DNA from: Oscillospiraceae bacterium
Lineage (GTDB): Bacteria; Bacillota; Clostridia; Oscillospirales; Ruminococcaceae
Assembly: GCA_017829005.1 (NCBI GenBank)
Contig: JAGAJF010000038.1
Coordinates: 1 to 43,364, forward strand
Direction: 5' to 3'
Length of the DNA: 43,364 bases
Position 1 is the stretch's first letter; every line of letters begins with the position of its first letter. Below the pieces are notes generated by a model. The model worked only from the letters and a program-made list of their open reading frames with translations, made no database searches and had not been told where the DNA came from. Made by a program: the position numbers and the translations under genes. Of the stretch, positions 1-43,364 are shown in pieces.

Positions 1-2
1 CA

Positions 3-134
3 CCTTCGGTAAGCTATAAGAACATTGAATTTACGGTTCTGCTCACCGAGGATATGAGAATTGTCAGAATAAAAGCTGTAATAAAGCCAAAAGAAGAAAA
101 GGAGTTACCCGAAGATGAAGACAACAAACAGTAA
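3..134 (+). CDS. 3' end of an unknown CDS (partial, runs off the left edge)
   Basis: One frame stays open from the left edge to a TAA at 132-134, giving a charged C-terminus of about 43 residues rich in Lys and Glu. The other two forward frames stop within the first 20 bases. The ending overlaps the first 20 bases of the next gene, whose ribosome binding site lies inside this frame, so the two are probably cotranscribed and translationally coupled. No family is recognisable from so short a tail. Overlapping ends are common in tight operons, which supports it being real, but no start or motif is visible. Confidence 0.5.
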   Translation, partial: PSVSYKNIEFTVLLTEDMRIVRIKAVIKPKEEKELPEDEDNKQ

Positions 135-1821
135 AAGAATTTCCGCTGCCATTGCCTGCGTTCTTTCCCTTACGCTGATCGCATCGGGCTGTCAGAAAAC
201 TGCGGAGGACAGCAATTCTATCCCCGAGATAGAAACTACCGCTGCCCCCGAGACTGAAGCTGTTTCCGAGACCACCGTTCCCGAGACCACCACTGTACCC
301 GAGACTACCACCGAGGAGACTACTACAGAAGAAACCTCTGAAACAGAAGAAACTACAGAAACTTCCGCAGCATCTGAGACCTCCGAGACCTCAGAGACCG
401 CTCAGGAATGGTCCGAAACAGAAAAGTCAGGCACCATGTATGTTACCGAGAACTGCTATTCCAGAGAGAAGGCTATTATCGGCTCTACTCCCATTTCTCA
501 GCATTACGTTGGCGACACCGTTGAGGTAACGGCTCTTACAGATACAGGCTACTACAAGCTTGCCGAGGGCGGCTTTATCCACTCGGATTACCTTTCCGAC
601 GAAAAGCCTGCCGAGACTACAGCGGCAACTACCACAGCGGCTCCCGAAACTACTGCAGCCATCGAGGAAACTACCAAGGCTCCCGAAAATGACAAGCCCG
701 ACTGGGGAGATACAGACAGCAATTCAGGCGGAAGCTCCGATAATTCCGGAAGCTTCGGCGACGCTATCGAGACCCCCGGCTACAACATCAAGTCCTCCTC
801 CAGATACGCTTACAAGCAGCTTACTGCCGATGAGCAGACACTTTACAACAGATATGTAAACGCTGTCAAGACCCTTAACAGCGTTGTTGAGGTACCCTCG
901 GGTCTTACTTCCGAGCAGGTGGTAAAGGTATACACCATCGTTTATGACTCCGAGCCTCAGCTCTTCTGGATGGGCAACACCATTTCTGCAGGCAGCTCCT
1001 TCGCTACACTCTCCTTCAAGACTACCGACAGAAACGAGATCAAGGCTATGCAGTCCGAGATCGATTCCGCCGCTTCTTCTATCCTTTCAAAGGCTAAGAA
1101 TTACAGCGGTACTGTTTCAAAGCTCAAGGTTTTCTTTGACTCCATCGTTCTTCAGGGCGAATTCAGCAAGTCTGAGTCCGGCTACAACTGCTCCATTTAC
1201 AATGGTCTTACCGCTAAGGGTCCCATTCAGTGTGCGGGCTATGCAAAAACTATGCAGTATCTCTGCGATCTGGCAGGCATCGAGTCCTGTGTTGTAAGAG
1301 GCTCCGACAAGGACGGCAACTCCCACGCTTGGAACGTTGTTTACTGCGAGAACGGCTACTATAATCTGGACGCTACATGGGGCGACCCCATAAACAGCTT
1401 CGGTTCAAGCTACATTCAGTACGAGTTCTTCCTCGTTCCCGACTCCTGGATACATAACATCACTCACTATAACGTAAGCACTCTCCTCAGAAGCAGCGGA
1501 GCTATCAAGCTTTACACTCCTCCTTCCTGCACTAAGGAAGCATGCAACTACTTTGCCGCTTACAACAAGCTCTATGACAGCAAGGCTGATGCTGAGGCTG
1601 CTATGTATGCCGCTATCGACGAGGCTATCGCAAACGGAAAGAATGTTGCCGAAGTAAGAGTAAGCTCCAAGGACGTTTATGACACTCTTATGAGCGATGA
1701 CTATTTCAGGACCTTCCAGAAGTATGCAAAGGGCAAGTCCTCCTCCGTTAAGCAGCTCCAGAGACAGCGCTCCTTTACAGGCGGCGTTCAGGTCGTTCAC
1801 TACGATATCGTTTATAATTGA
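115..1821 (+). CDS. Lipoprotein with SH3-like and transglutaminase-like domains (array member 1)
   Basis: Predicted lipid-anchored surface protein of 568 residues. The signal peptide ends in a lipobox ASG-Cys26. A stalk of Glu/Thr/Ser repeats (about 33-105) leads to an SH3-like beta module (about 106-160, ending FIHSDYL), a second Thr/Ala/Glu linker (about 165-225), a helical segment (about 232-345), and a transglutaminase/cysteine-protease core with Cys373 (IQCAGYA), His404 (SHAWNVV) and Asp419 (LDATWGDP). About 110 residues shared with the neighbouring paralogues follow. AAAGGAG lies about 10 bases before the ATG. It is the largest member and the only one of the five with an SH3-like module, which suggests cell-wall binding. 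The triad is seen; whether the enzyme is a protease, amidase or cross-linking transglutaminase cannot be read from sequence. Confidence 0.88.
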   Translation: MKTTNSKRISAAIACVLSLTLIASGCQKTAEDSNSIPEIETTAAPETEAVSETTVPETTTVPETTTEETTTEETSETEETTETSAASETSETSETAQEWSETEKSGTMYVTENCYSREKAIIGSTPISQHYVGDTVEVTALTDTGYYKLAEGGFIHSDYLSDEKPAETTAATTTAAPETTAAIEETTKAPENDKPDWGDTDSNSGGSSDNSGSFGDAIETPGYNIKSSSRYAYKQLTADEQTLYNRYVNAVKTLNSVVEVPSGLTSEQVVKVYTIVYDSEPQLFWMGNTISAGSSFATLSFKTTDRNEIKAMQSEIDSAASSILSKAKNYSGTVSKLKVFFDSIVLQGEFSKSESGYNCSIYNGLTAKGPIQCAGYAKTMQYLCDLAGIESCVVRGSDKDGNSHAWNVVYCENGYYNLDATWGDPINSFGSSYIQYEFFLVPDSWIHNITHYNVSTLLRSSGAIKLYTPPSCTKEACNYFAAYNKLYDSKADAEAAMYAAIDEAIANGKNVAEVRVSSKDVYDTLMSDDYFRTFQKYAKGKSSSVKQLQRQRSFTGGVQVVHYDIVYN

Positions 1822-1882
1822 TAAATAAAGCGGCACCAAATTATACGGCAAGCCGATATTAAAAGAAAGGAACATTACGAAA

Positions 1883-3223
1883 ATGAAGAAAAGAATTTCT
1901 GCTGTTTGCGCGGCTCTCCTCCTTACTGCTTCTATGTTTTCAGGCTGCGGCAAGAAAACCGAGGACGCTACCCAGGAGGAAACTACCATTAAAATCATTC
2001 AGGACGGCACAGAGGCTCCTTCCGCTGAGGATAGCTCTGCAGGCGGCGTGACCTCCTTTGTGGATCCCGGTGCAAATATCGATCTTGGCGGTGATCAGAC
2101 TGCTCCCGAAATCCCCGAGGTCGAGACAGAAACAGGTCTCCCCGAAAATCACGAGGAGATTGTAAGTATGATCGAGGGCGGCGTTGTTACCGAAAAGAAG
2201 CCCGTTATCACCGAGTATAATGTGGATTACAAGACCCGTTACGGCTACAACACCCTGAACGATCAGGAAAAGGCTCTTTACGCTGATATCCTTGAGGCTG
2301 TCAAGTCCGTAAAGACTAAGGTCAAGGTGGACGACAGCGTTACCGATGAGATGTGGATAAAGGTTTACGGCTGTCTTTATATGCAGGAGCCTCAGCTCTT
2401 CTGGCTCACCTCCAAGAAGGTCGTTAAGGGCAAGCTCTGGTACTGGGAGACAGACCCCGAGATAATCGATTCTATGCAGAAGGAGATCGACGCCAAGGTT
2501 TCCGAAGTCCTCGCTCAGGCTGAGGGCAAGGATACATACGGCAAGCTCAAGGTTTTCCACGATTACATTACCCTCAATAACAACTTCGTCAAGGAAGAGG
2601 GCTTCAATCAGACCATTTACGGCGGTTTTGTAAAGGGTACAGTTCAATGCGAAGGATATGCAAAGACTATGCAGTACCTTTGCGATATGTCGGGTATCGA
2701 ATCTATGGTCATCGTCGGAAGCAACGAGGCTAACGATTCCCACGCATGGAACGTTGTCAAGGTTGACGGCGACTGGTACAACATCGACGCTACCTGGGAC
2801 GACCCCATTCTTTCCGAGGTGGACGAGACTAATGTAAGATACAGATATTTCCTCGTTCCCGATGAGTGGATACACAATAAGTCACACTTTAACATTAACA
2901 AGAAGATATCGGGTACTCAGCTCACCTACTTCACTCCCCCTGCCTGCACCGCTACCAAGTTGAACTACTTCAATGTTACAAATCAGGTTTATTCCGACAA
3001 GGCTTCCGCTGACGCTGCTCTGAAGGAAAAACTCAAGTCTACCGCTGCAAGCAAGATGAGAGCTGCTGAGATACGTGTTTCCGACAAGAGCGTTTATGAC
3101 GCTATTACCGCAGATCTCAAGGATTACGCTTCCTGGATCAAGAGCGAAAATTCCTCCGTTTCTTCTGTAGCCTCAAACTGTGACCCCAACACTCTCGTTA
3201 TCGAGCTTGATCTTATTTACTGA
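1883..3223 (+). CDS. Transglutaminase-like lipoprotein (array member 2)
   Basis: A 446-residue lipoprotein starting 61 bases after member 1 and preceded by AAAGGAA. The lipobox is FSG-Cys22. A linker of about 90 residues is acidic and less repetitive than in member 1. The helical region begins near residue 115 (YGYNTLNDQEKALY). The core carries Cys256 (VQCEGYA), His287 (SHAWNVV) and Asp302 (IDATWDDP), so the triad is complete. The C-terminal module (NYF, then EIRVSDKSVY) matches member 1 closely. Codon use is strongly biased (GCT, AAG, CTC, TCC), as in member 1, which suggests high expression. Members 1 and 2 look like the most recent duplication. Surface processing or cross-linking is inferred; the substrate is unknown. 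Confidence 0.87.
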   Translation: MKKRISAVCAALLLTASMFSGCGKKTEDATQEETTIKIIQDGTEAPSAEDSSAGGVTSFVDPGANIDLGGDQTAPEIPEVETETGLPENHEEIVSMIEGGVVTEKKPVITEYNVDYKTRYGYNTLNDQEKALYADILEAVKSVKTKVKVDDSVTDEMWIKVYGCLYMQEPQLFWLTSKKVVKGKLWYWETDPEIIDSMQKEIDAKVSEVLAQAEGKDTYGKLKVFHDYITLNNNFVKEEGFNQTIYGGFVKGTVQCEGYAKTMQYLCDMSGIESMVIVGSNEANDSHAWNVVKVDGDWYNIDATWDDPILSEVDETNVRYRYFLVPDEWIHNKSHFNINKKISGTQLTYFTPPACTATKLNYFNVTNQVYSDKASADAALKEKLKSTAASKMRAAEIRVSDKSVYDAITADLKDYASWIKSENSSVSSVASNCDPNTLVIELDLIY

Positions 3224-3240
3224 TACTTTTCCGAGCAATA

Positions 3241-4410
3241 ATGAAAAGATCCGATTTTTTACAGGCGCTGCTCTGCGCAGCGCCTGCAATTGCAATAATG
3301 ACGGCAGGCTGTTCAAAGGTCGAAGAGACCACCGAATATTCGGTGGTTCCCGAGCCTGCGGACAGCCTGTCCTCAAATACAGATGCTGACATTGACGACA
3401 GCAGGTATATTTACAGTCAGCTTTCCGATAAGGAAAAAAAATATTACGATATTATCAGAGATGCTGCTCTGAACTTTGAGGACAGGGCTGTTTTTCCCGA
3501 GGCTCTCGACCCCGAGCTTCTCCGAAAGCTGTATATTTCCGTTTATTATCAGGAAGAGGATATTTTCTGGCTGTCAAGTATGTTCTACCGCCCCGCTTCC
3601 GAGTCGGACAGTCTTATGCTGTCCTACCGCTTTTCAAAGGAGGAGAGCGGGAAGCTTCAGGCTGAAATTAACGCTAAAACGGCGGAGATTTTCAGCTCCT
3701 TTGATGATAACACCTCTGATTACCAAAAGCTCAAATGCTTTCACGATCAGCTTGTTTTAAACTGCACCTTTTCTATGGACACCGATTATGTAAACACTGT
3801 TTACGGCGCTCTTTGCGACGGGTATGCCCAATGCGAAGGCTATGCTTTCGCTTTTGACTATCTGTGCAAGGCTGCAGGTATAGACTGCTTTACCCTTTCG
3901 GGAACAAACTCCGAGGGCGCTCTTCACGCCTGGAATGTGGTGAAGCTTGACGGTATGTGGTACAATGTTGACTGCACCTGGGACGATCCCATTCTCTCTC
4001 CCGTTGATGAGGATTTTGTCAGATATTATTATTTTCTGGCGGCTGATTCCGATATTTCGGGAGTTACACATTTTCCCGACAACACGTATTACAGCTATCC
4101 CATCTGCTCCTCTGACGAAAACTATTACAAGCGTGAGGGGTATCTGGCTTCCTCTGCCGACGAGGGCATTTCGCTCCTTGCAAAGGCTATGTCCGATGCG
4201 TTAAGCTGCGGCAGAAAGGACGCTGCCGTGCGATTTTCCGATGAAAAAGCTTACAAAGATGCTGCAAGCAGGCTTTTTGACTTCGGCGAGATCAAACAGG
4301 CTTTTAAATTAGCAAACGACAGCTCAGATGTTAAGGTCACTGACAGGAAATATGTCCGCTATCTTAATGACGACGAGCTTATCATACACATTTCAATGCT
4401 CTACGAATAA
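3241..4410 (+). CDS. Transglutaminase-like lipoprotein (array member 3)
   Basis: A 389-residue lipoprotein starting 17 bases after member 2. The lipobox is TAG-Cys24, and the stalk is very short (about 25 residues), so the catalytic domain should sit near the membrane. The helical region starts near residue 58. The triad is complete: Cys198 (AQCEGYA), His229 (LHAWNVV) and Asp244 (VDCTWDDP). The shared C-terminal module is present (NYYKREGYL, then AAVRFSDEKAY) and the chain ends in a short strand. The ribosome binding site is weak (a CGAG only), so translation may depend on coupling to member 2. The stop is followed at once by the leader of member 4. Confidence 0.86.
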   Translation: MKRSDFLQALLCAAPAIAIMTAGCSKVEETTEYSVVPEPADSLSSNTDADIDDSRYIYSQLSDKEKKYYDIIRDAALNFEDRAVFPEALDPELLRKLYISVYYQEEDIFWLSSMFYRPASESDSLMLSYRFSKEESGKLQAEINAKTAEIFSSFDDNTSDYQKLKCFHDQLVLNCTFSMDTDYVNTVYGALCDGYAQCEGYAFAFDYLCKAAGIDCFTLSGTNSEGALHAWNVVKLDGMWYNVDCTWDDPILSPVDEDFVRYYYFLAADSDISGVTHFPDNTYYSYPICSSDENYYKREGYLASSADEGISLLAKAMSDALSCGRKDAAVRFSDEKAYKDAASRLFDFGEIKQAFKLANDSSDVKVTDRKYVRYLNDDELIIHISMLYE

Positions 4411-4432
4411 TTTTACGGAGAACAAGCAGAAA

Positions 4433-6079
4433 ATGAAAAATTACAGATCATTTGCTTTCAGAGCCGCTGCTTTTGCGGCAGCTCTGCTTTATCTCACCGC
4501 CTGCGGCAATGAGGTGGAATATCCCGATGGGGCGGACACTCTGCCCACTTATTCCGCAACGGGCACTGTTTTGACTGTCTATGACACATCGGAGCATACC
4601 ACTCCCGAAACAACTGTTACCACCTCTCAGACCACTGCTTCGGAGGTGACGACTGTTCCCGAGACGGAATCGGAAACTGAAACAGAGACTGAGACCGTTC
4701 CCTCCGAGAGCGAGACAACACAAAGCTCAGCTCAGTCTTTGTCATTGGAGGACGTTCCCGAGGTGGGAATTTCCGAGTATTATGAGAAAACTCAGACCAC
4801 TCCTCCCCTGCCCACAACTACTGCCGCTCCCTCTCAGACTACTGCTTCGGTCTCCACTGTCGAGTCTGTTATTTCCTCCGTTTCCGAAAGCGCTTCTTCG
4901 GATAATACGTCAACTGCTCAGGTTTCGGAAGAAGGCGTTGTTACATCCTCTGCCGAGACTGTGGTATCATCGGCTGACGTTTCCTCGGGGCTTAATGAAA
5001 AGCTTACAGACGGGCGAAAAAGCAAATATTCGGGCAGGGAGATCATCTCTCACCCCTACAGCTACTACACCCTTGATGAAAAGCACAAAAAGCTTTATGA
5101 CAAGCTTGTAAGCGCTATGCTTGACTGCGACACACAAATTCAGTTTACAAGCGATGAAAATATCAGCTTTGATGATCTTTTTGACACCTATCAGCTCATT
5201 TACAATGACGAGAACAGGCTGTTCTACATCTCCCCCACCATTGAATATGTTTCGGACAGAGCTACGGGCAATATCAGCAGTATGAAGGTGAATTACACCT
5301 TCTCCAAGGAAGAGATACGCTCTATGCAGGCTGAGATTGACGAGGAGACCGATAAGATACTCTCCATGATAACTCCCGATATGAACGATTATGACATCGT
5401 TAAGCTGTTCCACGACTATATTATCATAAACTGCACCTATGACACCGACGCTAAAAACCCTAACAGCATTTACGGCACTCTTGTGGAAAAGGACGCTCTT
5501 TGTCAGGGATATTCTCAGAGCTTTACATATCTCTGCTCCCTTGCGGGAATTGACTCGTTTATCGTTCTGGGCGTGGCGAACGAGCCCCATATGTGGAATG
5601 TGGTGAAAATGGACGGTGATTATTACCACGTTGACCTTACCTGGGACGACCCCGACCGTGCAAAGTCTCCCGATTCCGTAAGGTATGACTATTTCGGGCT
5701 TACAGACGAAAGGATACGTGAGCTGAGACAGTTTGACGACTACGATTACGAGATACCCGAGGCTAAGGGTACTAAGTATCAGTATTACTATTACAATAAT
5801 CTGGTTGCGGGCAGCGTTTCCGAGGCGAAAGCCCTCATTGAGTCGGAGGTTCTGAAGGCAGCAAAAACAAAGGCTTCTACCATTCAGATACTTTGCGCCG
5901 ATGATGAGGTCTTTAAAGAGGTCACTGACGTATTTTTCGGAAACAGCCGTGATAATGTTATCGGTATTTTGGGTAATATAAAGGACAAGGCGGAAAACCG
6001 CTTCAACACCGAGTCCATTTACCATAACAGCAACAGCAGCACAAGAACTGTTAAGATCTTTCTTGAATATCTTGACTGA
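4433..6079 (+). CDS. Transglutaminase-like lipoprotein with long Ser/Thr stalk (array member 4)
   Basis: A 548-residue lipoprotein. The frame is open further upstream into member 3, but the ATG at 4433 is preferred because it is preceded by CGGAG and gives a proper lipoprotein signal with lipobox LTA-Cys24. A stalk of about 150 residues (45-195) rich in Thr, Ser, Glu and Pro follows; such stalks are often glycosylated and span the cell wall. The helical region begins near residue 210. The triad is Cys357 (LCQGYS), His386 (PHMWNVV) and Asp401 (VDLTWDDP). The His motif is HMW rather than the HAW of members 1-3, and the loop before it is shorter. A Tyr-rich segment (YQYYYYNN) opens the C-terminal module. 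It starts 22 bases after member 3. Confidence 0.87.
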   Translation: MKNYRSFAFRAAAFAAALLYLTACGNEVEYPDGADTLPTYSATGTVLTVYDTSEHTTPETTVTTSQTTASEVTTVPETESETETETETVPSESETTQSSAQSLSLEDVPEVGISEYYEKTQTTPPLPTTTAAPSQTTASVSTVESVISSVSESASSDNTSTAQVSEEGVVTSSAETVVSSADVSSGLNEKLTDGRKSKYSGREIISHPYSYYTLDEKHKKLYDKLVSAMLDCDTQIQFTSDENISFDDLFDTYQLIYNDENRLFYISPTIEYVSDRATGNISSMKVNYTFSKEEIRSMQAEIDEETDKILSMITPDMNDYDIVKLFHDYIIINCTYDTDAKNPNSIYGTLVEKDALCQGYSQSFTYLCSLAGIDSFIVLGVANEPHMWNVVKMDGDYYHVDLTWDDPDRAKSPDSVRYDYFGLTDERIRELRQFDDYDYEIPEAKGTKYQYYYYNNLVAGSVSEAKALIESEVLKAAKTKASTIQILCADDEVFKEVTDVFFGNSRDNVIGILGNIKDKAENRFNTESIYHNSNSSTRTVKIFLEYLD

Positions 6080-6090
6080 TACGGAAGGGT

Positions 6091-7314
6091 ATGGTTGTAA
6101 TTATGCTTTGCGGCAGAGGTAAAAACAGAATATTTTGCGCTGCTGCGGCATTTTGCTTTCTTGTCACCGCTCTTTCGGGCTGTGAACATGAGAACCAAAT
6201 TACGGTCATTTCCGACGGCACCACTGTTGAGATCACCGAAAGTGATATTTCCGAGACAGAGCGCTACACCGAGTCGGGACTTTATATCCCCGAAAATATG
6301 GTCACAAAATATGCTTCCCTTGACTATGACGCTCGTATGCAGGACGCTTATGACAGCGTGGTGAGTACCATTATGAACTTTGAGCCTTCCGCTCATATGC
6401 CTCTCACCATTAGCGAGACCGATTATGTTAAGGTGCTTGAGACCGTCCGCTGCGAACAGCTTATGCTGTTTTATCTCAAGGACAGGACCTTAGGCGATTT
6501 TGATAATTTCACCCACTCCTACACCATTGATTTTACCTATAAATTTACGGTGGACGAAGTGAACGATATGCTTAAAGAGACTGAGCTGGCAGCACAGGAT
6601 ATCATTTCACAGCTTGACGATAATATGTCCGATTATGAAAAGCTGAAATTTTTACACGATTATCTCGTGCTTAATGTGGAAAGCTCTGTGGACGGCGAAT
6701 ACGTTGACTCCATATATGGCGCTTTGATAGAAAAAAAAGCCCTCTGCGAGGGTTATGCAAAGGCTTTTTCCTATCTGTGCAATTTATGCGGCATTGAAAA
6801 TATGATCGTTACGGGCTATACGGGCGTTGACCATATGTGGAATATGGTGAAGCTGAACGGAAGCTGGTATCACATCGACATCGGCTGGGATCAGCCTTCG
6901 GAGGCTCTGAAGGCTCAGTATCCCGACCTGATACTTTACCAGTATTTCCTTGTGGACGATGCTGTTATTCAGAACAACCGAAGCATTAACAATTATTTAT
7001 GCGCTCCCCCCGATGCTGAGGCTGAGACCATGAACTATTTCGTTTACGAGGGGAAGTATGCGTCGGATTACAAGGAGGCTCTGGAAATTATCGAGAACTC
7101 CTGCAGAAGCTGCATTGATACGGGCGAAAAGTATTTTATGCTGAAATTTGACTCCTCCAATCTTTGTCTGCAAACCATTTCCGACCTTATCAGACCCGAC
7201 GGAAACGGCGTTTCCGACATTGACAGGATAGTGGAAAGGCTCAATTTCAAGGGTCAGATAAGCTACATTGATTATTACAGGCAGTACCGCATTCTTATTT
7301 TTGTGGTGGAATAA
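6091..7314 (+). CDS. Transglutaminase-like lipoprotein (array member 5)
   Basis: A 407-residue lipoprotein, last of the array, 11 bases after member 4. The lipobox is LSG-Cys31 counted from the ATG at 6091. GGAAGGG lies only 2-5 bases before that ATG, so the in-frame ATG at 6103 is an alternative that would shorten the signal peptide by four residues. The stalk is minimal. The triad is complete: Cys219 (LCEGYA), His248 (DHMWNMV) and Asp263 (IDIGWDQP). It shares the HMW motif with member 4, so the two form a subgroup. The C-terminal module (NYFVYEGKY) is more diverged. A bidirectional terminator begins at the stop codon, closing the operon. Confidence 0.86.
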   Translation: MVVIMLCGRGKNRIFCAAAAFCFLVTALSGCEHENQITVISDGTTVEITESDISETERYTESGLYIPENMVTKYASLDYDARMQDAYDSVVSTIMNFEPSAHMPLTISETDYVKVLETVRCEQLMLFYLKDRTLGDFDNFTHSYTIDFTYKFTVDEVNDMLKETELAAQDIISQLDDNMSDYEKLKFLHDYLVLNVESSVDGEYVDSIYGALIEKKALCEGYAKAFSYLCNLCGIENMIVTGYTGVDHMWNMVKLNGSWYHIDIGWDQPSEALKAQYPDLILYQYFLVDDAVIQNNRSINNYLCAPPDAEAETMNYFVYEGKYASDYKEALEIIENSCRSCIDTGEKYFMLKFDSSNLCLQTISDLIRPDGNGVSDIDRIVERLNFKGQISYIDYYRQYRILIFVVE

Positions 7315-7354
7315 AAAAGCATAGTCTGAGATTTTTCCCTGACTATGCTTTTTC
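7313..7354. terminator. Bidirectional rho-independent terminator between convergent units
   Basis: AAGCATAGTC pairs with GACTATGCTT across a 14-base T-rich loop. An A-run precedes and a T-run follows the stem, so it works on both strands. It ends the five-gene lipoprotein operon (+) and the PAS-GGDEF-EAL gene (-), whose stop is at 7360. Confidence 0.85.
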
Positions 7355-7359
7355 TATTT

Positions 7360-9030
7360 TCAGCCGATATCGACTGTATGGGATTTGAAATTTTCTATGA
7401 GCATTTTCTCAAATTCTGTCTTGCAGACGGGCTTTGAATAGTAATACCCCTGGAGATAATCGGCGCCCATGGTGCGGATTATATCGTCAACTGCCTTGGT
7501 CTCCACGCCCTCTACTACCACGCTGTTGTTTACCTTTTTGCAAAGATAAAGAAGGGATTCGATTATGGCAAAATCCACCTGATGGAAATCTCCGTTGGCA
7601 AGCTCTCTTACGAAGGTATGCTCTATCTTTATTTCGTCTGCGGGCAGCTTTTTAAGAAGCTCCATTGACGCATAGCCCGTTCCGAAATCGTCCAGGGCAA
7701 TATGGAAGCCGTGGGAACGTATCTGCTCGAATATGAGGGCAAGGCTTTCGGGTGACTCCACATTGTTGCTCTCGGTAAGCTCCAGCACAAGATTATCGGG
7801 AGATACGCCGTATTCTTTGGTGGTACTTACAAGATCCTCCACGTAGCCCTCTTCAAGAAACTGACCGTAGGACACGTTGAAATTCACCTTGAAATTGCCG
7901 AACTTCTCCTGCCATTCCTTCTGCTGCTTTACCGCCTGACGCATTACCCATCTTCCTACCAGGTTTATGCCCGAGTCCTCCTCGAGAATGGGAATGAAAT
8001 CCATTGGCCCTGCGTCCTTGATATGCTCGCCCTTCCACCTGAGAAGAGCCTCACAGCCCAGTATCCTTGTTCCTCTTGCGTCCACAAGAGGCTGAAAATA
8101 CAGCTCAAAGCCTTTAAAATCGTGCTCTATACTGTATTTCAGATCCTCCTTGATGGTCATTAACCTCCGCTGCTTTTCATCTATTTCATCGGAATAAAAC
8201 TCAATATTTCCCTTGTTTATCTTCTTCACATAGGACAGCGCAAGCTCCAGACGGTTCACGATCTCGTCCTTGTCGGTCTTTTCATTGCCGTAGACCACCG
8301 CTCCTGCCGATATGGACAGCTCGATCTTCTTTCCGTCCTTAGTCTCGATGGAACGTGCGGCATTTCTTATGCCGGTAAAAATTTCGTGAGCCTCGGCTTT
8401 ATCCGCACCGGGGAGCAGAAGGATAAATTCGTCGCCGTTAAAGCGGAATGCTTTTATGCCGTCCCTGCACAGAGCCTGAAGCCGCTTTGCAAGGGTGGTG
8501 AGAAGCTCGTCCCCGTAGTAGTAGCCGTATGTATTTATAACGTTTCTGAACCTGTCGACCCCAAGCAGCATTACTACTCCGCTGCCTTTGCACAATGACT
8601 GTTCATAGAACTCGTATTTGGTAAGAAGACCTGTAAGGGTATCATATTTATTCTGCCTGTCAAGGCGCGTCATAATGCCTGCAAAGGTTTCAAGCTCGCC
8701 GTTCTTGTCACGGGTCATTGTACCCTTACATTCAAGCCAGACATATTTTCCGTAGCGGTTCATGGCACGGTACTGACAGCTGTGATTTTCCTTTTCTCCC
8801 GAAAAGACTGCGGAAATGTCTTTAAAATAGATCTCTCTGTCCTCAGGGTGTATCCTTTCGCCCCAGACATCTCCTGCATTGACGAAATATTCACCCGGAA
8901 GATCAAAATAGCTTATAGCGTTGGGCGACCAGCGGGAAAGATCCTTTTTTACGTCGCACACATAGATATATACATTATCCGATGCGTTGGCAAATGCGTC
9001 AAACAGCGGATTGTTCAGAACATCTTCCAT
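7360..9030 (-). CDS. PAS-GGDEF-EAL cyclic-di-GMP signalling protein
   Basis: A 556-residue cytoplasmic protein that probably hydrolyses or senses cyclic di-GMP. The start at 9030 is chosen because AAAGGAGG ends six bases before it; an ATG at 9036 would abut the Shine-Dalgarno. A PAS fold covers about 10-122 (HPEDREIY, then GRYVWLE-like GKYVWLE). The GGDEF domain covers about 125-285 with signature NGDEF at 198-202, so the first Gly is Asn and cyclase activity is uncertain. The EAL domain covers about 300-540 and has EALLRW (327-332), ELTES, DDFGTG (447-452), a Lys in IKIE and EGVE (507-510), as expected for an active phosphodiesterase. There are no membrane segments, so the PAS domain probably senses a cytosolic signal. 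It is monocistronic, with a consensus promoter upstream. Confidence 0.9.
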   Translation of the reverse strand: MEDVLNNPLFDAFANASDNVYIYVCDVKKDLSRWSPNAISYFDLPGEYFVNAGDVWGERIHPEDREIYFKDISAVFSGEKENHSCQYRAMNRYGKYVWLECKGTMTRDKNGELETFAGIMTRLDRQNKYDTLTGLLTKYEFYEQSLCKGSGVVMLLGVDRFRNVINTYGYYYGDELLTTLAKRLQALCRDGIKAFRFNGDEFILLLPGADKAEAHEIFTGIRNAARSIETKDGKKIELSISAGAVVYGNEKTDKDEIVNRLELALSYVKKINKGNIEFYSDEIDEKQRRLMTIKEDLKYSIEHDFKGFELYFQPLVDARGTRILGCEALLRWKGEHIKDAGPMDFIPILEEDSGINLVGRWVMRQAVKQQKEWQEKFGNFKVNFNVSYGQFLEEGYVEDLVSTTKEYGVSPDNLVLELTESNNVESPESLALIFEQIRSHGFHIALDDFGTGYASMELLKKLPADEIKIEHTFVRELANGDFHQVDFAIIESLLYLCKKVNNSVVVEGVETKAVDDIIRTMGADYLQGYYYSKPVCKTEFEKMLIENFKSHTVDIG

Positions 9031-9079
9031 AGTCATCCTCCTTTGCTTTATATTGCTGAAAATATACCTTCTGAATATT

Positions 9080-9108
9080 ATTATATCAAATATACATAGA
9101 AATGTCAA
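9080..9108 (-). promoter_or_regulatory. Sigma-A promoter of the PAS-GGDEF-EAL gene
   Basis: On the minus strand, TTGACA (9108-9103) and TATAAT (9085-9080) are separated by 17 bases: a perfect consensus about 50 bases before the start codon. Expression is probably constitutive unless an operator is hidden in the AT-rich flank. Confidence 0.85.
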
Positions 9109-9203
9109 TAGATTTTTGAAAATAATTGGCATTTATGACATTGGTAACTAATTTGTAATTTATAACTTGTTAAAATAACGATTACATTGCAAAGGTTATG
9201 TAC

Positions 9204-9233
9204 GCTTCTCTCCCGTCAAAATGGGTGAGAAGC
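9204..9233 (-). terminator. Hairpin after the sugar transporter operon, possible terminator
   Basis: GCTTCTC pairs with GAGAAGC and the stem extends through TCCC/GGGT with one mismatch. It lies just past the stop of the last permease at 9241. No T-run follows on the minus strand, so termination would be weak or rho-dependent. Confidence 0.4.
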
Positions 9234-9240
9234 ATTTATT

Positions 9241-10071
9241 CTATCCCTTTACTGCGCCTGCTATAACGCCTTCGATGATATACTTCTGACTGAACAGATA
9301 GAATATGATTATGGGAAGTATGGCAAGCACAAGCATTGCCATAAAGCCCCCCCAGTTCACCGAGCCGTATGCGCCCTGCATTGATATCTGTATGGCTACG
9401 GGCAGGGTCTTGTATCTGTTTCCGAGTATCAGATAGGGCAGAAGATAGTCGTTCCATATCCACATTGCGTTGAGTATCGCCACCGTTACCGCTGTGGGCT
9501 TTAAGATGGGGAACACTATGCTGAAAAATGTCCGAAGAGGCGTACAGCCGTCTATTTCCGCTGCTTCCTCAAGCTCCTCGGGAATCGACTTTACAAAGCC
9601 TCCCAGCATAAACACCGACAGTCCCGAGCCGAAGCCGAGATATACAGCGATTATTCCCACGGGATTATTGAGGTGAAGTCCCGATGCAACATAGGTCATT
9701 GTGTACATCACCATCTGGAAGGGCACTATCATCGAAAAAAGGAAAAGCTTGTAAATTATCCTGCTAAGCCTGCTTGTGTCACGCATAATATACCAGGCGG
9801 TCATTGAGCAGAGCAGGACGAGGGCAAACACGCTCAGAACGGTTATGAAAACCGAGCGGACAAATGCTCCGCCTATCCCTGCTGCAGTTATGCCTGTGAT
9901 ATAGTTGTCAAAGCCTGCAAAGGTTTCTTTATTCGGCAGGCGGAAGGGGCTTCCCATAATGCTGAACTTGGTCTTGAAGGAGTTCATAAACACTATGGCA
10001 ATGGGGAAAAGAAACACTGCCGACAGAAGTATCATAAATATAAAGCCCACGGGGTTTGTTTTTTCTTTCAT
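9241..10071 (-). CDS. CUT1 sugar ABC transporter permease (MalG/LacG type)
   Basis: A 276-residue integral membrane permease of a carbohydrate importer, with about six hydrophobic segments starting at residues 8-30. The cytoplasmic EAA loop that docks the ATPase is clear (EELEEAAEIDGC, then a Pro-rich end), and the C-terminus has the family-typical QKYIIEGV..GAVKG ending. Its ATG overlaps the TGA of the upstream permease by four bases, so the two are translationally coupled and probably form a heterodimer. The length is usual for the family. The substrate is not readable; an oligosaccharide is likely given the GH43 gene close by. No ATP-binding subunit is encoded here. Confidence 0.9.
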   Translation of the reverse strand: MKEKTNPVGFIFMILLSAVFLFPIAIVFMNSFKTKFSIMGSPFRLPNKETFAGFDNYITGITAAGIGGAFVRSVFITVLSVFALVLLCSMTAWYIMRDTSRLSRIIYKLFLFSMIVPFQMVMYTMTYVASGLHLNNPVGIIAVYLGFGSGLSVFMLGGFVKSIPEELEEAAEIDGCTPLRTFFSIVFPILKPTAVTVAILNAMWIWNDYLLPYLILGNRYKTLPVAIQISMQGAYGSVNWGGFMAMLVLAILPIIIFYLFSQKYIIEGVIAGAVKG

Positions 10072-10913
10072 CGTTCTTTAGCCGCCTTTCCTTCGGTGAG
10101 CCTCAGCTGGATAAAGGCTATTGCTGCCGCTATGATAAAGAATATGACTGCCTTTGCCTGTCCTGCCCCCTGCCAGCCGGGTCTGCCGTAGAAGGTGTTA
10201 TAGATATCAAGGGCAAGCATTGCAGTCTCCTTTCCCGGAGCGCCTGCGGTAAGGGCAAGGTTCTGGTCAAAGAGCTTGAAGGAGTTTGTGAGGGTCAGGA
10301 AGGTGCATATGGTCACCGAGGGCATTACCATAGGTATGGTTATGCGCCATATTATCTGCCACCTTGATGCGCCGTCTATCTCCGCCGCTTCGGTTATATC
10401 TCTCGGGATATTTTGCAGTCCTGCGATATATATCACCATCATATAGCCGATAAGCTGCCAGTTTGTGAGGATAACTAGTCCCCAAAAGCCGTATGCTGCC
10501 TTGTAGGTGATGTCTGTGCCGAAGAAGCCTAATACACCGTTTATTATAAGGTTCCAGATATATCCAAGGACTATGCCGCCTATGAGATTAGGCATAAAAA
10601 ATATGGTTCGGAACACGTTGGTTCCCCGAAGTCCTTTGGTGAGGGCAAGAGCCAGGAGAAAGGCAAAAATATTTACCGTTATGACCGATACCACGGTGAA
10701 TTTCACCGTGAACCACAATGCGTTCGTGAAGCTGCTGTCCGAAAATATCCGCCTGTAATTTTCAAGTCCCGTCCAGCTTGCATTCGCCACGGTGGTGAAT
10801 TTGCAGAATGAGAGGTATATTCCCATTGCAAAGGGTATGAGAAAGGATATGATGAATGCCAAAAGGGTGGGGAGTACGAACAGGGGGAAATAGGGGTGTA
10901 GATTTCTTTTCAT
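10068..10913 (-). CDS. CUT1 sugar ABC transporter permease (MalF/UgpA type)
   Basis: A 281-residue partner permease with about six membrane segments; the first (about 10-35) follows a short basic N-terminus. The EAA loop reads ITEAAEIDGASRW, then a Pro-containing helix (RITIPMVMPS). The ATG at 10913 is chosen because it gives the family-typical start MKRNLHPYFP and lies two bases after the stop of the binding-protein gene; an in-frame ATG at 10943 would add ten residues and overlap that gene. Neither has a strong Shine-Dalgarno, consistent with coupling. It ends in an ATGA overlap with the second permease. Confidence 0.88.
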   Translation of the reverse strand: MKRNLHPYFPLFVLPTLLAFIISFLIPFAMGIYLSFCKFTTVANASWTGLENYRRIFSDSSFTNALWFTVKFTVVSVITVNIFAFLLALALTKGLRGTNVFRTIFFMPNLIGGIVLGYIWNLIINGVLGFFGTDITYKAAYGFWGLVILTNWQLIGYMMVIYIAGLQNIPRDITEAAEIDGASRWQIIWRITIPMVMPSVTICTFLTLTNSFKLFDQNLALTAGAPGKETAMLALDIYNTFYGRPGWQGAGQAKAVIFFIIAAAIAFIQLRLTEGKAAKER

Positions 10914-10915
10914 AG

Positions 10916-12301
10916 TTACAGCATGGAGCTTTCGGTCTCCCATGAGCTTCTTACCGTTTCGGTGACGTAGTTCCAGTCACGGCTGCCCTGGGCGTACTGT
11001 AAGAGTGCGGCGCCGAAATCGTTCTTGAAGTTCTGGCTGGGGAATACGGTAAAGCTCCAGGGGATAGTTTCTGCGTTTTCCTTATCCATCCAGCGGAGCA
11101 CTTCTCTGCTCAGGGGGTCGGTGGGCTTTTCTGTGTCTGTGAAGGTGTCAAAGGGGGCAATGAAGCCAAGCTTATTTACCACCATATCCTTGCCTGTTTC
11201 GGAGGAATAGAGCCAGAAAAGGAAGTCCTTTGCCGCCTGCTGCTCCTCGGGCTTTGCGGCGCTGTTTATACAGAGGAAGTTTTCAGTTCCTATGCAAAGT
11301 CCCTGATTTTCCTCGCCCTCAAGTCCCATATATATAGGCATCATTCGGATATTTTCCTCGGAAATCGTATTGCCCGGAACGGAGCTTATCTGTGACCATG
11401 CCCAGCTTCCATTCTGGACCATTGCGCACTCGCCAAGGGCAAATTCTGCCATTGACTCATCTGTTATTTTAGAGCCCAGCATTTTTCTGTCAAGGGTGGA
11501 GTTATTGAGATAAAGGTCGAAGATATTGCGGTAGTTTTCGCCGTAGGCAAAGTTAAGAGTTTTAACACCCTCCCCTGTCAGGTCGATTTGATTATCCGCA
11601 AATTCACGGTGTATGGGGATATTTGCAAGGTGAGTAGTCCAGCGCCAGTCGTCTCCCGATTTGAGCGATGTGGCGGCAAACACACCCTTTATGCCCAGCT
11701 CCTTTGCATTTGCCTGCATATCTTCAACAAGGGCTTTAAGCTCCTCATAGGAGTTTACCTCGTCCATTGATACGAAGTCAGTTTTACGGTTTTCGAGGGC
11801 GAAATAACGCTGCATTATCTCGTCGTTGTAGATAATTCCATAGCCCTCGACGGCATAGGGAATACCGTATGCCATACCGTTTGCGGAGACTGCCGACGTT
11901 TTGTCGATAAGGTGGTTATAGATATCGCTGTCTGTAAGATCAAGGCAATAGTCACGCCAGTTTGCATAGCCTCGGGGTCCGTTTATCTGGAAGATCACGG
12001 GTGCCTCGGGAGTGGACATTTTTGCGCTGAGAGTCTGCTCGTAGGTATTGTTTGCGGCGGTCTCAACGATGAGGGTATTGCCCGTTTCGTCCTTATACGC
12101 CTGTGCAATTTCCTCATAGACGGGTGCGGCTTCGGGCTTGAAGTTTAAAAATCTGACGGTGACATTTTTTTCCGCTGTCTGTCCGTTCTGTCCCTCCGAA
12201 ACGGCATTTTGCTCGCTGTTGTTCTTTTTTCCGCAGGCGGTGAGGGTGGTCATTATGCTCATTGCCGCTATGCAGGATATTATTTTTGTGTAGCTTTTCA
12301 T
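10916..12301 (-). CDS. Extracellular sugar-binding lipoprotein (SBP_bac_1 type)
   Basis: A 461-residue solute-binding lipoprotein and first gene of the importer operon. The signal peptide ends in lipobox LTA-Cys23 and is followed by a short polar linker. The mature domain starts with a VRFLNFKPEAAPVYEEIAQAYK motif region typical of CUT1 binding proteins and has the family pattern of a Gly/Trp-rich second half (QNGSWAW, about 300). AAGGAAG precedes the ATG. It should capture an oligosaccharide and deliver it to the two permeases downstream. Ligand specificity cannot be assigned. No regulator is attached, but an inverted repeat lies 20 bases upstream. Confidence 0.9.
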   Translation of the reverse strand: MKSYTKIISCIAAMSIMTTLTACGKKNNSEQNAVSEGQNGQTAEKNVTVRFLNFKPEAAPVYEEIAQAYKDETGNTLIVETAANNTYEQTLSAKMSTPEAPVIFQINGPRGYANWRDYCLDLTDSDIYNHLIDKTSAVSANGMAYGIPYAVEGYGIIYNDEIMQRYFALENRKTDFVSMDEVNSYEELKALVEDMQANAKELGIKGVFAATSLKSGDDWRWTTHLANIPIHREFADNQIDLTGEGVKTLNFAYGENYRNIFDLYLNNSTLDRKMLGSKITDESMAEFALGECAMVQNGSWAWSQISSVPGNTISEENIRMMPIYMGLEGEENQGLCIGTENFLCINSAAKPEEQQAAKDFLFWLYSSETGKDMVVNKLGFIAPFDTFTDTEKPTDPLSREVLRWMDKENAETIPWSFTVFPSQNFKNDFGAALLQYAQGSRDWNYVTETVRSSWETESSML

Positions 12302-12320
12302 CAGCTTTTCTTCCTTTCAG

Positions 12321-12341
12321 AAATTGCTTTATTCGCAATTT
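12321..12341. repeat. Inverted repeat upstream of the sugar-binding protein gene
   Basis: AAATTGC-N7-GCAATTT is a perfect 7-bp inverted repeat in the leader of the binding-protein gene. It could be an operator half-site pair or an RNA hairpin. No clear -35/-10 pair was found next to it on the minus strand. Confidence 0.4.
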
Positions 12342-12465
12342 GTTTTTGGAAATAGTATTTATTTTTCTTTTCATGTTATTCAGGAATTTGGCTTTTGATA
12401 TGGATTGTAAATTTCGGTAAATTTATTAGAAATTGGATAGATAGATTAAAATCGGGAACATCTTG

Positions 12466-12494
12466 TTGACTTTTTATATAAGGAATATTATAAT
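12466..12494 (+). promoter_or_regulatory. Sigma-A promoter of the two-TM protein gene
   Basis: TTGACT (12466-12471) and TATAAT (12489-12494) with a 17-base spacer, 33 bases before the ATG at 12527. Only one base departs from consensus. Confidence 0.85.
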
Positions 12495-12526
12495 TTATAT
12501 ATAGTAAATCGGAAGGGGGCGGGGAA

Positions 12527-13552
12527 ATGGCTTTTGCTTCAATGATGTTCGTCTTTGTTGTGATAATATGTCTGGTGCTGGGGGCGGTTTTGGCGGCGGG
12601 CGTTATTCTTCTTGTTTCGGGAATTATTAGGGTTCGTGAGCCTAAGTACATAGGGAAGGCACTGCCTGCCGTTTTCATTGTCGCAGGGTCGGCGCTTATT
12701 GCTGTTCCCGTGGGTATTGTTATCTTCCTGGCTGTAAGCGGATTGATATCCTCGGCGGAGATCAGAGAACGGCGGTCGGGATATGAAAATGTGACAGAGC
12801 TGTGGCAGAATGAACGGGTCTCGGAAAATTCGGCTGCCGTCAGCGCAATGAATGAGCTTTTATCCGCTGCGGATGAGGGCGACAGGGAACGCTTCGGCAA
12901 GCTGTTTATTGTCGGTTTCCAAAATTCCGAAGGCTTTGAATCTGCCATAAACGATTTTTTTGAGGCTTATCCTGTGGGATTATCCGAATGCAAACGTGAA
13001 AGCAGCGGAGTGACAAAAGACAGTTCGGGTGATGTGCGCAGGGGCAGCGTGTCATATACCTGTATGATGAACGATGAATGGTACAGGATAATGCTTAGAT
13101 TTTGCTGTTATAATGAGAATTCTCCCGATGAGGTGGGAGTGGAATTTTTCTGCATTGAAAATCTTGAGGGTGCTGCATCGGATACTTATTACGGGTACAA
13201 ACACCTTGTATGCAATATAAAAAACGACAGCGAAGTGTCTGCACGGCTTATCGACGGAATGCCATTTTTATTTGAACCTATTCCTGAACGGCAGATTACC
13301 GCTGCGGAAATGATAAAGCTTCTGCAGAAATATGATAACCTGTATGACCTTTCGGGAGAGATTGGAAAGCCTAATGTTACAAAAAAGTACAGCAGCAGTG
13401 CAGATTATTGCCATTACTATGAGCTGGTTCCAAAGGACGGCATTCCGCTGTATGCTCAGATCTGCACAAACTCTGAGCAGGGTGAATTCCAATATGCTTA
13501 TATCTGTTCGGATACGGAAAGCTTTTATAGGGTAGAGCTTGATGACGAATAA
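12527..13552 (+). CDS. Membrane protein of unknown function, two N-terminal TM segments
   Basis: A 341-residue protein. Two hydrophobic segments (about 5-33 and 46-70) are followed by about 265 polar residues with no recognised domain. The soluble part is acidic, contains several Cys residues, and has a Tyr-rich end (YAQICTNSEQ, YAYICSDTES). GGGG lies three bases before the ATG, and a near-consensus promoter precedes it. It stands alone between a divergent importer operon and the leader of the GH43 gene. The tail topology is uncertain: with two TM segments both ends should be on the same side. The frame, promoter and Shine-Dalgarno make it a real gene; I do not recognise the family. Confidence 0.75.
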   Translation: MAFASMMFVFVVIICLVLGAVLAAGVILLVSGIIRVREPKYIGKALPAVFIVAGSALIAVPVGIVIFLAVSGLISSAEIRERRSGYENVTELWQNERVSENSAAVSAMNELLSAADEGDRERFGKLFIVGFQNSEGFESAINDFFEAYPVGLSECKRESSGVTKDSSGDVRRGSVSYTCMMNDEWYRIMLRFCCYNENSPDEVGVEFFCIENLEGAASDTYYGYKHLVCNIKNDSEVSARLIDGMPFLFEPIPERQITAAEMIKLLQKYDNLYDLSGEIGKPNVTKKYSSSADYCHYYELVPKDGIPLYAQICTNSEQGEFQYAYICSDTESFYRVELDDE

Positions 13553-13833
13553 TCCTATGCCGAAGGTCAGCGGGGAATAAATAGACGATAAGAAAATATA
13601 TTTCATCGGACTGTGGCAGATAGCAAGACTGTTTTTTTAGCTGTTCATTCCGTTAATACAAAGGATCATTAGCCCGAGCAGCCTGATGTGTAGGCGATTG
13701 GGCAATGTAGATTTACGGAAATGGAACAGGTCATCGGAAGGGGGATCTGCTCACTAATTTTATTATGGTTAAAATAATATTTTTATAAAGCTTAAAATGC
13801 ACAAAAGGTCAGTAAATACGACTGCACAGGATA

Positions 13834-13862
13834 TTGCAAACAATGAAATAATGTGCTATAAT
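13834..13862 (+). promoter_or_regulatory. Promoter of the GH43 transcript
   Basis: TTGCAA (13834-13839) and TATAAT (13857-13862) with a 17-base spacer. Transcription from here would leave an untranslated leader of roughly 135 bases before the GH43 ATG at 14007. Confidence 0.75.
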
Positions 13863-13893
13863 TGATAAAAAAAGAGGATCTATGGTTATGCAC

Positions 13894-13985
13894 ATGATCA
13901 AAGGATCATCAAAATTTATTGCGGTCAGATCCGAAAAATTTATTGACCGAAGGACTGCTCGGAAAAACGGGCGGTCTTTTCGGAT
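13894..13985 (+). promoter_or_regulatory. Structured 5' leader with competing hairpins, possible attenuator
   Basis: Three local stems follow one another: ATGATC/GATCAT (13894-13909), CGGTCA/TGACCG (13922-13949), and GACTGCTCG/CGGGCGGTC (13953-13976, two G-U pairs) followed directly by TTTT. A fourth, mutually exclusive pairing joins ATCCGAAAA (13929-13937) perfectly to TTTTCGGAT (13977-13985) and would consume the T-run. The ribosome binding site of the GH43 gene starts within a few bases of the last stem. It matches no riboswitch class that I recognise. Confidence 0.5.
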
Positions 13986-14006
13986 ATGAAAGGACGGTAA
14001 TTTACT

Positions 14007-15347
14007 ATGAATCCATATCTCCCACGCTATGAATATATCCCCGACGGTGAACCCAGAGTTTTCGGTGACAGGATATATGTTTACGGCTCCCACGACAAGG
14101 CAGGCTCGGACAGCTTCTGCGATTTTGTTTTAAAATGCTGGAGCGCTCCCCTGTCCGACCTCACTAAATGGGTATGTCACGGCGATATTTTCCACACGAG
14201 AGCTGACAGAGATCACCCCTCGGACATTGACTGGAACGGTGATAATACTCAGCTTTTTGCTCCCGATGTTGTAAAGGGTACCGATGGGAAATATTATCTT
14301 TACGCTTATATCGTGAATGCAAGGGGCTGTGTTGCTGTCAGCGACAGACCCGAGGGTCCCTTTAAGCTTGTTTCAAAGTACAAGTACACAATTCCCGATG
14401 AGGTATGCTGCAACGGTTGGTTCATTGACCCCGGCGTGCTGGTGGACGATGACGGCAGGACTTATATTTACTGCGGCTTTGAACGCTCCTTCCTTGCGGA
14501 AGTTAACAGCGATAATATGTATGAGATAATCGACGGCAGCTGCATAGAGCATTTTATCCCCTGCTCCGAAACCGAAGAGGGAGGCTTTACCGAAAAGGAG
14601 TCCTTATTTTTTGAAGCCTGCTCTCCGAGGAAAATAAACGGCATTTATTATATGATTTATTCCCCGAAACGGGGCAGCCGCCTTGCTTATGCCACTTCGG
14701 ACAGTCCCACGGGTCCTTTTACCTATCGGGGATATATCGTTGATAACGGGGTGGATTACCCGGGAGGAAACAATCACGGCTCGGTTGTGTGCCTCAACGG
14801 GCAATGGTATGTTTTCTATCACCGTATGACAAACGGCACAATTATGTCAAGACGAGGCTGTGTTGAAAAAATTGAGATACTCCCCGACGGCACCATTCCT
14901 CCTGTGGAAATGACCTCTCTGGGCTTTGAGGACAGCCTTGACCCCTATGAAATAACTCCTGCGGACATTGCCTGCGTTCTTAAAGGCAGCGCTTTCATTA
15001 CCGAGAGAAATGTGTTCGACAGGGCGGTGGTAAACATTAAAGACGGGGACGTTATCGGGTACAAATACTTCGATTTCGGTGAGGACAACTCAAGCAAAAC
15101 AATGGAATTTGCCGCAAAGGTAAAGGGTATGGGCTGCGACTGCCATATGCACATTTTTGCGGACGATGAGGAGATAGGCGTATGCGATATCGGTCAGGAC
15201 AGCGGAATTGTCAAGGCTGTTGTAAAGGCTGTTACGGGCAGACGGGCTGTCTATTTTAAAATATCCACCGACTACAGCGGCTGGACGAGTGATTATTTCA
15301 AGGGCAGAAGCCTGTTTGAGTTATCCGAATTTGTATTTATGAAATGA
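14007..15347 (+). CDS. Glycoside hydrolase family 43 protein, cytoplasmic
   Basis: A 446-residue glycosidase, probably a beta-xylosidase or alpha-L-arabinofuranosidase acting on imported oligosaccharides. No signal peptide is present. A five-bladed propeller covers about 1-300 and shows the three GH43 carboxylates: Asp13 (PDGEPRV, general base), Asp141 (FIDPGVL, pKa modulator) and Glu203 (FEACSPRK, general acid), plus His257 (NNHGSV) at the usual metal site. The last 130 residues look like a beta-sandwich of the CBM6 kind (FAAKVKG..., YFKIS). AGGACGG precedes the ATG. It follows a promoter with a structured leader and precedes a truncated AraC gene. Substrate choice within GH43 is not determinable here. 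The CUT1 importer nearby is a plausible supplier of substrate. Confidence 0.9.
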   Translation: MNPYLPRYEYIPDGEPRVFGDRIYVYGSHDKAGSDSFCDFVLKCWSAPLSDLTKWVCHGDIFHTRADRDHPSDIDWNGDNTQLFAPDVVKGTDGKYYLYAYIVNARGCVAVSDRPEGPFKLVSKYKYTIPDEVCCNGWFIDPGVLVDDDGRTYIYCGFERSFLAEVNSDNMYEIIDGSCIEHFIPCSETEEGGFTEKESLFFEACSPRKINGIYYMIYSPKRGSRLAYATSDSPTGPFTYRGYIVDNGVDYPGGNNHGSVVCLNGQWYVFYHRMTNGTIMSRRGCVEKIEILPDGTIPPVEMTSLGFEDSLDPYEITPADIACVLKGSAFITERNVFDRAVVNIKDGDVIGYKYFDFGEDNSSKTMEFAAKVKGMGCDCHMHIFADDEEIGVCDIGQDSGIVKAVVKAVTGRRAVYFKISTDYSGWTSDYFKGRSLFELSEFVFMK

Positions 15348-15398
15348 TCGTACACGGGGATAAATTATTACACAGAAAAATTTTTCGGAGTGATTTGA

Positions 15399-15530
15399 AT
15401 GAAGCTTGGCACCATCGGTTACAACTACAGCCATAATTCGGATTTTGTTATGGACAGACCAAACGGTCCCGGCTGCTGGCTTATGCTCATTGATATAAAA
15501 TCTTTAACGGTACCGAGCGACAAGCTTTGA
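15399..15530 (+). pseudogene. Truncated AraC-family regulator, N-terminal 43 codons only
   Basis: The frame starts with ATG after CGGAG and encodes MKLGTIGYNYSH and later MDRPNGPGCW, the usual N-terminus of a large clostridial AraC group with a sugar-sensing cupin domain (normally about 270-300 residues). After about 35 matching residues the reading continues into unrelated codons and stops at 15528-15530. No AraC helix-turn-helix follows: 27 bases later begins the 3' end of the opposite-strand DUF3021-like gene. It was probably the regulator of the GH43 operon, cut by a deletion or by arrival of the LytTR cassette. The family match is from memory of the motif. Confidence 0.7.
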
Positions 15531-15557
15531 GCATTTTTCATCTATCCAATAAAATTT

Positions 15558-16013
15558 TTATTCAGATACCGATTCTTCCGAAATTTTACTCTGAAAGCTT
15601 TTTAGATCCGTGTTTATCTGCCTTGCCGTATTAAGGTCAAGGAGCCATGCTATTACATATACAAGTACATAGATAATAAACACGGAAAGGGCAAAGCTTG
15701 CAGTCAGTGCAAAATTTTCGGGTTCAAGACTTTTTGCTCCCAATCCAAGAAAAATTAGAATAATTTCAATGGAAATAAGCTGCAAAAGTTCTCTGAAAAT
15801 ATGCTGCTTAATTGTCAGTTCTTTTTTTGAGTACATACAAAGCATAGGCACAAGTGAAATAGCTGCATAGATAAGCGGAGCAAGAAATGCTTCATAACCG
15901 AATTTATCATCGGGACGGAATATCTCGCCCAGAATAAATATTGCTAAATTTATCAGTGATGAAATTACAAAAAACTGCGATATAACCGATTTAAGATGTT
16001 CCTTGAAGCTCAT
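15558..16013 (-). CDS. DUF3021-like membrane protein, LytTR partner
   Basis: A 151-residue protein with four predicted membrane segments (about 15-32, 42-60, 76-95 and 103-124) and a short cytoplasmic tail. Size, topology and location next to a LytTR regulator match DUF3021, whose members act, as in the HdrM/BrsM type of LytTR regulatory system, as membrane inhibitors of the regulator. Its ATG overlaps the TGA of the LytTR gene by four bases, so the proteins are made together. AAAGGAG precedes the start. Holding the regulator at the membrane is inferred from family context. It is the last gene of a three-gene operon. Confidence 0.75.
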   Translation of the reverse strand: MSFKEHLKSVISQFFVISSLINLAIFILGEIFRPDDKFGYEAFLAPLIYAAISLVPMLCMYSKKELTIKQHIFRELLQLISIEIILIFLGLGAKSLEPENFALTASFALSVFIIYVLVYVIAWLLDLNTARQINTDLKSFQSKISEESVSE

Positions 16014-16456
16014 ATTTCTTCTCCTTTCAAGGTTTTTTTCAGGTCGGCAACATATTTACGGGAGATTATCATCTCCTCGCCGTTTGAAAGCACTGCGCTG
16101 AAACGTCCTCCCAGCGCAGGCTTTACGGAACTTATCTTCATCAGATTTACAAGTGATGCTTTTGATATTCGGAGAAAATGCTTCGGTTTGAGAATATCCT
16201 CCAGCTCATATATCCGCTGCTTTGACTCATATACCTTTGAACCCGTGTAGATAAATGTCCTGTTGTCCACTGACTCTATGTATAGTATTTCCGAAACGGC
16301 AATTGCGTACTGTCTGCCCTCAAGAATACCGCTAAGCTGTCCCTGTCTTGATCTTACAAAGTCCGCAATTTCACGGACGCAGTCTGTTTCCTCGTGGCAG
16401 CGTATATCCACAAGCTCGTTTTCCGATTCGGGGATTTTGCTTATTTTAACGTCCAT
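16010..16456 (-). CDS. LytTR-domain DNA-binding regulator
   Basis: A 148-residue cytoplasmic regulator without a receiver domain. The first 45 residues are a short N-terminal region; the rest is a LytTR domain (IAVSEILYIESVDNRTFIY region, then FLRISKASLVNL and ISRKYVADLK), which binds direct repeats. The ATG at 16456 lies one base after the stop of the hydrolase gene and gives MDVKISKI, a usual start for LytTR-only proteins. A GTG at 16495 with AGGAAAGG directly before it is possible but would overlap the hydrolase gene. Tandem TGTGAAATGCA repeats upstream of the operon promoter are the probable site, giving autoregulation. Confidence 0.85.
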   Translation of the reverse strand: MDVKISKIPESENELVDIRCHEETDCVREIADFVRSRQGQLSGILEGRQYAIAVSEILYIESVDNRTFIYTGSKVYESKQRIYELEDILKPKHFLRISKASLVNLMKISSVKPALGGRFSAVLSNGEEMIISRKYVADLKKTLKGEEI

Positions 16457-16457
16457 A

Positions 16458-17825
16458 TTATGATATTTCGATTTGTTCGGGTACACTGAATTCACCCTTT
16501 CCTTTTAAGAAGCTGTCGAAAAATTCAAGTGTTATCCTGTTGACGGTCATCATACATTCTTCGGGGTCTACGCTTCCCGTTCCAAGCATTTTCGCAAGGG
16601 GAGGCGCAAACATGGGCAGATCTGTGAAATTCATATGACCCGTTCCCACAATGTATGTTCTGAAGCCGCATACAGCATTGTCATGAACGATATTGTTTGC
16701 ATAGGGCATATCCTTTTCTCTTGCTTCAAGGGAAGAAAAATGATGCTCCTCATTGTCAAAGGATAACAGCGGTGTTGTATAAGGATCGTCATTAACGATA
16801 TCCTTTCCGTTCAGAACACCTGTGACCTCGCTGAGCATTGTACCGTCAAGGTCGATAACTGCGCTGATGTCGCTTCTTGTTCTGCCTGCGGAAACCGATG
16901 CAGCTCCACCGAGAGAATGTCCCATAATGCCGATTTTATCGGTGTTTGTCATAGAAAGCGCTGTGATAATATCCTCGCTCTGCTGTGAATACCAGTACTC
17001 GGGAAGTGAATTTGCACCTGCTGCCGACTTTATGGAATCAATTGCAAAATTGATATCCTCTGCACGAAGCTTGAACCACTTGGATGAATATTCATATGCT
17101 GTTTCCTCGGAAACTCCCTCGGCATTCAATGCCATAACGTCATTCATAAACTTTGTATCAACGATTATGGTATTTCCGTTTGTATCCGTTGTGTAAAGGG
17201 AATGATAAGGATGCTCGGTGCTTACAACAATATAGCCGTTTGAAGCAAGCTCTGCATATGTGGAATGGTTGCTCTGATAATATCCGAATGAGCCGTGGGA
17301 GAAAAGAACAAGCGGAAATTTCTCACCCTCAGCGGCATTTGCGGGATAGTAGAAATATACGGGAACTTCACGGTTTGAACCATCGGTTTCAAATTCTTCC
17401 GTTCTGCTTTTGTCGATGAGAATAGCGTTTGCTTCTGCAATTTCATATTCTCCGGAAACAGGCAGTCCGTCGTAGTCGGAGATAATAAACGAGGGTATGA
17501 GGCTGCCCGAGATAAGTATAATTGAAAGCAGCGCACTGAGTATTATCATTGCGGGGTGCTTAGATTTTTGCTCTTTGTTTCTGACTGTCATGAAACCTAT
17601 AAATGCGATGAAAATTCGGATCATAAGCAGTACAAACAGCCCTGTGAAACGAAAGCTCATATCAATTCCCGGAGCAATGAGCATTACAAGGAATAATCCA
17701 AGCTGTCCTCCATTGCAGATAAGTCTGCCCAATTGCCAGCCCTTTTTGTCTGCCTTTCGGCTGATGGCTGTAACAGCAAATGCTGCTTCAAAAATACAAA
17801 GTAAAACAAGTAAAAATGTGTTCAT
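16458..17825 (-). CDS. Membrane-anchored alpha/beta hydrolase, PAF-acetylhydrolase-like
   Basis: A 455-residue protein and first gene of the LytTR operon. About four hydrophobic segments cover residues 1-115, so the catalytic domain (about 125-455) is tethered to the membrane. The nucleophile elbow is GHSLGG with Ser304, preceded by the oxyanion-site motif SHGSFG (about 176-181). The acid is probably Asp325 or Asp327 (VIDLDGT) and the base His397 (GTGHMNF). The order and spacing resemble the PAF-acetylhydrolase/dienelactone hydrolase group. The ATG at 17825 is chosen over longer versions because AAGGAGA precedes it and it starts the first TM segment. An ester or lipid substrate at the membrane is inferred. 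Cotranscription with the regulator suggests it is the regulated output. Confidence 0.82.
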   Translation of the reverse strand: MNTFLLVLLCIFEAAFAVTAISRKADKKGWQLGRLICNGGQLGLFLVMLIAPGIDMSFRFTGLFVLLMIRIFIAFIGFMTVRNKEQKSKHPAMIILSALLSIILISGSLIPSFIISDYDGLPVSGEYEIAEANAILIDKSRTEEFETDGSNREVPVYFYYPANAAEGEKFPLVLFSHGSFGYYQSNHSTYAELASNGYIVVSTEHPYHSLYTTDTNGNTIIVDTKFMNDVMALNAEGVSEETAYEYSSKWFKLRAEDINFAIDSIKSAAGANSLPEYWYSQQSEDIITALSMTNTDKIGIMGHSLGGAASVSAGRTRSDISAVIDLDGTMLSEVTGVLNGKDIVNDDPYTTPLLSFDNEEHHFSSLEAREKDMPYANNIVHDNAVCGFRTYIVGTGHMNFTDLPMFAPPLAKMLGTGSVDPEECMMTVNRITLEFFDSFLKGKGEFSVPEQIEIS

Positions 17826-17854
17826 AACTATTCTCCTTTTTTGTTGATATCTTG

Positions 17855-17882
17855 AGTATATCACATTATTCCGGAGAATCAA
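17855..17882 (-). promoter_or_regulatory. Promoter of the hydrolase-LytTR-DUF3021 operon
   Basis: On the minus strand TTGATT (17882-17877) and TATACT (17860-17855) are 16 bases apart, about 30 bases before the ATG. The suboptimal elements fit an activated promoter, and the direct repeats begin 10 bases upstream of the -35. Confidence 0.7.
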
Positions 17883-17892
17883 GCTTTTGATA

Positions 17893-17923
17893 TGTGAAAT
17901 GCATTTTTACGCTGTGAAATGCA
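17893..17923 (-). promoter_or_regulatory. Two direct repeats, candidate LytTR binding site
   Basis: TGTGAAATGCA occurs twice without mismatch, at 17893-17903 and 17913-17923, a 20-bp period (two helical turns). On the transcribed strand this is TGCATTTCACA twice, just upstream of the -35 of the LytTR operon. LytTR proteins bind such spaced direct repeats. Confidence 0.65.
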
Positions 17924-18006
17924 AATTGCGGTTATCGGACAACATAATAATTTTATCATAAGAGGCTGCTAAAATCAACCTTTCTTTTTCACATTTCAAT
18001 AAAAAT

Positions 18007-18039
18007 GGTCAGCGGATAATATTTGGCTGACCTTTTTTT
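18007..18039 (+). terminator. Stranded rho-independent terminator
   Basis: GGTCAGC pairs with GCTGACC across a 12-base loop and is followed by a seven-base T-run. No plus-strand gene ends here; the nearest plus-strand coding remnant is the truncated AraC gene that stops at 15530, on the other side of the minus-strand LytTR cassette. Confidence 0.7.
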
Positions 18040-18207
18040 AAGCAATCAATGTTCCTAATGAAGCACTTGAAAGTTCTCGGCTTTGGCAGGACAATACTTC
18101 TTTATGAGGTGTTGGCTTTGCTCACGCTTCTTTTGTTTTTTTAAACTTATTATATTATTCCGTCTTTTTCAGACGGATATAACAATAAAAACCAAAGGAT
18201 CTTTTCC

Positions 18208-18236
18208 TTGACAAGAGAGAGAAGATATGATATAAT
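18208..18236 (+). promoter_or_regulatory. Consensus sigma-A promoter of the small hydrolase gene
   Basis: TTGACA (18208-18213) and TATAAT (18231-18236) with exactly 17 bases between them. The start codon at 18321 is 84 bases downstream of the -10 box. Confidence 0.88.
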
Positions 18237-18320
18237 GACAACCGTAAACGCTCGTTAGCTTGTTTGCTCCCGACAGGTGCGATTTCATTAGTTTTGAACA
18301 TATTGGAAGGGTCTATGACT

Positions 18321-19013
18321 ATGATAAATGAAAAGATAAGCATTGACGGTATTCCTGCAATTTTGTGGGGAAAACCATCAAAGAAATTATACATTCACGT
18401 TCACGGAAAGATGAGCCGCAAGGAGTATGCCGGGCAGTTTGCGGAAATAGCAGGCTCAAAAGGTTTTCAAACTCTGAGCTTTGACCTTCCCGAACACGGA
18501 GAACGCACTGATACTGCCTATAGATGCGATGTGTGGAACGTAATGCACGACTTGAGGGTGATAGCAGAATATGCATTTGCAGGTTGGGAGAATGTGTCGC
18601 TTTTTGCATGCAGTCTCGGTGCATATTTTTCACTGAACACCTTTGCAGACAAACTTTTCGAAAAATGCTTGTTTCAGTCACCGATAGTGGATATGAAATG
18701 GCTTGTGCAGCATATGATGCTGTGGTCAGGCATCAGCGAAAAAGAGCTTGAAGAAAAGCAGGAGATCGTCACTGAGATAGATACCCTTCGGTGGGACTAT
18801 TATCAATTTATTTTATCTCACCCTGTTATCCGATGGCCATTTCCCACTGCCATTCTGTACGGAGCAAAGGACGATCTGCAGCCTATAACATCATTACGGG
18901 AGTTTGCCGATAAATTCGGAGCAGAGCTTACTGTATCACCACAAAGCGAACACCCGTTTATGGCACCGGAGGATCAAAAAATTGTGGAAAAGTGGCTGTA
19001 TGAAAATATTTAA
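18321..19013 (+). CDS. Small alpha/beta hydrolase, serine esterase-like
   Basis: A 230-residue cytoplasmic hydrolase. The ATG at 18321 is preferred because GGAAGGG ends nine bases before it; an ATG at 18315 would be too close. The fold begins with a lipase-type HVHGK motif (about 26-30) and FDLPEHGER (about 54-62). The nucleophile elbow is ACSLG with Ser98, where the first Gly of the usual GxSxG is Ala. Asp184 or Asp185 (YGAKDD) and His211 (SEHPFM) complete the triad. Such monodomain proteins hydrolyse short esters or peptides; the substrate is unknown. It has its own consensus promoter and no clear terminator after it, so read-through to the lipoprotein gene is possible. Confidence 0.85.
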   Translation: MINEKISIDGIPAILWGKPSKKLYIHVHGKMSRKEYAGQFAEIAGSKGFQTLSFDLPEHGERTDTAYRCDVWNVMHDLRVIAEYAFAGWENVSLFACSLGAYFSLNTFADKLFEKCLFQSPIVDMKWLVQHMMLWSGISEKELEEKQEIVTEIDTLRWDYYQFILSHPVIRWPFPTAILYGAKDDLQPITSLREFADKFGAELTVSPQSEHPFMAPEDQKIVEKWLYENI

Positions 19014-19147
19014 ATTTTTTTGCAGGAGAAATTTTAGCTATGCATTTCCCGGAAATATTCTTCGTTATGTTTCATAGCCGCCTGCTCCGTTCAGTCTCAC
19101 GATGATATCCATAGAAATTCTTTAAGACAAAGAAAGGAAAACAGAAA

Positions 19148-19834
19148 ATGAAAAAGGAAAATATTATTTTATTATCATCAATATGTATGATTTTTTCGGC
19201 TTGCTCAAATAACGGAAATACACAGCTTCCTGAAATATCGGTCATTACAAAGGAAGAAATGACAGATATTATTTCAGAGGAATTCTCGGTTTCAGAAACA
19301 GAAGCTGTTATGAATGATACTTCCGCTGCCGATACGGAGATCTCTGCAGATATGACGGAGGAGCTTGTTTCTGAGGCAAGCAGGCTTATGGGTGCGCTTG
19401 ATTACATTGACTGTATCGGCGGCGGCAATATCCCTAAGGACGAAAATGATATTATTGATGTGGACGGCAGGCAGTATGCAAGAGTGTGTGCGCAGTTTGA
19501 AAACACTGCCGACCTTGAGCAGTATATGACCGAAAATCTTTGCAACAGCCTTATACAAAGCATATATTCCCACATTACTGGCGGCGAGGAGCCATATTAC
19601 ATAGATATTGACGGAGCGCTGTACGGTTATGTTACTGCCAAGGGCTGCGGATATCCCTGGATAACAGAGGACGGAAAGCCTGTTATCTCTATCACAGATG
19701 TAAGCGATGAAGGCTTTACCGCTGTCACCAAATTTGACAACTACGGCGGCGAATGTGAGATGAGGCTTGACATTGTTTTTACTGACGGTCTTTGGAAAAT
19801 TGCTTCTATATCCTATGACGGAATTACCTTCTGA
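19148..19834 (+). CDS. Lipoprotein, possibly IseA-like endopeptidase-inhibitor fold
   Basis: A 228-residue lipoprotein with lipobox FSA-Cys19 and a short acidic linker (about 20-70). The mature domain (about 73-228) has the pattern of IseA/YoeB-type proteins: an N-terminal helix, an early Gly-rich loop (IGGGNIP), VDGRQYARV, then a DLEQYMTENL helix and a C-terminal beta region ending in W-K-I-ASISYDG. IseA binds and inhibits DL-endopeptidase autolysins. The resemblance is by pattern only, so the function is tentative. AAAGGAA precedes the ATG. It lies 46 bases before the Bce-type response regulator gene, so it is probably part of that envelope-stress unit. Confidence 0.7.
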   Translation: MKKENIILLSSICMIFSACSNNGNTQLPEISVITKEEMTDIISEEFSVSETEAVMNDTSAADTEISADMTEELVSEASRLMGALDYIDCIGGGNIPKDENDIIDVDGRQYARVCAQFENTADLEQYMTENLCNSLIQSIYSHITGGEEPYYIDIDGALYGYVTAKGCGYPWITEDGKPVISITDVSDEGFTAVTKFDNYGGECEMRLDIVFTDGLWKIASISYDGITF

Positions 19835-19880
19835 GATGGGCGGTCCCGGATATATTACATCAGTCTGCAAGGAGGCATAA

Positions 19881-20552
19881 ATGTACAGAATATATATAAT
19901 TGAGGACGACCGCACCATTGCGAATGCTGTGAAAAGCCACCTTGAAAAATGGGGCTTTGAAGCAAAATGCGCCGAAAATTTTAAGGATATTATGAGCGAA
20001 TTTTCCGAGTATTCCCCTCACCTTGTGCTGATGGATATAGGACTCCCCTTTTACAACGGATTTTACCACTGCTCGGAGATACGCAGAGTTTCAAAGGTGC
20101 CTGTTGTTTTTCTTTCCTCCGCTTCGGACAATATGAATATCGTTATGGCGATGAATATGGGGGGCGATGATTTTATTGCAAAGCCCTTTGACCTGACCGT
20201 GCTTATGGCGAAAATTCAGGCAATCCTGCGGCGCACATACGATTTTGGCTCGGAGACAAATGTTATTGCCCATAAGGGAGCAATGCTCAATATTTCCGAT
20301 GCGACCCTCAGCTTTAACGGCGAAAAAATCGACCTTACAAAGAACGAATATCGCATTTTGCTCACTCTGCTTGAAAACAAGGGCAAGGTGGTGAGCAGGG
20401 ATTTTCTGATGAACAAACTATGGGAGACTGACAGCTATGTTGACGAAAATACCCTTACGGTCAATGTGTCAAGGCTCAGAAAGAAGCTGGAAAGATCGGG
20501 ACTTTCGGATTTTATCGAAACAAGATCGGGTATGGGTTATATAGTGGAGTAA
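19881..20552 (+). CDS. BceR-type OmpR-family response regulator
   Basis: A 223-residue response regulator. The receiver domain (1-118) has the acidic pair Glu8-Asp9-Asp10, phosphoacceptor Asp52 (LMDIGLP) and a Lys in AKPFD. A winged-helix domain (about 130-223) has LTKNEYRILLTLL and the recognition region DENTLTVNVSRLRKKL. Size and sequence style match BceR-like regulators of antimicrobial-peptide ABC transporters. AAGGAGG precedes the ATG. Its stop is followed immediately by the kinase gene. The probable target, a TTACA-N4-TGTAA palindrome, lies in front of the downstream transporter genes. Confidence 0.92.
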   Translation: MYRIYIIEDDRTIANAVKSHLEKWGFEAKCAENFKDIMSEFSEYSPHLVLMDIGLPFYNGFYHCSEIRRVSKVPVVFLSSASDNMNIVMAMNMGGDDFIAKPFDLTVLMAKIQAILRRTYDFGSETNVIAHKGAMLNISDATLSFNGEKIDLTKNEYRILLTLLENKGKVVSRDFLMNKLWETDSYVDENTLTVNVSRLRKKLERSGLSDFIETRSGMGYIVE

Positions 20553-20558
20553 GTGAAA

Positions 20559-21539
20559 ATGTTTGGTGAATATATTTTATCCCGCAGGAAAAATATCATA
20601 GTATGGCTTATTGTATGCGCTTTGTTTGCACTTGTCTTTTCGCTGTACGGACTTCCCGCTGCTCCTGTGGTTTACGGAGCTTTGCTAAGCGGATTTTTTG
20701 GGCTTGTTTTTTTGATAATAGATTTTTTCACCTACCGCCGCAGACGAATTATGCTGCAAAGGCTTGCGGAGGAAATAACCCTTTCGGCAGATAATATTCC
20801 CCTGCCCCGAAACGGCATTGAGGAGGATTATACAAGGCTTATCCATACACTCTATGACACTCTCAAGGCGTCTGAAAATGAAGCCGCCGAAAAATTTTCC
20901 GATATGACGGATTACTACACAATGTGGGTGCATCAGATAAAAACGCCCATTGCCGCTATGGGGCTTATTCTGCAGGGCGGGGACAGTCCCGAATACTGTG
21001 AGCTGTCGGAAAATCTGCAAAGAATTGAGCAGTATGCGGATATGGTGCTTTGTTATCTTCGTCTTGACAGCGACAGCAGCGATCTTGTTATCAGGGAATA
21101 TGACCTTGACGGTATTGTGAGACAGGCTGTAAGAAAATTTTCATCTCAGTTTATCCGCAGGCGGCTAAAGCTTATCTATGAGCCGCTTGATAAATCAGTC
21201 CTTACCGATGAAAAATGGCTTCTGTTCGTTATCGAACAGGTAATTTCCAATGCTGTGAAATATACTCCCTCCGGGGAGGTCGAGATCTACTGCGAAGAGC
21301 CGCTGTCCTTATGCATACGAGATACGGGCATCGGAATAGCTCCCGAAGATCTGCCCCGTATATTTGAAAAGGGCTACACGGGCTGTAACGGCAGACTTGA
21401 TAAGAAGGCAAGCGGTATCGGTCTCTATCTTTGCAAACGTATCTGCGGCAGGCTTGGGCATATGATAAGCGCGGAAAGCTGCAGTGCGGGTACGATAATA
21501 AAGATATCCCTTGAAACGAATAAGCTTGAAATTGAATAG
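20559..21539 (+). CDS. BceS-type sensor histidine kinase
   Basis: A 326-residue membrane kinase of the intramembrane-sensing type. Two TM segments (about 12-31 and 35-57) are joined by only a few residues, so there is no extracellular sensor domain and the signal comes from the BceAB transporter. The dimerisation helix contains His125 in WVHQIKTP, the BceS hallmark. The ATPase domain shows the N-box (QVISNAVKYTP), G1 (DTGIGI) and G2 (SGIGLYL). The ATG at 20559 has GGAG nine bases before it; the GTG at 20553, directly after the regulator's stop, is too close. It pairs with the preceding response regulator. Confidence 0.92.
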   Translation: MFGEYILSRRKNIIVWLIVCALFALVFSLYGLPAAPVVYGALLSGFFGLVFLIIDFFTYRRRRIMLQRLAEEITLSADNIPLPRNGIEEDYTRLIHTLYDTLKASENEAAEKFSDMTDYYTMWVHQIKTPIAAMGLILQGGDSPEYCELSENLQRIEQYADMVLCYLRLDSDSSDLVIREYDLDGIVRQAVRKFSSQFIRRRLKLIYEPLDKSVLTDEKWLLFVIEQVISNAVKYTPSGEVEIYCEEPLSLCIRDTGIGIAPEDLPRIFEKGYTGCNGRLDKKASGIGLYLCKRICGRLGHMISAESCSAGTIIKISLETNKLEIE

Positions 21540-21541
21540 CC

Positions 21542-21614
21542 TTACAAAAATGTAAGATTTTTCGGGAAAATGTAAGCCGTATCAATGGCGGACATTTTCC
21601 CTTTCTGATATAAT
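21542..21614 (+). promoter_or_regulatory. BceR-type operator and promoter of the transporter genes
   Basis: TTACA-AAAA-TGTAA (21542-21555) is a perfect inverted repeat identical to the published BceR site pattern TNACA-N4-TGTAA. A second TGTAA follows at 21571-21575, exactly 20 bp after the first. A TATAAT (21609-21614) follows; the -35 position (TGGCGG, 21586-21591) is poor, as expected for an activated promoter. Confidence 0.82.
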
Positions 21615-21638
21615 TATGATCAGAAAGGAATGATGACA

Positions 21639-22400
21639 ATGCCAATGCTTGAGGTAACAAACGTAAAAAAGACATACACCGCACGAATAGGAGCGGCAAA
21701 GGTGGAGGCTCTGAAAAACGTGACCTTCACTGCCGAAAAGGGTGAATATATCGCAATAATGGGCGAGAGCGGCTCGGGTAAGACCACCCTTCTTAATATC
21801 CTTGCGGCTCTTGACAAGCCCACGGGAGGAAAGGTGGTGCTTGACGGCTCGGAGCTTTCTAAGGTAAAGGAAAGGGAAGCGGCTAAGTTCAGGCGGGATA
21901 ATCTTGGTTTTGTTTTTCAGGAGTTTAATCTTCTGGATACATTTACCGTCAGGGATAATATTCTTCTGCCGCTGGTGCTTATGGGAATGAGTTACCCCGA
22001 AATGGAGAAAAAGCTGCTGACTGCCGCAGCAAAGCTGGGTATTTCGGAGCTTCTTGACAAATACCCCTATGAGATATCCGGCGGACAGAAGCAGCGTACA
22101 GCCGCCGCAAGGGCAATGATAACCGAGCCAAAGCTTCTCCTTGCGGACGAGCCCACGGGCGCGCTTGATTCCAAAGCCTCCGACGAGCTGTTGTCGGTTT
22201 TCTCAAAGCTGAATTCAGAAGGACAGACTATCCTTATGGTGACCCACTCCGTCAAGGCGGCAAGCCATGCAAACAGGGTGCTTTTCATCAAGGACGGAGA
22301 GGTTTTCCACCAGATATACAGGGGAAGCTGCGGCAACGAGGAGCTTTACAAAAAGATATCCGACACCCTCACCCTTATCGCTTCGGGAGGTGCGGTCTGA
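21639..22400 (+). CDS. BceA-type ABC transporter ATP-binding protein
   Basis: A 253-residue ATPase of an antimicrobial-peptide resistance transporter. Walker A (GESGSGKTT), Q-loop (FVFQEFNLLDTF), signature (SGGQKQR) and Walker B plus Glu (LLLADEPTGALD) are all present, and the H-loop is TH in VTHSVKAA. The start is one of several clustered ATGs; 21639 gives the best distance (10 bases) to AAAGGA, while 21630 and 21633 would add residues. Its TGA overlaps the ATG of the permease gene (TGATG). With the permease it should flush peptides such as bacitracin or lantibiotics off their lipid targets and signal to the kinase. Confidence 0.92.
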   Translation: MPMLEVTNVKKTYTARIGAAKVEALKNVTFTAEKGEYIAIMGESGSGKTTLLNILAALDKPTGGKVVLDGSELSKVKEREAAKFRRDNLGFVFQEFNLLDTFTVRDNILLPLVLMGMSYPEMEKKLLTAAAKLGISELLDKYPYEISGGQKQRTAAARAMITEPKLLLADEPTGALDSKASDELLSVFSKLNSEGQTILMVTHSVKAASHANRVLFIKDGEVFHQIYRGSCGNEELYKKISDTLTLIASGGAV

Positions 22401-24430
22401 TGAACAAAATGCTGTTATATCCAAGGCTTGCGGTAAACGGCATAAATAAGAACCGCCGCACATATCTGCCCTATATCCTCACCTACTCGGGAATGATAAT
22501 GATGTACTACATCACCTCATTCCTCACCGTAAGCAGCTTTGTAAGGGAGATGAAGGGCGGAGATATTATGCAGCAGCTTCTTTTTATGGGCTGCGGCGTA
22601 ATGGTCGTATTTTCCGCTGTTTTTCTCTTTTATACCAATTCATTCATTATCCGCCGCAGAAAGACCGAGTTCGGACTTTACAATATTCTCGGAATGGATA
22701 AGCGGAATATCTCAAGGATACTTTTGTGGGAAACTCTGATGATATATGCTATATCCATCGTTGTGGGAATTTCCTGCGGGATACTTTTTTCAAAGCTTGC
22801 GGAGCTGGCACTTACAAAAATGCTGGGCGGCGGGGCTTCATATACTTTTAATGCAGAGCCGAAATCTATTATTCACACACTTGTTTATTATGCGATCATC
22901 TTCCTGCTGATACTGATAAATTCTCTCAGACAGATACATCTTGCAAATCCTATTGAGCTTATGAAAAGTGAAAATTCGGGTGAAAAGCCGCCAAAGGCAA
23001 ATTATGTTTTAGCGGTTCTGGGAGCGCTTATTCTCGGTGCGGCTTATTTTATGGCTGTATATATCAAAGAGCCGCTAAGTGCGATCTTTGCATTTTTCGT
23101 TGCTGTGCTTATGGTCATTGCCGCTACCTATCTGCTGTTTATTTCGGGTTCGGTGGCGGTTTGCAGAGTCTTGCAGAAAAACAAGAGGTATTACTATAAG
23201 ACGAACCATTTCATTTCCGTTTCACAGATGGCGTACAGAATGAAGCGAAACGGTGCAGGACTGGCTTCTATCTGCATTTTGTCCACAATGGTGCTTGTAA
23301 CGCTGTCTTCAACAATATGCCTTTACATCGGCGAGGAGGATATGCTGAGAAATCGTTACCCGAGAAATATTGTCATCGACACATATTCGACGGAAGAAGC
23401 TATGACATATCTTACCTATAAGGCGGCGGAGGACGCTCTTGAAAAGTACGGAGAAACGCCCGAAAATATTCTTCATTACAGCTATTACAACATCACGGCG
23501 GCATTTGAGGGAAACAAGGTGATCTGCGACGCCGAAAAGGTCAAGGAGATCTCAAACACGGTAAATAACGATACTCGCCAGATATTTTTCGTGACAATAT
23601 CGGACTACAACAAGGCAATGAACAAAGCCGAGGTTTTGTCGGAGGACGAGGCTGTCATCTGCACGGTAAACGGCGATTTTAGCTATAACACCATTGCTTT
23701 TGACGGCTATAAGACCTTTGCCGTCAAGTCGAGAGCAGAGGATTTTACGGGCGCAGGTTCGGCAATGGTCAATGCAGTCCCATCGGTGTATATTTTTGTA
23801 AAGGACGAAACTGTCATAGCTGAACTGTCCGAACAGCAACTTGGAATACCGGGCGAATATCATTCCCGTATGCACGATTATTACGGCTTTGACCTTAACT
23901 GCAATGAGGAAAAGCAGGCAGCGATAGGAACGGAAATATTTGATAACATAGTGAAGCTTAAAGCAGAGCACCCCGATGATTGGAACGGCGTTTCCCTTGA
24001 CTGCGCCGCAAATGACAGGGCAGAATTTTACGCTTTGTACGGCGGACTGTTTTTCCTTGGCATACTGTTCGGAACGGTATTTATCGCCGCTGCTGTGCTG
24101 ATAATGTACTACAAGCAGATATCCGAGGGCTTCGAGGACAAAGCAAAATTTGAGATACTCCGGAAGGTGGGAATGACAAAGGACGAGATACGAAGGAGCA
24201 TAAATTCTCAGGTTCTTACCGTATTCTTTGCTCCCCTTGCCGCAGCGGGCGTTCATATGGCGTTTGCCTTCGGGATAATCTCAAGGCTGCTTATGCTGTT
24301 CGGTCTGACGGACGCAGGGCTTTTTGCGGCGGTCACACTTTGCTGCTTTATGGCGTTCGGGATTTTGTACACAGCGGTCTATCTTATCACTTCGGGCAGC
24401 TATTACAAGATAGTAAGCGGAAGGGAATAA
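22400..24430 (+). CDS. BceB-type ABC transporter permease
   Basis: A 676-residue permease with the BceB layout: about ten TM segments, FtsX-like regions at both ends, and a large extracellular domain (roughly 300-545) between TM7 and TM8. The N-terminus (LYPRLAVNGINKNRRTYLPY) is typical of the family. The extracellular domain is the part that recognises the drug and is the least conserved, so the target cannot be predicted. Start and stop overlap the ATPase gene by one base. It is the last gene of the module and is followed by a G+C-rich stem with a T-rich end. Confidence 0.92.
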   Translation: MNKMLLYPRLAVNGINKNRRTYLPYILTYSGMIMMYYITSFLTVSSFVREMKGGDIMQQLLFMGCGVMVVFSAVFLFYTNSFIIRRRKTEFGLYNILGMDKRNISRILLWETLMIYAISIVVGISCGILFSKLAELALTKMLGGGASYTFNAEPKSIIHTLVYYAIIFLLILINSLRQIHLANPIELMKSENSGEKPPKANYVLAVLGALILGAAYFMAVYIKEPLSAIFAFFVAVLMVIAATYLLFISGSVAVCRVLQKNKRYYYKTNHFISVSQMAYRMKRNGAGLASICILSTMVLVTLSSTICLYIGEEDMLRNRYPRNIVIDTYSTEEAMTYLTYKAAEDALEKYGETPENILHYSYYNITAAFEGNKVICDAEKVKEISNTVNNDTRQIFFVTISDYNKAMNKAEVLSEDEAVICTVNGDFSYNTIAFDGYKTFAVKSRAEDFTGAGSAMVNAVPSVYIFVKDETVIAELSEQQLGIPGEYHSRMHDYYGFDLNCNEEKQAAIGTEIFDNIVKLKAEHPDDWNGVSLDCAANDRAEFYALYGGLFFLGILFGTVFIAAAVLIMYYKQISEGFEDKAKFEILRKVGMTKDEIRRSINSQVLTVFFAPLAAAGVHMAFAFGIISRLLMLFGLTDAGLFAAVTLCCFMAFGILYTAVYLITSGSYYKIVSGRE

Positions 24431-24506
24431 GCATATGGAAAGATTTTTATGCGATATTATGCGCTTTGCGGGTCTCATACTAATCTTTAATCGTTCTGTA
24501 GACAAA

Positions 24507-24565
24507 GGCGGCAGATAGAACACAGCCAATCTAGGAAAGCGACCGCAGGCGGGCTGCCGCCTTTT
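24507..24565 (+). terminator. Possible terminator of the Bce module
   Basis: GGCGGCAG (24507-24514) pairs perfectly with CTGCCGCC (24554-24561) and is followed by TTTTAT. The loop is long (39 bases), which lowers confidence. Confidence 0.45.
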
Positions 24566-24582
24566 ATAGAAATTATAAAATT

Positions 24583-24617
24583 CAGCCTGCTGTGCGATCG
24601 GGTTGCACAGCAGGCTG
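24583..24617. terminator. Strong hairpin terminator between convergent units
   Basis: CAGCCTGCTGTGC pairs perfectly with GCACAGCAGGCTG (13 bp) across a 9-base loop. A/T-rich runs flank it on both sides, so it can stop the Bce transcript (+) and the hybrid transporter operon (-), whose last stop is at 24623. Confidence 0.8.
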
Positions 24618-24622
24618 TAAAA

Positions 24623-25690
24623 TTATTTCTCATTATGCTTCTTATAATAAATTTCCGAGATCTTTTTCTGATAACTTTCCTCAGCCTTGTTCTTTATCGC
24701 CCTTGCTCCCCTGCCTGCAAGCTTTGTGAGCATAAACAGGGCGTAGACCAGCGATATGGCAGGTATTATCATCAGATACGGAACGGGTGCCGCCGCAAGC
24801 CTTGCAGTCAGCTCTGCACTTCTCAGACGGTTTTCATACCAGGGCAGAGCCATTTTTGTTTTTATCATAACGCTTTCGGATATCTCCGAGGTGCCTTTAA
24901 TAAGCTTTATCAGACTGAAGCGTCCGCTCTGGTCAACTACAAAAGCTTTCTCCCCTGCAGGGTTTATTTCCTTTATCACCGTATACGCATAGTCCTTCAC
25001 CACATTCGGGAGACAAGCCTCATAGGTGGTGAGAGCTGTACCCTCATTCAGAGCTTTTAATGACTCAAAGGGCATATACGCTCTGGGAGTATTGCCATAA
25101 GCCGCCTTGTCAGCCTTACTGTCGGGGGACTCCACCACTCCCGCTACATAAAAGACCTTGTTTCCGATGTTGACGGGCATTCCAACCGTATCCATCGAAC
25201 CGAACAGCTGCCAGGAGCATTCTCTGTCAAGTATCACTCTGTCAATGTTGATGTCGTCCTGCGAATAATAGCTGCCGCTCATAAGCTTTTCGGGGTGGAA
25301 AATGAAGTAATCTCCGAAGGTCCCCGTGACTTCGGCTGTACAGCTGCCAAGCTTTCCTGTCATCGAAAGGGTGCTTTCGCCGCCTGCACAGTCTATCCAC
25401 AGCCTGCCCTCAGGATTATCCTTATCGGCAGTCACAGAGCTTTCCTTTAATTTCTCCTCCACAGACTGCCTCAGCGTATATACGCCTAATACATCAAGGG
25501 CATTATCTGTGGGAAGAAACAGGGATATCTGGGAGTAGCTGTATTTTTCCCCGTCCCACGCCTGCTTGGCGCTGTCCGAGGAATACTCGTTTTTAAGCGA
25601 GACCGTTTTTCCTGTGAGAAGCCCTGCAGCAATAAGCAATATGGCGTTTAATGCCGCAAGGATAATATTGAATTTTTTCAGCCTGCTCAT
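24623..25690 (-). CDS. Two-TM protein with MacB-like extracellular core domain
   Basis: A 355-residue protein with one N-terminal TM segment (about 8-27), an extracellular region of about 270 residues and one C-terminal TM segment (about 305-325) followed by a Lys-rich cytoplasmic tail. The extracellular part resembles the periplasmic core of MacB/FtsX permeases: a Ser/Tyr-rich start, DILDRECSW-like VILDRECSWQLFG, then GNKVFYVAGVVE. Normal MacB-type permeases have four TM segments with three FtsX helices at the end; here only one is left. It may be a dedicated partner rather than a pump. Its ATG lies 10 bases after the HlyD-like gene. Function unknown. Confidence 0.72.
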   Translation of the reverse strand: MSRLKKFNIILAALNAILLIAAGLLTGKTVSLKNEYSSDSAKQAWDGEKYSYSQISLFLPTDNALDVLGVYTLRQSVEEKLKESSVTADKDNPEGRLWIDCAGGESTLSMTGKLGSCTAEVTGTFGDYFIFHPEKLMSGSYYSQDDINIDRVILDRECSWQLFGSMDTVGMPVNIGNKVFYVAGVVESPDSKADKAAYGNTPRAYMPFESLKALNEGTALTTYEACLPNVVKDYAYTVIKEINPAGEKAFVVDQSGRFSLIKLIKGTSEISESVMIKTKMALPWYENRLRSAELTARLAAAPVPYLMIIPAISLVYALFMLTKLAGRGARAIKNKAEESYQKKISEIYYKKHNEK

Positions 25691-25700
25691 ATGTCCTCCA

Positions 25701-27620
25701 TCATTCTGCGGGACGTACCTGCTCGCCTGCGGAAATGGGCTTTGTTGATGTGGTTATAACAAATTCGCTGCCCGAAAGACCGTTCACCGCCGAATTGTTA
25801 TCGTCCTTCACTATGACCTCCACATCGTATCTCACAGCCTTGTAGCGGTTTCCGAGAGGACTGCTCTTTGCCTCCATCACAAGGACGAATTTGCCGTTGG
25901 AATCCTCTCTCACAGCCGAATTGGGAACTACTGTACTGTAGTTCTGTCCCTTGCTGCCCATTGAAAGGGTAATGGTCTGACCCGTTGAGATATCCGAACC
26001 CGAAACCTTGAAAACGAGTATTTTCTGAGACTGGGGATTTGCTGTATCGGGACGTATCTCGGAAAGCTCTGCGGAGAAATTATCTCCCCAGTACCAGCTT
26101 GTTATCTCAGCCTTGTCACCGATCTTGACCTTTTTCGCCTGCTCGGTCTTGACGGAAAATTCCACCACATAGCCCATATCGGATACATTGATGACAGCCG
26201 CTGTAGTTCCTGCCTCCGCCTTGCTTCCTGCGGTCACGGAAATGCTCTCCACAACGCCCCCCATTTTTGCCTTCACAACAGCGTCATATGAATTGCTTTT
26301 GAGCTTCTGAACCTTTTCCTTCTGCTGCTCGATAGCCTTTGCCTTTGCCTCAAGATCAAGCTTTGCAGTCTGGTTTTCCACATTTGAAGCGGACTGCTTT
26401 ACCTCAAGGTCGGCTCTGAGCTTTGCTATCTCGTCTTCCTTTTCGGTTATCTTGGCTGTGAGCTGTGCCGCTGACAGCAGCCCCTGCGCCTCAGCCTCAG
26501 TTTTATCCTCTTCTGCTGCTGCCATTCTGTCGGAAGCGGCAAAAAGCTTATCATTTATTTCATCAAGCCTTGCCTTTATCTCAAGCTTGACTGCTCTTGT
26601 TACCTCGCTGAGTTCATCCTTTGCGGCTGTAAGCTTATCCTGGGCTTTCTTTGATGCGTCCTCCGCATTTTTAAGCTTCGTCTTTGAAACAGAGCTTGTT
26701 GAGGCTTTTGCCATAAGATTTGAAAGCTCTCTTTCAAGCTTGGTTATCTCAATTTTCTGTGAGTCTATCTGCAGGGAGATGGCAGAGGTATCCTCGTCGG
26801 GCTTGAGATTGTAAAGTGAAACATAATACTCGTTGAGAAGATTTCTTGCGGACTCTATCTCTGCCTGCTTTGATGTAATTGCGTCATTATAATCTGTGTT
26901 GTCGCCAACCTCCTTGACAAGATCGTCATATGCAGTCTTAGCCTTTTCAGCCTTTTTCTCGGCGGCTGTAACGCTGTCCTTTGCAGCTCTCATACGGTCA
27001 TAATAATCTCCCGTAAGGTCGAGCATATCCTCCGTATCAACGGAAGCAAGAGCGGCGTTTAACTCCTCCTTTTCCCTGGTAAGCTTCTCCGAAAGAGCCT
27101 TTGCATCTTTATACTCCGCAGAAGCCACGCTCAGAGGGTCGGAGCCGCTTTCTGCCGAAGCAAGCTGATCTTTAAGCTTCTGCAGCTCTTCTTCGGCACG
27201 TGATATTGTAAGATAATCCGTTTCATAGCCCGAGCCTGCCGCAAGAGTAAGCTCGGCTTTTTTATACTCAAGCTCAAGAGAGTCAAGTGTATTCTGAGCC
27301 TCTGTAAGCTCTGTAGAGACCTCGTCTGCAAGCTCAAAGAGAATATCGCCTGCCGAAACGGTCTGACCCGTTTTAACAGCCACGCTTTTTATCTCTCTGG
27401 TTTCCTCGAACTTCACCTCATAGCTTTCGGCAGCCTCCACTGTACCGCTTCCCCGTATCTGCTCGGAAATCGTTCCCTGATTAACATATACAGCCGATAC
27501 CTGGGGCAGGGAGTAATTCATAATTGTATTTGAGAAAAATGTCAGCACCAGAAGCACTGCCAGAAATACAATGGCAATGTTCTTGATGATCTCCTTTCTC
27601 GGCGTTCTTTCGTTGTTCAT
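25701..27620 (-). CDS. HlyD-like membrane fusion/adaptor protein with long coiled coil
   Basis: A 639-residue adaptor anchored by one N-terminal TM segment (about 14-33). A barrel-sandwich/lipoyl half (about 42-98, with SGTVEAAESYEV and VKTGQTVSAGDILFEL) leads into about 340 residues of heptad-rich coiled coil (100-440), then the second lipoyl half (GGVVESISVTAGSKAEAG) and beta-barrel domains to the end. Such proteins connect exporters to the outside; in Gram-positives YknX-type adaptors work with MacB-like pumps. Here the neighbours are CUT1 importer-type permeases and a reduced MacB-like protein, which is unexpected. AAAGGAT precedes the ATG, 17 bases after the permease gene. No lipobox is present. 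Confidence 0.88.
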   Translation of the reverse strand: MNNERTPRKEIIKNIAIVFLAVLLVLTFFSNTIMNYSLPQVSAVYVNQGTISEQIRGSGTVEAAESYEVKFEETREIKSVAVKTGQTVSAGDILFELADEVSTELTEAQNTLDSLELEYKKAELTLAAGSGYETDYLTISRAEEELQKLKDQLASAESGSDPLSVASAEYKDAKALSEKLTREKEELNAALASVDTEDMLDLTGDYYDRMRAAKDSVTAAEKKAEKAKTAYDDLVKEVGDNTDYNDAITSKQAEIESARNLLNEYYVSLYNLKPDEDTSAISLQIDSQKIEITKLERELSNLMAKASTSSVSKTKLKNAEDASKKAQDKLTAAKDELSEVTRAVKLEIKARLDEINDKLFAASDRMAAAEEDKTEAEAQGLLSAAQLTAKITEKEDEIAKLRADLEVKQSASNVENQTAKLDLEAKAKAIEQQKEKVQKLKSNSYDAVVKAKMGGVVESISVTAGSKAEAGTTAAVINVSDMGYVVEFSVKTEQAKKVKIGDKAEITSWYWGDNFSAELSEIRPDTANPQSQKILVFKVSGSDISTGQTITLSMGSKGQNYSTVVPNSAVREDSNGKFVLVMEAKSSPLGNRYKAVRYDVEVIVKDDNNSAVNGLSGSEFVITTSTKPISAGEQVRPAE

Positions 27621-27637
27621 AACCGTTATATCCTTTC

Positions 27638-28543
27638 TTATCCTTTAATTCCGCCCGAATATGTAATGCCTTCAACAAGATATTCCTCGCCGTAGAGAAA
27701 CATCAGCAGGGACGGGGTCATATAAATTACCGCCACCGCAAAGGCAAGTCCCGTATCGCCCGTATTTATCTTCGACAGGAAAATTGACAGCGGGTGAAGC
27801 TGCTCGTCATTTAATAGAATGAGAGGCTGCTCGACCATATTCCAGTAGTCGATAAACACCAGCATAAGCACTGAGAAAACAGCGCTTCGCACCATCGGGA
27901 AGCATATATTCGTAAATATCTGCAGCTCGCTTGCCCCGTCAAGCATTGCCGCCTCGAAATATGTTTTCGGTATCCTCTTCATCGCCTTTGTTAACAGGAA
28001 GACCGCAAAGGGCGAGAAAATTCCGGGGAGGATTATCGCCCATCTTGTGTTTAAAAGCCCCAGCTTGTCGGCAACAAGGTAATTCGGCACCAGCGTTACC
28101 TGATATGGCATAAGCATAAGCACGATGTAGAAAAAGAAGAGAATTTCCTTCAGTTTGCCCGTAAGTCTCGCAAAGCCGTAGGAGGCAAACAGCGCCACCG
28201 CCGTCTGGAATATGACCACAGGGACTGTGAGTATAACCGAGTTCCAGAATTTCAGCAGATAATCGGGAGTTTTGAAAAGCACCGAAAAATACTGACTGAA
28301 GCTTACCATATCGGGGATAAATTTGAGATTTACCTTCTCTGAGATAAATGTCTTGCTGCCGCCGCTTATTGATGAGAAAACCACACCGTAGTTTGCATTT
28401 ATCTCCGACTGAGCCATAAAGGAATTTGTAATGGTAAGCAGCGTAGGCAGGAGAAATATGACCGAAGCCACCGCTGCAAACAGGGTCATTACCGCAAGTA
28501 TTACCTTCTCAGCGGCTTTCTGCGGGGAACGTATCTTTTTCAT
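27638..28543 (-). CDS. CUT1-type ABC permease (MalG-like) in the hybrid operon
   Basis: A 301-residue permease with about six membrane segments. The EAA loop reads FEAAMLDGASELQIF, followed by a Pro-containing helix, and the end GEEYLVEGITYSGGIKG fits the family. A roughly 50-residue extracellular insertion between TM1 and TM2 (about 45-100) is longer than in the permease at 9241. The ATG overlaps the TGA of the partner permease by four bases. The sequence differs clearly from the other MalG-type permease in this window, so it is not a recent duplicate. It needs an ATPase that is not encoded here. Confidence 0.88.
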   Translation of the reverse strand: MKKIRSPQKAAEKVILAVMTLFAAVASVIFLLPTLLTITNSFMAQSEINANYGVVFSSISGGSKTFISEKVNLKFIPDMVSFSQYFSVLFKTPDYLLKFWNSVILTVPVVIFQTAVALFASYGFARLTGKLKEILFFFYIVLMLMPYQVTLVPNYLVADKLGLLNTRWAIILPGIFSPFAVFLLTKAMKRIPKTYFEAAMLDGASELQIFTNICFPMVRSAVFSVLMLVFIDYWNMVEQPLILLNDEQLHPLSIFLSKINTGDTGLAFAVAVIYMTPSLLMFLYGEEYLVEGITYSGGIKG

Positions 28544-29445
28544 TCCTCAACGTCACCCCCGAACTTGTTTTCCGCAATGAACATTGCACCGATAATTACC
28601 ACCATAACAAGCGACATTATCATTGCCGCCGCCGACAGCTTCTGATAATCGAGAGACCTGAAGGTGTTGTTCATAAAATGCTGGAGCAGGTACAGATCCT
28701 CAAAGGGGTAATCGCCCGTCAGCAGATAAACCTCTCTGAAAAGCTTGAAGGAATTTATGAGGGACAGGATAGTCACAAACAAAATCGTGGGTGATAAATA
28801 TCTGAGCTTAATGTGCAGAAGTCTATATAGCCTGCCTGCTCCCTCAAGCTCCGCCACCTCAAGAAGATCCTTCGGAATATTGTTGAGCGCCGCCAGAAAC
28901 AGTATCATATTATATCCCAGATTTTTCCATAAAAACAGCAGCACTACAACTATCATACATTTGCCGGACTTCATCCAGTCCACAGGAGCTGCCTGAAACC
29001 ATTCCGCAAGCACCGCATTAAGGGTTCCGTGATAATGGAACACCACCTGCCATATGAGCACTACCGAAGCCACGGGAACCATCATGGGACAGAGGAAAAA
29101 TGTTCTGAACAGGCTCTTGCAGGGTATTTTCGAGTCCAGCAGAGATGCAAGTCCCAAGGATAAAACCACCGCCAGCGGCACAGCCACAGCCGACAGGAGC
29201 AGGGTGTTCTTTGCCGCCGTAAGAAATGCGTTATTCTTGAAAAGTATCTCGTAATTCTTAAAGAATACGAATTCTTTGTTTATGGGGTTATCGAGAAATG
29301 AGTACCGGATGATTATGATAAACGGGATTATGAAGAAAACCGAAACGCCGAGGAAGCTTGGAAGCAATGACAGCCTTGCAAAGACCGTATTGGTGTCCGT
29401 AAGCTTAGACGGTCTGATCTTCTCCTCCTTTATTTTCTTTTTCAT
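28540..29445 (-). CDS. CUT1-type ABC permease (MalF-like) in the hybrid operon
   Basis: A 301-residue permease and first gene of the operon. The ATG at 29445 is chosen because AAAGG lies eight bases before it and gives a basic Lys-rich N-terminus; upstream in-frame codons have no site. A long basic tail (1-25) precedes TM1 (about 30-50). The EAA loop reads LLEVAELEGAGRLYRL, with Val for the first Ala. Six membrane segments are visible. It forms a coupled pair with the next permease. The divergent AraC gene 209 bases upstream is the likely regulator. Confidence 0.87.
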   Translation of the reverse strand: MKKKIKEEKIRPSKLTDTNTVFARLSLLPSFLGVSVFFIIPFIIIIRYSFLDNPINKEFVFFKNYEILFKNNAFLTAAKNTLLLSAVAVPLAVVLSLGLASLLDSKIPCKSLFRTFFLCPMMVPVASVVLIWQVVFHYHGTLNAVLAEWFQAAPVDWMKSGKCMIVVVLLFLWKNLGYNMILFLAALNNIPKDLLEVAELEGAGRLYRLLHIKLRYLSPTILFVTILSLINSFKLFREVYLLTGDYPFEDLYLLQHFMNNTFRSLDYQKLSAAAMIMSLVMVVIIGAMFIAENKFGGDVEE

Positions 29446-29508
29446 ATGTATTGCCTTTCTTTTGTCAGATAATGGAAATTCCTTTTGGAGACAAAACTCC
29501 ATAATCTC

Positions 29509-29514
29509 ATTATA
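29509..29514 (-). promoter_or_regulatory. Candidate -10 box of the hybrid transporter operon
   Basis: TATAAT on the minus strand, 64 bases before the ATG at 29445. The -35 position 17 bases upstream reads TAGCAT, a poor match, so an activator is likely. Confidence 0.45.
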
Positions 29515-29594
29515 GCCTATATGATAAAAAAATGCTATAGCTGTACCAAACTGTAATCAAATCTTAACCATTTATGTCATTTGCAAAAATTTCG

Positions 29595-29623
29595 TTGCCA
29601 CCGCTGTCAAAATATGCTATAAT
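29595..29623 (+). promoter_or_regulatory. Promoter of the AraC regulator gene
   Basis: TTGCCA (29595-29600) and TATAAT (29618-29623) with a 17-base spacer, 31 bases before the ATG at 29655. Confidence 0.8.
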
Positions 29624-29654
29624 GTGAGTACAAAGCCAAAAGGAGACCGAAATA

Positions 29655-30467
29655 ATGACCGATCTCAGCAAGATCTATATGCCCATAACCGCCGACCCAT
29701 TTGAGAATAGTGACAGCTATACCGAAATTATGCCCTCTGCTCCCCTGAGACCATACATACGCTGCTTCTGGGGAACAAAACGCCCTGTAAAGCAAAGATC
29801 CTTGGGAATTGTTATCCCCGACACCTGTATGGACATAATTTTTCATTTTTATGAAGAGGGCAGCACAAGCTTTTTCTGTCATATTGACGAGACAGCACAT
29901 CTCCCCTCGAGTAATCGGGACACCGCTGAATATTCCACCTTTGCAGTCCGCTTTTACCCGTGGTCAGCCGCCGCATTTGCGAAATATCCCGATATGAGCA
30001 TACCCACCGAACGACCCGAGGATATTTTCCCGAACCTCACCGGAAGGCTATATGAAGCGGTCTCACGTGAAAGTACACTTACGGGACGCTCCAAAGCCGC
30101 CGAAGCAGTGCTTTATGATCTCCTCAGACCCGAAAATCAAAGCGACGATGTAATGAACGCATTATATCTTGCAATTATTTCGGGCGGCAATATAAAAATT
30201 TCCGACCTTGCCGCCTATACTGCTCTTTCCCCCAGGACACTCCAAAGAAAATTTGCTCTGCAAACGGGAATGTCCCCGAAGGTGCTCTGTGACCTTATCA
30301 GATATCAGCTTCTGTGGCAGGAAATAGCTCTGGGAAACGGGATATCCATACTTGACGCCGTGGAAAAATACGGCTACTATGACCAGTCCCATTTGCTGGG
30401 AGATTTCCGAAAGCGGCACCTTATGACCCCTGCCGAAGCTGTAAAATATCTTCACCGAAGCAGATAA
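29655..30467 (+). CDS. AraC-family transcriptional regulator
   Basis: A 270-residue regulator. The N-terminal domain (about 15-150) is of the DUF6597-like type (PLRPYIRCFWG, VIPDTCMDIIFHF, AVRFYPWSAAAF) common in AraC proteins that respond to small ligands. The C-terminal helix-turn-helix pair (about 170-265) shows ISDLAAYTALSPRTLQRKF and the second helix region YGYYDQSHLLGDFRKR with the usual MTPAEA ending. Shine-Dalgarno AAAGGAG precedes the ATG. It is divergent from the hybrid transporter operon, a typical regulator-target layout. It is complete, unlike the AraC fragment at 15399. Confidence 0.9.
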   Translation: MTDLSKIYMPITADPFENSDSYTEIMPSAPLRPYIRCFWGTKRPVKQRSLGIVIPDTCMDIIFHFYEEGSTSFFCHIDETAHLPSSNRDTAEYSTFAVRFYPWSAAAFAKYPDMSIPTERPEDIFPNLTGRLYEAVSRESTLTGRSKAAEAVLYDLLRPENQSDDVMNALYLAIISGGNIKISDLAAYTALSPRTLQRKFALQTGMSPKVLCDLIRYQLLWQEIALGNGISILDAVEKYGYYDQSHLLGDFRKRHLMTPAEAVKYLHRSR

Positions 30468-30506
30468 AATGTCGCATTTTTCCAATACATATTTCCTCTT
30501 TTGCTG

Positions 30507-30512
30507 TATAAT
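30507..30512 (+). promoter_or_regulatory. Candidate -10 box for the ASCH-like gene
   Basis: TATAAT lies 29 bases before the ATG at 30542 in an A/T-rich gap. No good -35 element is present at the right distance. Confidence 0.4.
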
Positions 30513-30541
30513 AAAAGAAAAACAGAAAGGAATGTCAGAAT

Positions 30542-31009
30542 ATGGTCCACCTCGTTTATTGTGACAATAAAGAAAAAGTGCTGAGCAAAATTATGAGCGG
30601 CACAAAAACAATGATAATCCGCAGTGCCGCAGGGCGGAAGATACCTCACAGCAGGGTATTTGAAGGCGAAACTCTTTACTTTATGGAAAAGGGTTCGGCA
30701 AAAATATCCGCCAAAGCGAGAGTAAAAAACGTCCAAAATTTTGTCAAGCTGTCCGATGAGGAAATTGATAAGGTTTTAAGCGATAACGTCGAAAAGCTTG
30801 CTCTTTCCGAAAAGCAGCGTCAGCGGTGGCATAAAAAGTGCATATGTCTCACAGAGTTTGACAGCGTTACCCCCATCGACCCTCCCCTTTGCTTTGAAAA
30901 GCAGAATAATATGGACGACTGGCTCATAATCGAAAAAATCGAGGATGTTCTCGAAGGCACAAGCATTCCATATAATTACGAAAAATCACGTCTCACGGGA
31001 AAGGAATAA
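30542..31009 (+). CDS. Small protein with ASCH/PUA-like fold
   Basis: A 155-residue cytoplasmic protein. The first 65 residues resemble the ASCH/PUA-like barrel: HLVYCDNKEKVLSKIMSGTKTMIIR, then RKIPHSRVFEGETLYFMEKGSA. That start is the pattern of ASCH proteins, which bind RNA or modified nucleic acid. The rest is helical and ends WLIIEKIEDVL. AAAGGAA precedes the ATG. It ends four bases before the next gene, so the two are cotranscribed. The fold call is by pattern; activity is unknown. Confidence 0.65.
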   Translation: MVHLVYCDNKEKVLSKIMSGTKTMIIRSAAGRKIPHSRVFEGETLYFMEKGSAKISAKARVKNVQNFVKLSDEEIDKVLSDNVEKLALSEKQRQRWHKKCICLTEFDSVTPIDPPLCFEKQNNMDDWLIIEKIEDVLEGTSIPYNYEKSRLTGKE

Positions 31010-31013
31010 AAAT

Positions 31014-31928
31014 ATGACTGCATTTGAAAAAGCACGCACCTTTGTTTACCGAAACGCCCGCCCCTTAGACCTTGCCATCTGGCAGTATCACTTTGAAAAC
31101 GGCTCAAAGGAAGGGGTAATGCACGCCCTCTCCGCCTATCAGAATCCCGACGGAGGCTTTGGTCACGGTCTTGAAGCGGACAACTTCAATCCCAATTCAG
31201 CTCCTATGCAGACATGGAAGGCGGCAAATATCATTGATGGCATAGGCTTTGAGGGCGAACACCCCGTAATTTTGGGAATGCTACGATATATGGAAAGCGG
31301 AGCGGATTTTGACAATGACAAACGCCAATGGCTGAACACCGTTCCCTCAAACAATGACTATCCCCACGCAATATGGTGGGAATATAAAGAAGGAGAAGTA
31401 GAATTCAAATACAATCCCACAGCCGCACTTGCTGCCTTTATCCTTCTTCACAGCCCGAAAAACAGTCCCCTGTACAATAAAGCCATTGACATTACAGGTG
31501 AAGCGCTTGAATATTATTGCTCACCCGATACCGAACCCGAACAGCACGTCACCTCCTGCTACATTGAGCTGTACAACGCTCTGAAAAAAGCCGATATCAC
31601 TGCATTTGACCTTTACAAACTAAGATCAGCGATATCCTCAAATATGGATAAGCTTATCTGCCGTGACACATCAAAATGGGGCAAGGAATACGTTTCTCTC
31701 CCCTCCACATTCATAATCGGGACAGACAGCGAATTTATTTCGGGATATGAAGACTTATGCCTTGCCGAATGTGAGCTGATAATAAACTATCAGCTTCCCG
31801 ACGGCTCCTATAACGTTCCATGGCAATGGTGTACTCCTTACAAAGAATTTACCCTTGCGGAAAACTGGTGGAAATCCATTATAACCACTAACAATACGCT
31901 CTTCCTGAGAAATATGAACAAGTTTTAA
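31014..31928 (+). CDS. Terpene cyclase/prenyltransferase-fold (alpha-alpha toroid) protein
   Basis: A 304-residue cytoplasmic protein. The ATG at 31014 follows GGGAAAGGAA. The motif YQNPDGGFGHGLEAD (about 40-54) is the repeat signature of squalene-hopene-cyclase/prenyltransferase-like toroids, and similar spacing recurs later (YQLPDGSYNVPWQW, about 262-275). The DxDD catalytic motif of true cyclases is not seen, so enzymatic cyclisation is doubtful. Such proteins are frequent but uncharacterised in Firmicutes. It follows the ASCH-like gene by four bases and ends at a strong bidirectional terminator. Confidence 0.72.
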   Translation: MTAFEKARTFVYRNARPLDLAIWQYHFENGSKEGVMHALSAYQNPDGGFGHGLEADNFNPNSAPMQTWKAANIIDGIGFEGEHPVILGMLRYMESGADFDNDKRQWLNTVPSNNDYPHAIWWEYKEGEVEFKYNPTAALAAFILLHSPKNSPLYNKAIDITGEALEYYCSPDTEPEQHVTSCYIELYNALKKADITAFDLYKLRSAISSNMDKLICRDTSKWGKEYVSLPSTFIIGTDSEFISGYEDLCLAECELIINYQLPDGSYNVPWQWCTPYKEFTLAENWWKSIITTNNTLFLRNMNKF

Positions 31929-31933
31929 TGCGC

Positions 31934-31973
31934 AAAAACTCCTCCCTGCCGCAAAGCAGAGAGGAGTTTTTTT
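31934..31973. terminator. Bidirectional terminator between the toroid gene and tsf
   Basis: AAAAACTCCTC pairs with GAGGAGTTTTT, and the stem extends inward through CTGC/GCAG around a short loop. A-run and T-run on the two sides make it functional for both convergent transcripts. Confidence 0.88.
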
Positions 31974-31996
31974 GATCTGTAATATTAAATCAGCAA

Positions 31997-32920
31997 TTAG
32001 TTGTTGCCCTTAGCCATAGCTGCAACTTCCTCAGCGAAGTTATCAGCCTTCTTCTCGATGCCCTCGCCTCTTTCAAAGCGAACATACTCAGCAACAGCGA
32101 TCTTGCCGCCGAGAGCCTTAGCGCAGTTCTCAACGTACTTGCCAACGGAAACCTTGTCGTCCTTAACGAAAGCCTGCTCAAGGAGGCAGTTTTCGGTGTA
32201 GTACTTGCCAACCTTACCCTCAGCGATCTTAGCTCTTACCTGCTCAGGCTTGGAAGCCATCTTGGGATCCTCAGCCATCTGAGCCATGATAATTGTCTTC
32301 TCGTTCTCGAGAACCTCAGCGGGAACGGACTCTCTGTTGAGGTAAGCAGGGTTCATAGCTGCAACCTGAAGTGCGCAGTCCTTACCGCACTCAAATACCT
32401 TGTCAGCAGGGAGATCGGTGTCAAGCTTAACCATTACGCCGATGCTTCCGCCGCCGTGAACGTAAGGAACGAGAACGCCCTCAAGTCTCTTGAAACGACG
32501 GATAACCATATTCTCTCTGATCTTGATGAAAAGATCCTGGAGAGCCTCTTCAACGCTCTTGTCGCCGCCGCTGATAGTAGCAGCCTTGAGTGCGTCAACG
32601 TCAGCAGGATTCTTCTCGATAACAGTCTTAGCAACTGCTGCAACAAAAGCCTTGAACTCGTCGTTATTAGCAGCGAAGTCAGTCTCGATGTTAACTTCAA
32701 CAACAGCACCTACATTGCCCTCAACAACAGCGGTAACGATACCCTCTGCAGCAACTCTGCCGCTCTTCTTAGCCTGTGTAGCAAGACCCTTCTCACGGAG
32801 AATGGTAACAGCCTTTTCTGTATCGCCGTCAGCTTCCTCAAGAGCCTTCTTGCAGTCCATCATACCAACGCCTGTTGCTTTCATAAGTTCTTTGATCTCG
32901 GAAGGTGAAACCTTTGCCAT
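31997..32920 (-). CDS. tsf: Translation elongation factor Ts
   Basis: A 307-residue nucleotide exchange factor for EF-Tu. The N-terminal UBA-like domain has the classic start (VKELM-like IKELMKATGVGMMDCKKAL) and the family TDFAANNDEF motif (about 80-90) that contacts EF-Tu. The two dimerisation subdomains and the C-terminal module are complete, and the length is usual for Clostridia. AGGAGG precedes the ATG. It follows rpsB, as in nearly all bacteria, but pyrH and frr, which commonly come next, are absent; a terminator follows instead. Confidence 0.97.
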   Translation of the reverse strand: MAKVSPSEIKELMKATGVGMMDCKKALEEADGDTEKAVTILREKGLATQAKKSGRVAAEGIVTAVVEGNVGAVVEVNIETDFAANNDEFKAFVAAVAKTVIEKNPADVDALKAATISGGDKSVEEALQDLFIKIRENMVIRRFKRLEGVLVPYVHGGGSIGVMVKLDTDLPADKVFECGKDCALQVAAMNPAYLNRESVPAEVLENEKTIIMAQMAEDPKMASKPEQVRAKIAEGKVGKYYTENCLLEQAFVKDDKVSVGKYVENCAKALGGKIAVAEYVRFERGEGIEKKADNFAEEVAAMAKGNN

Positions 32921-32967
32921 ATTAAATTCCTCCTGTATTATTTTAAATCAAGCTTATATCGAAATTT

Positions 32968-32997
32968 GGGCAGACATTATTATTATAAAGTCTGCCC
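32968..32997 (-). terminator. Hairpin between rpsB and tsf
   Basis: GGGCAGAC pairs perfectly with GTCTGCCC across a 14-base A/T loop. No proper T-run follows on the minus strand, so it is probably a partial terminator or an mRNA processing/stability element that separates rpsB and tsf expression. Confidence 0.55.
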
Positions 32998-33024
32998 GAA
33001 ATCTGTAATAATTATGAGTTATAA

Positions 33025-33759
33025 TTACTCAGCTGCTTCTTCCTCGACAGCTTCCTCTGCCTCAGCAGCCTGCTGCTCGCCCTGTCTGCCCTCGATGATA
33101 GCGTCAGCCATAGCGCCTGCAATAAGCTTTACAGCTCTGATAGCGTCATCATTGCCGGGGATAACATAATCAGCGTCATCGGGATCGCAGTTTGTATCTA
33201 CGATAGCAACAACGGGGATACCGAGCTTCTTAGCCTCGGAAACAGCGATCTTCTCCTTGCGGGGGTCAACGATAAAGAGAGCGCCGGGGAGCTTCTTCAT
33301 ATCCTTGATACCGCCAAGGTACTTTTCAAGCTTCTCTATTTCAAGCTCAAGCTTAACAACTTCCTTCTTGGGAAGAAGGTTGAAGGTGCCGTCCTCCTGC
33401 ATTGTGTGGAGCTGCTCGAGTCTTGCGATTCTTCTCTGAATGGTCTTGAAGTTGGTCATCATACCGCCGAGCCATCTTGCATTTACATAGTAAGCTCCTG
33501 CACGGAGAGCCTCTTCCTTAACGGAATCACCTGCCTGCTTCTTTGTGCCTACAAAAAGAACATTGTCGCCGTTTGCTGCAACACTCTTGATGAATGCATA
33601 TGCCTCGTCAAGCTTCTTTACAGTCTTCTGAAGGTCGATAATGTAGATACCGTTTCTTTCTGTAAAGATGTAAGGTGCCATTTTGGGGTTCCATCTTCTT
33701 GTCTGGTGACCGAAGTGTACGCCTGCTTCAAGAAGCTGCTTCATTGATACTACGCCCAT
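33025..33759 (-). CDS. rpsB: 30S ribosomal protein S2
   Basis: A 244-residue ribosomal protein with the diagnostic start [24 protein letters not shown] and the later [11 protein letters not shown] and DTNCDPD motifs. The acidic C-terminal tail of Glu and Ala is common in the family. AGGAGG lies nine bases before the ATG. It is first in the rpsB-tsf unit, with a promoter and a structured leader upstream. Confidence 0.97.
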
Positions 33760-33785
33760 TTTTAATTTCCTCCTGGTTAATAAAA

Positions 33786-33872
33786 ATATAATTTTCCTCC
33801 GCCGTGTTTAGCTCGGCTTTTATTTCCGCATTACGGAAACACCACCGCCGAAAACTCCGACGTGCGAATTGC
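33786..33872 (-). promoter_or_regulatory. Structured leader of rpsB
   Basis: Between the promoter and the ATG lies an untranslated leader of about 110 bases. TTTCCG/CGGAAA (33822-33838) form a hairpin, and GTGTTT and AAACAC can pair around it. A location just before rpsB suits S2 autoregulation; the RNA is not recognised as a catalogued class. Confidence 0.4.
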
Positions 33873-33878
33873 TTTAAT

Positions 33879-33907
33879 ATTATACCATACATTCCACCAT
33901 TTTTCAA
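33879..33907 (-). promoter_or_regulatory. Promoter of rpsB-tsf
   Basis: On the minus strand TTGAAA (33907-33902) and TATAAT (33884-33879) are 17 bases apart. Confidence 0.8.
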
Positions 33908-33921
33908 GTGGCAATTTCACA

Positions 33922-34209
33922 TTATTCAAACAAATTATTTCGTCTATCCTTATTCATTCTGCACAAAACATCATCATCTGTGGAAACCAGCACCGTATCC
34001 GTACCGATCCTTTCGATATCCGAGCAGGATATGACCACATCGTCCTCTCTGCCCATAATACCCATCATACGTGACCTGCCGTAGATAATGAGAGAAAGTA
34101 TCTTCCCCGTTTCGGTGTCTATCAGCAGGTCGTCGATAAAGCCGATACGTGCTCCCGTCCTTGTGCTTATGACCTCTCTTTCCCGAAGCTCCGAAAATGT
34201 ACATTTCAT
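33922..34209 (-). CDS. YlmC/YmxH-family PRC-barrel protein
   Basis: A 95-residue single PRC-barrel protein. Its start MKCTFSELREREVIS and the run GARIGFIDDLLIDTETGKI are typical of the YlmC/YmxH family, which is tied to sporulation or division genes in Firmicutes. It ends in a basic, Asn-rich tail. A GGGGG lies seven bases before the ATG. It follows the spoVM terminator, so it is probably transcribed on its own. The role is unknown. Confidence 0.85.
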   Translation of the reverse strand: MKCTFSELREREVISTRTGARIGFIDDLLIDTETGKILSLIIYGRSRMMGIMGREDDVVISCSDIERIGTDTVLVSTDDDVLCRMNKDRRNNLFE

Positions 34210-34229
34210 ACCGATACCCCCAAAACAAA

Positions 34230-34258
34230 AACTGCTTCACACATACATATGAAGCAGT
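34230..34258 (-). terminator. Terminator after spoVM
   Basis: Read on the minus strand, ACTGCTTCA pairs with TGAAGCAGT across a 10-base loop and is followed by TTTTTGTTTTG. It closes the transcript that ends with the small spoVM gene. Confidence 0.85.
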
Positions 34259-34266
34259 CATGAGGA

Positions 34267-34359
34267 TTATTCCGAATCGGCAGATTCTTTTTTTATCCTG
34301 AAAATAATTCTGAAAAGACCTGCAAGGAGCTTCGGGCTCTTGACCACTACCATTTTCAT
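34267..34359 (-). CDS. spoVM: SpoVM-like amphipathic sporulation peptide
   Basis: A 30-residue gene. The peptide starts MKMVVVKSPKLLAGLFR and continues as an amphipathic helix with basic residues on one face, then IKKE and an acidic tail. The K-x-PK-hydrophobic pattern is that of SpoVM, a 26-residue peptide that binds curved forespore membrane and recruits SpoIVA to build the coat. GGAGGT lies seven bases before the ATG, an excellent site. Position directly after thiN matches the Firmicute order thiN-spoVM. A TATACACT upstream (34393-34386) resembles a sigma-E -10, but no good -35 was found. The match is from motif and synteny. Confidence 0.85.
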   Translation of the reverse strand: MKMVVVKSPKLLAGLFRIIFRIKKESADSE

Positions 34360-34427
34360 AAAAGCACCTCCGTTTGATATGACCGAGTGTATAGTTCATA
34401 TTATTCGGAATACGGCGTTTTGACACA

Positions 34428-35036
34428 CTATTTTTCAAGAATAACGAGAATTTGCCCCGACTTCACTTCAATTTCCGCAGAGCTGCCCGCAAACTCGTTG
34501 CTGACACCCAGCGGAAAATCCGACGTGAGCGAGATATCACCACCGTATTTCAGCCCCTTTGCAAAGATCCCGGAACGCTCCGTAAGAGAAAACAAAGAAA
34601 CATATTTATATCCGTCATTGTATAAGCTTACCCTGCCGGCGCCGCACACCCGCATAACAAAGCCATTTCCGTGGAGGATTCCCTCTCCGCCGTGACTGTC
34701 AATATATGCCAAGGTCTGAACAGAAGCAAAGGTGTGACCCATTCTGCCGCCGTCTGCACCGTAAATGTGAAATACGCTTATATGCTCATCAAAGGCAGTT
34801 TTCACAGCCATCATAAGGTCTGTGTCGTCCTTTTCCCGGGGTGCGGTAATGACCTCGCAGTCCTCGGGAAGCTCTTCCTCATTGCTGTCAAGGTCGCCGA
34901 TAATGCAGTCGGGCTTTATCCCCAGCCTCGCACAATGACCATATCCTCCGTCCGCAGCGATAACAACAGCTCCCTCGGGAATATGAACATTGCTGTAATC
35001 CTCAATGACCGCTCCTCCGAAAATAACGCACATCAT
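34428..35036 (-). CDS. thiN: Thiamine pyrophosphokinase
   Basis: A 202-residue cytosolic enzyme that transfers pyrophosphate from ATP to thiamine. The catalytic N-terminal domain shows AADGGYGH (about 27-34), IGDLDSNEEE (about 44-53) and KDDTDLMMA (about 67-75), all family hallmarks. A beta-rich thiamine-binding domain follows. The ATG at 35036 overlaps the rsgA TGA (ATGA) with GGGAGAT upstream; an ATG at 35054 is possible but overlaps further. No TPP riboswitch is visible, which fits a housekeeping role. Confidence 0.93.
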   Translation of the reverse strand: MMCVIFGGAVIEDYSNVHIPEGAVVIAADGGYGHCARLGIKPDCIIGDLDSNEEELPEDCEVITAPREKDDTDLMMAVKTAFDEHISVFHIYGADGGRMGHTFASVQTLAYIDSHGGEGILHGNGFVMRVCGAGRVSLYNDGYKYVSLFSLTERSGIFAKGLKYGGDISLTSDFPLGVSNEFAGSSAEIEVKSGQILVILEK

Positions 35037-35914
35037 CTGCCGTTTATCTCCCATTCCTTGATATTCTTAGCCTCCTCATACATCTGACAATAGCTTTCGT
35101 GCCTTGAGCGGGCAATATCTCCCCGCTTTACCGCCTCAAGCACCTCACAGCCCTTTTCCTTGATATGATTGCAGTCCGCAAATCGGCATTTGCCCTCGTA
35201 CTCTTCAAACTCCCTGAAACAATATTTAAGCTCGTCCTTTAGGATAACGGCGTACTGCATCGTGTCAAAGCTTGAAAAGCCCGGAGTATCGGCAGCATAA
35301 CCGTTAAAAAGCTTGTACAGCCTTGAAACTCTGGTGGTATGCCGTCCTCTGCCAAGCTTATGACTTATCTCAGCAGTTTTTATCTCAAGCTCGGGAGCAA
35401 GGTGATTTAAAAGAGTGGACTTGCCCGCACCCGTATTTCCCGTAAATGCGCATATTCTGCCCCTTATCTTCTCTCTGATGATTTCAAGTCCCTCGCTGCT
35501 GCCGTAGTCGCAGACCACAACGGAAATGCCTATCTTCCCGTATATCTCGGGAATCATCTCGTTTGCCTTCAGATCTACCTTCGTAACGGCAATAACAGGC
35601 TCAATGGATTTGTATTCGCATACGGCAATAAACTTATCAAGCAGGGTGAGATTAGGCGCAGGCTCGCAGGTGGATACCACAAAGACCATTACATCAAGAT
35701 TTGCCAGAGGCGGACGGATAATGCTGTTTTTCCGCTCCTCTATCTCGCTGATAACACCGTCTCTCACAACACATCGGTCCCCTGCACAGGGAGACAGACC
35801 GTCTTTTCGGAAAATGCCCCTCGCTTTAAGCTTTAAAAGCTCACCGTCCTCAGTCTCGACCGTGTAAAGTCCGCCAAGCGATTCAAGAATTAAACCTTTT
35901 ATGCCGCTGTCCAT
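35033..35914 (-). CDS. rsgA: Ribosome small-subunit GTPase RsgA
   Basis: A 293-residue circularly permuted GTPase that helps mature the 30S subunit. An OB-fold covers about 1-65. The G motifs come in permuted order: TKVD (111-114, G4), GNTGAGKST (159-167, G1), then DTPG (209-212, G3). The C-terminal zinc site is Cys243, Cys248, His250, Cys256. GGAG lies seven bases before the ATG. It is coupled to thiN by a four-base overlap; rpe, which sits between them in Bacillus, is absent. Confidence 0.96.
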   Translation of the reverse strand: MDSGIKGLILESLGGLYTVETEDGELLKLKARGIFRKDGLSPCAGDRCVVRDGVISEIEERKNSIIRPPLANLDVMVFVVSTCEPAPNLTLLDKFIAVCEYKSIEPVIAVTKVDLKANEMIPEIYGKIGISVVVCDYGSSEGLEIIREKIRGRICAFTGNTGAGKSTLLNHLAPELEIKTAEISHKLGRGRHTTRVSRLYKLFNGYAADTPGFSSFDTMQYAVILKDELKYCFREFEEYEGKCRFADCNHIKEKGCEVLEAVKRGDIARSRHESYCQMYEEAKNIKEWEINGR

Positions 35915-35935
35915 ACCATCTCTCCCATATCAAAC

Positions 35936-35964
35936 AGGCAGGCAAGACTATGTCTTACCCGCCC
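35936..35964 (-). terminator. Hairpin between prkC and rsgA
   Basis: GGGCGGGTAAGAC pairs with GTCTTGCCTGCC (few mismatches) around a three-base loop and is followed by a short TGTTTGAT. Probably a partial terminator or processing site that lowers expression of rsgA and thiN. Confidence 0.5.
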
Positions 35965-35971
35965 GTAAAAA

Positions 35972-38233
35972 TCAATAGCTGTTAATAATGCTGTTCCACC
36001 AGTCTTCGTAATCGTTGTTGTCGATAATATCCACGTCAGAGCCGGGATCGTGGAAGCCTGTAACCTGTTCGCCGGGCTGAGAAGGCTCGGAAGGTGCCTG
36101 AGTTTCTGTAGGCTCGGGAACACCGAACAGCGTTATAAGAACATTTTTATCAAATCTGACCTCGGAAACGGTCATTGTGTTGAAGTCAACATTGTATTCG
36201 CCCAGAATTTCGGTATTGCCCTTGTCATCGGCAACCTCAACAACGGTTTTCTGAGTATCGCTGCCCTCAACGGGAATGGAAATGGTGGAAACATATCCGA
36301 TATTGTCAACAGAAATGGTTCCTGCCATATTGCCGCCAACATAAGCGTTGAATACAGCCTTGCCCTTTAAGCCGTCAGGCACCGCAAAGGTAATATTGAC
36401 CGCCTGCCTGGGAGCCTTTCCGGAGCTGTAGGTAAGCACCACTGTCTGGTTGGGGCTTACGATATTGGACTTGCCCTCAGCGTCAAGAGCGGGAATACTC
36501 TGTGCGATGACCGTATCCGCAGGCTCGGCAGAGTCCTCCTCCTGGAGCTGAACGGTAAAGCCCTGGGATTCAAGCCTTGACTTTGCCGTATCCTTGTTCT
36601 CGCCAACGAGATTAGGCATAATAACATCGTATATCTCGGGACCGAGGCTTACATACATAATAACGGTAGAATCTATCTGAACCTCTGTATTTCTCTCAGG
36701 CTCGGTCTTGATAACGGTATTCTTTTCAGCGTCGCTGTTCTGCATTACAATGCTTACCTTGAGCTTGCTTCCGTTTATCATACTCTCCGCAGTATCTGCA
36801 GGGAGAGAATATACATTTGGAACAGTTACCATCTGAGGACCCTTGCTGACAACAGCCTTGACCTCAGTGCTGCCTCTTACGATAGGAGCGCCCTCCTTGG
36901 GAGTATGGGAAATGATATATCCCTTGGGTATCTCGGAATCGTAACGTTCTTCGCCCACCACAAGAGTGAAGTACTCGGAATAGTAGGTCTTGCAGTACTG
37001 ATACTCGTGACCCACCAGATTGACCATAGGCTCGGTTTTCTTGTCGTCAAGGAACGTGTTCATAATAACAACGGTGATAAATACCATTGCAATAATGACT
37101 ACCGCAGCCGCAATAGCAGTAAGAGCTACAACAAAGTAGGATGACTTGGACACCTCGCCGTCGTCCTCGTCATCATCATCGTAATCGTCAATATCCTCGT
37201 TTTCGTAAACTTCCTCTTTGGATTTTTTAGGCTTCGTTTTTCTCACCTCGTCCTTATGGGCTTTTTTCGGTGTATCTTCCTTGAACCTGTGAGCGGGAGC
37301 GGCATTGCCGTTTTCTCCTCCCGAGGCTTCGGGTCTCCTGAAATACTGGGTCTTTTCAGTATCTCCCGATGATGTGTCAAGGTAATTATACTCGAAAACA
37401 ATGCTTGGGTTCTGCTTGAATTCCTCGATATCCTTAATCATTTCCGAAGCGGACTGATAACGCTTGGAAGCGTCTCGCTGCATTGCTCTCATAACAATGC
37501 TCTCAAGTCCCTCGGGAATGGTATTGTTTATAGCTCTGGGCGGCTTGGGATTATTCTGCATATGCATAAGCGCCACAGCAATGGGCGTATCTGCATCAAA
37601 GGGCTTGACACCCGTAAGCATTTCGTAGAGCATTACGCCAACAGAGTAAATATCGCTCTTTTCATCGGTAATGTCTCCCCTTGCCTGCTCGGGGCTGATG
37701 TAATGAACGCTGCCGATAGCCTTGTCGGAAATGGTCTTGCCCTCCTCACGGGCAAACCTCGCAATTCCGAAGTCCATGACCTTGATGGTGCCGTCGGGAA
37801 AAAGCATTATATTCTGAGGCTTGATGTCACGGTGAACGATCCCCCTGTCATGAGCGTGCTGCAAGGCTCTCAGTATCTGAATGATGAAATGAACGGAGTC
37901 CTTCCATTTCAGAACGCCCTGCTGCTCCATAAACTCCTTGAGGGTAATACCGTCGATATACTCCATAACGATAAACTGTATGCGGTCGCTGAAACCCACA
38001 TCATATATCCTTACGATATTGGGGTGACTGAGAACGGCGATCGCCTTTGATTCATTTCTGAACCGTCTGACAAAATCGTCATTGTCTGCAAATTCATTTT
38101 TCAGAATTTTAACGGCAACAGTTCTGTTTTCAACCAGATCCACAGCCTTGTAAACGTCCGCCATTCCGCCAATGCCAATAAGCTCGGTTATCTCATAGCG
38201 GCCGTCCAGCTTCTTGCCGATATTCTTATCCAT
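35972..38233 (-). CDS. prkC: PASTA-domain Ser/Thr protein kinase
   Basis: A 753-residue membrane kinase that senses muropeptides or lipid II and controls growth and dormancy. The kinase domain covers about 10-275, with Gly loop G20-x-G22-G23, Lys42 (VAVKIL), catalytic Asp136 (HRDIKPQN) and DFG (154-156). A charged linker with long Lys and Asp runs (about 318-362) leads to one TM segment (about 366-393) and three PASTA repeats (about 402-465, 468-532, 536-605), then a unique beta domain and a Pro/Glu tail. The ATG at 38233 has GGAG eight bases before it; the upstream GTG is not needed. It pairs with the phosphatase gene upstream. Confidence 0.95.
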   Translation of the reverse strand: MDKNIGKKLDGRYEITELIGIGGMADVYKAVDLVENRTVAVKILKNEFADNDDFVRRFRNESKAIAVLSHPNIVRIYDVGFSDRIQFIVMEYIDGITLKEFMEQQGVLKWKDSVHFIIQILRALQHAHDRGIVHRDIKPQNIMLFPDGTIKVMDFGIARFAREEGKTISDKAIGSVHYISPEQARGDITDEKSDIYSVGVMLYEMLTGVKPFDADTPIAVALMHMQNNPKPPRAINNTIPEGLESIVMRAMQRDASKRYQSASEMIKDIEEFKQNPSIVFEYNYLDTSSGDTEKTQYFRRPEASGGENGNAAPAHRFKEDTPKKAHKDEVRKTKPKKSKEEVYENEDIDDYDDDDEDDGEVSKSSYFVVALTAIAAAVVIIAMVFITVVIMNTFLDDKKTEPMVNLVGHEYQYCKTYYSEYFTLVVGEERYDSEIPKGYIISHTPKEGAPIVRGSTEVKAVVSKGPQMVTVPNVYSLPADTAESMINGSKLKVSIVMQNSDAEKNTVIKTEPERNTEVQIDSTVIMYVSLGPEIYDVIMPNLVGENKDTAKSRLESQGFTVQLQEEDSAEPADTVIAQSIPALDAEGKSNIVSPNQTVVLTYSSGKAPRQAVNITFAVPDGLKGKAVFNAYVGGNMAGTISVDNIGYVSTISIPVEGSDTQKTVVEVADDKGNTEILGEYNVDFNTMTVSEVRFDKNVLITLFGVPEPTETQAPSEPSQPGEQVTGFHDPGSDVDIIDNNDYEDWWNSIINSY

Positions 38234-38280
38234 CTGATCCACTCCGTTTGACCTCGGAAAATCCGATTATTATGGGAAAT

Positions 38281-39000
38281 TTATCTGATTACAGCCGCGG
38301 TGATATTATCTCCGCTGCCATTGTCAAGCGCTGTCTGAACAAGAGCCTTCGGAAGCTCCTCGGGGGGCAAATCCTTTGTCATTCTGAACATTGCTCCCTC
38401 ATCGCAGTAATTTGACATACCGTCGGTACAGAGAATTACCGCACCGCCTTTGGGAAGCTCATTTTCAAAATAATCGGGCTCCACATTTTCCGAAACGCCC
38501 ACAGCACGTGTGATAACATTGCGCTTGGGGTGATTTTTAAGCTCTTCTTTGGTGATGTCGCCCCGCTCGTACAGGTTCATTACCATCGAATGGTCTCTGG
38601 TTATCTGTTTTATCTCGTGGGTGACAAGGTAAGCACGGGAATCTCCCACATTTACCGTATGTACGATCCCGTTTCTCACAAGGGAGGCAACGCAGGTCGT
38701 GCCCATACCGTTCCATTCGGGTATAGCCGAGCCTAAATCGTAAACAACGGCATTTGCGGTCTTGACAGCCGCCACAAGAAGGTTTCTGATCCTGTTGCTG
38801 TCGTAATCGCTCCGATAGCTCTTGACGATACGCTCCTTTATGATGGCAACCGCCCTGCTGCCGGCTTCCTTGCCCGCATTTGAGCCGCCCATTCCGTCGC
38901 ACACCACAGCAAACACAGCGTCCTCAAGCAGCGCAAAGTCTACGCTGTCCTGATTTTCGGAACGTCCGTGTCCGATATCGGTGTGAGTATAAACCATCAT
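38281..39000 (-). CDS. stp: PP2C-type Ser/Thr protein phosphatase
   Basis: A 239-residue metal-dependent phosphatase that reverses PrkC phosphorylation. The PP2C motifs are present: DIGHGRSENQD (about 8-18), VVCDGMGG (about 34-41), NVGDSRAYL, RDHSMV, and the final GSGDNITA. The metal-binding Asp residues are all retained. The first ATG of a tandem ATG pair has AAAGGA about 10 bases upstream. It precedes prkC by 47 bases, the standard stp-prkC order. It is also known as prpC. Confidence 0.95.
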   Translation of the reverse strand: MMVYTHTDIGHGRSENQDSVDFALLEDAVFAVVCDGMGGSNAGKEAGSRAVAIIKERIVKSYRSDYDSNRIRNLLVAAVKTANAVVYDLGSAIPEWNGMGTTCVASLVRNGIVHTVNVGDSRAYLVTHEIKQITRDHSMVMNLYERGDITKEELKNHPKRNVITRAVGVSENVEPDYFENELPKGGAVILCTDGMSNYCDEGAMFRMTKDLPPEELPKALVQTALDNGSGDNITAAVIR

Positions 39001-39032
39001 ACTGTCTCAGTCCTTTCAAGAGGCTTCACTGC

Positions 39033-40067
39033 CTATATTTCATATTCCCGTCTAAGCTGACCGCAGGCGGCGTTTATATCAGCGCCGAGGGTCCTTCTGA
39101 CGGTAACGTTCATACCAAGTCTCTCGAGCCGCTTTGAAAACTGTTCCACAGACCTTCTGTCTGCGCTGTAGCTTCGTTCCTTTATCTTATTTACAGGTAT
39201 AAGATTTATGTGACAATTCATACCTTTCAGAAGCCCTGCCAGAGCCTCTGCGTCACGGGGAGAATCATTCACGCCGCTTATCACGGCGTATTCAAAGGAA
39301 ATGCGTCTGCCTGTTTCCTTTATATACTCCCTGCAGGCGGCGATAAGCTCGTTTATATCCCAGGAGCGGTTCACAGGCATTATCTCGCTTCTTCGCCTGT
39401 TGTCCGCCGAGTGGAGGGAAACCGACAGGGTAAGCCCTGTTTTAAGCTTTGCCAGATCGTTTATTCTCGGGACAATGCCGCAGGTGGAAAGGGACACGTG
39501 CCTGAGGCTCATATTCCTCCCCTTGGGTGAACTGAGCAGCTCCAGAAATCTAATCACATTATCATAATTATCCAGCGGCTCGCCAATGCCCATCAGCACA
39601 AGGCTGTCAACGTGCCGTCCGCTGTCCTTTTCCGCAAGGTAGATCTGCATGAGCATTTCGGAGGGCGTAAGGTTTCTTCTGAATCCTGCGATAGTGGACG
39701 CACAGAAATTGCAGCCCATTTTGCACCCCACCTGAGTGGAGATGCAGATGCTGTTTCCGTGCCTGTAATCCATTAAAACAGACTCAATATGATTGCCGTC
39801 TTCAAGCTCATAAAGATATTTTATCGTATTATCTACACAAGATTCAAGTCTTTTGACAATATTTAGTCGCTTTATATAAAATTTTTCACACATTTTTGTG
39901 CGAAGCTCCAACGAAATGTTAGACATTTCTGAAAAATCAGTAACTATTTTTATATGAAGCCAGTTAAATATCTGCTCGGCACGGAATTTTTTCTCGCCCA
40001 TAGAGTCAAGCTCTATTATGATCTCGTCCAAAGAGAGAGATAAAATATCAAGCTTTTCAGTCTCCAC
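39033..40067 (-). CDS. rlmN: 23S rRNA/tRNA adenine C2 methyltransferase RlmN
   Basis: A radical SAM enzyme of 344 residues that methylates A2503 of 23S rRNA and A37 of some tRNAs. The [4Fe-4S] motif CKMGCNFC is followed by the VLMGIGEPLDNYD region and the GVNDS and RRTLGADINAACGQL end that carries a methyl-carrier Cys. The start is a GTG: 40067 lies nine bases after AAAGG, while the GTG at 40076 abuts it. It overlaps rsmB by 11 bases, so the two are coupled. Confidence 0.95.
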   Translation of the reverse strand: METEKLDILSLSLDEIIIELDSMGEKKFRAEQIFNWLHIKIVTDFSEMSNISLELRTKMCEKFYIKRLNIVKRLESCVDNTIKYLYELEDGNHIESVLMDYRHGNSICISTQVGCKMGCNFCASTIAGFRRNLTPSEMLMQIYLAEKDSGRHVDSLVLMGIGEPLDNYDNVIRFLELLSSPKGRNMSLRHVSLSTCGIVPRINDLAKLKTGLTLSVSLHSADNRRRSEIMPVNRSWDINELIAACREYIKETGRRISFEYAVISGVNDSPRDAEALAGLLKGMNCHINLIPVNKIKERSYSADRRSVEQFSKRLERLGMNVTVRRTLGADINAACGQLRREYEI

Positions 40068-41385
40068 GAGAGCCACCCTTTCTTAAACGGCAGATGAAAA
40101 AACCGTCCCCGCCGAAATCCTTTGCAAAAACTGCGGTCATAAATTTCCCCTTGAAAAAGTCACCCATTTCTTCGGGGAAAGGCTCTCCCGAAAAATCCTT
40201 CCGCTTCTCAAGAAATGCCTCAATAACACGCTCGTTTTCATTTATATTCACCGTACAGGTGGAATAGACAAGCAGTCCGCCCTCTTTAACGTATTCCGCA
40301 GCCGCCGAAAGTATCTCAAGCTGTACCCTCGGAAGTCCGTCAGCATCGGATAAGGGCTTGTAGCGTATCTCGGGCTTGCCCCTGATAACGCCGTAGCCGC
40401 TGCAGGGAACATCGCAGAGAACCCTGTCCGCAATGGGCAGACGGGGGTTATGTACCCTTGCGTCATTGGTCACAGCTTCAACGATTTGCAGCCCCAGACG
40501 CTCCGCCCCTCGTCTGATAAGCCCCGTCCGCTTTTCGTGAAGCTCGCAGGCGATCATCCTGCCCTTGTTTCCCATCATTTCAGCCATAGTGAAGGTCTTT
40601 CCCCCCGGTGCGGCGCATAGGTCAATGACCGTCTCCCCGGGTTCGGGAGCCACCGCCTTACAACAAAGCTGAGATGAATAATCCTGAGCATGGTAATTGC
40701 CCTTGATAAAATCTTCGTCCTTTTCCACGTCACGAAGATTTTCGCAAATGACCGTGTTTTCGTCAAGAGTGCTTACATACGCCTTAACGCCCCTCTCCGA
40801 AAGGCTTTCCGCAAGAGCAGCGCCGCTTGTTTTAAGGGTATTTGCCCTCAGAGTGCATATGGACGGGAGAAGCGCATTTTCCAGAAGTGAGCGTGCATTT
40901 TCCTCGCCATATCCCTCGCAGATACGCTTTATAAGCTCCTCAGGGCAGGAGTATTCAACGGACATTTTCTTATATTTGTCACCCTTTACCTCGGGAAGCT
41001 TCTTTCCGTCCCTGATAATGCTTCTGAGTATGGCATTGACCATTCCCGAAGCCGAAGCCTTTTTAAGCTTCTTCACAAGCTCAACAGATTCGCTGACGGC
41101 TGCATTGTCGGGAACATTGTCCATATACAGAAGCTGATATGCGCCCATCATCAGAGCGATGCGAACCTGCTTGTCCAGCTTGCTTACGGGCTTTGATACG
41201 TATGCGGAAAGGAGATGCTCAAGGGTGATGCGTCTTTCGGTAACGCCGTAAAACAGCCTTGCCGCAAACGCCTTGTCTCGCTCGGAAAGAGAGCTGTCCT
41301 TAAAGGCGCTGTCCAGGGCAATATTTGAATATGCGCTGCCCTCAACTCGTTCAATGAGCTTGTAAGTGGCAAGCCTTGCGGACAT
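40057..41385 (-). CDS. rsmB: 16S rRNA cytosine-967 C5 methyltransferase RsmB
   Basis: A 442-residue enzyme. An N-terminal NusB-like RNA-binding domain (about 1-130) is joined to a Rossmann methyltransferase domain. SAM motif I reads DLCAAPGGKT; the two catalytic Cys are in DVPCSGYG (motif IV) and YSTCTV (motif VI). Length is standard. GGGAG lies seven bases before the ATG. It sits between the YugP-like gene (21 bases) and rlmN (overlap), in the conserved fmt-rsmB-rlmN order. Confidence 0.96.
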   Translation of the reverse strand: MSARLATYKLIERVEGSAYSNIALDSAFKDSSLSERDKAFAARLFYGVTERRITLEHLLSAYVSKPVSKLDKQVRIALMMGAYQLLYMDNVPDNAAVSESVELVKKLKKASASGMVNAILRSIIRDGKKLPEVKGDKYKKMSVEYSCPEELIKRICEGYGEENARSLLENALLPSICTLRANTLKTSGAALAESLSERGVKAYVSTLDENTVICENLRDVEKDEDFIKGNYHAQDYSSQLCCKAVAPEPGETVIDLCAAPGGKTFTMAEMMGNKGRMIACELHEKRTGLIRRGAERLGLQIVEAVTNDARVHNPRLPIADRVLCDVPCSGYGVIRGKPEIRYKPLSDADGLPRVQLEILSAAAEYVKEGGLLVYSTCTVNINENERVIEAFLEKRKDFSGEPFPEEMGDFFKGKFMTAVFAKDFGGDGFFICRLRKGGSRGD

Positions 41386-41406
41386 AGTATCACTCCCGGA
41401 ATAAAA

Positions 41407-42087
41407 TTATCGTCTCCGTCTGCCCGAAATAAGCAGCAGACGAACAAGGCTCAGAAGAGCGGTTATCATAGCAGCAACATAGGTCATAGCCGCCGCAGTA
41501 AGGACCTTCTTTGCGCCGATCAGTTCATCATCCTCAAGAAAATGCGCCGAGCGAAGAGATTTTATTGCCCTGCCGCTTGCGTCAAATTCAACAGGAAGCG
41601 TTACCGCCTGAAAAAGCACCACAGCGCAGAAAAGAAGTATGCCCACAGTAATAAGAACGTCCCATGAAAAAGCAAGTCCCAGTATGACCAGCGGAGTTGA
41701 CAGGCTTGAGCCGAAGCGTGTAACAGGGATAATCGCGTTTCTCACCTTTATGGGAGCATATCCCGTTGCATACTGAACGGCGTGACCTGCCTCGTGAGCC
41801 GCAACACCCACAGCCGCAACGGTAGCGCTGCCGTAAACATCATCAGAAAGCCTTATTACATTGGCTCTCGGGTCATAATGGTCGGTAAGACTGCCGCTTA
41901 TGCGCTCTATCCTTACATTTGTAAGACCGTTCCTGTCGAGTATCTCACGGGCAGCGTCCGCTCCCGTAAGACCTCTGCTGTTTCTTTCATTGCTGTACTT
42001 TGAAAAAGTGGATTTGACCATAAGCTGGGCAATAAGACTGAATATTATTGCAGGGATAAGTATTATGATCGTACTGTCCCAATACAT
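41407..42087 (-). CDS. YugP-like zinc metallopeptidase, membrane protein
   Basis: A 226-residue membrane protein of the Zn_peptidase_2 (YugP) family. TM1 is at about 7-26. The cytoplasmic or intramembrane active-site motif HEAGH (about 98-102) follows LSDDVYGSATVAAVGVAAHE, and FDASGRA (about 168) is a second conserved site with the family's third metal ligand region. Two or three more TM segments follow. AGGAGAG precedes the ATG. Family members are widespread in Firmicutes with no known substrate. Here it is inserted in the fmt-rsmB order of the conserved cluster. Confidence 0.92.
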   Translation of the reverse strand: MYWDSTIIILIPAIIFSLIAQLMVKSTFSKYSNERNSRGLTGADAAREILDRNGLTNVRIERISGSLTDHYDPRANVIRLSDDVYGSATVAAVGVAAHEAGHAVQYATGYAPIKVRNAIIPVTRFGSSLSTPLVILGLAFSWDVLITVGILLFCAVVLFQAVTLPVEFDASGRAIKSLRSAHFLEDDELIGAKKVLTAAAMTYVAAMITALLSLVRLLLISGRRRR

Positions 42088-42099
42088 AGCAAACTCTCC

Positions 42100-43017
42100 T
42101 TAAAGCTTATTTCCTCTCAAGTAATCGGCTGTTTTCATTCTCTTTCCGCCCTCAGCCTGCACCTCGGTAAAGGTAATGCCGAAGCCGTCTCCGCAGATAA
42201 CGGTGAATTTTTCCTTGTCGCAAATCTCCCCCGCAGAGCCGCTGTGATGCACTCCGTCAAGCTCGCTGCGGTAAATTTTCAGCCGTCTGCCTGCGATCTC
42301 GGCAACAGCGCATGGCCATGAGGAAAGACCTCTTATCTGATCGTGTATCTCCTGTGCGGACTTTGAAAAATCAATGGGGCAAAGCTCCTTGGTAAGTCTC
42401 GGAGCATAATTTGAAAGGCTGTCGTCCTGCTTTTCGGGGCGAACATCTCCCGACTTTATGGCGCTTACCGTATCAAGCAGCACCTTTGCCCCAAGCTCGG
42501 AAAGCCTGTCGTGAAGCTCATCGGCAGTCTCGTTTTCACCTATCTCAAGGGAGGCTTTCAGAAGCATATCTCCCGTGTCAAGCCCCTCTGCCATTACCAT
42601 AGAGGTAACGCCCGTTACCTTCTCGCCGTTTAAAATGCACCACTGTATAGGTCCTGCTCCTCGATATGCGGGAAGCAGCGAAGCGTGGATATTTATGCAG
42701 TAGGTCTTTGGGATATCAAGCACCCTTTTGGGAAGTATCTGACCGTAAGCCACAACCACGATAAGGTCGGGAGCAAGCTCTTTAAGCAGCTCATAGGACT
42801 TGTCGGCGTCCTCCCCCTTTTTCATGCTCACAGGCTGATAAACGGGGATATTCTTTGAAACGGCGTATTCCTTCACAGGGGGAGGAGCCAGCTTGTAGCC
42901 TCTGCCCTTTGGCTTATCGGGCTGAGTGAATACCGCCTTCACATTCTCTCCGCTTTCCACGAGAGCTTTCAGGCATGGAACCGCGAAATCGGGCGTTCCC
43001 ATAAATACAATATCCAT
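42100..43017 (-). CDS. fmt: Methionyl-tRNA formyltransferase
   Basis: A 305-residue enzyme that formylates initiator Met-tRNA. The start MDIVFMGTPDFAVP and the catalytic run INIHASLLPAYRGAGPIQ, then GLDTGDML, are diagnostic; Asn, His and Asp of the active site are in place. The C-terminal OB-like domain that binds tRNA is present. AAAGGAT precedes the ATG. It follows def, its functional partner, after a 124-base gap that holds two hairpins. Confidence 0.97.
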   Translation of the reverse strand: MDIVFMGTPDFAVPCLKALVESGENVKAVFTQPDKPKGRGYKLAPPPVKEYAVSKNIPVYQPVSMKKGEDADKSYELLKELAPDLIVVVAYGQILPKRVLDIPKTYCINIHASLLPAYRGAGPIQWCILNGEKVTGVTSMVMAEGLDTGDMLLKASLEIGENETADELHDRLSELGAKVLLDTVSAIKSGDVRPEKQDDSLSNYAPRLTKELCPIDFSKSAQEIHDQIRGLSSWPCAVAEIAGRRLKIYRSELDGVHHSGSAGEICDKEKFTVICGDGFGITFTEVQAEGGKRMKTADYLRGNKL

Positions 43018-43066
43018 TATTATAACTATCCTTTCGCAGAGAGTTTTGTGGTTTTCGTCAGAAAAT

Positions 43067-43127
43067 TTCGGACTTTCAGTCCGAAAAACAAAACTCGGAA
43101 GTTTGAAGATCTCTGATCTTCAAACTT
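43067..43127 (-). terminator. Two tandem perfect hairpins between def and fmt
   Basis: AAGTTTGAAGATC pairs with GATCTTCAAACTT (13 bp, three-base loop, 43099-43127), and TTCGGACT pairs with AGTCCGAA (8 bp, three-base loop, 43067-43085). Read on the minus strand, the longer stem is followed by GTTTTGTTTTT, so the pair may attenuate fmt transcription or mark a mobile inverted repeat. Confidence 0.6.
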
Positions 43128-43141
43128 ATACCTCACGAAGT

Positions 43142-43364
43142 TTATTTCTGACCCTTTACCCTGACCTTTATCTTCTTTCTTCTTCTGTTATCCTGAACGT
43201 CCTCGGGGCGGACAAATTCCTCAACAACATCAACGAAAAGCTGACCGTCAAGGTGAGCGTTCTCGTGGCATACGCACTGTGCGCCCAGGTCTTCAAAGCT
43301 TTCCTCGAACCATTCGCCGTTTCTGTCCTGAGCCCTCAGAACAACGTGCTTGGGGCGGGTAACA
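43142..43364 (-). CDS. def: Peptide deformylase, 3' portion (partial, runs off the right edge)
   Basis: The last 74 codons of a deformylase that removes the N-formyl group from new proteins. The zinc motif HENAH followed by LDGQLFVD is the family's motif III, with Asn-Ala where Ile/Met-Asp is common; both metal His and the catalytic Glu are kept. A preceding CVCHE run carries a Cys in the expected region. The C-terminus ends in a basic run of Arg and Lys (RRRKKIKVRVKGQK). The start lies beyond the window. It heads the conserved def-fmt order. Confidence 0.92.
   Translation of the reverse strand, partial: VTRPKHVVLRAQDRNGEWFEESFEDLGAQCVCHENAHLDGQLFVDVVEEFVRPEDVQDNRRRKKIKVRVKGQK

Follow-up and report, generated by a model that had tools for sequence, protein, structure and literature searches.

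A recurrent operon pairing CUT1-type importer permeases with a HlyD-like adaptor and a MacB-core protein: a candidate ABC importer with exporter-type parts

Introduction

An operon in a contig of an Oscillospiraceae bacterium raises the question of what machine is formed when two CUT1-type permeases, which belong to importers, are encoded with a HlyD-like adaptor and a MacB-core protein, components that have so far been treated as exporter parts and that PMC5985334 assigns to exporter or mechanotransmission systems. A first-pass annotation, made from the DNA letters and translated open reading frames, had proposed that this one operon mixes both kinds of component, either as a complex in which the adaptor or the MacB-core protein replaces the binding protein (SBP) or as one powered by a shared ATPase. 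The window analyzed here is the whole 43,364-nucleotide stretch of contig JAGAJF010000038.1 (assembly GCA_017829005.1), which we compared with related genomes at the level of genus, class and phylum.

Gene content of the operon and its surroundings

The four genes form an unbroken run in the ORF list at 24623-29502 on the minus strand, in the order permA, permB, adaptor and MacB-core (Table 1). The permA and permB genes overlap by 4 bases, and gaps of 17 and 10 bases precede the adaptor and MacB-core genes, respectively; the ORFs and Pfam matches confirm the layout originally described, and both permeases have EAA loops. The Pfam calls for all four proteins exceed the curated cut-off of each family, while NCBIfam gave no name above cut-off for the five proteins tested. 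For permA, whose product has five to six hydrophobic segments, a start at 29445, the one adopted in the first-pass annotation, is likelier than one at the first ATG at 29502, because a ribosome-binding-like sequence was found there. Neither an SBP gene nor an ATPase gene is present among the ORFs of the operon, as had been noted.

Table 1. Features of the operon in the window and of the corresponding C. thermocellum locus (L302).
Feature	Coordinates	Strand	Remarks
permA, CUT1-type permease, 320 aa from first ATG	28540-29502	-	PF00528 63.7 bits, cut-off 26.4
permA EAA loop, EVAELEGAG...	28795-28860	-	residues 215-236 of 320-aa ORF
permB, CUT1-type permease, 301 aa	27638-28543	-	PF00528 58.1 bits, cut-off 26.4
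permB EAA loop, EAAMLDGAS...	27890-27955	-	residues 197-218
HlyD-like adaptor, 639 aa, N-terminal membrane helix	25701-27620	-	HlyD_3 (PF13437) 34.4 bits, cut-off 22.2; HlyD_D23 (PF16576) 33.6 bits, cut-off 30
Adaptor, long helical hairpin region, residues 103-442	26295-27314	-	helices predicted in model
MacB-core protein, 355 aa	24623-25690	-	PF12704 29.3 bits, cut-off 27
MacB_PCD match inside MacB-core, residues 116-215	25046-25345	-	Pfam
Adaptor as two overlapping ORFs; short AAA/MoxR ORF between CbpC and permA	L302:7636-8986 and 10931-11779	-	

Outside the operon, the window holds an ordinary SBP (461 aa) encoded with its own pair of CUT1-type permeases and without an adjoining ATPase gene (9241-12301, minus strand), as well as an ABC ATPase/FtsX pair on the opposite strand to the operon (21630-24430, plus strand). 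This pair is part of a series, convergent with the operon, of response regulator, histidine kinase, ABC ATPase and FtsX-type permease genes (19881-24430, plus strand), which we take to resemble a Bce-type (antimicrobial peptide) system. Divergent from permA is a gene for an AraC-type regulator with DUF6597 (29655-30467, plus strand), possibly the regulator of the operon; a homologue of this regulator gene is likewise divergent from permA in locus L066 (genome G013).

Conservation of the gene set

Among 150 relatives, in which the module was marked by its MacB-core protein or an orthologous permease, it was present in 23, comprising 17 of the 20 members of the genus (the window's own genome included) and 6 of the 130 outside it; weak MacB-core matches (E 6.7e-7 or worse) in G035, G045, G046, G050 and G118 were not counted as the module. 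At the class level, 26 of the 391 genomes sampled had a MacB-core match at E < 1e-20, a threshold past which true members may fall, as does the C. thermocellum MacB-core protein (1.2e-16). Twelve of these 26 neighborhoods were read, and permA, permB, adaptor and MacB-core were together in all twelve, with the adaptor and MacB-core genes coming first in the cluster in G113.

A scan of named contigs with an alignment of permB yielded at least 588 confirmed permease relatives, of which the best 80 were examined; these derive from metagenome-assembled genomes (MAGs) named Ruminococcus, Oscillospiraceae, Lachnospiraceae, Acetatifactor, Blautia and similar. Forty-eight of the best 80 had at least 6 kb after and at least 4 kb before the permease (the other 32 had too little flank), and in these 48 named loci the adaptor and the MacB-core genes were each present in 48 and permA in 47. 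In the phylum sample the permease was detected at E <= 1e-45 in 10 of 398 genomes, and seven of the nine loci retrieved at this level kept the four-gene order; no adaptor or MacB-core was found in the other two, L326 and L327. (The adaptor of L321 went unlabelled owing to preference for an ORF on the opposite strand.) The L327 locus contains, behind an SBP gene, a 541-aa ORF matching both permA and permB as fused permeases (L327:7355-8977, plus strand).

That the gene order is conserved across genomes makes a chance mixture of genes unlikely, and an operon peculiar to one strain, which was one of the two outcomes that would have spoken against the first-pass proposal, is ruled out by the many genomes in which the order was found. 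Gene order thus indicates that the mixed operon of importer permeases, HlyD-like adaptor and MacB-core protein is a genuine conserved unit, found repeatedly within the class and also outside it.

The permeases point the same way. Among 140 distinct MalG-like permeases from the fetched loci, the score against the permB profile is at least 187 bits for 130 and at most 100 bits for 10, and a tree splits the identical 130 from the identical 10 sequences with a support of 0.974. Within 4.5 kb and on the same strand, 126 of the 130 clade permeases have an adaptor gene vs. 0 of the 10 outside, and 120 of 130 vs. 1 of 10 have a MacB-core match, in a set that was partly fetched via other module members and holds some near-identical sequences, although its 80 named loci (the best 80 of at least 588) were fetched by the permease alone. 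Judged from the tree and these neighborhoods, permB belongs to a separate permease clade tied to the adaptor gene.

The binding protein

In six relatives (G015, G018, G001, G021, G040, and G038) the MacB-core gene is followed by a gene of 782-864 codons. Pfam identifies an SBP domain in four of the six products (G021, G001, G040, and G038) and gave no match for those of G018 and G015; all six are homologous to one another. SBPs of this kind are mostly about 720-890 aa in the relatives and are predicted to consist of a propeller and a CbpC-like SBP domain. The propeller half had no sequence match in the PDB and is visible only in structure comparison, where an NHL domain accounts for one of 50 rows. 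With start codons left uncurated, 70 of 94 long SBPs agree with a simple lipobox pattern. Proteins of 1057-1094 aa with a duplicated N-terminal (propeller) part occur at L200:13861-17142, L203:5177-8347 and L208:14013-17183 (all plus strand), and several CbpC-type SBP genes lie in series or close together with one module at L303-L304 (G174) and L305 (G378).

Linkage of the SBP gene to the module is usual. Within the best 80 of at least 588 permease relatives, 45 of the 48 named loci with enough flank have an SBP gene in the operon, downstream in 43, upstream in 28 and on both sides in 26. No long-SBP homologue adjoins the module in G013, G002, G012, G009, and G007, yet each of these genomes, like that of the window, encodes one elsewhere, and in all three genomes of the genus that were tested (G013, G010, and G002) the unlinked SBP gene and a gene for a CE2-type carbohydrate esterase are divergently oriented. 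The single SBP homologue of the window's genome, on contig C96, has 808 or so residues and a lipoprotein-like start, is 36% identical to the G015 protein over residues 4-780 of the latter, and matches PF01547 at 43.3 bits (cut-off 26).

Module and SBP also tend to be present or absent together: among the 150 relatives 21 have both, 2 the module only, 2 the SBP only and 125 neither, and outside the genus the corresponding numbers are 5, 1, 0, and 124, counts that are inflated by shared ancestry and in which SBP matches weaker than 1e-30 are taken as absent.

The ATPase

A gene for a MalK-type ATPase adjoins the MacB-core gene at eight loci in seven genomes (L309, L319, and L320-L325), and the four of these eight ATPases that were tested with Pfam all have OB_MalK and TOBE domains. 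The window's genome encodes two ATPases with OB_MalK, one of them beside another permease pair and the second, on contig C16, with no labelled permease or SBP gene adjoining. The nearest PDB entries to the C16 ATPase are 7x0q (E 1.5e-175), which we take to be the stand-alone ATPase Clo1313_2554 of PMC9601137, and then MsmX (E 1.2e-129). Its identity to the eight module-linked ATPases is 55-60%, compared with 49-53% for the genome's other-importer ATPase. By these similarities the stand-alone MalK/MsmX-type ATPase on C16 is the likely motor of the operon, which lends weight to the earlier suggestion of a shared ATPase, and the permease pair at 9241-12301 probably uses the same enzyme.

The search for an orphan ATPase and an orphan SBP that the first-pass annotation had recommended thus produced a candidate for each. 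As the C96 and C16 genes are both unlinked to the operon, we infer rather than observe their partnership with it. The same annotation had named as evidence against its proposal relatives that carry an ordinary SBP and ATPase in this operon with the adaptor elsewhere; the former part holds for the SBP and sometimes for the ATPase, but the adaptor is present in those operons too, and the hybrid layout therefore stands.

In three genomes of one genus (L308, L317, and L328) permA is immediately preceded, on the same strand, by genes for an ABC ATPase and for a membrane protein with nine segments. Two of the nine-segment proteins were scanned, and DUF6449 was matched above cut-off in L308 and below it in L328. 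These genes could point to another partner.

The adaptor and the MacB-core protein

Hydropathy analysis of the adaptor identified one membrane segment, and its structure model shows a membrane helix and beta domains, together with a stretch of about 340 residues, from 103 to 442, that is mostly helical. The model matches the folds of AcrA, EmrA, and MacA in structure comparison, with a pTM of 0.38 that makes the overall arrangement unreliable. In the alignment the hairpin stretch of the window adaptor is 349 residues long, within a range of 191-497 (median 326) for the aligned set. If folded back once, the helical region would have arms of ~170 residues and a reach of at most roughly 25 nm, which is of the order of the thickness of a Gram-positive wall.

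The MacB-core protein has two membrane segments by hydropathy, one near each end. The family profile identifies MacB as its best PDB match (E 7.8e-10), followed by YknZ (1.9e-9). The only Pfam match of the window protein is MacB_PCD, with neither an FtsX nor an ATPase domain, and the MacB-core proteins of L302, L320, and L322 likewise match MacB_PCD alone and not FtsX. A MacB-type exporter that has merely lost its ATPase gene is ruled out by this domain content. Two goat-gut MAGs of Lachnospiraceae (L224 and L244) carry the MacB-core protein and the SBP as a single uninterrupted ORF of 1078 or 1093 codons, as judged by reading the junctions, with the MacB-core part preceding the SBP (Pfam on L224); the two fusions may represent one event.

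Relation to transporter C and other known systems

The CbpC sequence is 100% identical over 384 residues to a protein encoded in the genome of L302, which we take to be C. thermocellum. The order at L302 is CbpC, a short AAA-type ORF, permA, permB, the adaptor as two ORFs and a MacB-core protein of 473 aa. CbpC is the SBP of transporter C, clo1313_2783-6 according to PMC11212667. The resemblance to the window module lies in the permA-permB-HlyD-MacB-core order and the CbpC-type SBP. The differences are that CbpC lacks the propeller half, that the SBP gene is linked in transporter C and unlinked in the window's genome, that the adaptor is split over two overlapping ORFs rather than one, and that the MacB-core protein is longer, with six hydrophobic segments in a simple scan.

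According to PMC9601137, CbpC has a blocked pocket and showed no binding to any sugar tested, and mutation of transporter C left growth on glucose, cellobiose, and Avicel normal; a table in a review (PMC11212667) lists tight sugar binding by CbpC from an earlier study, so that this binding is disputed. A figure legend in PMC9601137 names acrA among transporter-cluster genes, the legend text leaving the cluster unspecified, and the cluster is thus already in print. Among the papers listed by our searches of one library of open-licence papers, none treats an adaptor or a MacB-core protein as an importer part or describes a hybrid of this kind (in PMC12838199, "MacB" belongs to the name of a strain). 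As far as these searches reach, the module, which is recurrent and probably a variant of the CUT1-type importer with exporter-type parts, has been little noticed.

With importers of the MalFGK2/MsmEFGK type the module shares two PF00528 permeases with EAA loops, an SBP_bac_1/8 domain and, at eight loci of relatives, a MalK-type ATPase, for which the window's genome would probably rely on the C16 candidate in trans, but the permB clade is separate from other MalG-like permeases in the tree, and to our knowledge neither an adaptor nor a MacB-core protein is part of those importers. With the MacAB-TolC and YknWXYZ/Spr0693-0695 exporters it shares the fold of the HlyD-type adaptor and the MacB periplasmic core. 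Unlike MacAB/YknXYZ, it has no MacB-type ATPase and no FtsX match, its partners are importer permeases and an SBP, and its MacB-core protein has two membrane segments, fewer than the four of MacB. Like the alginate superchannel of Sphingomonas, the proposed machine would be an ABC importer lengthened by components outside the membrane to handle large glycans; we know of no HlyD or MacB parts in the superchannel and use it as a working analogy only.

A proposed mechanism and its alternatives

Our preferred reading, to which we assign a probability of about 0.6, is that the operon encodes the membrane and adaptor parts of a single CUT1-type ABC importer, in which a tower of adaptor and MacB-core protein, standing outside the membrane, would dock the binding lipoprotein above the permeases. 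We favor it because the set recurs in relatives, usually with an SBP gene and in a few cases with an importer-type ATPase. Counting against it are the results for CbpC and the transporter C mutant, the genes that precede permA in L308, L317, and L328, the unlinked position of the SBP and ATPase genes in the window's genome, and the unreliable overall arrangement of the adaptor model. In the window's genome the SBP would be the unlinked C96 homologue, and energy would come from the stand-alone C16 ATPase, probably common to other sugar importers, which would act on the EAA loops so that uptake proceeds by alternating access, as in MalFGK2. The MacB-core protein and adaptor would not couple ATP themselves and would hold the SBP at the mouth of the permeases, while the long hairpin may take the point of docking into the cell wall or all the way across it. 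A glycan fragment is the probable ligand, though this is a guess. A more specific form of the proposal, offered tentatively and at somewhat less than even odds, is a wall-spanning tripartite importer in which propeller SBPs sit on the MacB-core/HlyD tower, the hairpins cross the wall and a MalK-powered CUT1 pair performs the transport, that is, an exporter architecture used for uptake.

It is conceivable that the machine does not import at all, and that the permeases and a MalK-type ATPase instead move the MacB-core protein and adaptor for work outside the membrane, such as moving, folding, or exporting a surface polymer or lipoprotein, with the propeller SBP sensing a ligand. Exporters or mechanotransmission systems are the usual home of both proteins (PMC5985334), and the blocked pocket of CbpC, its undetected sugar binding and the normal growth of the transporter C mutant on the three substrates tested (PMC9601137) would fit such a role. 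We nevertheless consider it unlikely given that the permeases retain their EAA loops, the SBP gene stays with the permeases in 45 of 48 named loci (from the best 80 of at least 588), the ATPases of the eight loci are MalK-type, and the MacB-core proteins scanned lack an FtsX match.

Two other readings would divide the parts or reassign them. The operon might encode two machines, an ordinary CUT1 importer and a separate adaptor/MacB-core pair, perhaps with an ATPase encoded elsewhere; the ABC ATPase and nine-segment membrane protein genes directly before permA in L308, L317, and L328 are consistent with this, but the clade of permB lies beside the adaptor in 126 of 130 cases, the MacB-core protein and SBP can be fused, and the four-gene order is retained across the class and beyond, leading us to regard it as still less probable than a machine that does not import. 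That the adaptor or the MacB-core protein took over the role of the SBP, as first suggested, would agree with the lack of an SBP gene in the window operon and of a long-SBP homologue beside the module in G013, G002, G012, G009, and G007. Those five genomes and the window's own hold an SBP homologue elsewhere, however, and the MacB-core gene is kept beside the SBP gene where both are linked. With an SBP linked in 45 of 48 named loci (best 80 of at least 588) and an unlinked homologue in the window's own genome, we regard such a replacement as very improbable, and by far the least probable of the readings.

Significance

If adaptors and MacB-core proteins are wired to importer permeases, an SBP and an ATPase, as in the single importer that we favor, the functions of such adaptors would be broadened. 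The arrangement would also offer an answer to a puzzle raised in PMC4446572, namely that adaptors with hairpins occur in Gram-positive bacteria despite there being no outer membrane. It would supply a testable function for fiber degraders' genes in the gut that are now annotated as orphan adaptors or as "ABC transporter permease", and places the disputed transporter C of C. thermocellum in a family with testable partners.
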